A stretch of DNA of 64,000 nucleotides from Candidatus Gastranaerophilales bacterium. Its GTDB lineage: Bacteria > Cyanobacteriota > Vampirovibrionia > Gastranaerophilales > Gastranaerophilaceae. Of the stretch, positions 1 to 64,000 are shown in pieces (within the stretch, counting starts at the first letter, position 1; the number at the start of each line of letters is the position of its first letter). The position numbers were made by a program, and so were the translations under genes. The stretch is from contig CALVAR010000010.1 in the NCBI GenBank assembly GCA_944325575.1, positions 1 through 64,000 of the forward strand, written 5' to 3'. The notes beneath the pieces were generated by a model. The model made no database searches. It was given only the letters and a program-made list of their open reading frames with translations, and was not told the origin of the DNA.

Positions 1-41
1 TTCGTACCTCGCTCCCCGGACTTTGTCCGTCCGAAAATCCG

Positions 42-269
42 CTTGATGAACCTGTGCAATAAACAAGTCCGTTTTTATCAGCAAGTCCAGCACAGGCAAC
101 AAGCGGAATCAGACGGGGCTGACTGAAAGGAACGCCCCTTGTGAGGGAAAACCACGCTTTTCCCGAACGTCTGATTTCAAGACAGTGCATGGGGTCACTT
201 CCGCAAAATGCTAGACTTGGCGTCACTCGCACTCCGTGTACACTTCTACAAGCGAAGCCGCCTCAAACA
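42..269 (+). repeat. Interspersed hairpin element, copy A (with cloverleaf insert)
   Basis: First of seven copies of one element in the window. It runs from CTTGATGAACC to CCTCAAACA and lacks the first 30 bases (the TTTCATATTGTC end) seen in the other copies, so it is 5'-truncated. It carries an extra module at about 104-181 that folds as a three-way junction: outer stem GAATCAGACG (106-115) with CGTCTGATTTC (168-178), and two inner hairpins, GGGGC/GCCCC (115-119 with 134-138) and GGGAAAA/TTTTCCC (145-151 with 158-164). No convincing gene lies in this stretch. Confidence 0.85.
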
Positions 270-278
270 ATATTTTTT

Positions 279-307
279 AACCCGTGCCGTCAGGAGCGGT
301 ACGGGTT
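279..307 (+). terminator. GC-rich hairpin, possible terminator or leader structure
   Basis: AACCCGT and ACGGGTT form a stem extended by CC/GG after a mismatch. It is followed by TTATTAAATTTATT, which is only a weak U-tract. It stands 27 bases upstream of the next start codon, so it could end a transcript from the left or shape the leader of that gene. Confidence 0.4.
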
Positions 308-334
308 TATTAAATTTATTAAATGGAAAATGCT

Positions 335-577
335 ATGACTACAATAATAGGTATAAAAGTTAATAACAGATTGCAAAATGCCCTGTATGTGCAGGAAATT
401 TTAACAAATTTCGGATGTGTAATAAAAACAAGAATAGGTCTGCACGAAGAAATCAATGGACAATGTTCTCCAAAGGGTTTGATTCTTTTGGAAATCATTG
501 ATGACCTTAAAGCAATTGAGATAGCCAACGCACTCTGCGATATCGAAGAAATCGAAATCCAGCAGATGAAATTCTAA
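335..577 (+). CDS. Small ACT-like protein, TM1266-type hydrogenase-system regulator family
   Basis: An 80-residue protein with the pattern of the small ferredoxin-fold/ACT-like regulators found beside iron-only hydrogenase maturation genes (TM1266 family): a beta strand (TTIIGIKVNNR), a helix with LTNFG, a strand reading IKTRIGLHE, and the central strand GLILLEIIDD before a last helix. The start at 335 is preferred over the in-frame ATG at 323 because GGA at 326-328 gives a Shine-Dalgarno six bases upstream, while 323 has none. No hydrogenase gene lies in the window, so the regulatory role is inferred from family only. It stands alone; the next gene is convergent and ends 6 bases away. Confidence 0.6.
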   Translation: MTTIIGIKVNNRLQNALYVQEILTNFGCVIKTRIGLHEEINGQCSPKGLILLEIIDDLKAIEIANALCDIEEIEIQQMKF

Positions 578-583
578 AATTCT

Positions 584-1603
584 CTATTCAAAATGAGAAG
601 ATGGCTCTGCCATGCTCAAAAGATTTTTGAAAGTTTTGATTGCTGATTTGTTGTGAAAACTCAATACACCTGATGAAACACGAAATACAGGAGATGTTCT
701 CATCATTCTTTTTTGAAAATCTTCTTGAGAAATTTTGCCCTGCTCGAGTTTTTTCTCATATTTTTTCTTGGTTGTAATGATGTTTAAATGAGGCAGGAAA
801 TAGCCCAATAATGCTGCCATAAATCCTATGCCGCCGAGTTTTACATATGCCTGTGATTTTTTAGCAAATTTTAAAAGAGAGTTGTTTTGGCCCAGTTCTT
901 TCAAGGCTTTTTCCAAATTAGCAAATGCCTCTGTATTGTTAGCCTGGGATTGTTTAAGAGCATTTAGTATTTCATCATTTTTTACAGCATTTGTAACCGC
1001 ATCCAGTTTGTCTGTAAAGCCCAATTTTTTGAATACTTTTCTTAAATTACCGCCATGTTTGTTAACTGTTTCAGAAAAGTTAACAAGAGCATTGTCCATA
1101 GACGCAAAATCTGAATACCAGTCAATAATCTGTTTTTGTGAAGTGAAATTAGAGCTCAATAATTTGCCCTGTCTGCCGATTTTGTAACGGTAATCACCGG
1201 TTGCTTTGTCTTTACCAAATTTAAAAAGAGGAGCGTCTGCATCACCCATTGTAATAATTGGAACACCTGATTTTTTTGATACAGCATAAGCTACGGCCTT
1301 GTTTATCAACGGAGCGCCTGCAGCAGATAAGGCTACCGCCGGTACATCACGTGTAATAACTTCTCGTCTTTCATCATTATCGCGGGATTTTACAAATCTG
1401 CCGCCCAACATAAACAATGTACCGACGAGAAAGAACATAAGTCTTGTCAAAGAGCCGTTTGCTTCTATATTGCATGCGTCTCCCAATCCTTCAAATATTC
1501 TTCTGGCAGTGCTTACATTTGGTGCAGCACCAAAAGATGTGTTGTTGCTCTTTGTTTTATTTGCCGCATAAGAGTGTGCGTTTGAATATGCCTGAATTTT
1601 CAT
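584..1603 (-). CDS. Uncharacterised membrane protein with N-terminal SFG signature
   Basis: A 339-residue protein not assignable to a named family. It begins with an Asn/Ser-rich stretch ending in SFG (residues 23-25). Membrane segments are likely at about 53-72 and 256-276, separated by a charged, helix-rich region (about 130-250). The C-terminus after the second segment is strongly basic (KKKYEKK). It overlaps the stop of the upstream gene as TAATG, so the two are translationally coupled. The pair look like paralogues: both have IE(A/N)NG followed by a leucine-rich segment, then a central soluble region and a membrane segment near the end. Function is unknown; a cell-envelope role is only a guess. 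Confidence 0.7.
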   Translation of the reverse strand: MKIQAYSNAHSYAANKTKSNNTSFGAAPNVSTARRIFEGLGDACNIEANGSLTRLMFFLVGTLFMLGGRFVKSRDNDERREVITRDVPAVALSAAGAPLINKAVAYAVSKKSGVPIITMGDADAPLFKFGKDKATGDYRYKIGRQGKLLSSNFTSQKQIIDWYSDFASMDNALVNFSETVNKHGGNLRKVFKKLGFTDKLDAVTNAVKNDEILNALKQSQANNTEAFANLEKALKELGQNNSLLKFAKKSQAYVKLGGIGFMAALLGYFLPHLNIITTKKKYEKKLEQGKISQEDFQKRMMRTSPVFRVSSGVLSFHNKSAIKTFKNLLSMAEPSSHFE

Positions 1604-2571
1604 TACACAGCCTCCTTTACTTGATTTTCTTTAGGAGCCTGTGCTGCTTGCGCAGCATTGTTGGCATCGTTTGCTTCACCGGTATTCAATCCGTCTTTGC
1701 CGGGGAACTTCTTAGATGTTTGATAAAGTTTTGGTACTAACATCAAAAATGCAGACAAAGCACTCACTGCCAAAATATTTGTTATGTTTCTCAAATCTTT
1801 AGCTTTTTTATGGAAACCTTTTATAAATTCTGATGCGGATTTATCTGTTTTTTGAGCTTTATTTGTAAAGTCATCAAGATAATTTGCCATATCTTTGAAA
1901 AAGTCTTTTACATTGTACTGTGCTTGTTCTCCAAGCTTGATAGTGCTTGCATTATCAAGGAACCTGCCGTTTGCTTTGTTCAATTTTGTAATTACCTGAT
2001 CGGCCTCTTTTCTTATTTTTCTTACGTCAGAACTTTTATTGCCCTTTTGCAGGTTCTGTTTCATTAATTCTTTGAGTCTGTCAACAAGAACTGTTTCATT
2101 CTTATAATCACCAAAAGCTTTATTGATAACTGTATCAACAAAATTATTTTTAGTTGCATTGGCATCTTTAAGATTTACATTTGTCTTTTGCATCAAAGAC
2201 TTAAAGCTTTCCAGAACTTTTGTTTGTACTTTAGCAGCTTTACCTCTCAACAGACCGGCTAAAGTAATTACGGTAAGCGGTACATAGAAGAAAGAAGGGC
2301 CGGATAACAGTTCTCTTACAAGCTCTTCTCTGCCTGCTTTATAATTTGGATGACCGAGTTCTTTGCTGTTTCTCATATAACCTTGAGCGGTACGGGGAGC
2401 CATCATACCCACGGTATCAATTGTTAAAAACTCTCCTAAAAAACCGTTATTTTCTATAAAAGAAGCTAATCCGACGGCAAGATTCCCGAAAGAAGGATTT
2501 TTCTTTCGTCGGTCGTACTCCGCATTGTTATTATTAATACTTCTGGCGTAACTTATTTGTTGTAACTTCAT
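1603..2571 (-). CDS. Uncharacterised membrane protein with N-terminal SFG signature (paralogue of neighbour)
   Basis: A 322-residue protein starting MKLQQISYARS. This start has a good ribosome site (GGGAAGAA directly before ATG) and gives the same N-terminal style as its neighbour; the longer in-frame ATG at 2652 has no such site. SFG is at residues 27-29. Hydrophobic segments are at about 92-109 and 262-284, enclosing a lysine-rich helical region. The tail after the last segment is rich in Asn, Ala and Gln. It is first in a two-gene unit with the gene at 584-1603. No known domain was recognised. Confidence 0.7.
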   Translation of the reverse strand: MKLQQISYARSINNNNAEYDRRKKNPSFGNLAVGLASFIENNGFLGEFLTIDTVGMMAPRTAQGYMRNSKELGHPNYKAGREELVRELLSGPSFFYVPLTVITLAGLLRGKAAKVQTKVLESFKSLMQKTNVNLKDANATKNNFVDTVINKAFGDYKNETVLVDRLKELMKQNLQKGNKSSDVRKIRKEADQVITKLNKANGRFLDNASTIKLGEQAQYNVKDFFKDMANYLDDFTNKAQKTDKSASEFIKGFHKKAKDLRNITNILAVSALSAFLMLVPKLYQTSKKFPGKDGLNTGEANDANNAAQAAQAPKENQVKEAV

Positions 2572-2880
2572 TTCTTCCCTACCAAGGTCTACATAAATAG
2601 TTAAAGCAAAACAGTGATGAAAATTGCTAACTGGTAACGAATATTTTAACATATATTAACAAATATGTGTACCCTTTACACTTATTTTTAGCCGTTTTAT
2701 TAAGTAATGTTAAGAATGTAGCAGATAAAAAGACCCCTTATAACTACTATTTTTGTAGTGTTTAGGGCTTTTTGCATTTGTTGTAAAAATGTTAAACAAA
2801 ATCACCCTTAGCAAAAAAAGTTTTTTTTGATTTATAATAATTCTGAATAGTAAGTGTCAATTAATAAAGGAAAAATTTGA
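2572..2880. other. Divergent intergenic region
   Basis: This 309-base AT-rich region separates two divergently read genes and must hold both promoters. At about 2731-2772 there is a weak imperfect hairpin (CTAC/GTAG inside CCCT/AGGG) followed by TTTTT. ACATAT/ATATGT form a small inverted repeat near 2650-2670. No gene was seen. Confidence 0.5.
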
Positions 2881-3945
2881 ATGTCCGAAGCAATGCAAAT
2901 AGGTATCCCCAGAGCCATGTCTTATTACAATTACTTCCCGTTCTGGTACGGATTTTTTGAAGATTTGGGTATAGAAATTGTAATTTCAGATAAAACAACA
3001 AAACAAACCATGTCGTCAGGTTCTGCTCTGGTTGTATCAGAGACATGCCTGCCCATAAAAGTTTATGTCGGACATATCCTCAATCTGCTTGAAAAAGGCG
3101 TAGACAAAATTTTTATACCTTCTATTCAGTCTATTGACCACAAAATTTACAACTGTTCAAAAATCAGAGGACTCCCCGATTTAATAAAAAATGTTGTAAA
3201 ACAAGATTTTACAATTATAGATGCAACTCTTGACAAATCCGCTAAAAATCAGGGTTTGTATGAATTTTTAAAAGAAGCTGTCGCACCTTTTGGCATAACT
3301 GACGAAAAAAGAATCAAAAAAGCGTCAAAAGAAGGCTGGAAAGTAATGAACAATTTTAAAATCATGCTAAACTCCGGACTCTCTTTTGAAAAAGCATTGA
3401 GTTATGCAAAAAAAGGACAGGTTGTAATTACAAACAATCAAAAATCTTATCCTATTTCCGTTGCAATTCTTGCTCACAATTACAATCTTTATGATGAAAG
3501 AATTTCAATGAAAATTTTTGACAAGCTTGAAAAGCTTGACGTAAAAACTTATACAGCAGAGCAACTGTCTATTGAACAATTAAAAGAAGGCATCTGCTCT
3601 ATGGATTCAAAACTGTACTGGGCAAACGAGTATGAAATGACAGGCGCTGCAGGTCACTATTTGCAGGACAACAACATTGACGGCATAATTACAATCAATG
3701 CTTTTGGCTGCGGCCCTGACTCTATTATGGTAGAAAGAATCTCACGTGCCGCAAGAAAATTCAACAAACCTGTTTTGAATCTTTCCGTTGACGAGCAAAC
3801 AGGTGAAGCCGGATTTGTTACAAGAATTGAAGCTTTCACTGATATGCTCTTCCGCAAAAAACGTGCAAGCATTATAAATAAAATTGATATAAAAGAAGAA
3901 ACAAAAACTTCTTTGGAACCTGAAATAAAAATTTCTAAAAAGTAA
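2881..3945 (+). CDS. Acyl-CoA dehydratase activase-related protein (DUF2229 / HgdB-like)
   Basis: A 354-residue protein of the family whose members resemble the dehydratase-like part of large 2-hydroxyacyl-CoA dehydratase activases. Typical features are the start IGIPRAM, the motif SETCLPIK with Cys56, a repeated FIPSIQS-like strand, and INAFGCGPDS with a cysteine at about 277, candidate iron-sulfur ligands. The start has AAAGGA nine bases upstream. The activase (BadF/HgdC-type ATPase) half that is often fused or adjacent is absent here, so the exact reaction cannot be named. It precedes two WYL regulators on the same strand with an 18-base gap. Confidence 0.75.
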   Translation: MSEAMQIGIPRAMSYYNYFPFWYGFFEDLGIEIVISDKTTKQTMSSGSALVVSETCLPIKVYVGHILNLLEKGVDKIFIPSIQSIDHKIYNCSKIRGLPDLIKNVVKQDFTIIDATLDKSAKNQGLYEFLKEAVAPFGITDEKRIKKASKEGWKVMNNFKIMLNSGLSFEKALSYAKKGQVVITNNQKSYPISVAILAHNYNLYDERISMKIFDKLEKLDVKTYTAEQLSIEQLKEGICSMDSKLYWANEYEMTGAAGHYLQDNNIDGIITINAFGCGPDSIMVERISRAARKFNKPVLNLSVDEQTGEAGFVTRIEAFTDMLFRKKRASIINKIDIKEETKTSLEPEIKISKK

Positions 3946-3963
3946 CATAAATGCGGGAGGAAT

Positions 3964-4935
3964 ATGAAGCCTGAAAAGGAAAAGTATCTTGCGCCCGATA
4001 GTAATATCAGCAAAACCGGCTATCGTGCTTTGTTTGTGCTATTTAAACTTATGGAATTGCCGAGAACCAGAGATGAGATTTTAGAGCTTTTTTCTAAAGA
4101 TCCGATTTTAAAACATGACATCTCAAAAGATACGGTAACTATTACCGTCAATACTCTTAAAAAAGCTGGCTGTATAATAAGCAGACCGTCACAAAGAACC
4201 TCTAACAAATATGTTTTAAAATCACATCCTTTTAACCTGCATTTTTCTATGGAAAATATTGATGCACTACAAGCTTTAAGAGAAAGTATTATTACCTTTC
4301 AGGATTTATATCTTTTGATTTATTTGAACAATTTTTATATAAAAATTGCACATCTTGCACCGGATGAAGAAACAAAAAACATCTTGATATATAAACATCC
4401 GCTTACGGAAATAAATTATGATATCCTAAACGAACTTGTAATCTACGCAAGGATAAAAAAGCCCATAAACATATGCTACGACTCTCCGGAAAATAAAAAA
4501 GAAAATCTTGATTTTATACCTGAATACCTGACATTTGAAAGCGAAAAACTATATGTTTGGGGATACTGCAAAAAATATGATGAATTTGCTTATTTAAGAG
4601 TAGACAGAATAAAAAGAGTAAATCTTATCACGGCATACTCCGTGCCCGAGGAAAATATAGAATTTAAAAAACCCGTAGAAACGGTTGTGTATAAATTAAA
4701 AGGATACAGTGCTTTAATGTACGGCGAAAATAAAGAAGAAACTGTTACATATGAAGATAAAAACAGCGAATATCCTCTTACAATAAGTGCAGAAGTATCT
4801 AACAGGTTCAACTTTTTTCAAAGAATACTTTCATACGGAACAGATTGCCTGATTATTTCTCCGGAATCTGCAAAAGCAGAGTTAAAAGAGCATTTGAAAA
4901 ATATCAAAGCGGGGTATGAAAATGAAAAATACTAA
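3964..4935 (+). CDS. WYL-domain transcriptional regulator
   Basis: A 323-residue regulator. Residues about 15-90 form a winged-helix domain (TGYRALFVLFKLME, then NTLKKAGCII). The WYL ligand-sensing domain follows, with its clearest strand pair around residues 190-215 (LYVWGYCKKYDEFAYLRVDRI). A WCX-like C-terminal region completes the usual layout. It overlaps the next gene, which encodes a second protein of the same architecture. The tandem arrangement recalls PafBC, where two WYL proteins act as a heterodimer; that they do so here is inference. The start at 3964 has GGGAGG eight bases upstream. Confidence 0.8.
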   Translation: MKPEKEKYLAPDSNISKTGYRALFVLFKLMELPRTRDEILELFSKDPILKHDISKDTVTITVNTLKKAGCIISRPSQRTSNKYVLKSHPFNLHFSMENIDALQALRESIITFQDLYLLIYLNNFYIKIAHLAPDEETKNILIYKHPLTEINYDILNELVIYARIKKPINICYDSPENKKENLDFIPEYLTFESEKLYVWGYCKKYDEFAYLRVDRIKRVNLITAYSVPEENIEFKKPVETVVYKLKGYSALMYGENKEETVTYEDKNSEYPLTISAEVSNRFNFFQRILSYGTDCLIISPESAKAELKEHLKNIKAGYENEKY

Positions 4936-5830
4936 AATTTCCAATGCCGGCTACAGAGTATTAGAAATATTGAAAGAACTGACAAACCGCCCTCTTTCTC
5001 CGGACGAGATGCTCCGATATCTGGAATCCGCTACCGATTATCTTTACAGAAAAGAACTCGTTCTTAAATATTTAAATACTCTGAAATTATTAAACATCGA
5101 TATAGAAAAAACAGACGGCAAGTATTTTATAAAAAGGGGTATTGAGTGTATAGATCTGGACAAAAATGATTTGTCGGTAATGCTTTTTATCAGAAAGTAT
5201 ATAGATACAATCGGGCATGAAAGTTTTAAAAATAATATAGAAGAGTCTTTGCAGATTATAGAACGCTGTTTTTCAAACAAGGTTCTTGATTGTATAAAAA
5301 CAAATACAATAAAACCTTACACCCCTAAAAAATCATTGATTATAAAAGATGAAAATGTTAAAAAGTTCGAAAAATACTGCCACGACGGTCTCGGACTCGA
5401 ACTAAAATATGAAAACTATCAATCCGATAACAAAGATAATTTATACAAAATTGCTCCGTTAAAAGTTGTATATAAAAGAGGCAAGGCTGTATTAATAGCC
5501 TACGACCAGAAAGACAACGATTACAAAGAATTTGTGCTCGAGAACATTATGGATGTAAAACAAAAACCGCAAAAACAGGTCAAAGGTTCTCCTTCTTCAG
5601 TCTTATTTAAACTTAAAGGCAGACTGGCAAAATCATATATGCTCAAAAAGGGAGAAATGCTTCTGGAAACAGGAGACGACTTTATAATAATTTCCAATAA
5701 AAACGAAGACAGAGAACTTTTGATAAGAAGACTCCTGAGATATTATGACAAGTGTGAAATTTTATATCCGAAAACATGCCGGGAAAGAATCGTAGAACTG
5801 ATAAACGAAATGGAAGCAGTGTATGCCTGA
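4922..5830 (+). CDS. Second WYL-domain-like regulator (tandem partner)
   Basis: A 302-residue protein starting MKNTKISNAGYRVLEILKEL, parallel to the preceding protein in layout: a winged helix at about 5-75 and a WYL-like sensing domain near 178-220 (APLKVVYKRGKAVLIAYDQ). The start overlaps the end of the preceding gene by 14 bases; the ribosome site GGGGT lies just before it. The WYL core is less well kept than in its partner, so it may depend on that partner for sensing. It overlaps yraN by 8 bases, making three coupled genes. Confidence 0.7.
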   Translation: MKNTKISNAGYRVLEILKELTNRPLSPDEMLRYLESATDYLYRKELVLKYLNTLKLLNIDIEKTDGKYFIKRGIECIDLDKNDLSVMLFIRKYIDTIGHESFKNNIEESLQIIERCFSNKVLDCIKTNTIKPYTPKKSLIIKDENVKKFEKYCHDGLGLELKYENYQSDNKDNLYKIAPLKVVYKRGKAVLIAYDQKDNDYKEFVLENIMDVKQKPQKQVKGSPSSVLFKLKGRLAKSYMLKKGEMLLETGDDFIIISNKNEDRELLIRRLLRYYDKCEILYPKTCRERIVELINEMEAVYA

Positions 5831-6200
5831 GACGACATCGAACAAAACAAAAGGAAAACTTGGAGAGCAGGCAGCAGCAAAGTATCTTGAAAAACAGGGA
5901 TATAAAATACTGGAAAAAAATTACCGATATTCTCGTTATGCGGAGATTGATATTGTTGCAAAAGACAAAGATACAATTGTTTTTGTAGAGGTAAAAACAC
6001 GCTCAAATACAGCATTCGGGCATCCGTTTGAGGCGGTAAACAGTGCCAAAATCACAAATATTTTTAAAGCCGGTCTTTATTACCTTAAAAACACAAAAGA
6101 AAATTATAAAAAATACCGCATAGACATAATTTCGATAATAGGGGATTTACAAAATAATAATCCCAAAATCGAACATCTAAAAAATATCAGCCTGAATTAG
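5823..6200 (+). CDS. yraN: YraN family protein (UPF0102, predicted endonuclease-like)
   Basis: A 125-residue protein with the family hallmarks: KGKLGEQAAAKYLEKQGY at the N-terminus, then EID at residues 41-43 and EVKTR at 56-60, the acidic and lysine pattern of PD-(D/E)XK-type folds. Length fits the family (about 120). Its function is not settled in any organism; a link with Holliday-junction or DNA processing has been proposed from the fold. The start codon overlaps the stop of the preceding WYL gene, so it is part of that transcript. Confidence 0.88.
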   Translation: MPETTSNKTKGKLGEQAAAKYLEKQGYKILEKNYRYSRYAEIDIVAKDKDTIVFVEVKTRSNTAFGHPFEAVNSAKITNIFKAGLYYLKNTKENYKKYRIDIISIIGDLQNNNPKIEHLKNISLN

Positions 6201-6213
6201 AAAATTTAAAAAA

Positions 6214-6459
6214 TTACTTTTTAGCCATTGCTTTATATTTTGCAGCAAGCTGATTATACTGTTCAACCTGTGCTACGGCAAAACGGCTGAGAAGATCATA
6301 TTTTGCATTTAATTTGTCATATTCTTCACGGGAAACAGTACCTGAAGAAAAAGCAGGAGTATTGTTAGAAGGAGTTTCTTTTTGCTGAGGCGTCTGCGAT
6401 TTTCCAAAACTTCTCAAAGGTTGGCATGATAAAGCATTTGTGGAAAAACTTACTTGCAT
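6214..6459 (-). CDS. Small hypothetical protein with N-terminal SFG signature
   Basis: An 81-residue protein, no known domain. It has a short N-terminal stretch ending in SFG (residues 17-19), a Pro/Ser/Thr-rich linker (about 22-40), and a helical C-terminus (SREEYDKLNAKYDLLSRF onward) likely to form a coiled coil. A strong ribosome site (AGGAGAA) precedes the ATG. It shares the N-terminal signature with the membrane proteins at 584-2571, although the rest of the protein is unrelated and has no membrane segment. It is convergent with yraN. Confidence 0.6.
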   Translation of the reverse strand: MQVSFSTNALSCQPLRSFGKSQTPQQKETPSNNTPAFSSGTVSREEYDKLNAKYDLLSRFAVAQVEQYNQLAAKYKAMAKK

Positions 6460-6671
6460 CGTTTATTCTCCTTTCTCCTATTTAAAGTACACTTTCTCTC
6501 CAGCCTTTTAATTATAACTCGTAGTACATATAATTTCAATAATCTTTACAAATGATTCGGTGCAATATAGAAAATTTATAAATATATCTGATAAACTAAA
6601 TTATTTTTTGTTAATTACTTTGTAAAGTTATTTTAAATATAAAGTTTATTGCCGTGATATATGTCTAAATT

Positions 6672-6936
6672 TGTCTGAGGCGGCCTCGCTTGTACTCAAA
6701 AGTATCCTGATATGTACGGCTCGTAAACTCGTCTATATCTCAAGCTGGCCGTGGTACACACTCTGCCGAATAAATATGCCGGTGGCATATTTATGAGAGG
6801 TAGCGAGGCCACATAAGCATAAATATAGCTAAAGTGACCCCATGCACTTGTTAGCTGTGCCGGACTTGTTGGTAAAAATGGGCTTGTTTATTGCACAGGT
6901 TCAATAAGTAGCCGGAGTCAGTTGACAATATGAAAT
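6672..6936 (-). repeat. Interspersed hairpin element, copy B (two hairpin modules inserted)
   Basis: Minus-strand copy from TTTCATATTGTC (6936) to CCTCAGACA (6672). It differs from the plain 174-bp form by two insertions. One, at about 6692-6745, is the module with GAGTTTACGAGCC and AGGATACTTTTGAGTAC. The other contains an 11-bp perfect stem, ATAAATATGCC/GGCATATTTAT (6770-6794), between the conserved flanks ACTCTGCCG and GAGAGGTA. The stretch 6460-6671 before it is plain AT-rich sequence with no gene seen. Confidence 0.85.
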
Positions 6937-7005
6937 TTCGTAAAATTGCCCGTGCAAATTATTTTTAGTAAAATTTAGACAGATAGCAATACTCGGGGGA
7001 ATATA

Positions 7006-8097
7006 TTGAAAGCACTAACTTTAAAAGCTACGGCAGTAGGAAGCCTGCCTCACAAAAATCCGGAAGAAGCCGTTGATTTGATTTTTAACAAGTTTAAAGA
7101 AATACCTTTCTGGCCGCAGCTTGCAGGCGTTGACAGGCATGAGGACATGACAGTCCAATATATACAGGGCATCCCGGGTATAAAATTTGATGAAAAACAA
7201 TCCAAATATATATATGACGCGCAGTCCGATGAGTTTTTTACGGAACTTGAAGACTTTTTTATGGACTATGAAGCCATAGTAAACGAAAAAGATTTTACAA
7301 ACCTCGAAAAATATGCAATCACAAAACCCTACACAAGCGCAATTCCGCTTTATCTTGAAAAAATTAAAAACGGCGGATATTCATTTGCAAAATGCCATAT
7401 AATAGGACCTTTCACCTGGGGAACAAGTCTTTGTGACAGCGAGGGTGTCTGCGCATTTTATGATGAAACATACAGAGAAGTATTAACAAAGGGTTTGACT
7501 CTAAAGGCAATATGGCAGATTGAACAGCTGAAAAAAATTAATCCGGAAATAACAACGATTATGTTTATGGATGAGCCTGTCATGTCACAGCTCGGGACAT
7601 CGGCATTTATTACCGTGAAAAAAGAAGAGATAATAGAAATGCTTGCAGAAGTAATAAACGTTATAAAAGACTTTGGCGCAATGAGCGCAATACACTGCTG
7701 CGGCAAATCTGACTGGTCGGTTCTTGTCGATGCGGGAGTCGACATCATAAACTTTGATGCATTTGCATATTCAAAAAGCCTCGGTGCTTATGTAAAAGAT
7801 ATGGAAAATTTCCTGAAAAAAGGCGGTTACATTGCCTGGGGTATTGTTCCGACACTTGATAAAGATGCATTAGAAAAAACAAACATAGAAGAGCTGGAAA
7901 ACAAATTTGAAGATGCGGTTGATGATCTTGTAAAAAAATCAAAGGGAAACATTGAAAGAGATTTGATAATAAAACAGAGCTTTTTTACACCATCCTGCGG
8001 TGCGGGAGGTCTGTCCATGGAGCTTGCGCAAAAAGCAATGTCTCTTGTTAATGAAATTTCTTTCAAATTAAAAGAGAAATACGGGGTATCTGATTAA
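7006..8097 (+). CDS. Core-MetE-type methionine synthase-like protein
   Basis: A 363-residue protein equal to the catalytic C-terminal half of cobalamin-independent methionine synthase (MetE), without the N-terminal folate-binding half. It starts at TTG with GGGGGA upstream; the family opening TAVGSLPH follows at once. Zinc-ligand candidates are His230 and Cys232 in IHCCGKSDW and Cys331 in TPSCGAGG; the usual glutamate position reads Asp251 in INFDAF. Stand-alone core-MetE proteins are known to take methyl groups from corrinoid proteins rather than from methyl-folate, which suits the CooC-like gene that follows (overlap TAATG). Methyl donor here is inference. It could instead be a related UROD/MetE-like methyltransferase. 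Confidence 0.72.
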   Translation: MKALTLKATAVGSLPHKNPEEAVDLIFNKFKEIPFWPQLAGVDRHEDMTVQYIQGIPGIKFDEKQSKYIYDAQSDEFFTELEDFFMDYEAIVNEKDFTNLEKYAITKPYTSAIPLYLEKIKNGGYSFAKCHIIGPFTWGTSLCDSEGVCAFYDETYREVLTKGLTLKAIWQIEQLKKINPEITTIMFMDEPVMSQLGTSAFITVKKEEIIEMLAEVINVIKDFGAMSAIHCCGKSDWSVLVDAGVDIINFDAFAYSKSLGAYVKDMENFLKKGGYIAWGIVPTLDKDALEKTNIEELENKFEDAVDDLVKKSKGNIERDLIIKQSFFTPSCGAGGLSMELAQKAMSLVNEISFKLKEKYGVSD

Positions 8098-8849
8098 TGA
8101 CTTTGGCAATAGCAATTACCGGTAAAAGCGGCAGCGGAAAAACAACACTTACAAAAAACTTTGTAAAAGTTTTAAAAGAGACATATCCCGATAAAAATAT
8201 CCTGCTTTTTGACAATGATTTGTCTACGGAGCTTGCACACAGCTACGGCATGGATGTGAGAAATACCATATACGGTATAAGAAGCGGAAAACATGAATAC
8301 AAAACAGGCATTCCGTCCCGCATGACAAAACAGGAGTACATAGAGTGGGCATTAGAGGATATTCTTGTCGAAGTAGAAGAAAATGTTGATTTAATAGTTT
8401 CATGGCTTGTTCCGTCTAAAGACTGCCGCTGTCCTATAACAGGACAGATAGCAGATGCTGTTGCAAAGCTGATTAACCAGTACGATATTGTTATTTTCGA
8501 CTGTGAATTTGACCTTAAATATCTTCATCAGCTTGTGGATATTCCCATGGATGTTACGCTTATTATTGCCAATGCAACGGAAGAATCCGTTTTTCTTGCA
8601 CAGCGTATAGAAGAATTTTCCGCAAAATATGCTGCAGGCGGGCAAATGGCTCTTGTCTTAAATAATGTGAACAATGCACAGTACAATAAAGTTCAGGATT
8701 ATTTAAACAAATACAGTCTCGAGGTGCTAGGTATAATTCCGCATGACAAAGAACTTTTGGAACACTCTATTGATAAAAATTCAAAAGTGGTGGAAGATGC
8801 TATTAAGGGACTGTTTTTCAGATTAAATCTCCCTCAGGTAAGGAACTGA
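8097..8849 (+). CDS. CooC-like P-loop ATPase (MinD/ParA family)
   Basis: A 250-residue ATPase. The N-terminus AITGKSGSGKTTLTKNF is a P-loop of the deviant ParA/CooC type, and IVIFDCEFDLKYLHQL is the Walker B region. Asn-rich VLNNVNNAQYNK near residue 195 matches the base-recognition strand of the family, followed by VLGIIPHDKEL, typical of CooC-like proteins. CooC proteins help insert nickel or activate corrinoid/CO-dehydrogenase components. Here it sits inside a methyl-transfer operon, between core-MetE-like (1-base overlap) and folD (1-base gap), so a role in handling the corrinoid or metal of that pathway is likely but not shown. No CODH/ACS gene is in the window. Confidence 0.7.
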   Translation: MTLAIAITGKSGSGKTTLTKNFVKVLKETYPDKNILLFDNDLSTELAHSYGMDVRNTIYGIRSGKHEYKTGIPSRMTKQEYIEWALEDILVEVEENVDLIVSWLVPSKDCRCPITGQIADAVAKLINQYDIVIFDCEFDLKYLHQLVDIPMDVTLIIANATEESVFLAQRIEEFSAKYAAGGQMALVLNNVNNAQYNKVQDYLNKYSLEVLGIIPHDKELLEHSIDKNSKVVEDAIKGLFFRLNLPQVRN

Positions 8850-8850
8850 T

Positions 8851-9696
8851 ATGGCAAAACTTATAGAAGGAAAAATTGTAGCAAAAAAAATACTCGAAAA
8901 TTTGTCTGACGAGATTCTTTTTCTTGAAAAAAAGCCCTGCCTTGCCGTAATAATTGCCGGCGATGATGCTGCAAGCAAAATATATGTTAATTCCAAAAAG
9001 AAAAAAGCCGAAGAGCTCGGGATAAAGTCTGTCGTTATAGAACTTCCGCAAAATTGTACGCAGCAGGAAATTCTTGAAAAAATTTATACACTCAATAACG
9101 ATGATTCCGTAAACGGAATACTTGTACAGCTTCCTTTGCCGCCGCAAATTAACGCTAAAGAGGTCGTTGAAAAAATACACCCTCTAAAAGATGTGGACGG
9201 TTTGCATCCGTATAACCTAGGACAAATAGCTGCCGGCAACAAACCCCATGCTTACCCCTGCACACCAAAAGGTATTATAAGACTTCTGGAATATTATGAT
9301 ATTTCTATTGCCGGCAAACATGCAGTAATAATAGGACGTTCCAACCTTGTGGGCAGACCGCTTTCATTAATGCTTTTGAATGAAAATGCAACCGTAACCG
9401 TTTGCCACAGCAAAACAAAAAATCTTTCACAAATTACACAGCAGGCGGATATCCTTGTCAGCGCTGCAGGACAAAGGAATCTTGTTAAAGCTGATATGGT
9501 AAAAGACGGCGCTGTTGTGATAGATGTGGGAATCAACAGACAAGAAGACGGCAAACTATGCGGAGATGTTGATTTTTGGGGAGCAGAACCCCGCGCTTCT
9601 TACATCACACCCGTACCGGGCGGAGTCGGCCCGATGACTATCTGCTCTTTGATGCAGAATACTTTTGACTTGTATAAAATACAAAATAAAATTTAG
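8851..9696 (+). CDS. folD: Bifunctional methylenetetrahydrofolate dehydrogenase / cyclohydrolase
   Basis: A 281-residue enzyme interconverting 5,10-methylene-, 5,10-methenyl- and 10-formyl-tetrahydrofolate in the cytoplasm. Family motifs are clear: SKIYVNSKKKKAEELGI with the catalytic Tyr/Lys pair, GILVQLPLPPQI, KDVDGLHPYN, the Rossmann loop VIIGRSNLVGRPL, and TPVPGGVGPMT near the end. Length is normal. It is third in a tightly packed operon with the core-MetE-like and CooC-like genes, tying folate one-carbon units to methionine synthesis. Confidence 0.96.
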   Translation: MAKLIEGKIVAKKILENLSDEILFLEKKPCLAVIIAGDDAASKIYVNSKKKKAEELGIKSVVIELPQNCTQQEILEKIYTLNNDDSVNGILVQLPLPPQINAKEVVEKIHPLKDVDGLHPYNLGQIAAGNKPHAYPCTPKGIIRLLEYYDISIAGKHAVIIGRSNLVGRPLSLMLLNENATVTVCHSKTKNLSQITQQADILVSAAGQRNLVKADMVKDGAVVIDVGINRQEDGKLCGDVDFWGAEPRASYITPVPGGVGPMTICSLMQNTFDLYKIQNKI

Positions 9697-9707
9697 CAGG
9701 CGATTTT

Positions 9708-10550
9708 ATGAGTAACTTTAACTATACATATAATCTGGAATTATTTAATAAATTTTTTGAAAAAAAATTACACCCGATTTTAAAGCCGCTCGCTGCCAAA
9801 ATTCCGGTGCCGCTAAAACCGTTTACAAAAGCCGTTTCAAAAAAAGCTTTTAATGCTGTCTGCACTACAATACGAGGCTTTGAACCATACGAAACAAAAC
9901 CGGATAAAGATGATATTGCTTTTTTAAAAGCATTACATTTTTTTCCCGATTTTTTCGAAGCAGAATACATTGCCTGTTTTAAGGGGCAGGCATACGGCAA
10001 TGCCTTTGATGCAAAATCCCTGAAATTTATTAAAAATACAGGCAGAAAAAATATCGTTGTCTGGCAGGGAATGCTGATTATTGCCCAGTTTAACGAAAAA
10101 ACAGCAGGAAATATTCTTTTTAGAAAATATGACACCAGTATCAACGCAGGCAACATTGTAAACTCCATACTGGATAAAAGACAGGAAAACACTTTTGACA
10201 AAATTAATGAACTGAAAAAAGGCGAGTCCTACACCGAATTTATAAAGCAGAATTATCAGGTTATGTTTACAAAAAAACAGGATGAAAAAAACTTTTTGAA
10301 CGAAGAATTTTGCAAAAAACTCTTTATGTTCAGCAAAAAATACAACTGTTTTGTGTCCTTCGGGATTATAAAAAACAACCTCTATATTGCGCTGAACAGT
10401 TTTGAAAACGACAAATCTTATGCAAAAAACGGCTGGTTCAATTTTGACGACAAGTTTGACAACATAGAATATATGGAAAATATTTTCCAGCAGTTTGAAA
10501 CAACCGTAATGGCAGTCAAAAACTTGAATACATCGGTAACAGAAAAATAA
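9708..10550 (+). CDS. DUF3137-like protein
   Basis: A 280-residue protein of unknown function, last in the folD operon (11-base gap). Two stretches match the DUF3137 pattern: WQGMLIIAQFNEK at about residue 120 (the family's FxGLFFxADFNK strand) and YQVMFTKKQDEKNFLNEEFCKKL followed by FVSFGIIKNNLYIAL (residues about 185-225). A Lys/Pro-rich segment at 20-45 could touch the membrane, but no full membrane helix is present, unlike many DUF3137 proteins. The assignment rests on pattern only. Confidence 0.55.
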   Translation: MSNFNYTYNLELFNKFFEKKLHPILKPLAAKIPVPLKPFTKAVSKKAFNAVCTTIRGFEPYETKPDKDDIAFLKALHFFPDFFEAEYIACFKGQAYGNAFDAKSLKFIKNTGRKNIVVWQGMLIIAQFNEKTAGNILFRKYDTSINAGNIVNSILDKRQENTFDKINELKKGESYTEFIKQNYQVMFTKKQDEKNFLNEEFCKKLFMFSKKYNCFVSFGIIKNNLYIALNSFENDKSYAKNGWFNFDDKFDNIEYMENIFQQFETTVMAVKNLNTSVTEK

Positions 10551-10610
10551 GCATTGTAATAAGGCAAAAATTATAATATAATTTCGTTATACACAATATC
10601 AGGTGAAAAT

Positions 10611-10958
10611 ATGGCAAAACATAACGATACAATTCCTATAGAAGTATGTATTTTAACGGTAGACCACGATATAAAAGGTACTGTGCACGTTTCCAAGTAC
10701 ACAAATACTAACCGTGAATTAACAGACCTTTTAAACGATAAGGAAAGAAGATTCCTTGCGGTTACAAATGTTGAAATTTATCCGAGAAATTCAAACCAGC
10801 CGCCCAGAAGATACAACTTTTTGGAAATTCACATGGACTATGTTTTGATGGTTCACCCGTCATCTCAGGTTGTGTTCAAAGAATCTTCCAAAGCACAGGA
10901 AGACATTGCAAGATTTAGAGAATTAAGAAACAAATTGAGCCATACAAAACCATTCTAA
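10611..10958 (+). CDS. Conserved small protein of unknown function
   Basis: A 115-residue soluble protein, probably all-beta at the N-terminus (IPIEVCILTVDHDIKGTVHV, then RFLAVTNVEIYPR) and helical at the end (EDIARFRELRNKL). The LTDLLND...RRFLAVTNVEIY layout resembles small proteins that bind a strand or nucleic acid, but I do not recognise a named function. AGGTG seven bases before the ATG is the ribosome site. It has its own likely promoter: an AT-rich TATAATATAATT lies at about 10571-10582. Confidence 0.6.
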   Translation: MAKHNDTIPIEVCILTVDHDIKGTVHVSKYTNTNRELTDLLNDKERRFLAVTNVEIYPRNSNQPPRRYNFLEIHMDYVLMVHPSSQVVFKESSKAQEDIARFRELRNKLSHTKPF

Positions 10959-11027
10959 ATCTTAGAAGAATCTGTATTTTTTATGCCGGATAGGTTTTTT
11001 AAGGGCTTAGTTTAGTGTGGAATAAAT

Positions 11028-12011
11028 ATGAAAAAGCCGAAAAAAATATTGATGATAAATTTTGGCGGAATTGGAGATGAAATCCTTTTTCTGCCTGCAA
11101 TTTCAAGCCTTAAAAAAGAATATCCGGAAGCAAAAATCACGCTCGTACTGGAACCCAGAAGCAAATCAGTCAAAAATTTAACAAACCTTATAGACGATGT
11201 AATATGCGTTGATATCAAAGGCAAACATAAGTACTGGGAACTTATAAAATTTCTTTTCAAAGCAGGATTTGGCAAATTTGACATGGTATTTTCTTCCGGT
11301 GCAAATAACCTTATACCGCTGCTTTTGTTTTTGACGGGCATAACATACCGTTACGGATATGAAAGCGGAGCCTTGAGCCGTATATTACTGACAAAAGCAG
11401 TAAAACTAAAAAAGAATCAATATGCCTCATTTATGTACCACGAGCTGGTCACGCCGGTTACGGATTATAAAACTGATTATCCGGAAATTGACGCCGGAGA
11501 AGTAGAAAAAGAACCAAATTCCGTGTTGATTCACCCAGGTGTCAGCAAGATGAGCGTTGTGCGGCACATGATTAAAACATGGACACCTGAAATCTGGGCG
11601 GAACTTGTACAAAAAGTTCTTTCTGCAGGCAAAAAAGTCTATCTGATAGGCGGTCCGGATGACAAAGAGTGTATTGAAAAAATAACGGAAATTATAGGAG
11701 ACGTACCGAATTTTACAAACCTCTACGGTACAACAAAAAATATCATGGATCTTGCACGTCTTACAAAAAAAGCCGAAGTGCTTATCTGCTCTGACTCCGC
11801 ACCAATGCATATAGGAGTTGGAGTGGGAACAAAAACACTGGCATTATTCGGCCCTACAGATGAAAAGAAGCTTATTCCGAACAACGAAAAATATATTGCA
11901 ATAAAAAACAACTGCGACTGCAGACCGTGCCTGTGGGACAAAAGACAGACAACCTGCGAAGAATTAAAGTGTCTTAAAATAAATCTTGACGAAGTTGTAA
12001 AACTAATATAA
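11028..12011 (+). CDS. Glycosyltransferase family 9 (heptosyltransferase-like)
   Basis: A 327-residue GT-B enzyme of the ADP-heptose:LPS heptosyltransferase family. The N-terminal domain opens ILMINFGGIGDEILFLPAI, the family signature. The C-terminal nucleotide-sugar domain has VLIHPGVS, VYLIGGPDDKE and the diagnostic ICSDSAPMHIGVGVGTKTLALFGPT (residues about 245-270). Cysteines near the end (CDCRPCLW, CEELKC) are typical of the family. It would build surface polysaccharide at the cytoplasmic face; sugar and acceptor cannot be read from sequence. anmK follows 3 bases later, so they share a transcript. Confidence 0.9.
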   Translation: MKKPKKILMINFGGIGDEILFLPAISSLKKEYPEAKITLVLEPRSKSVKNLTNLIDDVICVDIKGKHKYWELIKFLFKAGFGKFDMVFSSGANNLIPLLLFLTGITYRYGYESGALSRILLTKAVKLKKNQYASFMYHELVTPVTDYKTDYPEIDAGEVEKEPNSVLIHPGVSKMSVVRHMIKTWTPEIWAELVQKVLSAGKKVYLIGGPDDKECIEKITEIIGDVPNFTNLYGTTKNIMDLARLTKKAEVLICSDSAPMHIGVGVGTKTLALFGPTDEKKLIPNNEKYIAIKNNCDCRPCLWDKRQTTCEELKCLKINLDEVVKLI

Positions 12012-12014
12012 TTT

Positions 12015-13151
12015 ATGGACAAAAACTACAAAACAGCAATCGGAATGATGTCCGGTACATCAATGGACGGTATTGACGCCGCACTGGTGCGGATATTTAA
12101 TGACTTTAGTTTTGAAATACTAAATACACACTCTCTCGATTATCCGCAGGAAATCCGTAAAAAACTGCTGGAAATAGCAAACAACAAAGGTCTCACTGCC
12201 GATATATGCTTTATGGATTTTGTGGTCGGCAAACTTTTTGCACAATGCGCCAACGAGCTTTTGGAAAAATCGAATATAAAAGCAGGTGAAGTAGATTACA
12301 TAGCCTCTCACGGGCAGACTGTTTTTCATTCACCTCAACCTCAAGAAATAGGCGGTATATCAACAGGCAGCACCCTTCAAATAGGCAATATTTCCGTAAT
12401 TGCACAATTAACGGGTATAAAAACAATAGGAGATTTCCGCTCAAAAGACATAGCAGCAGGCGGGCAGGGCGCTCCTCTTGTTCCGTTTGCAGACGAATTA
12501 ATTTTTAAAAAAGATAAAAACAGAGCCATACAAAATATAGGCGGCATAGGTAATGTAACCGTACTGTCAAAGGAGTGTGACACATTTGCTTTTGATACGG
12601 GGCCGGGAAATATGCTCATAGATTACTTTGTACAAAAGCTTTTTGATAAACCTTTTGACAAAAACGGCGAAATTGCGTCCTGCGGCAATGTTGATGAAAA
12701 GTGGCTGAATGAACTTCTAAAAGAGCCCTATTACTCTCTTGAACCGCCAAAATCAACGGGAAGAGAACTTTTTAACGAAAATTATGCAAAAAAAATCTAT
12801 AAAACAGCTCCCGACAATAAAAACAATGTGATAACAACACTTACGGCGCTGACTGCAAAAACAATTTTTGATGCGTATGAAAAATTTGTCTTTCCCAGAA
12901 CAGATATAGAACAAATTGTGCTGGGCGGCGGCGGTGCATATAATTGTACTTTGATAAAATTTTTAGAGCATTATTTTAAAAACAGGTTAGAAATCAAAAC
13001 GCACAATGATTTTAATATTAATGATAAATTCAAAGAGGCGCTTGCCTTTGCTATGCTTGGATTTTGCACGATTGAAAAAATTCCGTCCAACCTTACACAC
13101 TGTACAGGAGCGAAAAAAAGAGTTATTATGGGTATAACGGCCTGCCCTTAA
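12015..13151 (+). CDS. anmK: Anhydro-N-acetylmuramic acid kinase
   Basis: A 378-residue kinase that opens and phosphorylates 1,6-anhydro-MurNAc to MurNAc-6-phosphate during cell-wall recycling in the cytoplasm. Hallmarks are GMMSGTSMDGIDA at residues 10-22, ASHGQTVFHSPQ, TIGDFRSKDIAAGGQGAPLVPFAD, the phosphate loop NIGGIGNVT, and DTGPGNMLID. Length is standard. murQ, encoding the next enzyme of the pathway, follows 31 bases downstream. Confidence 0.95.
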   Translation: MDKNYKTAIGMMSGTSMDGIDAALVRIFNDFSFEILNTHSLDYPQEIRKKLLEIANNKGLTADICFMDFVVGKLFAQCANELLEKSNIKAGEVDYIASHGQTVFHSPQPQEIGGISTGSTLQIGNISVIAQLTGIKTIGDFRSKDIAAGGQGAPLVPFADELIFKKDKNRAIQNIGGIGNVTVLSKECDTFAFDTGPGNMLIDYFVQKLFDKPFDKNGEIASCGNVDEKWLNELLKEPYYSLEPPKSTGRELFNENYAKKIYKTAPDNKNNVITTLTALTAKTIFDAYEKFVFPRTDIEQIVLGGGGAYNCTLIKFLEHYFKNRLEIKTHNDFNINDKFKEALAFAMLGFCTIEKIPSNLTHCTGAKKRVIMGITACP

Positions 13152-13182
13152 TAACAGTTTTGTTCAATTTTGGAAGATTAAA

Positions 13183-14070
13183 ATGATAAAAAAAGAAGCA
13201 ACCGAACACATAAATCGCGATACCATTAATATTGATCTGGTCGGCACACACGACATGCTTGTTATGATAAATAACGAGGACAAAAAAGTTGCATATGCAG
13301 TAGAAAAATGCATCCCCGATATAACAAAAGGGGTCGACATTATTGTCAGAAACTTCTTAAACGGCGGAAGACTTTTCTATGTAGGAGCCGGCACCAGCGG
13401 CAGACTGGGTGTTTTGGATGCATCGGAATGCCCTCCGACTTTCAGCACGCCAAATGACATGGTGGTCGGTATTATTGCAGGCGGAGACAGAGCACTAAGA
13501 GAAGCAATTGAAGGAGCAGAAGACTCGGAAGAACTGGCTCTTGCTGATTTTGATAAATATGATGTTTGCAACAACGATACTGTTGTGGGTATTTCCGCAT
13601 CAGGCAACGCAAAATACGTCACAAAATTTCTACAGGTTGCAAAACTAAAAAAATGTAAAACAATAGCAATTACTTCAAATCCAAATGCAAAAATGAAAGC
13701 TTATGCGGATTGCTTTATCTGTGCAGAAACAGGAGCAGAAGCAATTTCCGGCTCCACAAGAATGAAAGCCGGTACCGCTCAAAAAATGATTTTGAATATG
13801 CTTTCCACAGGTTCCATGGTAAAAATCGGGAAAACCTATCACAATTTGATGATAGACGTTAACCCGACTAACGCCAAATTAAAAAGAAGAGCCGTGACTA
13901 TAGTCTCCGAGATATGCGGCTGCAGAGAAGTAACGGCAAGAAATGTACTGGAATCTAACGGATACAAAACAAAACACGCAGTATTATTTATTCTTTACGG
14001 TCTGGACTTCAAAGAAGCTGATATGCTTCTTAAACAGCATCAGGGCGTTCTAAGACGAATCTTTGAGTAG
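13183..14070 (+). CDS. murQ: N-acetylmuramic acid 6-phosphate etherase
   Basis: A 295-residue SIS-domain etherase that splits MurNAc-6-phosphate into GlcNAc-6-phosphate and D-lactate. The sugar-isomerase domain carries FYVGAGTSGRLGVLDASECPPTF with the catalytic Glu, the GIIAGGDRAL loop, GISASGNAKYV and SGSTRMKAGTAQKM, all diagnostic. The C-terminal helical part (CREVTARNVLESNGYK...) is also typical. It completes the AnmK-MurQ recycling pair; no NagZ, AmpG or NagA gene is in the window. Repeat-rich DNA begins directly after its stop. Confidence 0.95.
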   Translation: MIKKEATEHINRDTINIDLVGTHDMLVMINNEDKKVAYAVEKCIPDITKGVDIIVRNFLNGGRLFYVGAGTSGRLGVLDASECPPTFSTPNDMVVGIIAGGDRALREAIEGAEDSEELALADFDKYDVCNNDTVVGISASGNAKYVTKFLQVAKLKKCKTIAITSNPNAKMKAYADCFICAETGAEAISGSTRMKAGTAQKMILNMLSTGSMVKIGKTYHNLMIDVNPTNAKLKRRAVTIVSEICGCREVTARNVLESNGYKTKHAVLFILYGLDFKEADMLLKQHQGVLRRIFE

Positions 14071-14084
14071 CGGATTTTGCCTTC

Positions 14085-14117
14085 TTTTCTTAGCGAGCTG
14101 AGGCGAGCTATAGAAAA
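14085..14117. repeat. Small hairpin repeat (TTTTCTTAGC type)
   Basis: TTTTCTTAGC (14085-14094) pairs with GCTATAGAAAA (14107-14117) around GAG...CGA. The same hairpin occurs inverted at 47831-47864, where it is nested inside a larger hairpin element. Confidence 0.6.
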
Positions 14118-14133
14118 TGGCGTCACGGATATA

Positions 14134-14307
14134 TTTCATATTGTCAACTGACTCCGACTACTTGATGAACCTGTGCAATAAACAAGTCCGTTTTTATCAG
14201 CAAGTCCAGCACAGGCAACAAGTGCATGGGGTCACTTCCGTAAAATGCTAGACTTGGCGTCACTCGCACTCCGTGCACCACTTCTACAAGCGAGGCCGCC
14301 TCAGACA
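14134..14307 (+). repeat. Interspersed hairpin element, copy C (plain form)
   Basis: Complete 174-bp form, from TTTCATATTGTC to CCTCAGACA. Two hairpins are visible. In the first, CTTG plus CCTGTGC pair with GCACAGG plus CAAG. In the second, GTGCATGG pairs with CCGTGCAC (one G-U pair). It lies 63 bases after murQ and is followed by a stretch of other repeats. Confidence 0.9.
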
Positions 14308-14370
14308 ACATAGAATTTTTGAAGCTGTAAAGTTCTGTAAATAGTGACAGGAAGTGCAAAAGATATATGT

Positions 14371-14744
14371 GTTGGGCAAGTATGCCCAACCTACAGCCTT
14401 TGTTTGTAATTTTTTATGCCCGCAAATTATTAGAACAAGTCCATATATAAGATTCTGAACACACACGTTCATTTCGCAAGGCACGTCTGGCGCTTCAGAA
14501 TGACATTGATTATTTGTCATCCTGAGGAGCGAAGCGAGCTCAGGATCTTACCGGTTCTTTGATAACACATCAAGTGTGTAAGATTCTGAACACAGCAATA
14601 TTTTTGCGGCAAAGCATATTCGATGCTTCAGAATGACGCTCATTCGTCCGTCGTCCTAAGTCTTATTGTGTTGGGCAGGTATGCCCAACCTACAACCCTC
14701 AGAATGACGGGCTTTATTGCGTTGGACAGGTATGTCCAACCTAC
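14371..14744. repeat. Island of small palindromic repeats
   Basis: No gene is seen between murQ and lysS. The island holds three copies of the GTTGGGCA/TGCCCAAC hairpin followed by CTAC (14371-14394, 14670-14693, 14721-14744); the third reads GTTGGACA/TGTCCAAC, a compensated pair change. Between them are hairpins of the type GTCATTCTGA/TCAGAATC (about 14449-14503, 14517-14550 and 14579-14637). The segment 14399-14505 (TTTGTTTGTAATT to CAGAATGACAT) is repeated with about 80 percent identity at 47929-48032. Confidence 0.8.
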
Positions 14745-14796
14745 GGTCTGTAAATAGTGACCGGACGGACATCACGACCGTATGAACAAAAAACAA

Positions 14797-14828
14797 AAAC
14801 CTCTTTTATTTTTCAATAAAAGAGGTTT
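14797..14828 (-). terminator. Rho-independent terminator of lysS
   Basis: Perfect 14-bp stem AAACCTCTTTTATT / AATAAAAGAGGTTT with a 4-base loop, followed on the minus strand by TTGTTTTTTG. It lies 20 bases after the lysS stop. Confidence 0.85.
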
Positions 14829-14847
14829 CAGTTTTAATTTTTATATA

Positions 14848-16356
14848 TTATTTCTCAAGCGGTCTCATAGTCGGGAATGCTATTACATCTCTGATTGTCT
14901 GAGAGTTTGTAAGCAGCATAACGAGCCTGTCTATACCCATACCCATACCGCCTGTCGGAGGCATACCGTATTCAAGAGAAGTAATAAAATCTTCATCCAG
15001 TTCCATTGCTTCTTCGTCTCCGTTTGCTTTTGCAAGCGCCTGAGCTTCAAAACGGCTTCTCTGGTCAATAGGATCAGTAAGTTCGGAGAATGCATTTGCC
15101 AGCTCCCAGCCGTTGATTCTTGTTTCAAAACGTTCAGTGAGTCTGGAGTTGTCTCTGTGAACTTTTGCAAGAGGAGAAATTTCTCTCGGGTAGTCAATAA
15201 TATGGCATGGCTGAATTAAAGACGGCTCGATTTTGTCTTCAAAAACAGCCTCTACAACCTGACCCCAGTTCATATCATCATCCACCTGAACATTGAGCTT
15301 TTTAGCTGCTTCAACAGCTTGTTTTGCGTCATATATTTCCATAAAATCAACGCCGGTAGCTTCTTTGATAGAGCCGAGCATTGTTTTTCTGTCCCACGGA
15401 GGAGTAAGATCTATTTCATGTTCTCCGTATGTAATTTTTGTTGTACCGAGAACCTCCTGTGCCACATAAGCAACCATGTTCTCAGTAAGAGTCATCATGT
15501 CATTGTAATCCGCATAAGCCTGATAGAGCTCAATCATTGTAAATTCAGGATTGTGACGTGTATCAATACCTTCGTTGCGGAAGCATCTGCCGATTTCATA
15601 AACTCTTTCTGACACACCGCCTACGATAAGTCTTTTTAAGTAAAGCTCGAGAGCAATTCTCAAAGTCAAATCCATATCAAGTGCGTTGTGGTGAGTAGTG
15701 AATGGTCTTGCATTTGCTCCCGAAGCTGTTGTTTGAAGAATAGGAGTTTCAACTTCCAAAAATCCGGCTTTAGCAAGATATTCTCTTATCTTTTGGATAA
15801 TAAGGCTTCTTTTCCTGAAAGTATCACGAACATCTTCGTTCATAATCAGGTCAACATAGCGCTGTCTGTATCTTGTATCTACGTCCGTAAGACCGTGAAA
15901 TTTTTCCGGAAGAGGAAGCAGCGCTTTTGATAACAGTTTGTAATCAGTAGCTTTTATAGAGAGCTCGCCTCTCGGTGTTCTTCTGATTGTTCCCTGAAAT
16001 CCTACAATGTCGCCTATATCAATGAGTTTCATTGCTTTAATTTTTTCGGGGTCCATATTTTCCTTGTGTGAAAAAATCTGAATTTTGCCCGAACCGTCCT
16101 GCAAGTCAATGAACATTCCGGTATTTCTCATTGCCATAACTCTGCCGGCAACTTTATATTCGTCATTTGTTTCTTCTCCTGCAGGCAGGTCTTTGTATTT
16201 TTCCTGCAAAGCTTTCGCCGATGCATTTTTGTCATATGAATAAGGATAAGGATTTATACCTTTATCGGCAAGTTCCGTCAATTTTTGAATTCTTGTATTT
16301 CTGATTGCATTCAGCGTAGGTGCATTCATGGTTGGAGTGTGATTATTTTCTGACAT
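14848..16356 (-). CDS. lysS: Lysyl-tRNA synthetase, class II
   Basis: A 502-residue cytoplasmic enzyme charging tRNA-Lys. The N-terminal OB-fold anticodon domain holds VAGRVMAMRNTGMFIDLQD. The class II core shows RYRQRYVDLI (motif 1 region), CFRNEGIDTRHNPEFTMIE (motif 2) and GMGMGIDRLVMLL near the end (motif 3). Length is normal. The ATG at 16356 is chosen because AAGGA lies seven bases upstream; the in-frame TTG at 16362 overlaps that site. It is monocistronic, with its own terminator. Confidence 0.96.
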   Translation of the reverse strand: MSENNHTPTMNAPTLNAIRNTRIQKLTELADKGINPYPYSYDKNASAKALQEKYKDLPAGEETNDEYKVAGRVMAMRNTGMFIDLQDGSGKIQIFSHKENMDPEKIKAMKLIDIGDIVGFQGTIRRTPRGELSIKATDYKLLSKALLPLPEKFHGLTDVDTRYRQRYVDLIMNEDVRDTFRKRSLIIQKIREYLAKAGFLEVETPILQTTASGANARPFTTHHNALDMDLTLRIALELYLKRLIVGGVSERVYEIGRCFRNEGIDTRHNPEFTMIELYQAYADYNDMMTLTENMVAYVAQEVLGTTKITYGEHEIDLTPPWDRKTMLGSIKEATGVDFMEIYDAKQAVEAAKKLNVQVDDDMNWGQVVEAVFEDKIEPSLIQPCHIIDYPREISPLAKVHRDNSRLTERFETRINGWELANAFSELTDPIDQRSRFEAQALAKANGDEEAMELDEDFITSLEYGMPPTGGMGMGIDRLVMLLTNSQTIRDVIAFPTMRPLEK

Positions 16357-16427
16357 TCTCAATTCCTTTTTAATTATGCTTTATGAATATTTTATCATCA
16401 AAAAAAATTATAATACATAAAAAGAAA

Positions 16428-16499
16428 AGGCCCTTGATTATCGAGGACCTGCACAAATCTAAACATTTTTTGTTTTTCGATTTATAAAGAATGTGTCCA
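16428..16499 (-). terminator. Double-hairpin terminator-like sequence upstream of lysS
   Basis: On the minus strand, CTGGACACATTCTTTATAAA, then AATGTTTAGATTTGTGCAGG, then a stem AGGTCCT/AGGGCCT with TTTTC. The order and sequence match the double hairpins after the two glycine-rich prepilin genes (32342-32424 and 48329-48409). No minus-strand gene ends here, so this may be the leftover 3' end of a lost gene. Confidence 0.5.
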
Positions 16500-16502
16500 G
16501 AA

Positions 16503-16846
16503 TTTCATATTGTCAACTGACTCCGACTACTTGATGAACCTGTGCAATAAACAAGTCCGTTTTTATCAGCAAGTCCAGCACAGGCAACAGCGAAATCGGA
16601 CGGGGCTGACTGAAAGGAACGCCCCTTGTGAGGGAAAACCACGCTTTTCCCGAACGTCTGATTTCAAGACAGTGCATGGGGTCTACCTCTCAGAAACAAT
16701 ACTTAATTGTTTCTTCGGCAGAGTCGTAAAATGCTAGACTTGGCGTCACTCGCACTCCGTGCACCACTTCTAGCTTGAATCGTTGGCGAGTTTACGAGCC
16801 ATACGAATCAGGATGCTCTTGAGTACAAGCGAGGCCGCCTCAGACA
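16503..16846 (+). repeat. Interspersed hairpin element, copy D (three modules inserted)
   Basis: The longest copy, 344 bp, from TTTCATATTGTC to CCTCAGACA. Relative to copy C it has three insertions. The first is the cloverleaf module, outer stem 16592-16602 with 16655-16665. The second is a hairpin AGAAACAAT/ATTGTTTCT (16692-16713) between TACCTCTC and CGGCAGAGT. The third is the module at 16772-16828 with GAGTTTACGAGCC. It ends 27 bases before a sigma-28-like promoter element of the flagellin gene. Confidence 0.88.
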
Positions 16847-16872
16847 ATCTTATCAATCTAATGCAAGTCCAA

Positions 16873-16880
16873 GCCGATAA
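16873..16880 (+). promoter_or_regulatory. Sigma-28-like -10 element upstream of flagellin
   Basis: GCCGATAA is an exact match to the FliA (sigma-28) -10 consensus. The -35 position, 11 bases upstream, reads CAATCTAA and matches poorly. If used, it would give a leader of about 265 bases before the flagellin start. That leader contains AAGGG/CCCTT (about 17007-17026) and several GGA triplets; nothing else was recognised in 16881-17153. Confidence 0.4.
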
Positions 16881-17153
16881 AAAAATTGAATATTTAGGGC
16901 ATGTCGTGATAAAAGCAAAATAACAAAATATCATACTTTAGTTTTGGAAAGTTCTAACTTTTTGAGAATATATAACACCCGGAAAAAGCCGTAGTATATA
17001 TGTGTAAAGGGAACGCCATCCCCCTTAATGATACTGGTTGCAATGTTTTTAGGCAATCTGATTTTTGTGTAATCAAGTCAGAAGGCTTATTTAAGATTGC
17101 ACACAGAGTATACACGGAAGTTAACATAAACTCTCTCAGAAAGGAGCTTTACT

Positions 17154-18083
17154 ATGCCTATTATTGTAAACACCAACGTTACCGCGTTAAAAACGCAAAA
17201 AAGTTTGAACAGTGCAACTAGCACTCTTGAAAAATCATTAGAAAGAATGTCAACCGGTTTAAAAATTAACAGAGCCGGTGACGATGCTGCAGGCTTGTAT
17301 GTGGCAACAGGTTTGAACACACAAATTAGGGGTTCAAAAGTAGCACAAAACAACGTAGAAACAGGGAACAACGTTCTCTCTATTATGGAAGGTGACTTAG
17401 ACGTTATCTTAGACAACCTTAACCGTATAAGAGACCTGTCAGTACAAGCCGCAAACAGCGTATATAGTGAAGACGCCATGGACGCAATGGCAGATGAAGT
17501 TAAACAGCGTCTGGCAGAAATTAACAGAGTTTCAGAAGCTTCTAACTTTAACGGATTGAATCTTTTAAACGGAGACTCTAAACTTTCAGAACAGGGCCTG
17601 AGACTTCAGGTAGGTGCAAACGCTGATGAAGCAGGTAACTGTATTAAAATTGGAAAAGAATTCTTCGCTAAATTGAATTCTTCTACACTTGGTGCACTAA
17701 CTACAGAAGGTATTAAGCCTGATTCAGGTATTACTGCAGCAAAAGGTTTATCCGGCGGTCCAAACTTTGAAAACGTAGAGAAAGCGTTTGCAAGCGCAAG
17801 TGCTGCTGCACAGTATATCAACATGTTAGATACAGCTATCAACGATATCTCTAACAAGAAAGCAACAATCGGTGCTACTATGAACAGACTCGATGCAGCT
17901 GCTTCTTCACTCACAACAACAATCGAAAACAACACAGCTGCTAAGTCTACTATTATGGACGCAGATATTGCGGAAGAAGCTGCGGAATATACAAAAGCAC
18001 AGATTCTGCAACAGACATCATCCGCGCTTTTGGTACAGGCAAACGCACTGCCTCAAATCGCAATCAGCCTTGTTCAAGGTTAA
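17154..18083 (+). CDS. fliC: Flagellin
   Basis: A 309-residue flagellin, the filament subunit exported through the flagellar type III system. The conserved N-terminal D0/D1 part (IVNTNVTALKTQKSLN, LSTGLKINRAGDDAAG form) and the C-terminal part (EEAAEYTKAQILQQTSSALLVQANALPQIAISLV) are complete. The central variable region is short (about residues 150-215), so the outer D2/D3 domains are nearly absent. AAAGGAG lies seven bases before the ATG. No other flagellar gene lies in the window. The start of the gene follows an unusually long leader. Confidence 0.95.
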   Translation: MPIIVNTNVTALKTQKSLNSATSTLEKSLERMSTGLKINRAGDDAAGLYVATGLNTQIRGSKVAQNNVETGNNVLSIMEGDLDVILDNLNRIRDLSVQAANSVYSEDAMDAMADEVKQRLAEINRVSEASNFNGLNLLNGDSKLSEQGLRLQVGANADEAGNCIKIGKEFFAKLNSSTLGALTTEGIKPDSGITAAKGLSGGPNFENVEKAFASASAAAQYINMLDTAINDISNKKATIGATMNRLDAAASSLTTTIENNTAAKSTIMDADIAEEAAEYTKAQILQQTSSALLVQANALPQIAISLVQG

Positions 18084-18129
18084 TTATAAAACTCAAGTTA
18101 ACGATAAATTATTTATTTCACTTCTTTCT

Positions 18130-18157
18130 GAGCCCGCGTATGCGGGCTCTTATTTCT
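18130..18157 (+). terminator. Terminator of flagellin
   Basis: GAGCCCGC/GCGGGCTC stem with a 4-base loop, then TTATTTCTTTT, 46 bases after the flagellin stop. Confidence 0.85.
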
Positions 18158-18234
18158 TTTAAAAATATACTATTTATGTACACTAATTAACCCTTACACA
18201 AGGGTATTATCAGTAAAATATAACAGTCAAAACA

Positions 18235-18246
18235 AGCCCGAAGGCT
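18235..18246 (-). terminator. Terminator of the XRE regulator
   Basis: On the minus strand AGCC-TTCG-GGCT followed by TGTTTTG; a short stem closed by a stable TTCG tetraloop, overlapping the stop codon. Confidence 0.5.
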
Positions 18247-18526
18247 AATCATCATTTTTGTATTCAATATCCAGATTTTTTATTATTATATCAAGGGGAA
18301 TTTCAAGACCCTTTGCGTATTTGATGAGAGTAGAAAACTTTGTGTCAACAAGCCCGTTTTCGACACGGCTCACCGTTGCAGTCGTGAGGTCATTTTCGTA
18401 GGCAAAAATATTCAAAGATTTATTTTGCTTCAGCCTCAATGACTTAAGGGAGTTGCCCAAAAGCTTCATTAGATTCTTCTCATCTCGTTCCATATACGTA
18501 ATTATATTTATTTTAAAATTTGACAT
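18245..18526 (-). CDS. XRE-family helix-turn-helix regulator
   Basis: A 93-residue (or 82-residue, if it starts at the ATG at 18493) DNA-binding protein. The Cro/CI-type helix-turn-helix spans about residues 20-75: LGNSLKSLRLKQNKSLNIFA, then LTTATVSRVENGLVDTKFSTLIKYAKGLEIPLDIII. There is no effector domain, so it works as a small dimeric repressor or accessory factor. Neither start has a clear ribosome site. A perfect 16-bp palindrome abuts the upstream start codon (18527-18542), a likely binding site for itself. It stands alone between flagellin and groEL; what it controls is unknown. Confidence 0.8.
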   Translation of the reverse strand: MSNFKINIITYMERDEKNLMKLLGNSLKSLRLKQNKSLNIFAYENDLTTATVSRVENGLVDTKFSTLIKYAKGLEIPLDIIIKNLDIEYKNDD

Positions 18527-18542
18527 ATTACATATATGTAAT
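18527..18542. promoter_or_regulatory. Perfect 16-bp palindrome, candidate operator
   Basis: ATTACATATATGTAAT is its own reverse complement and sits directly before the start codon of the XRE gene. Its position suits autorepression. Confidence 0.5.
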
Positions 18543-18580
18543 TTCCGTTTGGGGTAATAAGCGTAATTTAACTAATAACA

Positions 18581-18609
18581 AAAACAGAGGGAAAAATTCC
18601 CTCTGTTTT
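18581..18609 (-). terminator. Terminator of groEL
   Basis: AAAACAGAGGGAA/TTCCCTCTGTTTT, a 13-bp stem with a 3-base loop, 37 bases after the groEL stop; symmetrical A/T tails make it usable in both directions. Confidence 0.85.
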
Positions 18610-18645
18610 ATATTGTTTATTCTTTTTATTCAGAATTGAAACGGA

Positions 18646-20298
<1,653 letters not shown>

Positions 20299-20335
20299 TT
20301 AGTTAATATTATTTTTTATTTAAATTTGTTTTAGA

Positions 20336-20514
20336 CAGAAATTCTATTGAAAATCATATATGAAGCTTTTTAGAACAACTTAACAAAACAACATCAAGGC
20401 GAGTGTGTTTGAGAGCTTTGGAAATTAATAAAATTTAAAAAGCCCGAGTTGCGAGCCTTAAGTTGAGTTTAGTTGTTTTAAAAGCGTAATATCAGATTTG
20501 AAATTGAATTTCTG
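20336..20514. repeat. Long inverted repeat between groES and groEL
   Basis: The left arm from CAGAAATTC (20336) to about 20405 pairs with the right arm from about 20455 to GAATTTCTG (20514). The match is near-continuous: for example GAAGCTTTTTAGAACAACTT against the complement of AGTTGTTTTAAAAGCG. The whole would fold into one hairpin of about 179 bases in the groESL transcript. Confidence 0.7.
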
Positions 20515-20537
20515 TTATAAAACAAGCAAAAAGCTGA

Positions 20538-20828
20538 TTACGCTTCCAAAACGCCCAAAACATCCTTAACAGACATAATTTTCAAAACTTCATCGTTCAT
20601 TTTTACGTCTGTGCCTGCATATTTTGCGAACAAAACGATATCGCCTGTTTTAACTTCCATTTCTTCTCTTTTACCGTCTTCCAAAGTTTTGCCGGGTCCT
20701 ACAGCAATAACTTCACCTTTTTGCGGTTTTTCTTTTGCAGAATCAGGAATAAAAATTCCGCCTTCGGTTTTTTCTGTATCTTCGATAACTTTGATTACTA
20801 TCTTGTCTCCTAAAGGTCTGATTGACAT
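20538..20828 (-). CDS. groS: Co-chaperonin GroES (10 kDa)
   Basis: A 96-residue co-chaperonin that caps the GroEL ring. It shows IRPLGDKIVIKVIEDTEKTEGGIFIPDSAKEKPQKGEVIAVGPG, including the mobile loop, and ends KDVLGVLEA. AGGAGG precedes the ATG closely. No CIRCE element (TTAGCACTC-N9-GAGTGCTAA) is present upstream. Confidence 0.97.
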   Translation of the reverse strand: MSIRPLGDKIVIKVIEDTEKTEGGIFIPDSAKEKPQKGEVIAVGPGKTLEDGKREEMEVKTGDIVLFAKYAGTDVKMNDEVLKIMSVKDVLGVLEA

Positions 20829-20923
20829 AGATTCCTCCTTTTTTATTATCTCTCTTTTTCTATTTATCCATTTTACCTACTAACTTACTACTCTTTTATA
20901 TCATTTTGTTGTGCAAATATTTC

Positions 20924-20948
20924 AAATATTAATGAAAAATTAATATTT
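20924..20948. promoter_or_regulatory. AT-only inverted repeat upstream of groES
   Basis: AAATATTAAT-GAAAA-ATTAATATTT is a perfect 10-bp inverted repeat 96 bases before the groES start and 21 bases after the end of that gene's upstream neighbour. It may be an operator for heat-shock control in place of CIRCE, or a weak terminator. Confidence 0.35.
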
Positions 20949-20968
20949 CACTTAAAGCAATAACAACA

Positions 20969-22498
20969 CTAACGGCTGTACTCCAAAACTCTGAAACCTT
21001 CATATTTTTTCACGGCGGGTTTGCTTTTAAACAACAATTTATAACCATTTATATTTTTTACATTTAATTTGTAAAGATTAAAATCAGACACAACGGCATA
21101 AATTTTTTTGCCTTTAAAATCATCATTATATTCTCTCATATAGTCGGCATAAACCGCCCATTTTGAGCCGTCCAGAACATGATATAAATTTTTATCCCAG
21201 ATTATGTATCGCAGAACCTTTTGTGTTCTGGCGGAATAAATATCATATTTTCCGTCCAGATAATATACAAGAGCAATAGCATAAGGATCATTGTCCGTTA
21301 CAATTATCGAATTGTTTTTGTCTATATTTTTTTCAATAAACTCTGCGGTCTCTTTTGCACCGGAATACGGATTAAACAAATCAAGAACGGCAAACTTAAG
21401 CCCGTTGAGTATTGTTATTAAAAAGAAACATGCTACGGCAGTATTAAGCGTTTTTGTACCAAAAAAGCCTTTTGATTCTGTTTCCGGTTTTTTATAACCA
21501 AGAACAATCCAGAAGCAAAAAAGCATTATTAAATGAGCGCAGAAAATTCTCGTAACAAAAATCCAGTGATTGTACCCTACGATATAAACCGCTATTTGAA
21601 ACCCTACTGCCAAAAACGCAAGCAAAAACATTTTTTTATTACGTTTTAAAAGACAAACAAAAAGAAAAATGTATAAAATAACACTCAACAATATCAATAC
21701 CGTTCCAATGTCGGAAAGCATAATCTGTGCGGTATCCGCATACTGTTCATCAAAACCGTTTATAAAAAATTCGCTAAAAACTTTCACAGCATTTGCAATT
21801 AAATTTATAAAATCAAATTTAATAAACGCATTGCTCGAAGTTGTTCCGCCCAGCTGCAATATAACAGCCAGAAGACCGGCACACATTATTGCAAAAGAAA
21901 TTTTATTTTTTACACAATCAGCCTGCTGCAGCTCATTTTCAGAATTTTTTAAAACATTATCCAAAAAGAAAAACACAGCCAGCAAAGCACAAAATGCAAA
22001 CATTATGACATGAGTGTTTGCAAGTATAACAAGCAAAATTGCATACAAAAAAGGCTTCTCTTTAGCTTTCGGGTACAAAACAGCAAGTGCAAAAACAAGA
22101 AGGGGTATTATAGAATAGCTCCTTGCAATTACCGGAAAAAAATACAAAAACCCCGCACTTGTTATAACCGCAAACTTTGCAAATCCGTTAAAAGGCGAAA
22201 ACTGCAAAAGCAAAAACACCGCACAGCACATAGATGCCCAGCACACTATCTGCATAAAAAATGCGGAAAACCCCATTTTTGCAAACGGCATCATAGCAAG
22301 ATAAAAGAAAGACGGATGCCCCTCATTGACCAGATGTTTAAACAAACCCAAAAAAGAAACATTCTTTGCAATCATCCAGACCTGTGCCTCATCTGCCCAG
22401 ATTTCATGGTGCAGGACAATCAGCAATGTGAACAACGCATATACAAAAGTCCATATTATGTTTTTTACAAGTGTTTTATTTATTTTTTCTGTTTCCAT
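20969..22498 (-). CDS. Polytopic GT-C-like membrane glycosyltransferase (family shared with 23895-25271)
   Basis: A 509-residue protein with about 10-11 membrane segments. The first outer loop reads HHEIWADEAQVW with Asp36-Glu37, the acidic motif of lipid-linked-sugar GT-C enzymes, followed by NEGHPSFFYLAMMPFAK. The C-terminal 120 residues are soluble (DNDPYAIALVYYLDGKYDIYS...), probably periplasmic. It closely resembles the product at 23895-25271 and is last in a run of five such genes. Such enzymes move sugars from polyprenyl-phosphate donors to outer-surface acceptors. Acceptor is unknown. Confidence 0.7.
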   Translation of the reverse strand: METEKINKTLVKNIIWTFVYALFTLLIVLHHEIWADEAQVWMIAKNVSFLGLFKHLVNEGHPSFFYLAMMPFAKMGFSAFFMQIVCWASMCCAVFLLLQFSPFNGFAKFAVITSAGFLYFFPVIARSYSIIPLLVFALAVLYPKAKEKPFLYAILLVILANTHVIMFAFCALLAVFFFLDNVLKNSENELQQADCVKNKISFAIMCAGLLAVILQLGGTTSSNAFIKFDFINLIANAVKVFSEFFINGFDEQYADTAQIMLSDIGTVLILLSVILYIFLFVCLLKRNKKMFLLAFLAVGFQIAVYIVGYNHWIFVTRIFCAHLIMLFCFWIVLGYKKPETESKGFFGTKTLNTAVACFFLITILNGLKFAVLDLFNPYSGAKETAEFIEKNIDKNNSIIVTDNDPYAIALVYYLDGKYDIYSARTQKVLRYIIWDKNLYHVLDGSKWAVYADYMREYNDDFKGKKIYAVVSDFNLYKLNVKNINGYKLLFKSKPAVKKYEGFRVLEYSR

Positions 22499-22523
22499 TT
22501 TTGGATTTTCCCGTTTTTAAAGA

Positions 22524-23891
22524 CTAATAATACCTGTTTATAACCGTCATCAAATTTACAAAAAGCACATATTGAACAGACAATATAAGCAGAAGTTTTA
22601 TGACGACACCTTTAATTTTAACAAATCCGCATGCAAACAAAAGCATTACAAAAGGAATCAGCGGTGTAAGATACCTGCCCTGCAGCCCCAGTATATAAAC
22701 TTTTGTTTGATAAATAATATGTACGGCCGTAATCATAATTAAAAAAGAAATGATTACACCGGCACCAATAAAAATTTTCCGTAAAAAATCAATCCGCACA
22801 AACTCTTCTTTTTCTTCGTAAAAATAATTTCCCGCAAAAATCAAAAACCAGCAAAAATAAGAAACAGACGCCGGAATCATCGCAAAAGTCACGCCGATAC
22901 TGGAAATCATATTTTGGCTCATAAAATAAGCAAGGTGCCATACGGTTTTTATAATATTCTGCATATAAATAACCGGATGAAGAATAATATTTTTAATCAC
23001 TTCACCGCTTGAGAGCAGATTGTTTTCATAATTGTATCTGATAAGCCCGTCCGAATTCATTGCAGGCAGGACAACAGCCATAGAAACAATACAGCCCGAA
23101 ATAAGAGTTATCAAAAAATTTTTTATATATTCATTTTTGGAAGAAAATTTTTTCTGCGGTATTAAAAAATAAACCGCGCACAAAGGCATATAAGAAAACT
23201 TTAAAATTCCGATTAAAACAACAAGCCCCGCCCAGAAAAGAAAACTTTTCCGGCTTATTTTTTCAACATTATCGTCAAAAGCCAGCCTGAAAGTATATGC
23301 CAGAAACAATAATATCACTCCAAAGGTCACTCCGTCCGTACTGACGGAAGCTGCCTGATACACGCAAACGGGCAGCATTGCAAAAATAAAAAACAGTATC
23401 TTTTTTACGGGCGTAATTTTTATGGCAAAATAACACAAAGCCAGATACACAAGAAGCGAGCAAAACCTTAGAACATACATCATAAAAAGAGGCGCTGCAT
23501 TTAATATCTTCAATATCCACAAAACAATAAAAGAAGGAAAATAAGAAAAAGGTGTGTAAGAAGAAGGCGTAAAGCGCAAAAACTCCGTATTATTTTTATC
23601 CAGAGAAAGCATTGAGGCCTTTAGCGTAACATCAAAAGGAACGGGATTGTTAGACATTCTGTATGCATCATACACCTTGTACATTGCTGCAAAACTTTCC
23701 GGCAGAACCTGACCTGCCCAGCCGTCTTTGATTTTATGATTGTAAGAGCCTTCCGTATATCCCCACATTTTAAACAAATGCTCGGGTTCATCAGGAGACT
23801 GAAACGGCGGATTTACAAGCAAAAACAATACTCCCCATACAAGGCAAAAAATTAAAAAAATATTTTCTGTTTTAAAAATCTTCTTAATCAT
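22524..23891 (-). CDS. DUF2142 polytopic membrane protein (GT-C-like), first of three
   Basis: A 455-residue protein with about 11-12 membrane segments. NPPFQSPDEPEH (Asp34-Glu35) follows the first helix, and LQGRYLTPLIPFVML near residue 410 is the second family hallmark. DUF2142 proteins are thought to be sugar transferases acting on lipid-linked donors at the outer face of the membrane. It lies 3 bases from the gene upstream and 25 from the one downstream, so all five genes from 28025 to 20969 form one transcript. Confidence 0.78.
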   Translation of the reverse strand: MIKKIFKTENIFLIFCLVWGVLFLLVNPPFQSPDEPEHLFKMWGYTEGSYNHKIKDGWAGQVLPESFAAMYKVYDAYRMSNNPVPFDVTLKASMLSLDKNNTEFLRFTPSSYTPFSYFPSFIVLWILKILNAAPLFMMYVLRFCSLLVYLALCYFAIKITPVKKILFFIFAMLPVCVYQAASVSTDGVTFGVILLFLAYTFRLAFDDNVEKISRKSFLFWAGLVVLIGILKFSYMPLCAVYFLIPQKKFSSKNEYIKNFLITLISGCIVSMAVVLPAMNSDGLIRYNYENNLLSSGEVIKNIILHPVIYMQNIIKTVWHLAYFMSQNMISSIGVTFAMIPASVSYFCWFLIFAGNYFYEEKEEFVRIDFLRKIFIGAGVIISFLIMITAVHIIYQTKVYILGLQGRYLTPLIPFVMLLFACGFVKIKGVVIKLLLILSVQYVLFVNLMTVINRYY

Positions 23892-23894
23892 AAA

Positions 23895-25271
23895 TTATTT
23901 ATCTCTCGCAATATAAAACACCTCTGTCGGAATAAGAGTGTCCGATGCACTGACAAAAAGAATCTCTTTGTTTTTGTCAGGTTTTGCCATAGCAGAATAT
24001 ATATAATAAATCTTGCGGCCGTCAAAATTCCGCTCTTTTTTCATACTGAATTTTTTATAACCGTATGTATAGTAATCATTAAACACGGTAACGTAAAATT
24101 GCCTGTCTGGCAGATATGCCAGTAACCCCGCTGTAGTCAGAGTTATATTGGATATTATGACTGCATCTTTTTCTATATTGTTTTTTATAAAAACTGCGGC
24201 CTCTTTGCTTCCCGAGTATTTGTATAAAATATCATTATTATAAAGCTGATACCCGAGTCTTAATGTCAAGCCGAAAATCAAAACAACAAGCAGATTAACA
24301 AAAACCTTTTCCTTTGTTGTAAATGTCCTGCAAATAAGAACGCACCACAAACAAAAAACCAGTGTCAATAAAACAAGCACAGCCTTTTCCGGAGAAGATT
24401 TCCAGACGCATACATATATATAGAACTGATAAAAACTGCTGAAACAAAAAACAAACCCCAGCTTCTTATCTCTTACAAACAGCCATACCACGGCGGCAAG
24501 AATGCAAATTCCGCCGATTATTGCATTCAAAGTGGATTCCGCATAAATATTTACAAAAAATCCGCTGACAGAAGACCATATATCGGCAAAATTTATTGTA
24601 CTCAAAGGAGCAACCGCTGCGCTCACATTTTCTTCCGGTCTTGTCAGTACATACAATGCAGTAACCGCAAGACAAACAAGCGTAATTATAAAAGGAGCGG
24701 TATATTTTTTCCTGTTTTCAGGATTTTTAATAATATTTTCATACCCGAAAAGCAGAGCAATTGCACTGCAAAAACCAAACATAAGCATATGCGTATTTGA
24801 AAGTAATATATTAAAAACGCAATACCAGTAAGGATGCTCTTTTTGTCTGCTATAAAAAACTGCAATTAAAAATAAAAATAAAGGAATCAAAGAATAGCTT
24901 CTTGAAATTATCGTGAGCCAGTACAAAAAACCCGCACTGAAAATTACACAGACTTTACTAACCTTGCTAAAAGGAGAAAACCACAAAAACACACCCGCTG
25001 CAGCCGTCATAAAAACTAAACTCAATAACTGCATTGATAGAACGGGCAGTTTGAGCTTTGCAAAAGGCATAACAAGCAAATACCACAACAGAGGATGTCC
25101 CTCATTTCTTACATGGTCAAAAACACCATAGAGATTTAAATCTCTTACAACTAGCCAGACCTGTCCTTCGTCTCTCCATATTTCATGATGCAAGACACCT
25201 GCAAATGCAATCACAGCAAATAAAAACAGGATTAATATATTAAATTTATTTTTTAAAAACACTCTCATCAT
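23895..25271 (-). CDS. Polytopic GT-C-like membrane glycosyltransferase
   Basis: A 458-residue protein of the same family as the product at 20969-22498. It opens MMRVFLKNKFNILILFLF, then LHHEIWRDEGQVWL with Asp34-Glu35 and RNEGHPLLWYLLVMPFAK. The start at 25271 is chosen because its ATG overlaps the stop of the preceding gene (TGATGATG), a coupling arrangement; a longer reading frame from 25331 would lie inside that gene. About ten membrane segments are followed by a soluble C-terminal part. Confidence 0.7.
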   Translation of the reverse strand: MMRVFLKNKFNILILFLFAVIAFAGVLHHEIWRDEGQVWLVVRDLNLYGVFDHVRNEGHPLLWYLLVMPFAKLKLPVLSMQLLSLVFMTAAAGVFLWFSPFSKVSKVCVIFSAGFLYWLTIISRSYSLIPLFLFLIAVFYSRQKEHPYWYCVFNILLSNTHMLMFGFCSAIALLFGYENIIKNPENRKKYTAPFIITLVCLAVTALYVLTRPEENVSAAVAPLSTINFADIWSSVSGFFVNIYAESTLNAIIGGICILAAVVWLFVRDKKLGFVFCFSSFYQFYIYVCVWKSSPEKAVLVLLTLVFCLWCVLICRTFTTKEKVFVNLLVVLIFGLTLRLGYQLYNNDILYKYSGSKEAAVFIKNNIEKDAVIISNITLTTAGLLAYLPDRQFYVTVFNDYYTYGYKKFSMKKERNFDGRKIYYIYSAMAKPDKNKEILFVSASDTLIPTEVFYIARDK

Positions 25272-26626
25272 CACAAGTAAAACCTGCCAAGTATTGTTGT
25301 AACAGAAAACGGAATCAATATCAAAATGCATAAAATCAAAAGCAGCGGATATTTATTCCAGACAATTTTTTTGTTATCAAAAAGCAAAAAGAATAAAGGC
25401 ATAACAGGGATAAAATACCTGCCCTGCACCCCGCAAAATAACGGATAACACTGAAATAAAATAAATACGGAAGCCAGTATAATAAGTCCCGTCAATAAAA
25501 ATATCAAAACAAAAACTATCTTATCTTTTAAAGATAATGTTTTTTCTTCATTATTTGTTTTTATCAATGCAGAGCCAAAAAGCATAACCGAATAAAAGTT
25601 TAATGCAAAAATAGGCAAAGGTGCATCATTGCAGCCCAAAAGCCCTATAAAAGCATAGTAATAAGACAGCCAGTATGCATAAACCGTTTTAAAAACAAAA
25701 TCCATAAACCAGTGAAACCGATTTAAAATAAAAGCTATCATAAATTTTTTGTCATATCCAGGTGCTCCTGTTACAATTCCCTGCGATACATTTGTTACAT
25801 GATAGATAAACAGGGCAATCACAGCTGTATTTAACAGCACCAGAAAAGCAAAAACACTCCAATAAATTTTTGCGGAAGAAAACTTTTTCATTGGCAGTAC
25901 AAAATACAAAAGCAAAAACGGCAGATAAGCGTATTTGCAAAGCAAAAGCAATGTGACAAGAAACCCGAAAACACAGAGCTCTTTTTTGCCGATATTTTTT
26001 ACACTGTCACTATATGCAAGGTGCAATGTATAAGCAACCAGCAAAAAGCCCGTTCCCGTAGTCAACGGGTCTACTGTAGCGGAGGATCCTTCATATACAG
26101 CCATGGGTAAAAGCGTCAGAAGAACAAAAAGCCATTTTTTAAAAGGCATTACTTTTATCGCCTGATAACAAAGCCCCGTATACAAAAACAAAGAACATAA
26201 CCGCATTATATAAAGCATAATTAACGGCGGAACGCTTACGAGCTTCATTGCCCACAAAATTAAAAACACCGGAAAATAAGAAACGGGCGTATAAGATGTA
26301 GGTGTAAAAACATAAAAAGATGTTTTGTCTTTTTCCAGTTTAATCTTCAAAGCGGAAAAAATCTCTCCTGCCGAGGTTTTTAACTCCGGATGACGGCACA
26401 ATCTGTCAAACTTGCTTATTTTAATAACACTGTCAGGCAGCACATCACCGGAGTATCCGTTTAAAACTTTAAAATTAAAAGTACCCTGCGTAAATCCCCA
26501 CATCTTAAAAAAGTGCTGGGCCTCATCAGGCGTTTGAAAAGGCGGATTAAAAAATACAAAAAATAATCCGAAAACCAAACATATAAAAGCAAAAATATTT
26601 TGCGGTTTTAAACATTGTCTATACAT
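25271..26626 (-). CDS. DUF2142 polytopic membrane protein, second of three
   Basis: A 451-residue protein parallel to its neighbours: NPPFQTPDEAQHFFKMWG with Asp34-Glu35 at the same positions, and VQGRYFIPVMPLFFLLF near the C-terminus. About 11 membrane segments. It overlaps the upstream gene by 8 bases and the downstream start by one, so it is translationally coupled on both sides. It is more similar to the other two DUF2142 proteins here than to anything else in the window, suggesting local duplication. Confidence 0.78.
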   Translation of the reverse strand: MYRQCLKPQNIFAFICLVFGLFFVFFNPPFQTPDEAQHFFKMWGFTQGTFNFKVLNGYSGDVLPDSVIKISKFDRLCRHPELKTSAGEIFSALKIKLEKDKTSFYVFTPTSYTPVSYFPVFLILWAMKLVSVPPLIMLYIMRLCSLFLYTGLCYQAIKVMPFKKWLFVLLTLLPMAVYEGSSATVDPLTTGTGFLLVAYTLHLAYSDSVKNIGKKELCVFGFLVTLLLLCKYAYLPFLLLYFVLPMKKFSSAKIYWSVFAFLVLLNTAVIALFIYHVTNVSQGIVTGAPGYDKKFMIAFILNRFHWFMDFVFKTVYAYWLSYYYAFIGLLGCNDAPLPIFALNFYSVMLFGSALIKTNNEEKTLSLKDKIVFVLIFLLTGLIILASVFILFQCYPLFCGVQGRYFIPVMPLFFLLFDNKKIVWNKYPLLLILCILILIPFSVTTILGRFYL

Positions 26627-28025
26627 AAAATCTGTACAATATCCTTATCAAACTTACAAACAAAACAAAATTTATAAAAAACAAATTCGCAAACGCTAAT
26701 ATATTTGTTTTAACAAAAAACTTTTTATTTTGTAAACACAAAAACAAAAGCGGCAAAACGGGAATAAAATACCTGCCCCAAAAACCGCCGATTGTACCGT
26801 CTTGTGAGATTTGAAAATTTAAATACAAAACAACAAAAAGCAAAAAGAAATATGATACAAAAATAAATAAAAATAAAATTTTATCTTTTAGCCCAAGCAT
26901 CTTTTCTTGTACATCCTCTTTAAAATTAAACAAAGCAAATAAAATCAGAGAAAGATAATATAATAACGCACAAGAAACGGGAAGCTTCACCTCACCCCAG
27001 CCAAAACTCCCTATAATACCGGTAAAAAAATCCCTGCCTTTTACAATAACCGTATACAATAAAGCCTTGAAAAATATAACGGGCTTTTCTATCAAAAATG
27101 CAAAGGCGGCCTGCCTCATATAAACATCATCCGTATGCGCCGTTATCCGGCTGTTTACATAAAACAACAGCAGCACAAACAAAACAAGAATAACTGCAGC
27201 CCACGCAAAAGCCTTATATCTTAGCTTTTCCGACTCAAACTTTTCTTTCGGAATCAAAAAATAAATCAATAACACAGGCGCATAAGCAAACTTGCACACC
27301 AAAAACCACAATCCGATACCAAGATAGACAAACAGCTGATTTTTGCCGATTACTCCGGTATTTTTCCCAAAAGCATAATAAAGAGTAAACGCAATAAACA
27401 AAAATCCGGTACCAATAGTAATACCGTCCGTATTTATCATAGAAGCCTGATAAACAGCCGCAGGCAAAAGCGCAAGAGAAGCAAAAAGCCATTTTTTAAA
27501 AGGCATTATCTTTATTGCCGCATATATTAAAGCCGTATATGTAATAAGAGACACAAGTCTTAAAACATACATCATAACCCCAGGGTTTATGTTTGCAAGG
27601 GTCATTATCTTCATCAACACAACAGAAGGCAGATAAGAAAAAATCGTATACACGGGCACTGGAAAAGTGTTGAATATCTGTTTATCTTTTTCCAGAGGAT
27701 AAGACAAAATCTCTTTTGTTTGCGAAAAATTTGTCTTTTCAAAATCTCTCCATCTTGTTCTTATATTTTTATACCCCGCTTTGTACATCCCCAAAGGCAC
27801 ATACTCACCAGTCATAGAAAGCACCCTGTCTCTTACGATACCGTTTGCAAGGGGAGAGGTTAGTTTTTTTGCACTCAATTTTCCTTCAGAAATCAAATAA
27901 ATTTTCCAGAAATGACAGCATTCATCAGCAGCGGTAAAAGGAGGAGAAATAAAAAGATACAAAAATCCCCAGAATAAACACAATATTAAAAAAACTTTTT
28001 CCGGTTTAAACCAGGTATTCTCCAT
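26619..28025 (-). CDS. DUF2142 polytopic membrane protein, third of three
   Basis: A 468-residue protein, first gene of the five-gene run. SPPFTAADECCHFWK keeps Asp34-Glu35 in the first outer loop; FWGRYFIPVLPLLFL is the C-terminal hallmark. The ATG at 28025 has GGGAG five bases upstream. The loop after helix 1 is longer than in the other two, with many basic residues (YKNIRTRWRDFEK), hinting at a different acceptor. Specificity cannot be read from sequence. Confidence 0.78.
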   Translation of the reverse strand: MENTWFKPEKVFLILCLFWGFLYLFISPPFTAADECCHFWKIYLISEGKLSAKKLTSPLANGIVRDRVLSMTGEYVPLGMYKAGYKNIRTRWRDFEKTNFSQTKEILSYPLEKDKQIFNTFPVPVYTIFSYLPSVVLMKIMTLANINPGVMMYVLRLVSLITYTALIYAAIKIMPFKKWLFASLALLPAAVYQASMINTDGITIGTGFLFIAFTLYYAFGKNTGVIGKNQLFVYLGIGLWFLVCKFAYAPVLLIYFLIPKEKFESEKLRYKAFAWAAVILVLFVLLLFYVNSRITAHTDDVYMRQAAFAFLIEKPVIFFKALLYTVIVKGRDFFTGIIGSFGWGEVKLPVSCALLYYLSLILFALFNFKEDVQEKMLGLKDKILFLFIFVSYFFLLFVVLYLNFQISQDGTIGGFWGRYFIPVLPLLFLCLQNKKFFVKTNILAFANLFFINFVLFVSLIRILYRFYV

Positions 28026-28123
28026 CAAAACTCCCGCAAATTGATATAAAAAATAATATTTCCGCCCCGCATTTTAACTTTGTTTATCACAAAATTTTAT
28101 CATGGGTCTTTATGGACTTTATA

Positions 28124-28305
28124 CAGCAAATTCAACAAATATTATAAAAATCCCGTCATTCTGAGGGCTTTTGCCCGAAGAATCTTTTTTATTTAGATAC
28201 TTGCTTGAGATGCGGGCGAGGTACTAGCCGTACATCTCAGGATGCTCTTTGGGTACGCTAACGTTCAGTATGACACCGTTTTGAAAATTTTCGTGGAATT
28301 TGCTG
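28124..28305. repeat. Nested inverted repeats
   Basis: No gene lies between 28026 and 28386. A perfect outer pair, CAGCAAATTC (28124-28133) with GAATTTGCTG (28296-28305), encloses a second pair, GTCATTCTGA (about 28155) with TTCAGTATGAC (about 28264-28274). Inside this are a GGGC/GCCC hairpin and a free copy of the GAGATG...CATCTCAGGATGCTC module (28203-28256) that is also inserted in elements B and D. Confidence 0.7.
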
Positions 28306-28386
28306 AATAATTCCCATCTTTATATAGTTTATCCTAAAAAAGAGCGCGTGTTATAATAATGTTTAGAAAATTTTACGAGGGGTTTT

Positions 28387-29325
28387 ATGAAAAAAATCAG
28401 TCTGGTTTCAAGCTGTTACAACGAAGAAGAAAATCTTGACACCCTGTATGAAAGAGCAATGAAGGCAATTGAGCCTTTTTGTGACAGGTATGAATTTGAA
28501 TACATTCTTCTTGACAACTGTTCTGTTGACGGAACAGAAAAAAAACTCAGAGAACTTGCACAAAAAGATAAACGTATAAAAGTAATCCTAAACGCCCGCA
28601 ACTTCGGTCACATACGCTCGCCCTACTACGGGATGATTCAGGCATCGGGTGATGCTGTTATTTATCTTGCATCGGATTTGCAGGACCCGCCGGAACTTAT
28701 AAAAGACTTTATCGAAAAATGGGAACAGGGCTACAAAATAGTTCTCGGCCGAAAAACGGACAGCGAAGAATCTTTTCTGTTTTTCCTTTTAAGAAAACTA
28801 TACTACGAGTTTGTCTCGCGTATAGCGGATGATGATACAAACCTTGTCAAAAACTGCACAGGTTTCGGTCTTTTTGACAAACAGGTGATAGACATTATAA
28901 AAAGCCTCGACGATCCATACCCGTACATAAGAGGTCTGATTTGTGAAATCGGGTTTGAAAAAGCCTTTGTCGATTTTAAACAGCCCGCAAGAAAAAGAGG
29001 TTTTACAAAAAATAATTTTTACACACTCTACGACAATGCAATGATAGGCATAGTAAAACACTCCAAAGTTCCATTAAGGCTTATGGCTTTTTTAGGGTTT
29101 GGTTTTTCTTTTCTGAGCTTTCTTGCTGCGGTAATGTACTTTATTTTAAAACTTATTTTCTGGGAAGAATTTACTCTCGGTATGGCTCCTATCATAATAA
29201 GCATATTCTTTCTTGCGTCCATACAGCTTTTCTGCATGGGAGTGCTTGGAGAGTACATAGGCGCAATTTACACAAGAGTAAACAAAAAACCGATTGTTGT
29301 TGAAAAAGAAAGAATCAATTTTTAG
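28387..29325 (+). CDS. Polyprenyl-phosphate glycosyltransferase, GT2 (GtrB/DPM1-like)
   Basis: A 312-residue membrane-anchored enzyme that loads a sugar from a nucleotide donor onto polyprenyl phosphate. The GT2 domain (1-220) has SLVSSCYNEEENL, DNCSVDGTE, ARNFGHIRSPYYGM and the metal-binding SDLQDPPE with Asp97 and Asp100. Two membrane helices follow (about 233-258 and 268-292), ending GEYIGAIYTRVNKKP, a classic GtrB tail. It is divergent from the five GT-C-like genes; it could supply their lipid-linked sugar. That link is inference from neighbourhood. Confidence 0.9.
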   Translation: MKKISLVSSCYNEEENLDTLYERAMKAIEPFCDRYEFEYILLDNCSVDGTEKKLRELAQKDKRIKVILNARNFGHIRSPYYGMIQASGDAVIYLASDLQDPPELIKDFIEKWEQGYKIVLGRKTDSEESFLFFLLRKLYYEFVSRIADDDTNLVKNCTGFGLFDKQVIDIIKSLDDPYPYIRGLICEIGFEKAFVDFKQPARKRGFTKNNFYTLYDNAMIGIVKHSKVPLRLMAFLGFGFSFLSFLAAVMYFILKLIFWEEFTLGMAPIIISIFFLASIQLFCMGVLGEYIGAIYTRVNKKPIVVEKERINF

Positions 29326-29328
29326 CCT

Positions 29329-30249
29329 ATGAAAAAAAATCTTGCACAAACTCTTGAAAGCAACAAAATTTTTAAACTGGTTTTAGGTCTCGGAAATCAG
29401 GATTTTAAAGAGATAGAAAATCTTGTTGAAATATATGCTTGCGCAGGCGCTGATATGTTCGACATAAATCCTTCTAAAGAAGCCGTGGAAACGGTATTAA
29501 GAACAATTGAAAAAACCGGCAGAAGCACAGATGACTTTTTCTATACAATAAGCACGGGCGTAAGCGGGGACAGCCACGTACAAAAATGTTTTATTAATAC
29601 GGAAAAGTGCAAACGCTGCGGAAAATGCATAAAAAAATGCCCGAGACAGGCAATTGTATGGGAAGATAAATATCCGTCCGTTATAAAAGAAAAATGCATA
29701 GGCTGCAAAAAATGCGATGACTGCAAAGCAATAAGTTTCTGCGACTATAATGTAGAAAATATAGAAAATATTGTACAAATAGCGCAGGATTACAATCTTG
29801 ATTGTATAGAACTTCATCTTTCCGTAAAAAAAATCCCGGAAAAAGAAATAAAATATGTTCTAAACAATTTTAAAGGAATGCTAAGCCTTTGCCTTGACAG
29901 AAAATATTACAGCAACGAAAGAGTTAAAAAACTCATAAATAAAGTCATAAAATGGAAAGGAGATACAAACTTTATTATTCAGGCGGACGGTGTTCCCATG
30001 TCAGGGGGGGACAATACTTTTAACTCAACTTTGCAGGCTGCTGCCATGGCGCATCTTGTCCAGCCCTTCGGCACTTATATATTTATGTCGGGCGGAACAA
30101 ACGAAAAAACTGCCGAGTTAGCAAAAATGTGTTGTCTCAGGTATAATGGGATAGGAATAGGTTCTTATGCAAGAAAAATAGTCAGAAACAAAAATCTTGA
30201 TGATGCAATTATAGAGGCAAAAAAACTTATAGAATCCTGCAAAAAATGA
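29329..30249 (+). CDS. LdpA-like iron-sulfur protein (cyanobacterial clock-input family)
   Basis: A 306-residue soluble protein. The N-terminus FKLVLGLGNQDFKEIENLVEIYACAGADMFDINPS matches the opening of cyanobacterial LdpA (FKLICGAS...LAGADCIDVA form). Two 4Fe-4S motifs follow: CKRCGKCIKKCP (Cys94, 97, 100, 104) and CIGCKKCDDC (from Cys123). The C-terminal half (IIQADGVPMSGGDNTFNSTLQAAAM) has a TIM-barrel-like look. In Synechococcus LdpA senses redox state and tunes the circadian clock; no kai or photosynthesis gene is seen here, so the ancestral role is presumably redox-linked. It overlaps tilS (ATGA), as part of a four-gene transcript. Confidence 0.7.
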   Translation: MKKNLAQTLESNKIFKLVLGLGNQDFKEIENLVEIYACAGADMFDINPSKEAVETVLRTIEKTGRSTDDFFYTISTGVSGDSHVQKCFINTEKCKRCGKCIKKCPRQAIVWEDKYPSVIKEKCIGCKKCDDCKAISFCDYNVENIENIVQIAQDYNLDCIELHLSVKKIPEKEIKYVLNNFKGMLSLCLDRKYYSNERVKKLINKVIKWKGDTNFIIQADGVPMSGGDNTFNSTLQAAAMAHLVQPFGTYIFMSGGTNEKTAELAKMCCLRYNGIGIGSYARKIVRNKNLDDAIIEAKKLIESCKK

Positions 30250-31607
30250 TTAACAAAGTTAAAAGTTTTTTAAAAAAATATGAACTTCTGGATGAAAACA
30301 AGACCTTTATCGTCGGATTTTCCGGCGGTTATGACTCTATGTGCATGCTCGATATTTTGCACAGGATATCCCAAAAAACACCTTTCAGACTTATTGCACT
30401 GCACCTGAATCACAACTGGCGGGGACGTGAAGCGGAAATAGAACAGGAAAACTGCGAGAGATACTGCAAAGAAAAAAATATAGAATTTTATACGGAAACC
30501 CTTCCGGACGGTGTCCCAAAAACAGAAACAGCAGCAAGAGAAAAAAGACATGAATTTTTTAAAAAATGCTTTAAAAAATATAATGCAGACGGGCTCTTTC
30601 TTGCTCATACAAAATCAGATAATACGGAAACTATCTTATACCGTCTTACAAAAGGCACGGGTGTAAAAGGATTGTGCGGTATACCGGAAAAAACATGCCT
30701 GCCGAATTATAAACCCTGTACTATATACCGTCCTCTTATGAGTTTTTCAAGAAAAGATATCATGCGTTACTGCACTGTCAATAAACTCGTACCAAACAAC
30801 GATTCCAGCAATTTTGACACAAAATATGCACGCAATTTTTTAAGACATCAGATAATATCGGAGCTGAAAAATCTTAATCCGAAAATAGACGATGTAATCC
30901 TTAACCTTTCAAAAATTGCAATATCGGAACAAAATATTATAAAAGAATATCTGGATAAAATAAGAAAAGACATAACCTCATCCGGACATATACTGACCCA
31001 AAAATTTATAAACCTGTCACAGGATGTACAGAGAAAAATTATCTTCGACTTTTTGATAGAAAAAAATCTTGATTACGATTCAAAAAAAGTAGACGAAATT
31101 TATGAATTTATAAATAAAAACGCAAAATACAAATCCGGAAAAACCCTGTCTTTAACAAAAGACCTGTGGCTTTTTGTTTCTAAAGAAAAAATCTGCACAA
31201 TAGATGACCTCGAACCCGTAAAAACAGAAGATGAAATAACAATCACAAAATGCGGTTCATACAATTTTCATAATCACATTTTTACAATAGAAAAATATAC
31301 TGCTTCATCGGCACCGGAATACCCGAGAGCCTCAGAAAAAAAGGCTTTTGTTTTTCTTGAGGACAATTTCAACTTAACCCTGCGCACCCGTTTGCACGGC
31401 GATATTATACAGCCGTTCGGCATGCAGGGAACAATGAAGCTCAAAAAACTTTTTATAAACAAAGGGTTGGAAAAATTCAAAAGAGACGATATACTTCTTT
31501 TATGTAAAAAAAGTGAAGTACTCTGGGCTGCAGGTGTATGCCTGAGCGAAAAATTAAGGGCTCAAAACCTTCCTTCTCATATATTAACCGTTACAAAACA
31601 GGTATAA
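30246..31607 (+). CDS. tilS: tRNA(Ile)-lysidine synthase
   Basis: A 453-residue cytoplasmic enzyme that converts cytidine 34 of tRNA-Ile(CAU) to lysidine, allowing AUA reading. The P-loop SGGYDS is at residues 26-31; ALHLNHNWRG, the HTKSDNTETILYRL motif and RNFLRHQIISEL are diagnostic. A C-terminal TilS domain (RTRLHGDIIQPFGMQGTMKLKKLF) is complete. Gene order tilS-hpt is common in bacteria. The start overlaps the preceding stop by four bases. Confidence 0.95.
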   Translation: MINKVKSFLKKYELLDENKTFIVGFSGGYDSMCMLDILHRISQKTPFRLIALHLNHNWRGREAEIEQENCERYCKEKNIEFYTETLPDGVPKTETAAREKRHEFFKKCFKKYNADGLFLAHTKSDNTETILYRLTKGTGVKGLCGIPEKTCLPNYKPCTIYRPLMSFSRKDIMRYCTVNKLVPNNDSSNFDTKYARNFLRHQIISELKNLNPKIDDVILNLSKIAISEQNIIKEYLDKIRKDITSSGHILTQKFINLSQDVQRKIIFDFLIEKNLDYDSKKVDEIYEFINKNAKYKSGKTLSLTKDLWLFVSKEKICTIDDLEPVKTEDEITITKCGSYNFHNHIFTIEKYTASSAPEYPRASEKKAFVFLEDNFNLTLRTRLHGDIIQPFGMQGTMKLKKLFINKGLEKFKRDDILLLCKKSEVLWAAGVCLSEKLRAQNLPSHILTVTKQV

Positions 31608-31610
31608 AAA

Positions 31611-32147
31611 ATGCTCGATAAAAAAGTTGAAGATTTAAAAATTTTATTTACTCAGGAACAAATAGAAAAAAGAACAAAAGAACTGGGCGAACAAATAAAC
31701 AAAGACTTCGGCACCAAAGAAGATCTGACGCTTATTTGTGTGCTGAAAGGCTCGAGTATCTTCTTCTGTGATTTGTCAAAACACCTGAAAATGCCCGTTC
31801 AAATGGAGTTTATAAGAGTATCCAGCTACGGAAACTCCCAGACATCATCAGGACATGTTCAGGCAATGGATTTAACCCTGCCAAATTTAGAAAATAAAAA
31901 TGCATTAATTGTTGAAGACATAATAGACACGGGCTGCACAATGAAGTTTCTTATGGATATTCTGTGCAGAACACACAAACCAAAAAACATGAAAGTAGTC
32001 ACTCTGTTAAACAAAAAAATGGCAAGAAAAACCGAAATAGAACCCGATTACTACGGTTTTGACATTGATGACAAATTTGTCGTAGGCTATGGGCTGGATT
32101 ATGAAGGCTACATGCGCAACCTTCCGTATGTAGGGTATTTTGAATAA
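31611..32147 (+). CDS. hpt: Hypoxanthine phosphoribosyltransferase
   Basis: A 178-residue purine-salvage enzyme forming IMP and GMP from hypoxanthine or guanine with PRPP. The PRPP loop reads IVEDIIDTGCTM, and ICVLKGSSIFFCDLSKHL and EFIRVSSYGNSQTSSG are typical. The tail DDKFVVGYGLDYEGYMRNLPYVG is strongly conserved in Hpt. It follows tilS by 3 bases. Length is normal. Confidence 0.96.
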   Translation: MLDKKVEDLKILFTQEQIEKRTKELGEQINKDFGTKEDLTLICVLKGSSIFFCDLSKHLKMPVQMEFIRVSSYGNSQTSSGHVQAMDLTLPNLENKNALIVEDIIDTGCTMKFLMDILCRTHKPKNMKVVTLLNKKMARKTEIEPDYYGFDIDDKFVVGYGLDYEGYMRNLPYVGYFE

Positions 32148-32172
32148 AGATTAAGAAAGAAGTCCTGATTTT

Positions 32173-32248
32173 ATAGATCCTTCGGGTTTCACCCTCAGGA
32201 TGACAGTAAAACATGTCATTCTGAGAAAAAAGTGACCGAAGAATCTAT
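32173..32248. repeat. Large palindromic repeat of the TCATTCTGA type
   Basis: The left arm (32173-32205, ATAGATCCTTCGG to CTCAGGATGACA) pairs with the right arm (32214-32248, TGTCATTCTGAG to CCGAAGAATCTAT). It lies 25 bases after hpt and may also stop transcription. The same half-sites recur at 14.4-14.7 kb and 47.7-48.1 kb. Confidence 0.75.
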
Positions 32249-32341
32249 TACATTAAGATTTTATGGTTTCAACATCATGATAATACTTATTGCGGCAGAT
32301 GAATGTTTCACATAACAATATTAATCATTACATAAAGAAAA

Positions 32342-32424
32342 AGACCCTTTCTGCACAAGGGTCTGTAAAAATCTAAACACACATTAATTATTTTACTGTC
32401 TATCTATATAAGGATGTGTTTAGA
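32342..32424 (-). terminator. Double-hairpin 3' end of prepilin gene
   Basis: Directly after the prepilin stop on the minus strand: first a pair TCTAAACACA (32415-32424 read on the minus strand) with TGTGTTTAGA, then a terminator stem AGACCCTT/AAGGGTCT (32342-32364) and TTTTTCTTT. A near-identical arrangement follows the second prepilin gene. Confidence 0.8.
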
Positions 32425-32438
32425 AAAGTTCTTATAAA

Positions 32439-34121
32439 TTACCATTCGATAATCACGGCACCCGGTGTACCATCTGCACCTTTACCTGCTGTATATCTAC
32501 CGTAAACAGAATCAAAGCTTATTGCACCGGCTCCACCGCCGGAACCAAAGCCTATTGTAGATTTGATACCATTTTCGGATTCATTATATGCACCTGTTTT
32601 ATCTTCAGGATCTTCATAATTTAAACCGCCTAATGGCAATTCAGGTTCTTTGTCAAAATATAATCTTGATTTTTCGCCGTTTCCACCAGCTAAAGTCTGC
32701 ATTGCCGACTGATTTGCAGAGTTCATTTTCCCGCCTTTACCTCCGCTTACAGGCATTATGGCTATGTTTTTACCATCAATTTTTGTTGTACCGCCATCTT
32801 CTCCAGGGCCAGATTCACTGCCTTTACCGCCAGCGCCTATGTATACTGTTATTTTTTGTGTCTCAAACTTTGGATAAAACAAATTCTTCGCAGCTTCACC
32901 GGCTTCTCCACCGTTGCCGGTTTTAAAATATTTTGTAGAAGCCATAACTACACCGTTCGTACCGGTTCTGCCTCCTTCTTTAGACTCACCGCCTGCTGTA
33001 CACGGGCTGTAAGACTCTCTTGCGCCTCCGCCCATACCGGGCATTGCACAAAATTTTTGTCTTATTTCTCGCTGCGTTGTAGTTAGATGGTTGTAATCTA
33101 CAGTCCTGTCAAAAGCTGCAGAAGTGTTACTACAATTTTGTTCCGGAAATATTGCAAGAATTGAATTGTTTTTATTTTTAAAAAATTTATTTAATTCTTG
33201 TTGTTCTACAAGTCCAAGATAACCGTTTGTACATCTTTTTTGCTGATTGCTATAAGAGTCTCGGGAAAAGCCGCCATACATATTAGCATAACTACTACAT
33301 ATAGTTCCACTGCCTGACAGCCCAATACATCTATAATTAGGGCTAAAACGGTTTTTAGAGACAGTTCCTGTACCGGGTGCAGTTGCCATTCTATTATTAT
33401 CAGATACATCGTCATTACCTCTTTTGCCGCCCTTACCGCCATTACCACCTCCGGCATGTATCAAAAGGTCTTCATAACTTTGACCAGTAGATTTATCTTT
33501 GCCAAAAACTTTTACCATGGCAGCCCCGCCGGGTTTGCCGTTATTATTTTCACCATCTTCTCCTGTTTGAACAGCACCATTTATCAACTCTACACGTTCA
33601 ACAGAGTCATCCAAATATACACGCATAGCAACAGCAGCGCCCTGAGCACCGCTGTTGGATTTACCATCGCTATCAGTTGTACCGCCTCCGGTACCGCCTG
33701 CACCTACAGCCAAAAAATCGTAGTAACCGGGGACATTTACCGGAAAACTATTATACCAAGTTGTAGAGCTCTCATCAGAAACTTGTGCTCCGGCTCCGCC
33801 GCCGCCTCCTCCAGAAAGAGATACAGCAAAGTTCCTTGCATTTTGAGGAGGGACAAATGTACAAGAGCTGCCACCGTTAGAAAGATTCCATGTATCAACA
33901 TTATCAATGTCACCGCTGCTTGTATTCGAAGACCAGAATACATGTTTATTCTCACTGTTAAGAGTACATATCCACTTGCCATGGACAGAAGATGAGGATA
34001 TTCTCTTTTTCTTAGTCAAAACAGGTATGGATGCCAGTGTTATCAAACACACTATAAGCAGTGTAATCAATGCTTCCGCAAGTGAAAAACCGAATCTTTT
34101 TGTTAAAAAAATCTTATTCAT
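32439..34121 (-). CDS. Type IV prepilin-like protein with large glycine-rich domain
   Basis: A 560-residue protein. A class III signal stands at the N-terminus: basic leader, G11 then FSLAEALITLLIVCLI with Glu at +5, the pattern cut and methylated by prepilin peptidase. After the hydrophobic helix comes WICT, then TFVPPQNARNFAVSL leading into Gly6 and a long Gly/Ser/Asn-rich region resembling the glycine-rich domains of phage-tail and adhesin proteins. The last residues are GTPGAVIIEW. It is far larger than a normal pilin (150-200), so it may be a tip adhesin. Closely related to the product at 48424-50217. Confidence 0.8.
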   Translation of the reverse strand: MNKIFLTKRFGFSLAEALITLLIVCLITLASIPVLTKKKRISSSSVHGKWICTLNSENKHVFWSSNTSSGDIDNVDTWNLSNGGSSCTFVPPQNARNFAVSLSGGGGGGAGAQVSDESSTTWYNSFPVNVPGYYDFLAVGAGGTGGGTTDSDGKSNSGAQGAAVAMRVYLDDSVERVELINGAVQTGEDGENNNGKPGGAAMVKVFGKDKSTGQSYEDLLIHAGGGNGGKGGKRGNDDVSDNNRMATAPGTGTVSKNRFSPNYRCIGLSGSGTICSSYANMYGGFSRDSYSNQQKRCTNGYLGLVEQQELNKFFKNKNNSILAIFPEQNCSNTSAAFDRTVDYNHLTTTQREIRQKFCAMPGMGGGARESYSPCTAGGESKEGGRTGTNGVVMASTKYFKTGNGGEAGEAAKNLFYPKFETQKITVYIGAGGKGSESGPGEDGGTTKIDGKNIAIMPVSGGKGGKMNSANQSAMQTLAGGNGEKSRLYFDKEPELPLGGLNYEDPEDKTGAYNESENGIKSTIGFGSGGGAGAISFDSVYGRYTAGKGADGTPGAVIIEW

Positions 34122-34384
34122 TTGTGCTCCTTAATAAATAAACATATTCTTATGATATATTTATATTCGGCACATTTCACTAACGCTTGACCACAATCCA
34201 CCGTCACTTACCTTACAGAAAAGCTTATGGGACTTGTTTTTTTGTGTCAAATAATTCGAATTTACATTCGTTTACATTTCATGTGTTTTTTAAATTTTGT
34301 TACAAAAATATCTGCAAAAAGTCTGAGTAAAATATACAAAATTACTCAAAATCATTCTTATACTTTTCTTGAATAACTAAAAAT

Positions 34385-35230
34385 CTAAACACCGGATGCA
34401 GGTTTTACATCTATCTTTTTAAGACGTTTTTCAAGTTTTTTGTACCATTTTAATTTTTGTTTGTACAAATACTCATACTCTTCTATATTGCCGTGTCTGA
34501 TATCTTCAAACTGACGATCGCAAAGCATTTCAAAACCTTTTTCCAGTCTATGGGTAAATTCTTTTCTATCAAAGTTATAATCAGTAATGACTATAGGCTC
34601 GCCCACTTCACACAAAACTTCCGGCTTATCTTCTCTTAAGAAAGGATAATTAACCGCAACCGGTATAAGATTTATGCCGCCTGCTTTTTTGGCAACATTT
34701 TTTGCAATATAAGCAAGACCTGTTTGAAATTCTATCGGTCTGTACATAGGCGGTCTTATTATCCCCTGCGGAAATATCCACAAAGACTTTTTATTATCGC
34801 ACAATTCATCTACGGAATACTGCAATGCTCTCATAGACGCCTGTGCGGATTTTTTATTAACAGGAAAAGCTCCGGCTTTTGCCAGAATAGGAAATCTGTT
34901 CATTTCCTCTATCATCATTCTGATGTCTGTTTTAAAAATCCTGCGGCAAAGATTGTACCCCACTATACCGTCCCACCAGTTGTTATGCGGGGCATATATA
35001 ATGTTTGCAAAATTCGGATCTCTTTTGTCGTAATTTTCTTTGTTTTTAATTTTCAAAGAAAAAAATCTGTGTTCCAGCATTTTATAAAAAAACTGATCGG
35101 CAACCCAGCGCCAGAAAGGCGTAGGCTTTGCCGCCCTGAATTTTTCGTCCTTGTTGCGCAGCTTTGTAGGCGGCACATCCGAATATAATTGCTGATTCTC
35201 TTTGTGTAGTAAAGTTCCCAAAGTTTGCAA
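34385..35230 (-). CDS. PlsC-family lysophospholipid acyltransferase
   Basis: A 281-residue acyltransferase of the 1-acylglycerol-3-phosphate type. The catalytic HX4D is HNNWWD (His82-Asp87), and WIFPQGIIRPP (about residue 150) is motif III, with QGIIR where EGTRS is usual. GGINLIPVAVNYPF is motif IV. No membrane helix is obvious; association may be peripheral, via a basic C-terminus (KWYKKLEKRLKKI). Acyl acceptor may be lysophosphatidate or a related lipid. It is monocistronic by spacing; the 263 bases upstream hold only AT-rich promoter sequence of the prepilin gene. Confidence 0.82.
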   Translation of the reverse strand: MQTLGTLLHKENQQLYSDVPPTKLRNKDEKFRAAKPTPFWRWVADQFFYKMLEHRFFSLKIKNKENYDKRDPNFANIIYAPHNNWWDGIVGYNLCRRIFKTDIRMMIEEMNRFPILAKAGAFPVNKKSAQASMRALQYSVDELCDNKKSLWIFPQGIIRPPMYRPIEFQTGLAYIAKNVAKKAGGINLIPVAVNYPFLREDKPEVLCEVGEPIVITDYNFDRKEFTHRLEKGFEMLCDRQFEDIRHGNIEEYEYLYKQKLKWYKKLEKRLKKIDVKPASGV

Positions 35231-35289
35231 CTCCTTAATTGTAATTCTACCCTCTAATTACAAAATTTTAAAGAAATTTAATATTTTTT

Positions 35290-36567
35290 TTACAATTCCT
35301 GATTAATTTTTATTGAATGAACAGGAATCTTTCTCATATTATCTTTTTTGCCTGCATAAAAATCTATCCATAAATCTTTTGCCGCATAAATCTCATCTTT
35401 GTCAGTATATGAATATTTTAAATCAATAAGACCCGAGACTTTTCTGGATTTTAGAGGATGTTTTTTGGAAAACAACTTTTGCTCAAGTATTGTTTTGCTT
35501 TTATCATCATATCGGAGTTTAACAACAAGATATAACGTATTAAAATCATATTTTGAGTTATTTTCTATTCTGAATTTTATATTTATTTTGTGTTTTGTTT
35601 TTAAAAGACTGCTGCTGACCTTTAATTTTTCAACATCAATTGCAACATCTTTATCTGTTATAACGTATCTCTTCTGGAAAGTTTTTACTGATTTAAGCTT
35701 GTGTTTATAAAGTTCCGTTTTTAAGTCATCACCGTTTTCGTAATAGAATTTTATAAGTTTTATCAGCAATTCTTCATACAAATCATAGTTGATAAGCCCC
35801 GGATCCATTTTATAAGTTTTTTCCATATATTTATTTGCGGTTACAGGGTCAAAATCTTTATATAAAATAGCAAGTTTATACAGTAACACAGGTGTTTCTT
35901 TATACAAAAGCGCAGTCTCAAGACTTTCTATGACTCTGTCTATGCGATGCAGTTTATAATATTTATCCGCAATTTCATTATAGCAGTCAAGAATGCCGGA
36001 AACCGCCATATCCTTTTTTTGAGAATCAACTTTTTTATAGTAGAAAAATGCAATTTTATACTGTTTTACGGCAGCCTCATATTTATTTTTCTGCCACAGA
36101 GCATCCCCGAGATTCATATAAAAATCGCCCTTTGCAATAAGCAGAGGTTTATGATCGGTGTTTTTAAGCCGTTTTACAATATTTACAGCTTTTGAATACC
36201 TGCCCTGTTTCACATATAAATTTGCCAGCCCGAGATAAGAGCTGTACACTCCGTAAGGAGATTTATTTATTGCTTTTATATATTGTTCTTCAGCCTGTTT
36301 GTAACTAAACATAAGTTCGTACAAATTACCCAGTCTGACATTGATAGAGTAATCTCCGGGATTCTTTTTGGCTTCGTCAAGATAAACAGTAATCAAATAT
36401 CCGATTAGTTCATTATCTTTTGCCGTATTGGAAATCTTTGCCAGCATTCTTGCATGATGCTCCGCAACAATATTTGAACACCCCGTTGCAACCGCTGCCA
36501 GAAACAATGCCACCAGTAATGCTATAAAAATTGTTCGTAAATATTCAAGAATTTCTACTTTATTCAT
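35290..36567 (-). CDS. TPR-repeat membrane-anchored protein (possible lipoprotein)
   Basis: A 425-residue protein. The start at 36567 overlaps the stop of mgtC (ATGAATAA), giving a short cytoplasmic end, one hydrophobic segment (about 11-30) and VATGCS, a weak lipobox. Tetratricopeptide-like helices fill residues about 50-270 (for example NPGDYSINVRLGNLYELMFSYKQAEEQYIKAI). The last 130 residues are beta-rich (INIKFRIENNSKYDFNTLYLVVKLRYDD), like domains that bind extracellular partners. Likely an envelope-complex scaffold; the partner is unknown. Coupled to mgtC. Confidence 0.7.
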   Translation of the reverse strand: MNKVEILEYLRTIFIALLVALFLAAVATGCSNIVAEHHARMLAKISNTAKDNELIGYLITVYLDEAKKNPGDYSINVRLGNLYELMFSYKQAEEQYIKAINKSPYGVYSSYLGLANLYVKQGRYSKAVNIVKRLKNTDHKPLLIAKGDFYMNLGDALWQKNKYEAAVKQYKIAFFYYKKVDSQKKDMAVSGILDCYNEIADKYYKLHRIDRVIESLETALLYKETPVLLYKLAILYKDFDPVTANKYMEKTYKMDPGLINYDLYEELLIKLIKFYYENGDDLKTELYKHKLKSVKTFQKRYVITDKDVAIDVEKLKVSSSLLKTKHKINIKFRIENNSKYDFNTLYLVVKLRYDDKSKTILEQKLFSKKHPLKSRKVSGLIDLKYSYTDKDEIYAAKDLWIDFYAGKKDNMRKIPVHSIKINQEL

Positions 36568-37270
36568 ACAGTTCTTGTATTGCCACCGATTCAATTCCCT
36601 TTATTTTATTCAACTCGTTATGCAATGCCTGCACAGGATTTTTTTCCGCTATATCAAGTTTAAAACTTATTTTCATCAGCTTATTATCGGAAGAAGAAAC
36701 CGACTTGTTTATTTCAAATATAGAATTAAATTTTTCTATAACTTTTGAATACACACCCTCGGCGTCGGAAACGGGAGAGTAAAAGCTTACTTTAAACTTT
36801 CTCAAAATTTTTCTGCCCTTATGAATATACTGTTTTTCAAAAATTCTGATTAAAACAAGTGTACACACAGCAAAAACCGTACAAACAATAGCAAGCGAAG
36901 TAAAACCGCATCCGCAAGCCATACCGATACTTGCAGTAATCCACAGTGTAGCAGCTGTTGTCAAACCGTATATGGAATAACCGTGCCTCAAAACAGTACC
37001 ACCGCCTATAAAACCTATACCTGTCAAAATCTGTGCCGCGATTCTGGCAGGGTCAGCCTGAGGACTGTGTGCAAAAACAGGAAAAGCATGTATAGAAAGC
37101 AGCGTAAATATACAAGAACCAAGACAAACAAGCATATGCGTCCTGAGTCCCGCCCATTTGTTTGTAATTTCACGCTCAAATCCGATTGCAAAACCAAGAA
37201 CTATTGCAAGCAGTATGTCAAGCAACATACTTTTCTCTATAACAAGATTATCCAAAACTATATTTTCCAT
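36560..37270 (-). CDS. MgtC/SapB family membrane protein
   Basis: A 236-residue inner-membrane protein. Four to five helices lie in the first 150 residues, with the family signature GFAIGFEREITNKWAGLRTHMLV (residues 26-48) and TGIGFIGGGTVLRHG. The C-terminal 85 residues form an ACT-like cytoplasmic domain (VSFYSPVSDAEGVYSKVIEKF). MgtC proteins act in magnesium-limited growth and modulate the F-type ATPase in pathogens; here the role is open. It overlaps the TPR gene downstream by 8 bases, so they are co-translated. Confidence 0.92.
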   Translation of the reverse strand: MENIVLDNLVIEKSMLLDILLAIVLGFAIGFEREITNKWAGLRTHMLVCLGSCIFTLLSIHAFPVFAHSPQADPARIAAQILTGIGFIGGGTVLRHGYSIYGLTTAATLWITASIGMACGCGFTSLAIVCTVFAVCTLVLIRIFEKQYIHKGRKILRKFKVSFYSPVSDAEGVYSKVIEKFNSIFEINKSVSSSDNKLMKISFKLDIAEKNPVQALHNELNKIKGIESVAIQELYE

Positions 37271-37302
37271 ACTATCCTTTTTATGTCTTCCCTGTTTTTA
37301 TT

Positions 37303-38373
37303 TTATCTTATCTTGCTTTTAGGGTCTAATATGTCTCTTATTGTATCACCTATGAGGTTAAAAGATAACACCGCAATAAAAATTAAGAAACCCGGAGTTA
37401 AAAGCCACGGACGGTAAATAATATTTACATATTCCTGCGCCTCTTTCAGCATGTTACCCCAGCTGGCATCCGGCTGCTGTATACCGAGTCCCAAAAAGCT
37501 CAAACCCGATTCCGCAAGTATATATGACGGCACAGACAAAGTCATTGCAACTATTACATAGCTCAATGTCTGTGGCAAAAGGTGCTTTACTATAATCCTG
37601 AGTTTTGAAGCGCCTATGGATTCCGCTGCCTGAACAAATTCCTGATTTTTTACGGACAAAACCATCCCTCTTACTACACGGGAAAAACCTGCCCAGCCTA
37701 TCAATGCAAGTATTACAGTAATCAAGGTAAACCTTTGAATACTGGTCATGTTCGTAGGCAGTATAGCCGCAAGAATAATCAGCAGATAAAAACTCGGTAT
37801 AGACATTATTGCCTCAGAAATTCTCATCATAAGGTTGTCCGTAATTCCGCCCAGATATCCGGAAATCCCTCCGTACAGCATTCCGAGAGGAAAAGATATA
37901 AATAAAGCAAGAAAACCTATTGTCAATGAAATTCTTCCGCCAAATAAAATACGTGAAAAAATATCACGCCCGTTTATATCCGTTCCGAGCAGGAATAACC
38001 GCCCGTCTTTATCTACGGTAACAAGATGCCTTTCCATTGGAATAAGACCCAGAAACTTATACCTCTCTCCTTTTGCAAAAAATTTCAGATAATATTTTTG
38101 GCTTCTGTCGAGTTTATACGTTATTTTTAATTCTTCCGGATTAAAATATCTTTTGTAATTATAAGTATACGGTCTTGACAGCCTGCCGTTTTCATCAATC
38201 GTAAAAATCTGAGAAGGCGGAACATAAGCCCTGTGACGGTCAGAAAACTCTTTTGAATAAGGCGCGAGAAAATCCGCAAATAAAATCATCAGATACAAAA
38301 TCAAAAGCACCACAAAAGCGGTTGCGGCATATTTATCCTTAAATATTTGAGCAAGAACAGAATTTTTATCCAT
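37303..38373 (-). CDS. Oligopeptide ABC transporter permease, OppC/DppC type
   Basis: A 356-residue permease. One N-terminal helix (about 15-37) is followed by a long periplasmic insert (about 45-125: YVPPSQIFTIDENGRLSRPYTYNYKRYF), common in OppC of fermenting bacteria, then the core with LLGTDINGRDIFSRI and the EAA-loop region ESIGASKLRIIVKHLLPQTL. The C-terminus ends NLIGDTIRDILDPKSK, typical. The start overlaps the stop of the OppB-type gene by one base. No ATPase (OppD/F) or binding protein (OppA) lies in the window. Confidence 0.93.
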   Translation of the reverse strand: MDKNSVLAQIFKDKYAATAFVVLLILYLMILFADFLAPYSKEFSDRHRAYVPPSQIFTIDENGRLSRPYTYNYKRYFNPEELKITYKLDRSQKYYLKFFAKGERYKFLGLIPMERHLVTVDKDGRLFLLGTDINGRDIFSRILFGGRISLTIGFLALFISFPLGMLYGGISGYLGGITDNLMMRISEAIMSIPSFYLLIILAAILPTNMTSIQRFTLITVILALIGWAGFSRVVRGMVLSVKNQEFVQAAESIGASKLRIIVKHLLPQTLSYVIVAMTLSVPSYILAESGLSFLGLGIQQPDASWGNMLKEAQEYVNIIYRPWLLTPGFLIFIAVLSFNLIGDTIRDILDPKSKIR

Positions 38374-39341
38374 CAGTTCACACTCACTCTCGGATCAACA
38401 AACTTTAACAGTATATCGGCAAGAAGATTCCCCAAAACAAGCATCACCGTACCCATCATCAAAGATGCCATAACAAGATTTATATCGGATTTCATAACGG
38501 CTTCCAATATCAAACGCCCGAGCCCCGGATACTGAAAAACATACTCTGTCAAAGCCGCCCCGCTTAAAAGAGATGCAAACTCAAATCCCAAAAGTGTAAC
38601 CATAGGGTTTATTGCATTTCTTAGAGCGTGTTTATATACAACTTTGTTTTCGCTCAAACCCTTTGCTCTGGCGAATTTTACATAATCAGACCCAAGAACA
38701 TCCAAAAGATTCCCTCTCATCTGTCTTTGAAGACCGGACAGAGAAATTGTAAAAAGAACTATAACCGGAAGCACCAGATGATGAACAATATCCGTAATTT
38801 TTCCAAACAAAGAAAGTCCTGAAAAATTAAAAGACGTGAGACCGCCTGTCGGAAACCACCCCGTTTTTACGGCAAAGATAAGCAGCAACAATGCAAAAAA
38901 GAATGAAGGTATTGCCATACCGATACTCGTTATAACAGTCAAAATCCTATCCACAGGCTTTTTCCAGTTCAACGCCGCATATATACCAAGAGGTATACCG
39001 ACAAGCCAGGTTAAAAGGATAACAACCGTTGTTAACAAAAGAGTATTAGGTATCCTTTCCATCAGTTTTGTGCTGACTTTTTCACCGGTAACAGTGACCC
39101 CGAGGTCTCCCTTCAAAAAACTTTTCAGCCACAAGCCGTACTGGACTATCTTTGGTTTATCAAGCCCGAGCCTCTGCTGTTCCGCTTTCAAAGTTTCCTG
39201 CGAAATAGAAGGATTCAGCCTTAATTCTCCCAATGGATCCACAGGGCTCAATCTTATTATAAAAAAACTGATAACAGAGACCAGAAACAATAAAGGTATT
39301 GCCTGAATAAGCCTTTTTAGTATATAAACAAATATTTGCAT
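38373..39341 (-). CDS. Oligopeptide ABC transporter permease, OppB/DppB type
   Basis: A 322-residue inner-membrane permease with six predicted helices. The start YILKRLIQAIPLLFLVSVISFFIIRLSPVDP is the OppB opening; the EAA loop reads FARAKGLSENKVVYKHALRNAINPMV; the end is the usual FVDPRV. It pairs with the OppC-type protein to form the channel for short peptides or a nickel/peptide substrate. Element E lies 59 bases upstream. Confidence 0.93.
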   Translation of the reverse strand: MQIFVYILKRLIQAIPLLFLVSVISFFIIRLSPVDPLGELRLNPSISQETLKAEQQRLGLDKPKIVQYGLWLKSFLKGDLGVTVTGEKVSTKLMERIPNTLLLTTVVILLTWLVGIPLGIYAALNWKKPVDRILTVITSIGMAIPSFFFALLLLIFAVKTGWFPTGGLTSFNFSGLSLFGKITDIVHHLVLPVIVLFTISLSGLQRQMRGNLLDVLGSDYVKFARAKGLSENKVVYKHALRNAINPMVTLLGFEFASLLSGAALTEYVFQYPGLGRLILEAVMKSDINLVMASLMMGTVMLVLGNLLADILLKFVDPRVSVN

Positions 39342-39400
39342 ACAACTATTTTACAAAACAGACAGACTTTTGCAATTAGTTTATTGTGCAGTATTAAATT

Positions 39401-39574
39401 TGTCTGAGGCGGCCTCGCTTGTAGAAGTGGTACACGGAGTGCGAGTGACGCCAAGTCTAGCATTTTGCGGAAGTGACCCCATGCACTTGTTGCCTGTGCC
39501 GGACTTGTTGGCAAAAATGAACTTGTTTATAGCACAGGTTCATCAAGTAGTCGGAGTCAGTTGACAATATGAAA
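39401..39574 (-). repeat. Interspersed hairpin element, copy E (plain form)
   Basis: Minus-strand 174-bp copy, TGTCTGAGG at 39401 and GACAATATGAAA ending at 39574, 2 bases from the dnaN stop codon. It has small changes in the first hairpin (GTGCC/GGCAAAAATGAAC) but keeps both stems. Confidence 0.9.
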
Positions 39575-39576
39575 AA

Positions 39577-40713
39577 TCATCTCAACTGAATAGGCATAAT
39601 CAAGCTGAGATAATCATCACCGCTGTCCGGTTTAAAAAGTGTAGCGGAAAGACTGCCGCCAAGACCTATTTTTACATTTGGAGATTCCATTGTCTTGAGC
39701 GAATCCAGTACATATCTGTAATTAAATGCAATTGTAAGCTCTTCATCAGTATACTGTGCAGGTATAGAATCTTCGCCAAGTCCGGCATCAGGTGTATCAG
39801 CTTTTAAGAAAAGCGTATTTTCTCCAAATATAAATTTAACAATATTTGTTCTTTCGTTAACCATAACAGCAACTCTCTCAAGAGCAGATATCATATCTTC
39901 TCTTACGATAAGTGCGTTCTTTTCGCAAGACTGAGGAATCAACTGTTTATACGGAGGATACTCGCCTTCCAGCAGTCTTGATGACATTATCATAGATGCC
40001 GTTTTGAATATAATTCTTGTTTTTTCTATATAAAGATTGAGTTTTTCATCTTTTACAAAAGAAGCTATTCTTAAAAACTCCTGCAATGTTTTGGACGGAA
40101 TTACACAGTTAATTTCATCAGTATTTGTATTTGCATTTGATATTTTTTCAACAATTCTTGTAAGTCTGTTTCCGTCAGTTGCTGCCATTTCAAGTTCATC
40201 TTTCGAAATAGTGCACAAAACACCGCTTATAATATTTCTGCTTTCATAATTTGCTGCAGAATATGCCGTATATTTTATACATTTGATAAAAGGATTCAAA
40301 TCAATTTCTACAGGCTGAACGGTTTTTAAATCTTCTTCATTTATTGTTTCGGGGAATTCGTCAGCGGATATACCGATAAGTTCAAATTTTGAATTTCCGC
40401 AGATGATATTAACAGCATTAGTTTCTTCATTGAGAGAAAAAACAATCGGTTTGTTGCTCAATTTTGATACAATTTCAGAAAGTTTTTTGGCAGGGAGTGT
40501 AATTTTTCCGGGAGTTTTTACGGATGCAATAGTTTTTGACACAATATTTATATCAAGGTCTGTTGCACAAAATGTAATATAATTGTCAGATGATGCATCT
40601 ATTAATATATTGGAAAGTACCGGCTGGATACCTCTTGTTACCGTAGTTTTTTCTACAATTTTTAAATTAGTAAGAAGAGATTCTTTTTCTATCGTAAATT
40701 CCATGTTTGCCAT
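39577..40713 (-). CDS. dnaN: DNA polymerase III beta subunit (sliding clamp)
   Basis: A 378-residue clamp that encircles DNA and tethers polymerase III. Three repeats of the clamp fold are recognisable: MEFTIEKESLLTNLKIVEK with LSNILIDAS and ITLPAKKLSEIVSKL; VIPSKTLQEFLRIA in the second; ISALERVAVMVNERTNIVKF in the third. The end, DYLSLIMPIQLR, matches the conserved clamp C-terminus. GGGAG precedes the ATG. Its upstream region is a strong origin candidate, as in many cyanobacteria, where oriC lies beside dnaN. Confidence 0.95.
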   Translation of the reverse strand: MANMEFTIEKESLLTNLKIVEKTTVTRGIQPVLSNILIDASSDNYITFCATDLDINIVSKTIASVKTPGKITLPAKKLSEIVSKLSNKPIVFSLNEETNAVNIICGNSKFELIGISADEFPETINEEDLKTVQPVEIDLNPFIKCIKYTAYSAANYESRNIISGVLCTISKDELEMAATDGNRLTRIVEKISNANTNTDEINCVIPSKTLQEFLRIASFVKDEKLNLYIEKTRIIFKTASMIMSSRLLEGEYPPYKQLIPQSCEKNALIVREDMISALERVAVMVNERTNIVKFIFGENTLFLKADTPDAGLGEDSIPAQYTDEELTIAFNYRYVLDSLKTMESPNVKIGLGGSLSATLFKPDSGDDYLSLIMPIQLR

Positions 40714-40750
40714 TTTTATATTTCTCCCGATAAATCTTTTTCTGAATGAA

Positions 40751-41005
40751 AGTTCTTATTTATAATATTAATAATATATAAATATATAAAATAATAATAA
40801 TAATAAAGAAACAAAAAACTGTATAAAACTATTATAAATCAAACAATATAAAGCACAAAGCCTGTTCAAAACTTTGTAAATTTTCTGTATAAAACTTGTT
40901 CAAAATTGTAGATAACTTTTTGTCTTTTATTTTTTCTGTTCAAAACCCCAACTTTTTAAACAGATTTTGAACAGGAAAAATTGAGTTTTGAACAGGTTTT
41001 CTACA
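40751..41005. other. Candidate replication origin (oriC)
   Basis: Two parts. An unwinding-type tract at about 40751-40806 is almost pure A/T with ATATAAATATATAAA and repeated AAT. Then come 9-mers close to the cyanobacterial DnaA box TTTTCCACA. TTTTGAACA occurs at 40863-40871, 40897-40905 and 40937-40945 (minus strand) and at 40965-40973 and 40986-40994 (plus). TTATCTACA is at 40907-40915 (minus) and TTTTCTACA at 40997-41005, each one base from a classical box. TTTTATACA (40820-40828, 40886-40894, minus) and TTTTAAACA (40954-40962) are weaker. One further TTTTGAACA is at 41153-41161. Confidence 0.6.
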
Positions 41006-41041
41006 AGAAGAAAATAAAAATTTTTACATGATAATACAAAT

Positions 41042-41077
41042 AAAAAGCATGGGTGATTCCCAAAACCTTTTCCATGC
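41042..41077 (-). terminator. Terminator of the 43174-41095 gene group
   Basis: On the minus strand GCATGG/CCATGC with inner GGTTTTGGGAATCACC, followed by TTTTTATTTG; the plus strand has TTATTTTT on its own side, so it may act in both directions and insulate the origin region. Confidence 0.7.
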
Positions 41078-41094
41078 CTTATTTTTAACTTTAC

Positions 41095-41394
41095 TTAATA
41101 ATTTTTGAAATCATTTGCTTTTTTATCGTGGAGCCAGCGTGCCATTTTTTGCTGTTCAAAACTCAATGCAAAGTTGTATAAACTTTCCATCAAATTCCTT
41201 CCTGACGGGGAATTTCCGATAAACAAAAAGTTTCCGGCTTTGTTTTTTGCAATGTATATTTCTTTTTGCAAAATTCTGTCTACATTGCTTTTTGCGGGGG
41301 ATTCAATTTTCATTTTGAGCCACGCATAAAGAAGCGAAACAGAAGGTTTTTGTTCGTTATTTTTTAAAAAATCAGAAAATTCTTTTAAAATCAT
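41095..41394 (-). CDS. Small hypothetical protein
   Basis: A 99-residue soluble protein, mostly helical, with no domain I recognise. The middle reads RILQKEIYIAKNKAGNFLFIGNSPSGRNLMESLYNFA and the end is basic (WLHDKKANDFKNY). The start lies one base after the stop of the isochorismatase gene, so it is probably co-transcribed. It contains one of the TTTTGAACA boxes in its coding sequence. It is the nearest gene on the right of the origin candidate. Confidence 0.55.
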   Translation of the reverse strand: MILKEFSDFLKNNEQKPSVSLLYAWLKMKIESPAKSNVDRILQKEIYIAKNKAGNFLFIGNSPSGRNLMESLYNFALSFEQQKMARWLHDKKANDFKNY

Positions 41395-41395
41395 A

Positions 41396-41938
41396 TTATT
41401 TTATTAATGCCTGAACCTCTTTAAAATTAGGGTGTTTAGATGATTTGAGCATTTCAAAAATTACCATTTCTGTTGTGAGTATTTTTGCCCCTTCTTTTTC
41501 CATAAGGTTTATACCTGCTTTGAATTCATCTGTTTCTCTTGATGCGCAGGCATCTTTTACAACAAAAACATTGTATCCCTTCTGTAGTAAAGAAATTGCT
41601 GTCTGGTATACACAGATGTGAGTTTCTATGCCGAATATAAATACATTTTTTGTGCCGGCAATGGCTTCTTCTACCCCCTGTGTTTCCAATGCATTGAAAC
41701 TTGTTTTTTCAAAATATTGAGCATTGTCCGGCAGACAGTATTTTACATCCGGAATTGTTGAACCCAGACCTTTCGGGTATTGTTCCGTAAGGATTGTTTT
41801 TATTCCTAGTATTTTTGCTGCTTTTGCCAGTATTTCTGCTTTTTTTGCGCATTTGTTTTTTGTCAGCATAGCGACAAGTTTTTCCTGTACATCAATAAAC
41901 AAAAAAGCCGAGTTTTGTGTTGTTATATCTATTGTCAT
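41396..41938 (-). CDS. Isochorismatase-family hydrolase (YcaC-like)
   Basis: A 180-residue cysteine hydrolase. The triad is visible: Asp16 in FLFIDVQEKL, Lys78 in FEKTSFNAL and Cys109 in GIETHICVYQTA, with the family's cis-peptide GIETHIC loop. Length is near that of YcaC-like proteins. Substrate is not predictable; nicotinamide or isochorismate enzymes have different surrounding motifs. It sits 12 bases after the REC-GGDEF gene. Confidence 0.85.
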   Translation of the reverse strand: MTIDITTQNSAFLFIDVQEKLVAMLTKNKCAKKAEILAKAAKILGIKTILTEQYPKGLGSTIPDVKYCLPDNAQYFEKTSFNALETQGVEEAIAGTKNVFIFGIETHICVYQTAISLLQKGYNVFVVKDACASRETDEFKAGINLMEKEGAKILTTEMVIFEMLKSSKHPNFKEVQALIK

Positions 41939-41950
41939 ATATTTTTCCTC

Positions 41951-43174
41951 TTAGTTTTGTGTATAATTTTGAAAATCTTTTATAAAAGAGTTTAGCAGAT
42001 ACTCCAGTTTTTTTTCATCCAGCTCCTGTGCTTCCACATGCAGTTTTTCCGCTTTCAGGTCTTCTCCTGTTATATTGTGTATTATTTCTATATTTATTTT
42101 TGTATAACCGGGATAGCTTACTGTAATAGTGCTTTGTCCTTTTTCGTTTTCAAGTTTAAAAAGACCTTTTCCGTTAGCTACATTCTGAATAATTTTTGTC
42201 TGGAAAAGTTTTTCTTCATATATTTTTTGTGTTCTGTAAAAAAGAGGAGATAATATTGAATCCAGTTGTTTTGAAAGGTTTTCTTTCTGTGCTTTGAAAT
42301 TTTTTATATTAATTTCTAAATTTACCTCTTTTTTCTTTTGTTCCTGAGCGTGGATAAAGGTACTGCCTTTTAGTAAAGCTTTAGAGAGAGCTTTGTTTGC
42401 GTATTCTTCCGCTTTGTCAAACTCGAGATTTTTTGTATCAATGTATCCGGCGCAGATTGTAAAATCTTTTGACAAAGCCTGCCGGATTTTTTCCAGAACT
42501 TTTGCCGCTTTTTGCGCTTCTGTTTTTCTGAACCACAAATATATTTTAAAATCACTTGCATAACCGAGAATGTCGCAGGATCTCACGGTATTTTTTATTG
42601 TATTCATAAGAGTCTGAGGTGATATTTTGCTCCTTACATTTATATCAGGTGCTACCACGACAAATGTTCCCCAGTTGTTTTTGCTTTCTTCTTTTAAAAT
42701 TGTATAGGTATAATTTTCAGTATAAACATGATTTGTTTTGTCTATTATTTTTAGCTGTGAAAGTATGTCTTTGTTATTTTCGCTTTCGTATATTTTTTCT
42801 CTTTTTTTTAGACTCCACAGTGTTCTTATTGTAAATTCCGTCTCTGTGGCATCAACTGTCAAAAAGTCTGTTATTCCTTTTTCAAAAGCGCTGCAAAGGA
42901 TATTTTCGTCAAATTCTTCAAACAACAATATAACCGGTGTTGTTTGAAGTGATTTTGTCTGGTTTACTTTTTGCAGAAAATTAAGAAGTTTTTCTTCATT
43001 GCCTTCAATGTAGTGATAAAAAACAATTGCGGGTTGTGATTCTTTAACTTTTTCAAAACAGTAATCGTGCCTGATAGATTCAAAAGCATCAGAATTTCTG
43101 AGGAGCAGAATTTTAGCCCTGACCTCAGTTTCTGTCTGTTCGTTGTCTGTTATCAAAGTGATGCTGTTTGGCAA
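41951..43174 (-). CDS. Degenerate response-regulator / GGDEF-like protein
   Basis: A 407-residue protein. Residues 1-125 look like a receiver domain (KESQPAIVFYHY, TPVILLFEEFDENILCSAFEKGITDFL) without the usual phospho-acceptor Asp. Residues about 165-285 follow the GGDEF fold (RSCDILGYASDFKIYLWFRKTEAQKAAKVLEKIRQAL...TICAGYIDT...ADEALxxAK-like) but the active loop reads GYASDF, so cyclase activity is unlikely. The C-terminal 110 residues are unassigned. It may be a pseudo-enzyme sensor or scaffold. Confidence 0.7.
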   Translation of the reverse strand: MPNSITLITDNEQTETEVRAKILLLRNSDAFESIRHDYCFEKVKESQPAIVFYHYIEGNEEKLLNFLQKVNQTKSLQTTPVILLFEEFDENILCSAFEKGITDFLTVDATETEFTIRTLWSLKKREKIYESENNKDILSQLKIIDKTNHVYTENYTYTILKEESKNNWGTFVVVAPDINVRSKISPQTLMNTIKNTVRSCDILGYASDFKIYLWFRKTEAQKAAKVLEKIRQALSKDFTICAGYIDTKNLEFDKAEEYANKALSKALLKGSTFIHAQEQKKKEVNLEINIKNFKAQKENLSKQLDSILSPLFYRTQKIYEEKLFQTKIIQNVANGKGLFKLENEKGQSTITVSYPGYTKINIEIIHNITGEDLKAEKLHVEAQELDEKKLEYLLNSFIKDFQNYTQN

Positions 43175-43291
43175 AAGATTTCTCCGAATTTATTTCTAAA
43201 GATATTTTAACATGTAATTTTTGTTTGGTTATTATGTATTAACAATAAATATTATCGATATATTGTATTTTTTTACTAATAAATGCGTCAT

Positions 43292-43320
43292 TTGTACAAA
43301 AATTTTTTTCGTATGATAAT
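43292..43320 (+). promoter_or_regulatory. Predicted promoter of acd
   Basis: TTGTAC (43292-43297), 17 bases, then GATAAT (43315-43320), a good sigma-70 pattern 90 bases before the acd start. The rest of 43175-43410 shows no gene. Confidence 0.5.
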
Positions 43321-43410
43321 TATATAGGTGGATTACACAAATTGTTAACTGGTTATAATTTTTAAAATTAATTGTGAAAAGCTATAAAAACCAAAAAGAA
43401 AGGTAAAAAA

Positions 43411-45576
43411 ATGCTAAAAGAACAACTGGACAAAATTATGCGTCCGAAAGCAATCGCTGTAATCGGCGCTTCTACAAAGGAACACACTATCGGTTCCGAC
43501 ATCATGAAAAGATTAAAAGAATATCAATTTACTGGTAATATCTACCCTGTAAACCCTAAAGGCGGAGAAATTCAAGGTTTCAAAGCATATACAAACGTAA
43601 AAGAAATACCGGGCGAAGTTGATCTTGCTATCATCGTTATCGCTCAAAAATTTGTTTTGAATGCAATCGATGAATGCCACGAAAAAGGCATCAAAGGTAT
43701 TTGTATCATCTCTGCAGGCTTTAAAGAAGCAGGTGCGGAAGGTGCACAGGCAGAAAAAGAACTTGTTGCAAAATTAAAAGAATACGGTATGAGATGCGTT
43801 GGTCCTAACTGCCTCGGTGTTGTTAACACAGCTCCGGATATCAGAATGGACGGATGTTTTGCAGAATCTCTTCCCGAAAGAGGAAACATCGGTTTCGTTT
43901 CTCAATCAGGCGCTCTGGGCGGCGGTATTTTAAATATTTTAAAAGACCTCAACCTTGGTTTTGCACAGTTTATTTCTATCGGCAACCAGGCTGATATAAA
44001 TGCAGAAACAGCTATGGAATACTGGGAAAATGAAGATGATGTAAAACAAATTTTGTTATACATGGAATCTATCCAGAACCCTGCTAACTTCAGAAAATTA
44101 GCTACAAGAATCACTAAGAAAAAACCGATTCTTGCTCTTAAAGCAGGCCGTTCAGCAGCAGGTGCTTCCGCAGCATCTTCTCACACAGGTTCTTTGGCAG
44201 GTGCTGACAAAGCTGCTAACGCATTATTACAGCAATCAGGTGTTATCAGAGAATATTCTTTGAAAAACCTTTTTGCAACCGCTAAAGTATTTGCTACTTC
44301 TCCTATACCGAAAGGCGACAGAGTAGCTATTATCACAAACTCAGGCGGCCCCGGTATCATGGCTACAGATGCTGTATGTGAATACGGTATGCAAATGGCA
44401 AAAATTTCCGATGCAACAAAAGAAAAATTAAGAAGCTTTTTACCTGCAGCTGCAAGTGTTAAAAACCCTATCGATATGATTGCTTCTGCTCCTATCGAAC
44501 ACTACAAACAAACACTTGAAACTGTTATTGCAGATGAAAATGTTGATATGATTGCAGTTATTTACCTGCCGTTCTTAGGATTGAAAGACATTGATGTTGC
44601 TAAAGCATTGATGGAAATCAAAGCTAAAAACCCTGAAAAACCGATTATCGGTATTTTCATGACAAAGAACGAATTCTTTACACAACTTTCTAACATGGAT
44701 GTTAATATGCCGTTCTTTATGTATGCGGAAGAAGCTGCTGACGGCTTTAACAGACTTAACCAGCAGAGATTGTGGATGGAAAGAGCAGAAGGTAAAATCC
44801 CTGTATTTGACGTAGATAAAGCTAAAGCTGAAAGAATAATCAAAGGTGCTGTAGCTGACGGACGTGCTCAGCTGACTACTTTAGAATCTATCGATGTTCT
44901 CGATGCTTACGGCATCAGAGCTTGCAAATACGGCCTTGCAACTAACGAAGAAGAAGTTGTAAGCCTCGGTAACTCTATCGGCTACCCTGTTGTTATGAAG
45001 ATGACTTCAAAAACAACTTCTCACAAAACAGATGTTGGCGGTGTAAGAGTAAACATCCAGTCAGAAGAACAGTTGAGAGCTGAATACAAAGATCTCATTG
45101 CAAAATTGACAGAAAAAGGACTTATTGACGGTCTTGAAGGTGTTATTATTCAAGAAATGGTTAAAGGCAACCGTGAAATGGTTTGCGGTATTGCAACAGA
45201 CCCGCAATACGGTCCTATGATGATGTTCGGCTTAGGCGGTGTATTCATCGAAACAATGAAAGATGTTACTTTCAGAATCGCTCCTTTGACAGATGTTGAT
45301 GCTGATGAAATGATTAAATCGGTAAAAGCATACGAGCTCTTGAAAGGTGCTAGAGGTACAAAACCTGCTGACATGGCTCAAATTCAAGAAACTCTCTTGA
45401 GATTGTCTCAGATGGTTAATGACTTCAAATTCATTGACGAGCTCGATATTAACCCGCTTCTTATCTCTGAAAAAACCGGCGAAGGCATTGCAGTTGACGG
45501 ACGTATCAAAGTAAGAGTTGACGAAGTTAAAGAATACTTTGGCTGCGGTTCTGAATGCTGTTCTTGCGGCAAGTAA
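43411..45576 (+). CDS. acd: ADP-forming acetate-CoA ligase, fused alpha-beta
   Basis: A 721-residue fusion making acetate (or another acid) and ATP from acyl-CoA and ADP, a typical energy-yielding end step in anaerobes. The order is CoA-binding Rossmann domain (PKAIAVIGAS), a succinyl-CoA-ligase-like domain (CVGPNCLGVVNT, then SSHTGSLAG with the likely phospho-His258), a second flavodoxin-like domain (VAIITNSGGPGIMATDA), and an ATP-grasp domain (GYPVVMKMTSKTTSHKTDVGGV). The usual end is followed by an unusual cysteine-rich tail (GCGSECCSCGK). AGAAAGG lies ahead of the ATG. Its codons look optimised relative to neighbours, suggesting high expression. Confidence 0.9.
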   Translation: MLKEQLDKIMRPKAIAVIGASTKEHTIGSDIMKRLKEYQFTGNIYPVNPKGGEIQGFKAYTNVKEIPGEVDLAIIVIAQKFVLNAIDECHEKGIKGICIISAGFKEAGAEGAQAEKELVAKLKEYGMRCVGPNCLGVVNTAPDIRMDGCFAESLPERGNIGFVSQSGALGGGILNILKDLNLGFAQFISIGNQADINAETAMEYWENEDDVKQILLYMESIQNPANFRKLATRITKKKPILALKAGRSAAGASAASSHTGSLAGADKAANALLQQSGVIREYSLKNLFATAKVFATSPIPKGDRVAIITNSGGPGIMATDAVCEYGMQMAKISDATKEKLRSFLPAAASVKNPIDMIASAPIEHYKQTLETVIADENVDMIAVIYLPFLGLKDIDVAKALMEIKAKNPEKPIIGIFMTKNEFFTQLSNMDVNMPFFMYAEEAADGFNRLNQQRLWMERAEGKIPVFDVDKAKAERIIKGAVADGRAQLTTLESIDVLDAYGIRACKYGLATNEEEVVSLGNSIGYPVVMKMTSKTTSHKTDVGGVRVNIQSEEQLRAEYKDLIAKLTEKGLIDGLEGVIIQEMVKGNREMVCGIATDPQYGPMMMFGLGGVFIETMKDVTFRIAPLTDVDADEMIKSVKAYELLKGARGTKPADMAQIQETLLRLSQMVNDFKFIDELDINPLLISEKTGEGIAVDGRIKVRVDEVKEYFGCGSECCSCGK

Positions 45577-45597
45577 GACTTTTAAGCTATAAAAAAA

Positions 45598-45627
45598 CTC
45601 CGGTTATTTTTATAACCGGAGTTTTTT
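45598..45627 (+). terminator. Terminator of acd
   Basis: Perfect 10-bp stem CTCCGGTTAT/ATAACCGGAG with a TTTT loop and six T, 21 bases after the stop. Confidence 0.92.
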
Positions 45628-45661
45628 AGTGCCTGTATGATTTGTTCTAAACAGTATAAAA

Positions 45662-46417
45662 TTATCTTACAATAATATTACTCTGTGACAGCTGTTGTTT
45701 GAGCAGGGGAATCGGCAGAGTATCAAAATGGAAAATAGAGGCTGCAAGTGCGGCATCGGCTTTTGCTTTTTTAAAAACATCAACAAAATGTGATGCTTCT
45801 GCCCCCGCTCCGCCTGATGCAATAACAGGAATACCGGAGTTTTCAACAGCCAGTTTTGTCATTTCTATATCAAAACCTTTTTGCGTGCCGTCAGCATCCA
45901 TAGAAGTCAAAAGAATCTCTCCTGCACCCAGTTTTTGTACTTCTTTTACCCAATCCAAAAGTTTTATGCCGGTGTTTTTTTGCCCTGCATTGATAAAAAC
46001 ATAAAAATCATTGTCAGTTCGTTTTGCATCTATAGCCGCAACAATACACTGGGAGCCAAAATAGGACGAAGCATCTTTTATAATTTGCGGATTTTTAACA
46101 GCCTGAGAATTAACAGCAACCTTGTCCGCACCGGCAAGCAGAATAGAGCGCATATCCTCTATTGTTTTTATACCGCCTCCGACCGTAAAAGGGATAAAGA
46201 CCTGCTTTGCTACCTGTTCAACCATATTGAGAGTGGTTTTTCTTCCCTCATTTGTTGCTGTAATATCAAGAAAAACAAGCTCATCAGCGCCTTCATCACT
46301 GTATTTTTTTGCCAGTGAAACAGGATCTCCGGCATATTTGAGATTTTCAAAATTTACACCTTTAACGGTTTCTCCGTTTTTTACATCAAGGCATGGTATT
46401 ATTCTTTTTGCAAGCAT
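45662..46417 (-). CDS. hisF: Imidazole glycerol phosphate synthase, cyclase subunit
   Basis: A 251-residue (beta-alpha)8 barrel that joins PRFAR and ammonia to make imidazole glycerol phosphate in histidine synthesis. Catalytic Asp11 sits in [11 protein letters not shown], and the second Asp in [12 protein letters not shown] (about residue 130); [14 protein letters not shown] and VIASGGAGA are phosphate-binding loops. Length is normal. HisH is expected elsewhere. AAGGAT precedes the ATG. Confidence 0.96.
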
Positions 46418-46461
46418 TATAATCCTTATTTATTTTTAACCGGCGTGAAATCGTGCATAAT

Positions 46462-46520
46462 AACAGTTTTTAGGCTGTATAGGAGCGCTCCGGACATTTC
46501 AAAACAAAATTAAAACTGTT
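46462..46520 (-). other. Structured 3' end of pheS
   Basis: AACAGTTTT (46462-46470) and AAAACTGTT (46512-46520) form an inverted repeat across the pheS stop codon, and the perfect palindrome GGAGCGCTCC (46482-46491) lies between. There is no U-tract, so it may be a processing or regulatory structure rather than a terminator. Confidence 0.4.
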
Positions 46521-47544
46521 TTAAGAATCTTGCATCGTTATTAAAGAACAGTCTTATGTCATCAATGCCCCATTTGAGCATTGCGAGTCTTTCTACACCC
46601 ATACCAAAGGCAAATCCCGTATATACCTCCGGATCAACACCTACATTGTTCAATACATTCGGGTCAACCATACCGCAGCCGAGAATTTCCAGCCAGCCTG
46701 TACCGGAGCATGTGCGGCAGCCTTTGCCTTCGCACATAATACACTGTACATCCACCTCTGCAGATGGTTCCGTAAACGGGAAAAAGCTGCTTCTGAATCT
46801 GGTCGGACGTGCAGCACCGAAATATAATCTCAAAAACTCGTTCATAACCCCTTTCAGGTCTGCAAAGGTTATATCTTTGTCCACTATAAGGCCTTCTATC
46901 TGGTGGAAAAGGTTGTTTTTGCGAGCACTAACGGATTCTTTTCTGTACACACGACCCGGAGCGATTACTCTTATAGGAGGTCTGTTTGTCAGCATTTCGT
47001 GAATCTGTGCGCCTGAGGTCTGGCTTCTTAAAACAACATTTTTAGCAACCTCAGTATAAAAAGTATCCTGCATATCACGGGCAGGGTGGTCTTTCGGAGT
47101 ATTCAACATATCAAAGTTAAAATATTCCGTTTCAACTTCAGGAGAATTTTCGTTGTGTACAACAGAAAATCCCATACCCTGAAAAATTTCTGTTATTTCT
47201 TCTATTGTTTGTGTCAGAGGGTGAACTTTTCCGTACGGAGTAAAAGAGCCTGGAAGAGTGATATCAATTCTTTCATTTTCCAGTTTTTCGTTCAGCTCTT
47301 TTTGATAAAAAGTCTGATATTTTTCATTTAATTTTTCTTCTATATCCTTTGTAATCTGGTTGGATAAAGAGCCTACGATTCTTTTATCTTCATTAGAGAG
47401 ATCTTTCAGGTTCTTTTTTATGTTGTTAAGCTCGCTTTTTCTGCTTAAATAAGTATTTCTGATTTCTTCTATGTCTGCTGTGGATTGAATTTTTTCAATA
47501 TCTTCCAGAGCACTTTTGTGAATTTTTTCTAATGTTTCTTTCAT
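46510..47544 (-). CDS. pheS: Phenylalanyl-tRNA synthetase alpha subunit
   Basis: A 344-residue class II subunit with the catalytic core of the alpha2-beta2 enzyme. The N-terminal coiled coil (1-90) binds tRNA. HPLTQTIEEITEIFQGMGF, RDMQDTFYT, LRSQTSGAQIHEML, PGRVYRKE and FHQIEGLIVDKDITFADLKG are all diagnostic, and GFAFGMGVERLAMLKWGIDDIR is motif 3. AGAGGGA precedes the ATG. pheT is not adjacent in the window, which is unusual but not unique. Confidence 0.96.
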   Translation of the reverse strand: MKETLEKIHKSALEDIEKIQSTADIEEIRNTYLSRKSELNNIKKNLKDLSNEDKRIVGSLSNQITKDIEEKLNEKYQTFYQKELNEKLENERIDITLPGSFTPYGKVHPLTQTIEEITEIFQGMGFSVVHNENSPEVETEYFNFDMLNTPKDHPARDMQDTFYTEVAKNVVLRSQTSGAQIHEMLTNRPPIRVIAPGRVYRKESVSARKNNLFHQIEGLIVDKDITFADLKGVMNEFLRLYFGAARPTRFRSSFFPFTEPSAEVDVQCIMCEGKGCRTCSGTGWLEILGCGMVDPNVLNNVGVDPEVYTGFAFGMGVERLAMLKWGIDDIRLFFNNDARFLKQF

Positions 47545-47745
47545 CTTATCCCTCTAACATTGTTCTAAAATTTATATTTGCAAAATAATTATAACATTTA
47601 AAGCATTTAAAAAAAGACCTGTGCCAATAAATTGTCTGGGGCTGCACTGCTTGTACGCAAGAGTAATGATAACTACAGGTTATGTGCTTAGGATGACAAA
47701 TAATAAACAGGTTCTTCGGCTAAAGCCTTATAATGACGGTCATTT

Positions 47746-47923
47746 GTCATTCTGAGGAGCGCGGAATCAGACCGGCACGCCGTGTGAGCGAAGCAAACCC
47801 AGTTCCGTTGTGAGGGACCGAGTAGGGACATTTTCTTTAGCTCGACTATGTCTCGCTAAGAAAAGCAGTCAAACCACGTTTTTCCCGAACGTCTGATTTC
47901 AAGAGGCGGGCTCAGAATCTTAC
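47746..47923. repeat. Three-level nested hairpin element
   Basis: The outer level is GTCATTCTGAGGAGC (47746-47760) with GGGCTCAGAATCTTA (to 47923), like the simple hairpin at 14517-14550. Inside it sits the cloverleaf module with stem GGAATCAGAC (47763-47772) and GTCTGATTTC (47891-47900). Inside that module's second arm is a further hairpin, TTTTCTTTAGC (47831-47841) with GCTAAGAAAA (47855-47864). No gene was seen in 47545-48423. Confidence 0.8.
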
Positions 47924-47928
47924 CGATT

Positions 47929-48120
47929 TTGTTTGTAATTCTTTATGCCCGCAAATTATTAAAAAGTTCATTTATAAGATTCTGAACACACCCGTTCTTT
48001 ACGCAAAGCACGACTGATGCTTCAGAATGACATGATTCATCTGCGTTGGGCAGGTAAGCCAAACCTACTGACTTAATAATAAATAGATTCTTCAGTCGTT
48101 TCACTCCTTCAGAATGACGA
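47929..48120. repeat. Second copy of the small-palindrome island
   Basis: 47929-48032 repeats the segment at 14399-14505. It is followed by a decayed GTTGGGCAGGTAAGCCAAAC hairpin (48045-48068) and another TCTTCAG/TTCAGAATGACGA pair (about 48089-48121). Confidence 0.7.
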
Positions 48121-48143
48121 ATAAATTTGTAATCATAAGTAAC

Positions 48144-48316
48144 TGTCTGAGGCGGCCTCGCTTGTAGAAGTGGTGCACGGAGTGCGAGTGACGCCAAGTC
48201 TAGCATTTTACGGAAGTGACCCCATGCACTTGTTGCCTGTGCTGGACTTGCTGATAAAAACGGACTTGTTTATTGCACAGGTTCATCAAGTAGTCGGAGT
48301 CAGTTGACAATATGAA
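48144..48316 (-). repeat. Interspersed hairpin element, copy F (plain form)
   Basis: Minus-strand copy, TGTCTGAGG at 48144 and GACAATATGAAA ending at 48316; nearly identical to copies C and G. It lies 13 bases from the terminator of the second prepilin gene. Confidence 0.9.
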
Positions 48317-48328
48317 ATATTAAAAAAA

Positions 48329-48409
48329 GACCCTTGTTTTTTGCAAGGGTCTAAAAACATCTAAATATATGTTATTTTAATATCTATCTATATAAGGAGC
48401 GTGTTTAGA
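48329..48409 (-). terminator. Double-hairpin 3' end of second prepilin gene
   Basis: TCTAAA (48360-48365) pairs with TTTAGA (48404-48409), then the stem AGACCCTTG/CAAGGGTCT (48329-48352) and TTTTTTTAA on the minus strand. ATCTATATAAGGA and GTGTTTAGAAA are shared with the first prepilin 3' end. Confidence 0.85.
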
Positions 48410-48423
48410 AATCCTTTTATTAA

Positions 48424-50217
48424 TTACCATTCGATAATTACTGCCCCCGGAGCGCCTTTACCGCCTTTACCCCAGATTTCTTCGGATGCCGCACCGGAAG
48501 AACCTTTCGCACCTCCTCCTCCGCCTCCGGCGCCAAAGTAATTCCTGTCTTTATATGGCATTGCTTGGCCGTCAGGAGATTTTCCGCCATCATTGTTATA
48601 ATATCCGGGGATTCCTCCTGTTGCATTTGATTTCAATAATTTTACAAGAGATGTTTCCCCTATCTGGCCGGACAGTATTCCCGTTTCTGATGCCGAAGCA
48701 GTAGTTTTCCACTGTGACACACCACCGGAACCGCCTGCTGCCGTATAAGGAGTTGTTCTGTCACTTGCATATATGGTGACATAGCTGGAACCGCCGCGGC
48801 CTCCGTTAGAATTCAGGTTTGTTGCTCCGGTACCGCCGCGGCCTATTGTTGCTTCGAGTTTTTTCATACTCGGAACAACTGCAGGTCTTACCGGTTGAGA
48901 TGCTTTGCCTGCACCTCCGGAAAAGAGCATGTTGTATCGCATAAGCACTACACCAGGCATACCATTCGTTCTTTTATTTGTATCCATAGCAGGAACAGGT
49001 GTTTCAACTTCGGAATCAGCATATTCATTATCACCGTTCAAGCAGTCTTGATTTATTTTTATTTTTTCCACTCCATCAACAATCTCCGTCAGACATTCGC
49101 CATTTGCGTCTTTCTCACAACACGTTGTATCGTTATCATCTATAGCAGATGAATTTATACCTTCACTGTCACGACCCTTGCCCCCAGCTCCATAAGAAAG
49201 AGACATATATCTATACATATGTCCGTCATTTAGATTTGTCTTAAAAGTCGTTTCTATAAAACCATTTCCTTCAAAGTATTTATAATACAAGTCATAGCAG
49301 GTAAGATCACCAATTCTGCTGCTTTTTAAACTATTATCAATATTGTTCTTGGTATAACGATTTACTGATGCATGATACTGCTCTCCGACAAGAACCTTAC
49401 AAAGTAAGCCCGGATATGAATATTTTGTATTACTATCACAGTCACCTAAATGCATTATAATCATACCGGTAGAACCATTTGGTGAACCTGCTGCACCGTG
49501 TTTGCCGTTATTGCCGCAACTATATCTAAAAGAACCGCCGGCATCTTTAGCACAGGCCGGTCTGTATCGCCCGCCACCGCCGCCGCCTCCTGTAGCGCTA
49601 AGAAGTACTGTACTGCCGTCTTTTACAGAAGAAGTATCACCTACATCACCGCCGAAGTTACCGCCGGTACCACCAGCACCGGCAACAATTGTGTAGGTTC
49701 TGCCTTTCACAAGATTCAAAAATCCATGGTTAAACCCGCCGGAGCCACCGGGACCACCCGGGTTTTCTTGACATCTTGGTTTATCATTTTGTCTGTCTCC
49801 GCCTTGACCGCCGCCGCCGATAACAATAAATTCATATTGCCCGTCAGCCTGTGCTTTAAAATAATCAGTAAGTGCAGTGCCGGAGTTGCTGCTGTATAAT
49901 TTTTTATTACGTTCTGTATAACCGGAAGCTCCTCCGCCTCCGCCACCAACTATAGTAACTTCAAAGTTCCTTGCATTTATGGGAGGAACAAATGTACACT
50001 TGTTTGTCTGCCCCGAGGGAGTCCAGGCATTTGTTGTTGATGAATAAATTACATGCTGGTCATTTTCATCTATTGTACATATCCATGACCCGTGAGTAGT
50101 ATTAAGCGTACGCTTTTTCTTAGTCAAGACAGGTATGGATGCAAGTATAATAAGACAAACAATTAATAGGGTAATCAATGCTTCCGCAAGTGAAAAAGCA
50201 TATTTTTCTTGTTTCAT
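48424..50217 (-). CDS. Type IV prepilin-like protein with large glycine-rich domain
   Basis: A 597-residue protein, paralogue of the product at 32439-34121. Its signal has Ala7, not Gly, before the cut site (YAFSLAEALITLLIVCLI), with Glu at +5. ASIPVLTKKKR, HGSWICT, CTFVPPINARNFEV and Gly6 match the paralogue; the end is GAPGAVIIEW. Blocks such as GGGGQGG, GGGGGGG and GAGGGGGGAKG recur through residues 95-590, between cysteine-bearing loops. The central loops differ from the paralogue, suggesting diversifying surface regions. It probably sits on a pilus or pseudopilus; the ligand is unknown. Confidence 0.8.
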   Translation of the reverse strand: MKQEKYAFSLAEALITLLIVCLIILASIPVLTKKKRTLNTTHGSWICTIDENDQHVIYSSTTNAWTPSGQTNKCTFVPPINARNFEVTIVGGGGGGASGYTERNKKLYSSNSGTALTDYFKAQADGQYEFIVIGGGGQGGDRQNDKPRCQENPGGPGGSGGFNHGFLNLVKGRTYTIVAGAGGTGGNFGGDVGDTSSVKDGSTVLLSATGGGGGGGRYRPACAKDAGGSFRYSCGNNGKHGAAGSPNGSTGMIIMHLGDCDSNTKYSYPGLLCKVLVGEQYHASVNRYTKNNIDNSLKSSRIGDLTCYDLYYKYFEGNGFIETTFKTNLNDGHMYRYMSLSYGAGGKGRDSEGINSSAIDDNDTTCCEKDANGECLTEIVDGVEKIKINQDCLNGDNEYADSEVETPVPAMDTNKRTNGMPGVVLMRYNMLFSGGAGKASQPVRPAVVPSMKKLEATIGRGGTGATNLNSNGGRGGSSYVTIYASDRTTPYTAAGGSGGVSQWKTTASASETGILSGQIGETSLVKLLKSNATGGIPGYYNNDGGKSPDGQAMPYKDRNYFGAGGGGGGAKGSSGAASEEIWGKGGKGAPGAVIIEW

Positions 50218-50527
50218 ACAAACTCCTGAATATAGTTATGCTTTAAGACAGTAAAAATAATTAACTTATAAGATTAATATACCTCATATTATAAATATTT
50301 AAACATTAATTATCAATATGTATATTAAGCCAGTACATTATTATAAAAAATCTGTTTTGTACAAACGTAATTACTAAATCGGACAGTTGTCCGACGATTT
50401 AATACTGTGCAAATTACCTTGTGCGTGGTAAAATCGTCTTAAAAGTTGAATGCATAAACTGCAGGATTACAAGCGGCAGCAAAGCGCAGAACTATATCAC
50501 ACACTAGATTTGAGGAAATTTTATATA
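50218..50527. promoter_or_regulatory. Divergent promoter region with two palindromes
   Basis: The region separates the prepilin gene and secA. It contains TTTGTACAAA (50356-50365, perfect) and TCGGACA-GT-TGTCCGA (50379-50394), 13 bases apart, likely operator sites. An AT-rich stretch (about 50270-50340) holds the promoters. No gene was seen; the frame from 50450 lacks a ribosome site until 50528. Confidence 0.45.
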
Positions 50528-53326
50528 ATGTTAGATTTTTTATTTAAGCTTTTGGGCGATCCGAATGAAAAAAAAGTTAAAAGAATGATGCCCATAGTCG
50601 AACATATAAACAAGCTCGAGCCGGAAATGGAAAAACTTACGGATGAAGAGCTCAGGGCTAAAACAGAAGAATTTAGGGAACATTTAAGAAACAGAGAAAC
50701 CTCTTCGGACTTTAAAAAAGACAGGGTTCTTGAGAAAAAAGCGCTGGATGAAATCCTACCGGAAGCTTTTGCAGTTGTAAGAGAAGCCGGGAAACGTGTC
50801 TTGAATATGCGCCACTTTGATGTACAGCTCATAGGCGGCATCTTTCTGCACAACGGACATATTGCGGAGATGAGAACAGGTGAAGGTAAAACGCTTGTTG
50901 CCACTCTTCCCGCTTATTTAAACGCACTGACAGGAAAAGGAGTCCACATAATCACGGTCAATGACTATCTTGCAAAACGTGACAGCGAATGGATGGGCAA
51001 AATATACAAGTTTCTCGGGCTCAGTGTCGGTGTTATTCTCTCAAATCAGGAACGGGGTCTGGATGATTTTGAGCGCAAAAAAGCTGCCTATGCCTGCGAT
51101 ATTACTTACGGAACAAACAACGAATTCGGTTTTGATTACCTTAGAGACAACATGGCGGGCAGCATGGACATGCTCGTACAGCGTCCGTACAACTACGCAA
51201 TCATCGATGAAGTCGACTCTATTTTGATTGACGAAGCAAGAACACCTTTGATTATTTCAGGCAGATTAGAGCAATCCGCCCAGCTTTATCAGACAATGGC
51301 AAAAGTTGCTCCGCAATTGCAAAAAGATCTTGATTACGAAGTTGATGAAAAAAATAAGAACGTTATTCTGTCAGAAGAAGGTATTGACCATGCGGAAAAG
51401 CTTCTGGGTATAGAAGATTTGTTTGATGTTCACAACCAGTATGCGCACCATTTGCTTCAAGCCCTTAAAGCAAAAGAATTGTATCAAAAAGATACTGACT
51501 ATGTAATCAAAAACGGTGAGGTAGTTATCGTTGATGAATTCACGGGACGTTTGATGGAAGGACGCCGTTGGTCAGACGGGCTTCATCAGGCTGTAGAAGC
51601 AAAAGAAGGCGTACAAATTCAGGATGAAACCCAGACTCTTGCAAGTATTACCTTCCAGAATCTGTTCAGGCTGTATCCAAAACTTGCAGGTATGACAGGT
51701 ACTGCAATGACGGAAGAAGCCGAGTTCGGTAAAATTTACAATCTGGAAGTAACAACAATCCCCACAAACAAGCCGGATATAAGAATTAATCTTCCTGATG
51801 TTGTTTATAAATCACAAAAGCAAAAATATCTTGCGGTTGTGGAAGAAATAATTAAAATGCACGAACAGGGCAGACCGGTTCTCGTCGGTACAATAAGTAT
51901 TGATAAATCCGAATATCTGTCAGCTCTTTTGAAAAAAAGAGGAATAAAGCATAATGTGCTAAATGCAAAACACCATGAAAAAGAAGCTTATATTATTGCT
52001 CAGGCAGGCAGATGGGGAGCTGTGACCATTGCAACCAACATGGCAGGGCGAGGCACCGATATTCTTCTTGGGGGTAATGCGGAATACCTCGCAAAAGATA
52101 TGCTTGATCAGAAGGGAATAACGCCTGAAAGCCCGAATTATGAGCAGGAAAGAGATGCTGCGCTGAAAGAAGCAAAAGCCGTAACCGAAGCGGAACACGA
52201 AAAAGTTGTTCGTGCCGGCGGTTTGCACGTAATAGGAACGGAAAGACACGAATCCCGCCGTATTGATAACCAGCTCAGAGGCCGTGCAGCAAGACAGGGC
52301 GACCCCGGTTCCACCAGATTCTTCTTATCTCTGGAAGATGATCTGATGAGAATCTTTGGCGGGCAGCATATTATCAATCTTATGAACACACTTAATGTAG
52401 AAGAAGATATGGCCATTGAATCAAACCTTATCACAAGACAGATTCAGGCTTCGCAGAGAAAAGTAGAGACTTACCACTTTGACATAAGAAAAAGCGTACT
52501 TGAATACGACGATGTTATGAATGTCCAGAGAGAAAAATTCTACAGCCAGAGACGCCGTGTACTCAAGGGCGAAGACCTTACGCCGGATATCTACTATATG
52601 ATAGAAAGAGAAATGGACAGAATAATAAAAAGCTACATTTCTCCCGGTCAAAACCCTCAGGAATACATTTATGAAGATTTGCAGGGAATGATAAAAGAGG
52701 TACACTCTCTTGTGCCGCAGTTATCATATCTTGAAGTAAAAGATATACAGGGTTTGAGCTATGAATCTATTTTTGAAAAATTTAAAAAACTCGCAATAGA
52801 TGCATACAGAGAACATGAAGAAGAAACCATAAACTTTTACAACAGCATTCAAGAGCAGTATGAAACAGGTTATACTCCGGAAGAACCATTCTCTCACACA
52901 AATGTTATGAGAAATATTGAAAAAGACATACTCTTAAGAGTCGTCGACAACAAATGGATTGACCACCTGCACAATATAGATATGCTACGTGACGGTATCG
53001 GGCTCAGAGCTTACGGACAAAAAGACCCTCTTATAGAATACAAAAGAGAAGCCTATGATTTGTTTAACAACATGATGTATGAGATTCAGTCCGAGACGGT
53101 TAAATATTTGTTCAGAACACGTTTCGGGGTGCAGATTGTAAACAGAAGAGACGACGATGTTATACAAACACAGCTTTCTCAGGCAGCACAAGACTTTAAA
53201 GCTCCGTCTGACGACGAAGAACCGTCCCATGCTCCTGTTCAAAAAGGCGACAAAATAGGCAGAAATGACCCTTGTCCGTGCGGCAGCGGTAAAAAATACA
53301 AAAACTGCTGCGGCAGAGATAAATAA
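50528..53326 (+). CDS. secA: Preprotein translocase ATPase SecA
   Basis: A 932-residue motor driving proteins through SecYEG. The start at 50528 ([12 protein letters not shown]) has GAGGAAA upstream and matches SecA N-termini. NBD1 shows [17 protein letters not shown] (Walker A) and [16 protein letters not shown] (Walker B). NBD2 has [13 protein letters not shown] and [27 protein letters not shown]. The C-terminal zinc-binding linker [16 protein letters not shown] is intact. It stands alone, with its own promoter region. Confidence 0.98.
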
Positions 53327-53385
53327 GATGTATTTTTATACAAAAAATGATATAAATATATTAATTAAATAAAACAGGAAGTATC

Positions 53386-54273
53386 ATGATAGATTTTAAA
53401 CTTTTTTTGGATCCGGTAATAATAGCTATTCTTGTGCTGTTTGCGGGAGTTGTTATTTATTACATTACAAAAGTAAAATATATAAATGCATCTTTGCTTT
53501 ATTTGACAGGTATTCTAAGTAATTTTAAAAAAGGGAATATTGCATACCGGTTCAAAGAGCTGGATGATTTATTTTCAAACAATCCTTTTATTTCAAGCTA
53601 TTGGATAGAGTTTAAAAACACTCTCGTATTTAATGAAGGTATACAGCTAAAAGGTGCCGGTATAGACAATTCCAGTATACAGTGTACTGTAGACTCCGGT
53701 TACTTTTTTAATGAAGAAACTCTTGTAAACAGCAAATTAAATTACAAGTTTATTTCGGCCGTACCTACGATATTGACCGGTCTCGGTCCTTTATTTACGT
53801 TTTTGCATATATCTTTGGCTTTTTCAAAAGTAAATTTTGCCACTCAGGAGGCCACTATTGCTTCTGTTTCATCACTGCTGGCTTCTATGAAAGTTGCTGC
53901 AATGATTTCGGTAGTTGCAGTGGGAACATCCATACTTTTTATAATTACGGAAAAATTCCTTTATAAAAATCTTTGTAAAACTCCGTTAGAAGCTTTTCAG
54001 CTTGAAATGAACAAGCTTTTTGACAGCATTACATCAGAAAAATTTCTTGTAGAACTTTTAAAAGAATCAAAACTGCAAAACAGCTCCCTTAACCAGACTT
54101 TTCAAACTCTTCCTATGCTGATGAAAACAGCTTTTGATAAAAGTTTGAAAGAAAGTCTTGTGCCGTATCTGGACAACCTTATATTTTCAGTGAATAAACT
54201 GCAGGAAAACCTTAAACAAAATAAATCAAAAGATATCTTAGATGACCTGTTTGGCAGCGACGACGAAGAGTAG
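53386..54273 (+). CDS. MotA/ExbB-type proton-channel protein, ZorA-like
   Basis: A 295-residue inner-membrane protein. Helices are predicted at 9-27, about 119-147 (LNYKFISAVPTILTGLGPLFTFL) and 168-192, in the MotA/TolQ/ExbB arrangement. The YFFNEETL...LNYKFISAVPTILTGLGPL stretch is the part that most resembles ZorA of Zorya phage defence. The C-terminus is short and helical; the long coiled tail of true ZorA is missing. It precedes the OmpA/MotB gene by 3 bases. No zorC, zorD or zorE is adjacent, so it may be a general ion-driven motor. Confidence 0.7.
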   Translation: MIDFKLFLDPVIIAILVLFAGVVIYYITKVKYINASLLYLTGILSNFKKGNIAYRFKELDDLFSNNPFISSYWIEFKNTLVFNEGIQLKGAGIDNSSIQCTVDSGYFFNEETLVNSKLNYKFISAVPTILTGLGPLFTFLHISLAFSKVNFATQEATIASVSSLLASMKVAAMISVVAVGTSILFIITEKFLYKNLCKTPLEAFQLEMNKLFDSITSEKFLVELLKESKLQNSSLNQTFQTLPMLMKTAFDKSLKESLVPYLDNLIFSVNKLQENLKQNKSKDILDDLFGSDDEE

Positions 54274-54276
54274 GAT

Positions 54277-54966
54277 ATGAAATATATTAAGTACAAAACA
54301 GATTCACAGGGCGAAGACAGCAATGTTTTCTGGGTTACGATGAGCGACCTTTTACTCGGGCTTGTTGTTGTATTTTTGGTTTTATTTGTTTTTGCTATTA
54401 CCGGTTTTACGCAAAACAAAGTAAACGAACAGGAAAAACAATACGAAGTAACTGAGAAAATAGCAGAAGAATTACAAAAGAATAATATAAAAGTTGATGT
54501 GGATAAATTTTCGGGAAGGATAAAAATCTCTGACTTAGAGCTTTTTGCACTGAACAGCTCTGAACTTTCCCCCAAGGGCAAAGCATATATGTCAAAATTT
54601 GTGCCCGTATATCTTAATACCATTATGAAAGATAAGAAAATAAGAGAAAATATCACGGGTATTATTATCGAAGGGCATACGGACTCACAAACCTTTGCGG
54701 GTGCAAAATCGGAAGAAGAAAAGTATTACAGAAATATGGATTTGAGCCTTAAAAGAGCCTCGGCGGTAGCACAGTATATAGTTTTTTCAAAATATTCAGG
54801 CAAAGAAGCATACCAGAAAGACCTGTTTAAACTTCTGTCAATAGAAGGTAAAGGTCCGTCAGAACCTGTGTTTGTAAACGGCAAAGAAGATTATGCAAAA
54901 AGCAGACGTGTAGAGCTGAAACTTATGTTTAAAGATCAGAGCATTCTGGATTCTTTAACAAAATAA
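54277..54966 (+). CDS. OmpA/MotB-type motor protein, ZorB-like
   Basis: A 229-residue protein with one helix (about 25-44) starting FWVTMSDLLLGLVV, where Asp24 takes the place of the ion-carrying Asp of MotB/ZorB. The OmpA-like peptidoglycan-binding domain (about 110-225) shows GIIIEGHTDSQTF, LSLKRASAVAQYI and KSRRVELKLMF. It partners with the ZorA-like protein, forming a wall-anchored stator-type complex in which ion flow drives rotation or force. It ends one base before the convergent prmA stop. Confidence 0.75.
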   Translation: MKYIKYKTDSQGEDSNVFWVTMSDLLLGLVVVFLVLFVFAITGFTQNKVNEQEKQYEVTEKIAEELQKNNIKVDVDKFSGRIKISDLELFALNSSELSPKGKAYMSKFVPVYLNTIMKDKKIRENITGIIIEGHTDSQTFAGAKSEEEKYYRNMDLSLKRASAVAQYIVFSKYSGKEAYQKDLFKLLSIEGKGPSEPVFVNGKEDYAKSRRVELKLMFKDQSILDSLTK

Positions 54967-55881
54967 TCAAGCTTTTTGTACAACAAGAGCAACCCACTGT
55001 TCCTGATTCATTGTTTCAACAAGTTTCAGATTATGTTTTTCAATTGCTTCAAGGACAACAGGTTTTTTCTCGTCCAATATACCGCTCAGGACCATATACC
55101 CAGACGGCTTCATTATATTTTTCAAGTCTCCCATAATCTCCGCAAGTACGTTGTGGAGTATATTTGCGCATACAAAATCATACTGTTCCGTAAGCATATC
55201 AGCAGTGGCATGCATAAAGTCTATTTTGTTAAATACACAGTTCATCTGTGCATTGTCTTTTGCAACATCAATCACAAGAGGGTCATTATCTATGGCAATT
55301 GCGTGTACCGCGCCGAACTTTATTGCCGTAATTGCAAGTATACCTGAGCCTGTGCCTATGTCAGCGACTTCGTCGCCCTTTTTAAGGTATTTTTCTATAG
55401 CCTGAATACAAAGCTGTGTAGTGGCATGTGTCCCCGTGCCAAAAGCAGAACCCGGATCCAGAGTAATCAGTATGTCATCTTTTTTTCTTTCACATTCTTC
55501 CCAGGAAGGACAGATTATAACGTGTTCCGATGCTTTTGTAGGTTTCCAGTGTTCCTTCCACTTTTGAGACCAGTCCTGATTTATTATTTTTTTAACAGAA
55601 ATTGTCCACTCGCCGAGTTCCTCGTCAGTAAAGCCTTCTTCTTTTAATTCTTCTTTAGCGGTTGTAAAAATTTTCTGGATTTCCGCAGGATTGCATTCAT
55701 TTTCTTCAAAAAGAACGTAGCCTTTTGCAATATTGTTGGTTGTTTCCACAAGTTCAAGATTTTTATATTTTTCTTCCGCCTGAACAACACCCTCGCACTC
55801 AAAACGTTCAAAAAATATTTCTGTTGCCAGTTCAATCGCACACGGGTTAATTTTTACGGAAACTTCAAAATAGTCTTTCAT
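54967..55881 (-). CDS. prmA: Ribosomal protein L11 methyltransferase
   Basis: A 304-residue SAM-dependent enzyme methylating L11. The start MKDYFEVSV at 55881 has CAGGAG upstream; a longer frame from 55941 would cover an inverted repeat. The C-terminal Rossmann domain carries LDPGSAFGTGTHATTQLC, VADIGTGSGILAITAIKFGA and CANILHNVLAEIM, diagnostic of PrmA. The N-terminal domain (1-110) binds L11. Length is normal. Confidence 0.94.
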   Translation of the reverse strand: MKDYFEVSVKINPCAIELATEIFFERFECEGVVQAEEKYKNLELVETTNNIAKGYVLFEENECNPAEIQKIFTTAKEELKEEGFTDEELGEWTISVKKIINQDWSQKWKEHWKPTKASEHVIICPSWEECERKKDDILITLDPGSAFGTGTHATTQLCIQAIEKYLKKGDEVADIGTGSGILAITAIKFGAVHAIAIDNDPLVIDVAKDNAQMNCVFNKIDFMHATADMLTEQYDFVCANILHNVLAEIMGDLKNIMKPSGYMVLSGILDEKKPVVLEAIEKHNLKLVETMNQEQWVALVVQKA

Positions 55882-55902
55882 TTTTTCTCCTGCAGGCCTG
55901 TA

Positions 55903-55990
55903 AGTATAAGCTGCTTTACTTAAGAGTGACTTAAAACCCAACCCCCTGCGGGAGGGTTTTTTGGAACGAATAAGTAAAACAGCTTATACT
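55903..55990. repeat. Inverted repeat enclosing a terminator, between accA and prmA
   Basis: AGTATAAGCTGCTTTACTTA (55903-55922) pairs with TAAGTAAAACAGCTTATACT (55971-55990), one mismatch. Within it AACCCCCTGCGGGAGGGTT with TTTTTT on the plus strand and TTGGGTTTT on the minus strand makes a terminator usable in both directions. Confidence 0.7.
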
Positions 55991-55998
55991 AAATTGTT

Positions 55999-56946
55999 TT
56001 AAGAATTGAATACACCCATTCTTCTGAATTTATTATATCTGTCGTCTTTTAGCTGCTGCGGTGTCATATTTTTGTATTCATCAAGAGCTTTTAAAATTTC
56101 TTTTTTCAGCTCATCGCCCATAGCTTCATAGTCATAATGCGCACCGCCAAGGGGCTCTTTTACAATTCCGTCAATAATATTGTATTTTAATAAATCGGGC
56201 CCTGTAATTTTGAGGGCTTCGGCAGCTTCTGCGGCTTTTGATGCATCACGCCACAGGATAGACGCACAACCTTCCGGTGAAATTACCGTATAATAAGCAT
56301 GCTCAAGCACAAGAACCTTATTTGCAACAGCAAGACCAAGAGCACCGCCTGAACAGCCTTCTCCTGTAATAACAGCTATTACGGGGACTTCAAGTTTTGC
56401 CATTTCCTTGAGGTTTACGGCAATAGCAATACCCTGACCGTGTTCTTCAGCTTTTATACCCGGATATGCACCGGGAGTATCAATCAAAGTCACAATCGGC
56501 AGACCGAATCTGTTTGCGTGTTCAAACAATCTGAGTGCTTTTCTGTAACCTTCCGGCTGGGGCATACCAAAATTGTATACAAGGTTTTCTTTTGTAGATT
56601 TACCCTTAACAGTACCTACTAGCATAACCGGTTTGTCGCCTATTTTTGCAATACCGCCGATTATGGCTCTGTCGTCCGTACCTTCTCTGTCACCGTGCAT
56701 TTCAATAAAATCAGATGTAATCAGATTTACATAGTCCAAAAAATTCGGACGGTTAGGGTGCCTTGCAATCTGTAACTTTTGCGAAGGTTTTAGATTTTCA
56801 TACAATTCTTTTTTGTATTCGTGAGACTGCTGTTCAAAGATTTCTATTTCTTTAGACAGATCCATGCCTGATTCTTCACTCATTTTTTTCAGTTCTTCTA
56901 TTTTTTCTTCTATTTTTGTTATAGGTTTTTCAAAATCCAGTTTCAT
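55999..56946 (-). CDS. accA: Acetyl-CoA carboxylase carboxyltransferase, alpha subunit
   Basis: A 315-residue subunit of the enzyme that makes malonyl-CoA for fatty-acid synthesis. The crotonase-like core shows HPNRPNFLDYVNLI, GDREGTDDRAIIGGIAKIG, PEGYRKALRLFEHANRFGLPIVTLIDTPGAYPGI and GEGCSGGALGLAVAN. Length is standard. It follows accD by 24 bases, a bacterial accDA unit. Confidence 0.96.
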   Translation of the reverse strand: MKLDFEKPITKIEEKIEELKKMSEESGMDLSKEIEIFEQQSHEYKKELYENLKPSQKLQIARHPNRPNFLDYVNLITSDFIEMHGDREGTDDRAIIGGIAKIGDKPVMLVGTVKGKSTKENLVYNFGMPQPEGYRKALRLFEHANRFGLPIVTLIDTPGAYPGIKAEEHGQGIAIAVNLKEMAKLEVPVIAVITGEGCSGGALGLAVANKVLVLEHAYYTVISPEGCASILWRDASKAAEAAEALKITGPDLLKYNIIDGIVKEPLGGAHYDYEAMGDELKKEILKALDEYKNMTPQQLKDDRYNKFRRMGVFNS

Positions 56947-56970
56947 ATCACCAATTATCCTAATAATATA

Positions 56971-57834
56971 TTAATGTTTGTGGAGTCTCAATATTTTTGC
57001 CAGAGTTTCTTTTAATTCGCTCCTTTTGCAAATCATATCAAGCTGTCCGTGTTTCATAAGGTATTCTGCAGTTTGGAAATCCGCAGGGAGTTTCTGCCTG
57101 ATTGTCTGCTCGATTACGCGTCTGCCGGCAAAGCCTATACGTGCACCCTGTTCTGCAATAATAATATCCCCTATTGTGCCGAAACTTGCAGTAACACCGC
57201 CGTATGTCGGGTCTGTAAGGATGTTTATGTAAAGAATTTTTTCATCATTCAGCTTTGCAACAGCACAGCTTGTTTTTGCCATTTGCATAAGAGAAAGAGC
57301 GCTTTCCTGCATCCTTGCACCGCCTGAAGCAGTAATGGTCACAACAGGGATTCTCTTTTCTATGGCAAGTTCCATGATTCTTGTAACTTTTTCACCGACA
57401 ACACTTCCCATAGAACCGCCCATATATTCAAAATCCATAATTGCACAGGCAATTTCTTCGCCGTCAACTTTTCCCGTACCTGTGACAACAGCATCATTTA
57501 GATTTGTTTTTTCTTTTGCTTTTTGTTGTCTGTCAGTATAAGCTTCCGTGTCAAAAAACTCCAGAGGGTCGGAAGGAGCAATGTTTTCAAAACATTCCTG
57601 AAAAGTACCTTCATCAAAAAGCTGGCGGATTCTTGTTCTTGCATTTATTCTAAAATGGTATCCGCACTGAGGGCACACCATCATGTGATGTTCGAGTTCT
57701 TTTCTTGGCAGCTGAGCGTTGCAGTTATAACACTTTACCCATAATTTGCCGACATAGTCATCGATTTTAGGGTCAATAGGACGCGCAGCGTGCTGTTCTT
57801 CTTTTCTGGTTTCAAACCAATCTTTTAATGTCAT
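56971..57834 (-). CDS. accD: Acetyl-CoA carboxylase carboxyltransferase, beta subunit
   Basis: A 287-residue subunit partnering AccA. The N-terminal zinc ribbon is complete, with Cys35, Cys38, Cys54 and Cys57 (CYNCNAQLPRKELEHHMMVCPQCG). GGSMGSVVGEKVTRIMELA, TASGGARMQESALSLMQM and GVTASFGTIGDIIIAEQGARIGFAGRRVIEQT are core motifs. No ribosome site of strength is evident. It heads the accDA transcript. Confidence 0.96.
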   Translation of the reverse strand: MTLKDWFETRKEEQHAARPIDPKIDDYVGKLWVKCYNCNAQLPRKELEHHMMVCPQCGYHFRINARTRIRQLFDEGTFQECFENIAPSDPLEFFDTEAYTDRQQKAKEKTNLNDAVVTGTGKVDGEEIACAIMDFEYMGGSMGSVVGEKVTRIMELAIEKRIPVVTITASGGARMQESALSLMQMAKTSCAVAKLNDEKILYINILTDPTYGGVTASFGTIGDIIIAEQGARIGFAGRRVIEQTIRQKLPADFQTAEYLMKHGQLDMICKRSELKETLAKILRLHKH

Positions 57835-57924
57835 TTATATTTATACCCCTTGTCAAAAATCTATTTTTTCTATTTTTTAACATTATACTACAAACCCTGA
57901 ATTAACATACTAATATACAAAAAA

Positions 57925-57945
57925 GTCCGTAATAATATTACGGAC
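57925..57945 (-). terminator. Terminator at a gene remnant
   Basis: GTCCGTAAT/ATTACGGAC (9-bp stem, 3-base loop), then TTTTTTG on the minus strand. It overlaps the stop of the fragment upstream, not accD. Confidence 0.7.
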
Positions 57946-58073
57946 CTAATGTTAACAAAAACACAATCTGAATATCACACCATTCAGGGTAATATTCTCT
58001 GTAGAATTGTTCCGCTTTGTTGTATGATTCATCAAATTTTTGTAACAACCGCACTTTGTCTTTAGTTTCTAGC
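57938..58073 (-). pseudogene. Possible 3' remnant of a lost gene
   Basis: A minus-strand frame of about 45 codons ends in TAA inside a good terminator stem and has protein-like composition (RLLQKFDESYNKAEQFYRE, then YYPEWCDIQIVFLLTLGP). It has no start codon; its 5' side runs into the GTTGGGCA repeat at 58085. This fits the end of a gene truncated by a repeat or deletion. It could be chance. Confidence 0.35.
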
Positions 58074-58084
58074 ACCGAAGCATC

Positions 58085-58108
58085 GTAGGTTGGGCATACC
58101 TGCCCAAC
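58085..58108 (-). repeat. GTTGGGCA hairpin repeat
   Basis: GTTGGGCAGGTATGCCCAAC followed by CTAC on the minus strand, same family as the copies at 14371, 14670, 14721 and 48045. Confidence 0.75.
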
Positions 58109-58137
58109 ACAATAACTAAAAATTTTATATAAAAAAA

Positions 58138-58156
58138 GAGCCCGTACAACGGGCTC
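58138..58156 (-). terminator. Terminator of the LptD-like gene
   Basis: GAGCCCGT/ACGGGCTC stem with 3-base loop, then TTTTTTT on the minus strand, 22 bases after the stop. Confidence 0.88.
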
Positions 58157-58178
58157 ACTATATACTAAAATGAAAATC

Positions 58179-60260
58179 TTACATTCCCGGAGGTCTAATC
58201 ATAGACGGAGTCAGCATTGTACCGCCGGGCATCATGTTAAAGCCGGGCATATAGTCCTGATAGTCTTTAACGGAACGATTCATCGGGTCTGATTCTTTTT
58301 GTTTTTTCTTAGCTTCAGCCGCTTTTTTGTTCTGAGCAGCTTCGTGTTTTCTTTCAGCTTTGTCGTGTTTTGCTATAGCCTGCGGGTCGTTTAGTATGAG
58401 CCTGTTAAATTCAACTTCGGAATTTTCAGCACCAACATTCATGCTTATACCCATAGCAGCATTTTGTCTGTATATATCATATCCGATTAAAAACTTCAAA
58501 TCATCAGGGCCTATTGCAAAATATACTCTGTTTTCCTGAAGCATTCTGTCATCCGGAGAATCATTTGATAAAACGACTGTAGCGGTATACATAAGTGTCA
58601 GGTATTTGCTGAGTCTTAGAGATTCACCAAGCACAACATTTGATTTACCATAAAAGTTTTTGTCAAAATAGAACGGAGAGTCACCTGCCTGACCGCCCTG
58701 AAAATAAGCGACATACTGCTGCCATGCTTTATACTGTGTGCGTAAATACGGACCGCCTCTGACAAGGCCCATTGTATCGCCCGTACCGTATACTGCAGCG
58801 TGTGTTTGTACATTTACGCCAAAATCAAGTGCAAACTTTGCTTCATTATTTGTGTATTTAAACAGGGATTTTGATGAAGAGGTCTGCCATGCAAATTTTG
58901 TTGTTGAAAAGGAAGTATCTCCCCAGTCTCTGTAAAGACCGCCGACAAATCTATTATTAAATTTAACCCCGAGATCTTCAATATCATAAGCTTTGTGATG
59001 AACCAATTGAGCACCGTATTCCGGCATTCTGCCGCCAAGGAAGTAGTTGCTCATGTATGTATTTATACCGTATTCCAAATGCAGGTCTTCTGTTATTTCC
59101 TGATCACCCTGAAGAACAAATTTGTCTTTCGAGCTTGACCAGCCAAACTCGGTTCTGTTTTTATCCGTTAAAAAACGACCCAGTGCACCCACACCGAATT
59201 CACTCTTGTATGTAACGGCAGGACCTATTTTTAAAGTTGATGCATTTGGTGTTTGCAAGACTATACCGGGTGAAATATATGCACCCAAGTTTCTCATAGA
59301 ACCGAGTTCAAGCATATTGGTTTCGATATAGCCCTGTTCTTTGTCAGTATAAAGTTTTATTTTTCCTGCCGATGCAAGCTTTGTATCTTTAATATACATA
59401 TCGGCATTTTTTAAAGTTGCGATATCTCTGTCTTTGTAGCTGTCGATTGTGATTGTTTTTGCCTTAAGCTTCCACTTGTTGTCATATTTTTCTTTAAAAT
59501 AAAAATTTTGAGGAATTGCGTCTTCCATCATTGGATTATCAAAACCCATAATCGGTCTTGAGGTAAATTTGTATGTAACCTTGTCGTTAAAGGTAACAAT
59601 GCCGTCCATCGCTTCTGTTTTTGCATCACTTACCTGTACATTTTTTGCTCTGATTTTAATTGCCACATGATTCAACACAGGATGAGTCATCATGGCATTG
59701 TCTTCGTTTAAATCAACCTGAATATAGTCACCGTTGACCCTTTGACCTTCTTTTATAAGGACAACATTGCCGTAACCTTTTATAAAATTTGTGTCATGGT
59801 TAAAAATAATTCTGTCAGCCAGAAGAGTGGAATTTTCTTCCGGAAAAGTTACTTTAGCGTTGCCAACTGCTTCAAACTCGTGACGTTCTGGGAAATACTC
59901 TATAGTTTCGCTGTCGACAAGAACATCTGTAGTCGGACCTTCCTGTGCGGCATCAGTCTCTTTGCCGGATTGTTTTTCTTTTTCCGCTCTTGTAAAAAAC
60001 TTCTTTGTTTTTTCAGGCTTTTTCTCTGCTTTTGTTTCTTTATCAGACCCGTCTTTTACTGCAGCATTGTCATCCTGTTTTGTATCGTTTTTATCGGAAA
60101 TTTCTTTTTCTTTATCGGTGTTATCATTGTCTTTGTTGTTTATGACTGCATCTTCAAGACTTGTATTTTGCGGGACATCAAGAGTTTCTGCCGCATAAAC
60201 ACCCATGCCTGCCGTCAGTGATAAAATTAAAATTAATGCTGTTATAATTTTCTTTTTCAC
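58179..60260 (-). CDS. LptD/OstA-like outer-membrane assembly protein
   Basis: A 693-residue exported protein. A Sec signal (1-23, cut near VYA-AE) is followed by an acidic/lysine-rich linker (about 30-105) and an OstA-like domain (about 112-250: VDSETIEYFPERHEFEAVGNAKVTF, DRIIFNHDTNFIKGYGNV). Beta strands typical of a barrel fill 300-620. The end is unusual: a lysine/alanine-rich stretch (KHDKAERKHEAAQNKKAAEAK) and a Met/Pro/Gly tail, not the usual aromatic final residue. Barrel proteins of this family insert LPS-like lipids in the outer membrane. Cyanobacterial homologues have the same short OstA part. Confidence 0.75.
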   Translation of the reverse strand: MKKKIITALILILSLTAGMGVYAAETLDVPQNTSLEDAVINNKDNDNTDKEKEISDKNDTKQDDNAAVKDGSDKETKAEKKPEKTKKFFTRAEKEKQSGKETDAAQEGPTTDVLVDSETIEYFPERHEFEAVGNAKVTFPEENSTLLADRIIFNHDTNFIKGYGNVVLIKEGQRVNGDYIQVDLNEDNAMMTHPVLNHVAIKIRAKNVQVSDAKTEAMDGIVTFNDKVTYKFTSRPIMGFDNPMMEDAIPQNFYFKEKYDNKWKLKAKTITIDSYKDRDIATLKNADMYIKDTKLASAGKIKLYTDKEQGYIETNMLELGSMRNLGAYISPGIVLQTPNASTLKIGPAVTYKSEFGVGALGRFLTDKNRTEFGWSSSKDKFVLQGDQEITEDLHLEYGINTYMSNYFLGGRMPEYGAQLVHHKAYDIEDLGVKFNNRFVGGLYRDWGDTSFSTTKFAWQTSSSKSLFKYTNNEAKFALDFGVNVQTHAAVYGTGDTMGLVRGGPYLRTQYKAWQQYVAYFQGGQAGDSPFYFDKNFYGKSNVVLGESLRLSKYLTLMYTATVVLSNDSPDDRMLQENRVYFAIGPDDLKFLIGYDIYRQNAAMGISMNVGAENSEVEFNRLILNDPQAIAKHDKAERKHEAAQNKKAAEAKKKQKESDPMNRSVKDYQDYMPGFNMMPGGTMLTPSMIRPPGM

Positions 60261-60279
60261 AAAGATGCCTTTTTATTAA

Positions 60280-61422
60280 TTAAATGTAATTTAACGGATT
60301 TTGAGGTTTTCCGTTTACCCTTACTTCAAAGTGGCAGTGAGGCCCCGTACTGTAGCCCGTGGAGCCCTCGTAACCTATAACCTGTCCTTTCAGAACATTT
60401 TGACCCGGGCTTACAATATAGCCGGACATATGCGCATAAAGGGTGGTAATAGACTTACCATTTATTATACCATGGTCTATGATAACAACTTTGCCGTAAC
60501 CGCCGTACCAGCCTGAGTACAAGACTTTGCCGGAATTTGACGCTCTGATTTTCCCTCCGTTTATACCTCCTATATCAATACCGGAGTGGAATATAGTTCT
60601 TTTAAAAATAGGATGGGTTCTGTATCCGAAAGGAGATGTAATAGGTCCGGCGATAGGTTTCATAAATCCTGAAACGACCTTTACAGTAGAACCTTTGGTA
60701 TTTTTATTAATCATACGACCGAGGGCTTCGGATTGTTTTGCGAGTTCTCTTTCGGCCTTTTCATAATACGCTCTGTCCGTTCTGTATTTTTGGATGGAAA
60801 CTTCGTTTTTGCTTATTGCGCCTTGAATATACTGCTGCTGGGCATTTATATTTTTTATCGAATATGCAATTATTGTTTTTTGCTGTTCTATTTGATTGCG
60901 CAAAAGGGCAATTCTTCTTGATTTTTCTTTGAGAAATGCCATTTTCTTTTTATCTTTTTTAGTCAGTATATTTTGGTAATATATTCTGTCCAAAAAAGTA
61001 TTTATGTCAGTAGTTGCCAGCAATAACTGAAACATACCTTTTCTCTGTTTTTTAAAAATTTGTCTGATTCTGTTTTTTGCCTGAAATTCGGTTGCAGAAA
61101 ACTCGGAAAGCGTATCATTCAGGTTTTTTTCAGCTTCTGCAAGCTGAGTTTCCGCAGACTGGTATTGTTTTTTTGAAGTATTCAGATTTTTTGTCGCATT
61201 TTCCAGTTTTTGCTGGTTGCGATAAAGTTTGTTTGTTTCAATAGACTCGAGTCTTTTCAGCCTAAGAACTTTTGCATGCGTTTCTTTTCTCTTTTTTTCA
61301 ATGTGGTTTTGTGTACAAAACGCCTCTTGTGAAAAAGAAAAGATTAAAATAAATATAAAAAAAGCTTTTATTATATTTATGCCAAAGCTTTTATATGTAA
61401 AAACGCTTGCTGTATGCGGCAT
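60280..61422 (-). CDS. Murein hydrolase or activator, coiled coil plus M23 peptidase (EnvC/NlpD-like)
   Basis: A 380-residue exported protein. Signal peptide about 1-36 (AFFIFILIFSFSQEAFC). Residues 40-250 are a long coiled coil as in EnvC. The LytM/M23 domain follows with metal ligands His279 and Asp283 (HSGIDIGG) and His364 in PHCHFEV, with His362 before it; all are present, so it may be an active endopeptidase rather than a mere activator. EnvC-type proteins trigger septal wall splitting. It is 20 bases upstream of the LptD-like gene on the same strand, so probably co-transcribed. Confidence 0.85.
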   Translation of the reverse strand: MPHTASVFTYKSFGINIIKAFFIFILIFSFSQEAFCTQNHIEKKRKETHAKVLRLKRLESIETNKLYRNQQKLENATKNLNTSKKQYQSAETQLAEAEKNLNDTLSEFSATEFQAKNRIRQIFKKQRKGMFQLLLATTDINTFLDRIYYQNILTKKDKKKMAFLKEKSRRIALLRNQIEQQKTIIAYSIKNINAQQQYIQGAISKNEVSIQKYRTDRAYYEKAERELAKQSEALGRMINKNTKGSTVKVVSGFMKPIAGPITSPFGYRTHPIFKRTIFHSGIDIGGINGGKIRASNSGKVLYSGWYGGYGKVVIIDHGIINGKSITTLYAHMSGYIVSPGQNVLKGQVIGYEGSTGYSTGPHCHFEVRVNGKPQNPLNYI

Positions 61423-61489
61423 TTATTTTATCCCGACTCCCGATTGCCTGTTTGGCAGGGTAAACAACTATCCTTTTATCTACCGGTTT

Positions 61490-61594
61490 TTATTTTGCTA
61501 TGAATGCAATTAATATCGGTGCAAACATAAACAATAAAAATGATACGGCAATTAATCCTACTATAATTTTTTGATTTTTTCTGAAAAATTCCAT
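61490..61594 (-). CDS. Predicted small membrane protein
   Basis: A 34-residue frame, MEFFRKNQKIIVGLIAV..., with a single hydrophobic helix (about 10-32) after a basic N-terminus, ending IAFIAK. It lies 68 bases before the M23 gene on the same strand. The layout of basic end, one helix and lysine resembles small membrane proteins, but the ribosome site (GGA 11 bases upstream) is weak. An earlier start at 61600 is possible. Existence is uncertain. Confidence 0.4.
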   Translation of the reverse strand: MEFFRKNQKIIVGLIAVSFLLFMFAPILIAFIAK

Positions 61595-61658
61595 TAACAT
61601 TAATCCACAAGTCTTTACTTAATAATTATTTTACATGCAAAAAATTTCTTTTACAAGA

Positions 61659-61832
61659 TGTCTGAGGCGGCCTCGCTTGTAGAAGTGGTGCACGGAGTGC
61701 GAGTGACGCCAAGTCTAGCATTTTACGGAAGTGACCCCATGCACTTGTTGCCTGTGCTGGACTTGCTGATAAAAACGGACTTGTTTATTGCACAGGTTCA
61801 TCAAGTAGTCGGAGTCAGTTGACAATATGAAA
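61659..61832 (-). repeat. Interspersed hairpin element, copy G (plain form)
   Basis: Minus-strand copy, TGTCTGAGG at 61659 and GACAATATGAAA ending at 61832; nearly identical to copies C and F. It lies between the YhcH gene and the predicted small membrane protein. Confidence 0.9.
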
Positions 61833-61851
61833 TATTTCACGGACAGGAAAA

Positions 61852-62301
61852 CTATATCTTTACTTTTACAACGGCTTTTTTTACATAAGAGGAGCTGTCT
61901 TGTTCAATGCATGGCATATGTGCGTCTTCCGGCATAAAAACGATAAAGTCTCCGGTTTTGGCTTCTAAAAATTCCCCTTTGCCTTCCAGAAAAACTATAT
62001 CGTTTGAGTCATCATAGAATGTTACGGGTTTGAAATTTTCTATACTGCCGTAACCTAACTTTTCCTCGCCTTTTGCAATAAACTGAATATCCGCATATTT
62101 TTTGTGTGCCTCAAATTTTCCTTCTTCAACCGGTTTTGTTTGGTAATCCTGCACGGATACAAAAATATCTTTGCCGTCAATTTCATATTTGCCGTTTGCC
62201 AGATTTAAAATATCCGTATGTTCCAGATATTCAAAACCTTTTTGAAATTTCTCTCCCAGATGATAATAGTTCTTTGCATTTTTAATATTATCTTTAATCA
62301 C
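61852..62301 (-). CDS. YhcH/YjgK/YiaL family protein (NanQ-like)
   Basis: A 149-residue beta-barrel (DUF386) protein. Family landmarks are FVSVQDYQTKPVEEGKFEAHKKYADIQFIAKGEEKLGY, and FLEAKTGDFIVFMPEDAHMPCI near the C-terminus with conserved His residues. Relatives act as anomerases for sialic acid or unknown sugars (NanQ). No sialic-acid gene lies nearby, so the sugar is open. It is monocistronic. Confidence 0.88.
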   Translation of the reverse strand: MIKDNIKNAKNYYHLGEKFQKGFEYLEHTDILNLANGKYEIDGKDIFVSVQDYQTKPVEEGKFEAHKKYADIQFIAKGEEKLGYGSIENFKPVTFYDDSNDIVFLEGKGEFLEAKTGDFIVFMPEDAHMPCIEQDSSSYVKKAVVKVKI

Positions 62302-62388
62302 TTTACTTCTCCCTTAACTTTTATTTACAAAGATTATAGCAAAATTTTAACTTCTGTGTTTTTATATTGTTGTAATAGGAAGATTATA

Positions 62389-63102
62389 ATGCCGTTATCT
62401 ATTAATAATAAAGTAAATACCTCTAACTCAAATGTGTTTAGCTCTTTTCAAAACACGGCGCACACAAAAAATGTTTACTCAACATTGCGTTATAAAAGAA
62501 ATCACAGGGTGGAAGAGGCTGATAAAAAGACAAAAATAGCTATAGGCACGGGTTCTGTTATAGCGACACTTTTGCCTATGATATTTTTTGCAAAAAAACA
62601 GCACGGTCTAAAAAGAATAAAAGATATTTTTAAAGTTGATTATGAGCTTAAAGAAGTACTTGCTTTGAGCACAACAAGTATAGCAGGCGGTGTAATCTCC
62701 GGTATTATTGCTGACAAAAAATCGAACAAAAAACGCAAAATACAAGAAGGTGTTTTCCAGTTTATGAACGCAACAATTCCTACAGCTCTTGTAGGCGGAG
62801 CAATGAAATTAATTGAAGATAACGTCAAGTATAAAGATTCAAAACCCGTGAAAGTTGCTGCTATAGTTACATCTTTGATAGCAGGCATGCCGCTTGCCGC
62901 TTTTATATCAAATATAATCAATGACCCTAAAGACAAAGAACCTGACAGAAAACTGACGCTGAAAGATTCCGTTATAAATATGGATGATGCTCTCGGGGCT
63001 CTTGTAGTTGCAAAAATACCGATTGTAAAAGACCTGCATCTTGAAAAAATCATGCCGGCAATATTTGCTTGGTGCGGTTACCGTGCGGGACAAAGTAACT
63101 AG
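62389..63102 (+). CDS. Uncharacterised membrane protein with SFQ variant of the SFG signature
   Basis: A 237-residue protein. The start MPLSINNKVNTSNSNVFSSF has AGGAAG upstream; a longer frame from 62218 would overlap the divergent YhcH gene. The Asn/Ser-rich N-terminus with SSFQN (residues 18-22) recalls the proteins at 584-2571. Hydrophobic, Gly/Ala-rich segments follow at about 50-68, 90-108, 120-140 and 155-175 (KVAAIVTSLIAGMPLAAFIS). No family was recognised. It may form a small membrane oligomer. Confidence 0.65.
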   Translation: MPLSINNKVNTSNSNVFSSFQNTAHTKNVYSTLRYKRNHRVEEADKKTKIAIGTGSVIATLLPMIFFAKKQHGLKRIKDIFKVDYELKEVLALSTTSIAGGVISGIIADKKSNKKRKIQEGVFQFMNATIPTALVGGAMKLIEDNVKYKDSKPVKVAAIVTSLIAGMPLAAFISNIINDPKDKEPDRKLTLKDSVINMDDALGALVVAKIPIVKDLHLEKIMPAIFAWCGYRAGQSN

Positions 63103-63132
63103 GTCATACACTTTTTCTTTTCATGCGGTTTT

Positions 63133-64000
63133 TTAATCCAATGAGAAGATGTCTTTCAAATCTTCGTAAGTGAGAGACTTGCCGATATTTCTGTCAACAG
63201 AAATTACGCTGTCAACAAGGTCTCTTTTTCTGGATTTAAGTTTTTGAATTTTTTCTTCAACCGTACCTTTTGTAATCATACGGTATACAAATACTTTCTT
63301 GGTCTGGCCTATACGATAAGCTCTGTCTGTTGCCTGATCTTCTACAGCCGGATTCCACCACGGGTCGTAGTGGATTACATAATCCGCACCCGTAAGGTTC
63401 AAACCGGTACCGCCGGCTTTTAAACTGATTAAGAAAATCGGAATTGTCGGGTCAGAATTGAATCGTTCCACGACTTCCTGTCTGTCTTTTGTACTTCCTG
63501 TCAGGTATTCGTGTTTGATATCTTCTTTAACCAGCCACTCTTTAATAATATCAAGCATATCAACAAACTGACTGAATAACAGGACTCTGTGTCCTTCAGA
63601 AATAATTTCTTCCAACATCACTTTAAGCTGCTCGAATTTGCCTGATTCTTTTATGCCTTTTACATTTTCTTTGTCGTATAGTCTCGGGTGGCAGCATATC
63701 TGTCTCAAGCGCAAGAGAGCAGAGAATATGGACATTCTGCTTTTTTCGATACCTTTTTCTTCGATGGATTTGAAAAGTTCTTCTCTTGTAGAATCCATAA
63801 CTTCGAGATAAAAATCTTTCTGCTCCGGTGTAAGTTCACAGTATGCAACGTTTTCGATTTTATCGGGAAGGTCTTTTGCAACATCTCTTTTCATACGGCG
63901 CAGGATAAACGGATAAATCTGTGATTTAAGACGTTTTTCAACCGTTTTGTCCTCACGCTCCATGATAGGTGTTACATAGCGGTAGTTAAATTCGTTTTTG
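63133..64000 (-). CDS. SNF2-family helicase, C-terminal part (runs off the window)
   Basis: The visible 289 residues are the end of a Swi2/Snf2 ATPase; the frame stays open to base 64000, so the N-terminal part lies beyond. YPFILRRMKRDVAKDLPDKIE closes the first RecA-like domain. The second shows HRVLLFSQFVDMLDII (motif IV), EYLTGSTKDRQEVVERF, LISLKAGGTGLNLTGADYVIHYDPWWNPAVEDQATDRAYRIGQTK (motifs V-VI with the arginine finger), and ends VDSVISVDRNIGKSLTYEDLKDIFSLD. Substrate unknown; such bacterial proteins remodel transcription or repair complexes. Confidence 0.93.
   Translation of the reverse strand, partial: KNEFNYRYVTPIMEREDKTVEKRLKSQIYPFILRRMKRDVAKDLPDKIENVAYCELTPEQKDFYLEVMDSTREELFKSIEEKGIEKSRMSIFSALLRLRQICCHPRLYDKENVKGIKESGKFEQLKVMLEEIISEGHRVLLFSQFVDMLDIIKEWLVKEDIKHEYLTGSTKDRQEVVERFNSDPTIPIFLISLKAGGTGLNLTGADYVIHYDPWWNPAVEDQATDRAYRIGQTKKVFVYRMITKGTVEEKIQKLKSRKRDLVDSVISVDRNIGKSLTYEDLKDIFSLD

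What the first reader, a model, noticed from the sequence alone, without database searches (positions are those of the whole stretch)
14134..14307. A defined 174-bp interspersed element in seven copies
Copies A-G (42-269, 6672-6936, 14134-14307, 16503-16846, 39401-39574, 48144-48316, 61659-61832) share sharp ends, TTTCATATTGTC and CCTCAGACA, and two hairpins (CCTGTGC/GCACAGG; GTGCATGG/CCGTGCAC). They lie only between genes and in both directions. Conservation is near complete among C, F and G, implying recent spread. I know of no named family that matches.
Basis: seen in the sequence. Interest (0 to 1): 0.7.

Follow-up and report, generated by a model that had tools for sequence, protein, structure and literature searches.

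The report
Modular, ORF-less, structured mobile repeat
A genus of uncultured gut bacteria (Gastranaerophilales) carries up to about 90 copies per genome of a small gene-less jumping element that folds into hairpins, gains and loses whole hairpin modules at fixed points, and inserts without the scars left by ordinary transposons, so how it moves is an open question.

Summary
The 174-bp unit is the minimal form of an interspersed element with 86 left ends and 67 right ends in this 2.02-Mb Candidatus Gastranaerophilales genome. Six core copies are 100% identical. It occurs in most species of the genus, with what look like species-specific bursts, and as one copy in one other genus. Copies run from about 113 to 654 bp because five kinds of optional structured module come and go at fixed core positions, often in cores otherwise 99-100% identical. 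Sister species have empty sites. There are no target-site duplications or terminal inverted repeats; seven clean filled/empty pairs each show the element plus exactly one extra base. Targets are AT-rich. Neighbouring copies share orientation more than chance allows. This genome has no detectable reverse transcriptase, IS110 or TnpB; Y1 transposases are present here but absent from several high-copy relatives. Best reading: a non-autonomous, BOX-like modular mobile element, folded as a single strand and moved in trans by a non-DDE enzyme I could not identify. No Rfam family or held paper matches.

The parts
1..269 (+). Copy A: long copy truncated by the contig end; 3' part of module M0 at about 1-44, core, module M1 at about 104-183, right end at 269 (variant CCTCAAACA)
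   Evidence: BLAST of core, module alignment
6672..6935 (-). Copy B (264 bp): core with modules M2B (CTACCTCTC-stem-TCGGCAGAGT) and M4
14134..14307 (+). Copy C: minimal 174-bp element (plus one extra A at 14133); relatives have the empty site (GGATATA[E]ACATAG against GGATATACATAG/GGATATGCATAG)
16503..16846 (+). Copy D (344 bp): same core (99.4% outside modules) with M1 (about 16590-16670), M2A (about 16683-16724) and M4 (about 16773-16823)
39401..39574 (-). Copy E: 174-bp element, about 95% identical to C
48144..48317 (-). Copy F: 174-bp element, identical to C; lies just after a terminator-like hairpin and T-run
61659..61832 (-). Copy G: 174-bp element, identical to C
14149..14234 (+). Structured domain I of copy C: P1 TGACTCCG/TGGGGTCA enclosing P2 and the covarying hairpin CCTGTGC/GCACAGG
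   Evidence: A1/A2 consensus structure and pair counts

Best explanation
It is a non-autonomous mobile element with no gene of its own. SHOWN: the inserted unit is about 175 nt in its minimal form (one A or T plus TTTCATAT...CAGACA), placed into AT-rich sites (about WA^WWTT), with no target-site duplication and no terminal inverted repeats; sister species have the empty sites. The + strand forms a conserved fold (P1; a covarying hairpin; P5). Five kinds of optional structured module sit at fixed points around these junctions (M0 at core position 26/27; M1 at 87; M2 at about 100-106 and again at about 134; M3 at 121; M4 at 151). They are dispensable for spread, because the shortest form is the most numerous. 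INFERRED: the element moves as a folded single strand handled in trans by a host- or mobilome-encoded recombinase or transposase that is not a DDE enzyme, possibly at the replication fork (orientation runs along contigs). The extra modules are older peripheral domains that are lost, exchanged or duplicated by recombination between copies. Likelihoods: non-autonomous mobile element about 0.95; single-strand, replication-linked movement about 0.4.
For: Six identical cores genome-wide and 86/67 ends; 18 of 23 genus genomes carry it, with high copy numbers in 11; empty sites with one base fewer in seven clean pairs; no TSD at any offset tested; target preference -1 W, +3 and +4 T; no copy is long enough or found to carry a gene; covariation in the hairpin (CG/GC/UA/AU; 0 of 500 shuffles reach the covariation score) and G.U 50 against A.C 7 on the + strand; modules at fixed core positions, often with 99-100% identity outside them; module stems replaced wholesale while flanking loop sequences stay fixed; adjacent copies in the same orientation 42 of 57, expected 28.4, p = 0.0001 in this genome, and p about 0.05 in two of three relatives; RVT_1, IS110 and TnpB families absent in this genome.
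Against: No mobilising enzyme was found. The replication-strand reading is weak: the GC3/TA3 skew association is p = 0.017 by contig and 0.07 by copy, and its sign puts the structured strand on the C-rich strand, not the sign expected if the folded + strand were the lagging-strand template. The thermodynamic z-score of the minimal form is poor (-0.89), so the fold rests on covariation and not on stability. Covarying pairs are few (two strong, one weak) in the core. No expression data. Absence calls rest on draft genomes.
Confidence: 0.7

Rival explanations
1. Mobilised by the Y1 (RAYT / IS200-IS605-like) transposases found in the genus, as an unusual long REP-like element.
For: No TSD, subterminal hairpins and orientation bias fit HUH/Y1 chemistry. 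RAYT genes exist in this genome and in G011, where two element copies lie 47 bp before and 4 bp after the gene.
Against: No Y1 gene was detected in high-copy genomes G007, G010, G014, G015 and G022. There is no fixed tetranucleotide at the left flank. The RAYT reading frames themselves contain the separate GTTGGGCAAGTATGCCCAAC-type repeat, pointing to that family as their substrate. G021 has a RAYT next to the same alcohol dehydrogenase gene without the elements.
Confidence: 0.15
2. Moved by a tyrosine or serine site-specific recombinase (host Xer or an integrase), the extra W being a coupling or core base.
For: No TSD, AT-rich target with weak dyad preference, one extra base, and complementarity bias between the -1 and +1 bases.
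Against: Not tested directly (PF00589, PF00239 and PF07508 were not searched). No shared core at the two ends.
Confidence: 0.2
3. A classical MITE moved by a DDE transposase.
For: Size, intergenic position and bursts resemble MITEs; MITE definition as given in PMC3049150.
Against: No TIR and no TSD; empty sites differ by one base only.
Confidence: 0.05
4. RNA-based spread: retrotransposition or reverse splicing, or an RNA guide for IS110 or TnpB-type enzymes.
For: Ornate fold with whole-stem replacement, symmetric GA/GA internal loops and G.U bias on the + strand.
Against: No reverse transcriptase, IS110 transposase or TnpB in this genome, which has six identical copies; no Rfam intron or related model hit.
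Confidence: 0.05
5. A useful host RNA or regulatory element, kept for function and only incidentally multiplied.
For: Structure under selection; conserved loops in the modules.
Against: Near-even position and orientation relative to genes, no match in 5 of 23 genus genomes, recent identical copies at unrelated sites, and the modules are dispensable.
Confidence: 0.07

Closest known systems
BOX elements of Streptococcus pneumoniae and S. suis (PMC3049150)
   Same: Small interspersed, mostly intergenic, modular hairpin repeats, 67-637 bp, internal modules absent or repeated, restricted to near relatives, occasionally inside reading frames, no own gene.
   Different: BOX is reported to have terminal inverted repeats and target-site duplications; this element has neither. 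Modules here differ in kind and sit at several fixed points, not as one tandem boxB array.
bcr repeats of the Bacillus cereus group (PMC6542083)
   Same: 100-400 bp group-restricted mobile repeats with up to 130 copies; a recombination-like mechanism was proposed for them.
   Different: bcr elements go with a repeated TTTAT motif; no such duplication is present here.
REP / REPIN elements with RAYT (PMC3733652, PMC3116915)
   Same: Intergenic, hairpin-forming, single-strand mobilisation proposed.
   Different: REPs are 20-40 bp with GTAG or CGTC tags; a separate GTAG-type family occurs in this genome.
Nezha and other cyanobacterial MITEs (mentioned in PMC3049150)
   Same: Non-autonomous small repeats in the wider cyanobacterial lineage.
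   Different: Nezha is proposed to be moved by ISNpu3-like IS through similar TIRs; this element has no TIR.

Membership tests
MITE (DDE-mobilised) | Terminal inverted repeats | tested here: not met
   Left TTTCATAT[TA]GTCAACTGAC and right CTCAGACA share only GTC/GAC-type words
MITE (DDE-mobilised) | Target-site duplication | tested here: not met
   Flank comparison at offsets up to 8 and lengths 1-9 and empty sites
BOX element | Modular internal units | tested here: met
   Modules at fixed core positions
BOX element | Terminal inverted repeats and target-site duplication as reported for BOX | tested here: not met
   No TIR or TSD here; BOX reported to have both
BOX element | Sequence similarity to boxA/boxB/boxC | not tested
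   No direct sequence alignment to BOX was run
REP/RAYT | GTAG/CGTC tag, 20-40 bp palindrome | tested here: not met
   Ends and size
REP/RAYT | RAYT gene present where the element multiplies | tested here: not met
   No Y1 gene found in G007, G010, G014, G015, G022 (draft genomes)
IS200/IS605-derived element | Conserved short target directly 5' of left end | tested here: not met
   Left flank only A/T-rich
IS110 bridge-RNA element | IS110 transposase in the genome | tested here: not met
   PF01548 absent in G000
Retroelement / group II intron derivative | Reverse transcriptase in the genome; Rfam intron model | tested here: not met
   PF00078 absent in G000; no Rfam hit
TnpB omega-RNA element | TnpB in the genome | tested here: not met
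   PF07282 absent in G000
Tyrosine/serine recombinase element | Recombinase gene co-occurring with copy number | not tested
Known Rfam RNA family | Score above gathering threshold | tested here: not met

The most novel reading that the evidence does not exclude
The element is a mobile structured single strand (ssDNA or RNA-templated) inserted at replication forks by an undescribed enzyme that adds one A or T and makes no duplication, with swappable RNA-like domains as accessory parts: a new class of bacterial mobile element.
Probability: 0.15. Interest if true: 0.9.

Novelty: new variant of a known kind. Interest (0 to 1): 0.6.

Why it matters
Small interspersed repeats are usually explained by DDE transposases (MITEs) or RAYT (REPs). 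This one is numerous, apparently recently active, and fits neither signature, so it makes 'what else moves small repeats in bacteria' testable. Its module exchange at fixed attachment points within nearly identical copies also gives a natural record of how structured domains are gained and lost.

Tried and rejected
TSD search over offsets: none. Known RNA families: none. Viral, phage and plasmid carriers: no hits. Reverse transcriptase, IS110 and TnpB as helpers: absent in G000. RAYT as helper: no co-occurrence. The G011 RAYT flanked by two copies looked like a composite unit, but G021 has a RAYT beside the same alcohol dehydrogenase gene without the elements. Modules as independent repeats: M2 was found outside the element once in 47 cases. 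Raw GC skew as a replication-strand marker: dominated by coding strand, replaced by a codon-corrected index. Promoter and terminator scans were not run.

Full report
ORIGIN. The window is contig 10 of a 2.02-Mb draft genome. A pattern scan of named genomes with the element's left end hits only metagenome-assembled genomes labelled Candidatus Gastranaerophilales, plus one labelled 'uncultured Clostridia' and one 'uncultured bacterium'. Contig lengths shared with G-handles of the genus suggest that these two belong to the same genus.

THE OBSERVATION. All seven copies are there, with small coordinate corrections (B ends at 6935, F at 48317, and A runs off the contig at position 1). Genome-wide there are 86 left ends and 67 right ends at up to 3 mismatches, against 0 for reversed patterns. 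Six cores are 100% identical to copy C. Among 55 complete copies gathered, 29 are 173-174 bp and fall into 11 distinct sequences, three of them with six identical members each.

IT IS MODULAR. Longer copies (210-552 bp here, up to 654 bp in relatives) are the same core with insertions at fixed positions: M0 (99 nt) at 26/27, M1 (81-95 nt, sometimes tandem) at 87, M2 at about 100-106 and again at about 134, M3 (53 nt) at 121, M4 (53 nt) at 151. Outside the modules identity to a 174-bp core is often 99-100%; for example L034 and L082 are identical to a core apart from one module each. Other long copies are 91-98% identical. M2 keeps CTACCTCTC and CGGCAGAGT while the stem between them is replaced wholesale in at least six versions, each self-complementary. 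It occurs inside complete elements in 37 cases, in partial ones in 9 and outside once. M1 folds as a three-way junction whose arms also vary with pairing kept, around symmetric GA/GA-type internal loops. At both M2 sites the module replaces a CACTYC hexamer (seen directly in the sequences).

STRUCTURE. In 26 to 29 diverse cores, P1 (TGACYCC/GGGGTCA), P2-P3, the hairpin and P5 (CTCGC/GCGAG) are paired in about 95% of cells. The hairpin has one pair with CG, GC, UA and AU types and its neighbour with three types, and no shuffle in 500 reaches the covariation score; the tool warns that related sequences can exceed shuffles, but slid versions also score far lower. On the + strand G.U cells outnumber A.C cells 50 to 7, so the + strand is the likely folded one. 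The fold is not unusually stable by z-score in the minimal form (-0.89; -1.87 for the 344-nt copy).

MOBILITY. Joined flanks were compared with sister species. Where alignment at the junction is clean, the relatives' sites are uninterrupted and exactly one base shorter than the two flanks together: L038/L043, L043/L038, copy C/L089 and L133, L016/L252, L017/L138, L128/L221 and L188/L318. L089 is a paralogous sequence of the same genome, the others are orthologous places. L039 and L209 differ by two in A-runs, and L012 and L014 are ambiguous. In L188 (G010:C49) the insertion lies inside a membrane-protein reading frame and adds 177 bp, 59 codons, keeping the frame; matches in many genomes of the genus cover the query on either side of the insert but not the insert. 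There is no target duplication. Insertion sites are A/T at -2 and -1 and T-rich at +3 and +4; -1 and +1 tend to be complementary, which I cannot explain. Neighbouring copies point the same way in 42 of 57 cases (expected 28.4, p = 0.0001), with the same tendency in three relatives from partial lists (p = 0.05, 0.28, 0.04). A link to replication strand through codon-corrected skew is only suggestive (p = 0.017 by contig, 0.07 by copy); the skew analysis covered sampled stretches and not the whole genome. Orientation relative to genes shows no clear preference.

DISTRIBUTION. 18 of 23 genus genomes have it by BLAST, 11 of them with 11 or more matches; the covariance model also finds one copy in a genome that BLAST had missed (G004). 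With that model of domain I, 7 of 9 sampled genus members and one of 137 other genomes of the order matched; the outsider carries one full modular copy, which could be horizontal transfer or a binning error. There are no matches in viral contigs (exact pattern), phage or plasmid records.

WHAT MOVES IT. This genome, with its identical copies, has no detected RVT_1, IS110 or TnpB gene. Y1 RAYT-type genes are present here but not in several high-copy relatives, and they carry their own in-frame hairpin repeat. The most likely class is therefore an enzyme that joins ends without duplication, acting on a folded strand; the enzyme itself is unknown.

COMPARISON. It works most like BOX elements (modular, intergenic, parasitic; PMC3049150) but lacks their reported TIR and TSD. 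It resembles bcr repeats in scale and REPs in hairpins, without being a member of either. Literature searches found no description in this lineage; the library holds open-licence papers only.

Noticed in passing
window 14371-14387, 14670-14686, 58092-58108; L254, L256, L258: A second interspersed repeat, GTAGGTTGGGCATACTTGCCCAAC, of GTAG-tagged REP type; its translation (VGQVCPT) sits in frame inside RAYT-type Y1 transposase genes of the same genus, suggesting that RAYT mobilises that family and even inserted it into its own gene.
   Followed up: partly
L188 (G010:C49) 4877-5052: A copy of the element inserted in frame inside a 644-codon membrane-protein reading frame, adding 59 codons; matches in relatives lack it.
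   Followed up: yes
L256 (G011:C13): An intact RAYT gene with element copies 47 bp upstream and 4 bp downstream in the same orientation; G021 has a RAYT beside the same alcohol dehydrogenase gene without them.
   Followed up: partly
flanks of all copies, -1 and +1: The base before the left end and the base after the right end tend to be complementary (A/T 54, T/A 33, A/A 36, T/T 6).
   Followed up: partly
L089, L105: Further dispersed repeats (GTCATTCTGAGCG...GAAGAATCT type) in the same genome.
   Followed up: no
L078 (G000:C15 55863-55907): Two left ends head to head, one of them a short remnant, as if one copy had inserted at the boundary of another.
   Followed up: no

Follow-up and report, generated by a model that had tools for sequence, protein, structure and literature searches.

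A probable replication origin beside dnaN in Gastranaerophilales with shifted DnaA boxes and a replaced DnaA contact residue

The intergenic region beside dnaN in a Candidatus Gastranaerophilales genome is best explained, with a probability that we put at roughly 0.88, as a chromosomal replication origin (oriC) with shifted DnaA boxes, in which a change at box position 6 is paired with the replacement of Asp433 by Lys in DnaA. That the locus is the oriC seems to us highly probable, and its words of consensus TTWTN[A/T]ACA are very probably DnaA boxes, judging from their arrangement and conservation. The cluster of words, its conservation, a skew switch in relatives and a layout of fixed spacings bear out the proposal of an initial sequence-only reading that an oriC was likely to lie beside dnaN. 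The altered DnaA box that it also proposed holds as to the shift itself; the extent proves broader than proposed, with T or A in place of C at position 6 throughout the class. Gastranaerophilales (Melainabacteria/Vampirovibrionia) are non-photosynthetic gut relatives of cyanobacteria. The source genome is a draft of 38 contigs and 2.02 Mb, from which a stretch of 64,000 nucleotides (the window) was analysed.

The gene for the DNA polymerase III sliding clamp, dnaN, occupies 39577-40713 on the minus strand (TIGR00663, 288.7 bits against a cut-off of 137.65), and the box region lies upstream of it, between dnaN and a small ORF. This placement, a trait of cyanobacterial oriC, was found in the window and in 20 of 20 relatives, which are named genomes with close dnaN matches (19 Candidatus Gastranaerophilales and one uncultured bacterium). 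Ten box-like 9-mers fall within 186 bp (40820-41005). Where at least seven had been described, all seven are present (five TTTTGAACA, TTATCTACA and TTTTCTACA), and they are joined by three variants, TTTTATACA at 40820 and 40886 (both minus strand) and TTTTAAACA at 40954 (plus strand). Read from the far side toward dnaN, the array begins with a plus-strand tandem pair whose boxes are 11 bp apart: TTTTCTACA at 40997-41005 (word search and alignment; several relatives read TTTTGAACA) and TTTTGAACA at 40986-40994, the second box of this conserved distal pair, recognized by the tandem-pair pattern. Two plus-strand boxes follow, both from the word search, namely TTTTGAACA at 40965-40973 and, 11 bp from it and in register, a possible box TTTTAAACA at 40954-40962. 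The remainder are on the minus strand: TTTTGAACA at 40937-40945 (word search and alignment; many relatives read TTTTCTACA here), TTATCTACA at 40907-40915, TTTTGAACA at 40897-40905 and, 11 bp from the last and in register, TTTTATACA at 40886-40894 (all three from the word search), then TTTTGAACA at 40863-40871 (word search and alignment). Exactly 43 bp on from this box lies TTTTATACA at 40820-40828, placed by the alignment of 13 genus members.

Is the altered box peculiar to one genome? Across 21 dnaN-upstream regions (the window plus the 20 relatives), TTTTGAACA leads all 9-mers with 87 copies, and TTTTCTACA has 44; each occurs in 21 of 21. For a wider sample, further genomes were placed by their reported genus, family, order, class and phylum relative to the source genome, box types were named by bases 5-6 of TTWTNNACA, and expected counts were drawn from dinucleotide shuffles. 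Observed counts, with expected counts in brackets, were GA 24 (0.4), CT 11 (0.1) and AT 5 (0.4) in five pooled genus members; CT 31 (0.2) and GA 7 (0.4) in other genera of the family; CT 34 (0.4) and GA 12 (0.5) in other families of the order; and CT 8 (0.2), CA 6 (0.4) and GA 5 (0.4) in other families of the class. The CC box, of the TTTTCCACA type, was absent from the 36 class members pooled and occurs in other members of the phylum, with 15 copies (0.1 expected) in ten pooled genomes from outside the class; we take the CC-box genomes to be cyanobacteria and other phylum members. On these counts, the departure from CC characterizes the class as a whole and is not peculiar to the source genome. 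Since CT prevails in most of the other genera and families, it is probably the older form, GA boxes having become common later in the source genus. In the alignment of 13 genus members, TTTTCTACA and TTTTGAACA interchange at homologous sites, an argument for a single protein reading both, and the site next to the trio carries TTTTATACA, TTTTGAACA or TTTTAAACA. In 23 of 23 genus genomes there are tandem pairs whose boxes are separated by 2 bp, mostly beside dnaN.

The initiator gene, dnaA, is intact and lies on another contig (C18), with a full-length TIGR00362 match of 501 bits against a cut-off of 343.9. The domain IV contact residues of DnaA are R399, D433, H434 and T435. When domain IV was aligned to solved DnaA structures, with base contacts taken from later papers, the source DnaA was found to keep Arg399, His434 and Thr435 and to carry Lys in place of Asp433 (E. 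coli numbering). The co-evolved domain IV that a shifted consensus had been said to imply thus has a counterpart in a changed contact residue, and by its sequence the protein is a variant DnaA, not a non-member of the initiator family. The comparison was limited to genomes whose box type is clear: Asp433 is found in 11 of 11 with CC boxes (10 families), while those with CT or GA boxes have Lys433 in 34 of 35 and Arg433 in one of 35. Of the 70 columns compared (385-454), 433 alone shows no overlap between the box groups. Positions 399, 401, 422, 423, 432, 434, 435, 438 and 439 all overlap, and the other domain IV contacts among them (401, 422, 432, 438 and 439) were rejected as specificity candidates on that ground. 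The Arg433 family, f15, comprises four genomes in all; in 3 of 3 examined at the locus (L105, L107 and L217), TTATTGACA, with G at position 6, adjoins the trio-like repeat, and TTGACAG occurs 8 times against 0.3 expected, again in 3 of 3. One Asn433 and one Gln433 genome, each a single case, carry repeated TTATAAACA and TTATCAACA.

Does residue 433 set the box? We lean toward the view that it is a main cause of the altered preference, as the separation of the groups would suggest. Against this stands the base that changed, which is 6, whereas D433 has been assigned to base pair 7 (PMC8235120); the neighbouring position would fit a direct contact and does not prove one. On the tree, Asp and Lys part only once, which leaves few independent events, the Arg-G family being a second, smaller one. 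Moreover, the choice between GA and CT boxes varies among DnaAs that all have Lys433, and residue 433 therefore does not explain everything. Family f12, whose DnaA has Thr433, also speaks against the general picture, as it retains a trio-like repeat and shows no clear boxes of this type. More tentatively still, 433 may read box position 6 by a code (Asp with C, Lys with T or A, Arg with G, perhaps Asn or Gln with A), in which case the class would be a natural series in which the initiator and all origin boxes were re-specified together.

The boxes might instead have been shifted by A/T mutation pressure at a genuine oriC, tolerated by DnaA, with residue 433 incidental. The A/T-rich genome, an association of residue and box that rests mainly on one split, and a box position 5 known to be variable where other positions are contacted (PMC5043019) speak in favor of such drift. 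However, CT and GA boxes retain G or C at position 5 and are far more frequent than in same-composition shuffles, families with GC near 0.5 (f15) are also without CC boxes, and 433 alone among the described base-contacting residues fully separates the groups; we consider drift an unlikely explanation.

The clustering of the words supports their reading as an origin with DnaA boxes. In the window TTTTGAACA occurs 8 times against 3.0 +/- 1.7 in shuffles, and in the whole genome 124 times against 99 for the reversed control, barely enriched overall. By our own arithmetic, the genome-wide rate would give about 0.008 copies in 132 bp, where five are found, and since TTTTGAACA is not frequent genome-wide, this is a real cluster; the word is concentrated at the locus and not equally dense across the genome. 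Skew was assessed on long contigs of relatives (323-400 kb) and by third positions, the 38-contig source draft permitting a local view only. GC skew and third-position GC skew flip sign at dnaN in three relatives, G021 of the same genus, G106 of the same family and G046 of the same order, and this places the switch where the origin had been proposed. In G046 and G021 the cumulative curve reaches its minimum 317 bp and 968 bp, respectively, from the start of dnaN. For G106 the raw curve dips lower at a point 177 kb distant, but its third-position skew changes sign at dnaN. When boxes were counted in 250-bp windows, the region upstream of dnaN came out densest in G021 (6 boxes) and G106 (7), with 2 in the next best window, but it did not stand out in G046. 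In the source window itself, third-position skew is -0.16 to the left of 40.9 kb and +0.02 to the right.

The layout adds a further line of evidence. On the dnaN side of the box at 40820-40828, 13 nt separate it from a DnaA-trio-like (TTA)n repeat (TTATTATTATTATTATTT, 40789-40806, minus strand), and the A/T tract and dnaN complete the order. The tract, an A/T-only run that had been noted before the boxes, spans 52 bp (40756-40807), is the longest such run of the window and is A/T-rich in 13 genus members; this conserved stretch beside the boxes is a probable DNA unwinding element. A basal unwinding system was defined as a DnaA box, a spacer of at most 16 nt and at least three trinucleotides with a central A; here TTTTATACA, 13 nt and (TTA)5 stand in that order, which recurs across families. 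Other families of the class have CTACTACTA at the trio position; in many of them CTACTACTA-like repeats come after TTTTCTACA or TTATCTACA, and a second box stands 42-44 bp behind. From this arrangement, we infer that DnaA would bind the roughly ten boxes, that the box at 40820-40828 would direct it onto the (TTA)n trio, and that the 52-bp A/T tract would then open and the helicase be loaded; across most of the class, the position-6 change accompanies the Asp433 to Lys replacement, whose causal part is likewise putative.

Could the words be operators of another dnaN regulator? LexA-like repressors have GAAC half sites. GAAC does lie inside TTTTGAACA and the cluster is upstream of dnaN, but neighbouring words are arranged as direct repeats in tandem, 11 bp apart, and as inverted sets with wide spacing. 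Short palindromes suited to a LexA-type operator were not found, and this reading was rejected on that ground. The words also interchange with TTTTCTACA, one base off a classical DnaA box, keep a fixed distance to the trio and coincide with the skew switch, all of which makes an operator array very improbable. A chance cluster in A/T-rich intergenic DNA, in line with the lack of a clear raw GC-skew minimum in the 64-kb window alone, can be dismissed in view of the retention of the words in all relatives, their excess over dinucleotide shuffles and the skew switch in relatives.

How does this origin compare with known ones? Cyanobacterial oriC lies beside dnaN with TTTTCCACA boxes in Synechococcus PCC 7942, Anabaena PCC 7120 and Cyanothece 51142 (PMC4674748). 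The present locus shares the site beside dnaN, boxes in both orientations, an A/T-rich stretch and 9-mers of the form TTTT...ACA. It differs in that TTTTCCACA boxes are absent from the 36 class members pooled, position 6 being T or A and not C and GA boxes differing at position 5 as well, and in that Asp433 of DnaA, described as highly conserved in all bacterial classes (PMC8235120), is replaced by Lys. Furthermore, a 13-nt gap separates the last box from the trio here, while the last box of several CC-box relatives directly precedes GCCC-CTACTACTA. The order of box, 13-nt spacer, trinucleotide repeat and A/T-rich DNA matches the basal unwinding system known from Bacillus subtilis and many bacteria, in which box, spacer and trio follow one another (PMC8287927), except that the box is divergent and the trio, in this A/T-rich genus, consists of TTA repeats that have drifted from CTA. 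Epsilonproteobacterial origins have a class-specific box core, TTCAC, attributed to domain IV helix 5 (PMC5043019). There too the core changed class-wide, but position 5 became fixed as T with the Asp-His pair kept, while here position 6 changed and Asp433 was replaced. A literature search found neither TTTTGAACA nor TTTTCTACA, nor their reverse complements, as words, and nothing joining Melainabacteria with DnaA boxes. The locus is thus ordinary in kind as an oriC, and as far as the searched papers go, a class-wide shifted box together with a replaced contact residue is undescribed.

To our knowledge, DnaA and DnaA boxes are close to universal. A class in which residue 433 and the box core both differ offers a direct test of how an essential initiator and its many sites can be re-specified without a lethal intermediate, and the mixture of CT, GA, AT and AA boxes in one origin hints at a tolerant intermediate. 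In practical terms, origin finders using TTATCCACA or TTTTCCACA may miss or mis-score the origins of this class, and TTWTN[A/T]ACA next to dnaN should perform better for most of its families.

Several minor observations concern the surroundings of the locus and the wider class. An Rfam scan of 40600-41500 gave no RNA element match. An inverted repeat, GCATGG...CCATGC, at 41047-41079, between a 99-aa ORF and the boxes, has similar motifs in several genus members and is possibly a transcription terminator. A sixth TTTTGAACA at 41153-41161 (minus strand) falls inside the small ORF (41095-41394, minus strand) and has a similar place in most genus members; constraint on the protein sequence, and not a role as a box, may be what preserves it. 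Autoregulation of dnaA was considered and rejected, as the regions preceding dnaA at 23 loci from the order contain no box cluster. Family f12, with Thr433 in DnaA (L235, L237, L239, L241, L243, L245, L247, L099 and L101), shows no clear TTWTNNACA boxes in its dnaN-upstream regions; several members keep a CTACTACTA-like trio, and the palindrome ACATGTA is enriched (12 against 0.8 expected, in 7 of 9 genomes). Some class members (G058, G108, G119, G139, G147 and others) are without a DnaA or DnaN family match at the thresholds used, and some of these are about 90% complete, which may reflect genuine loss or gaps in the assembly. In G031, G144, G154 and several genomes of family f24, a divergent dnaN copy is present in addition to the normal one.
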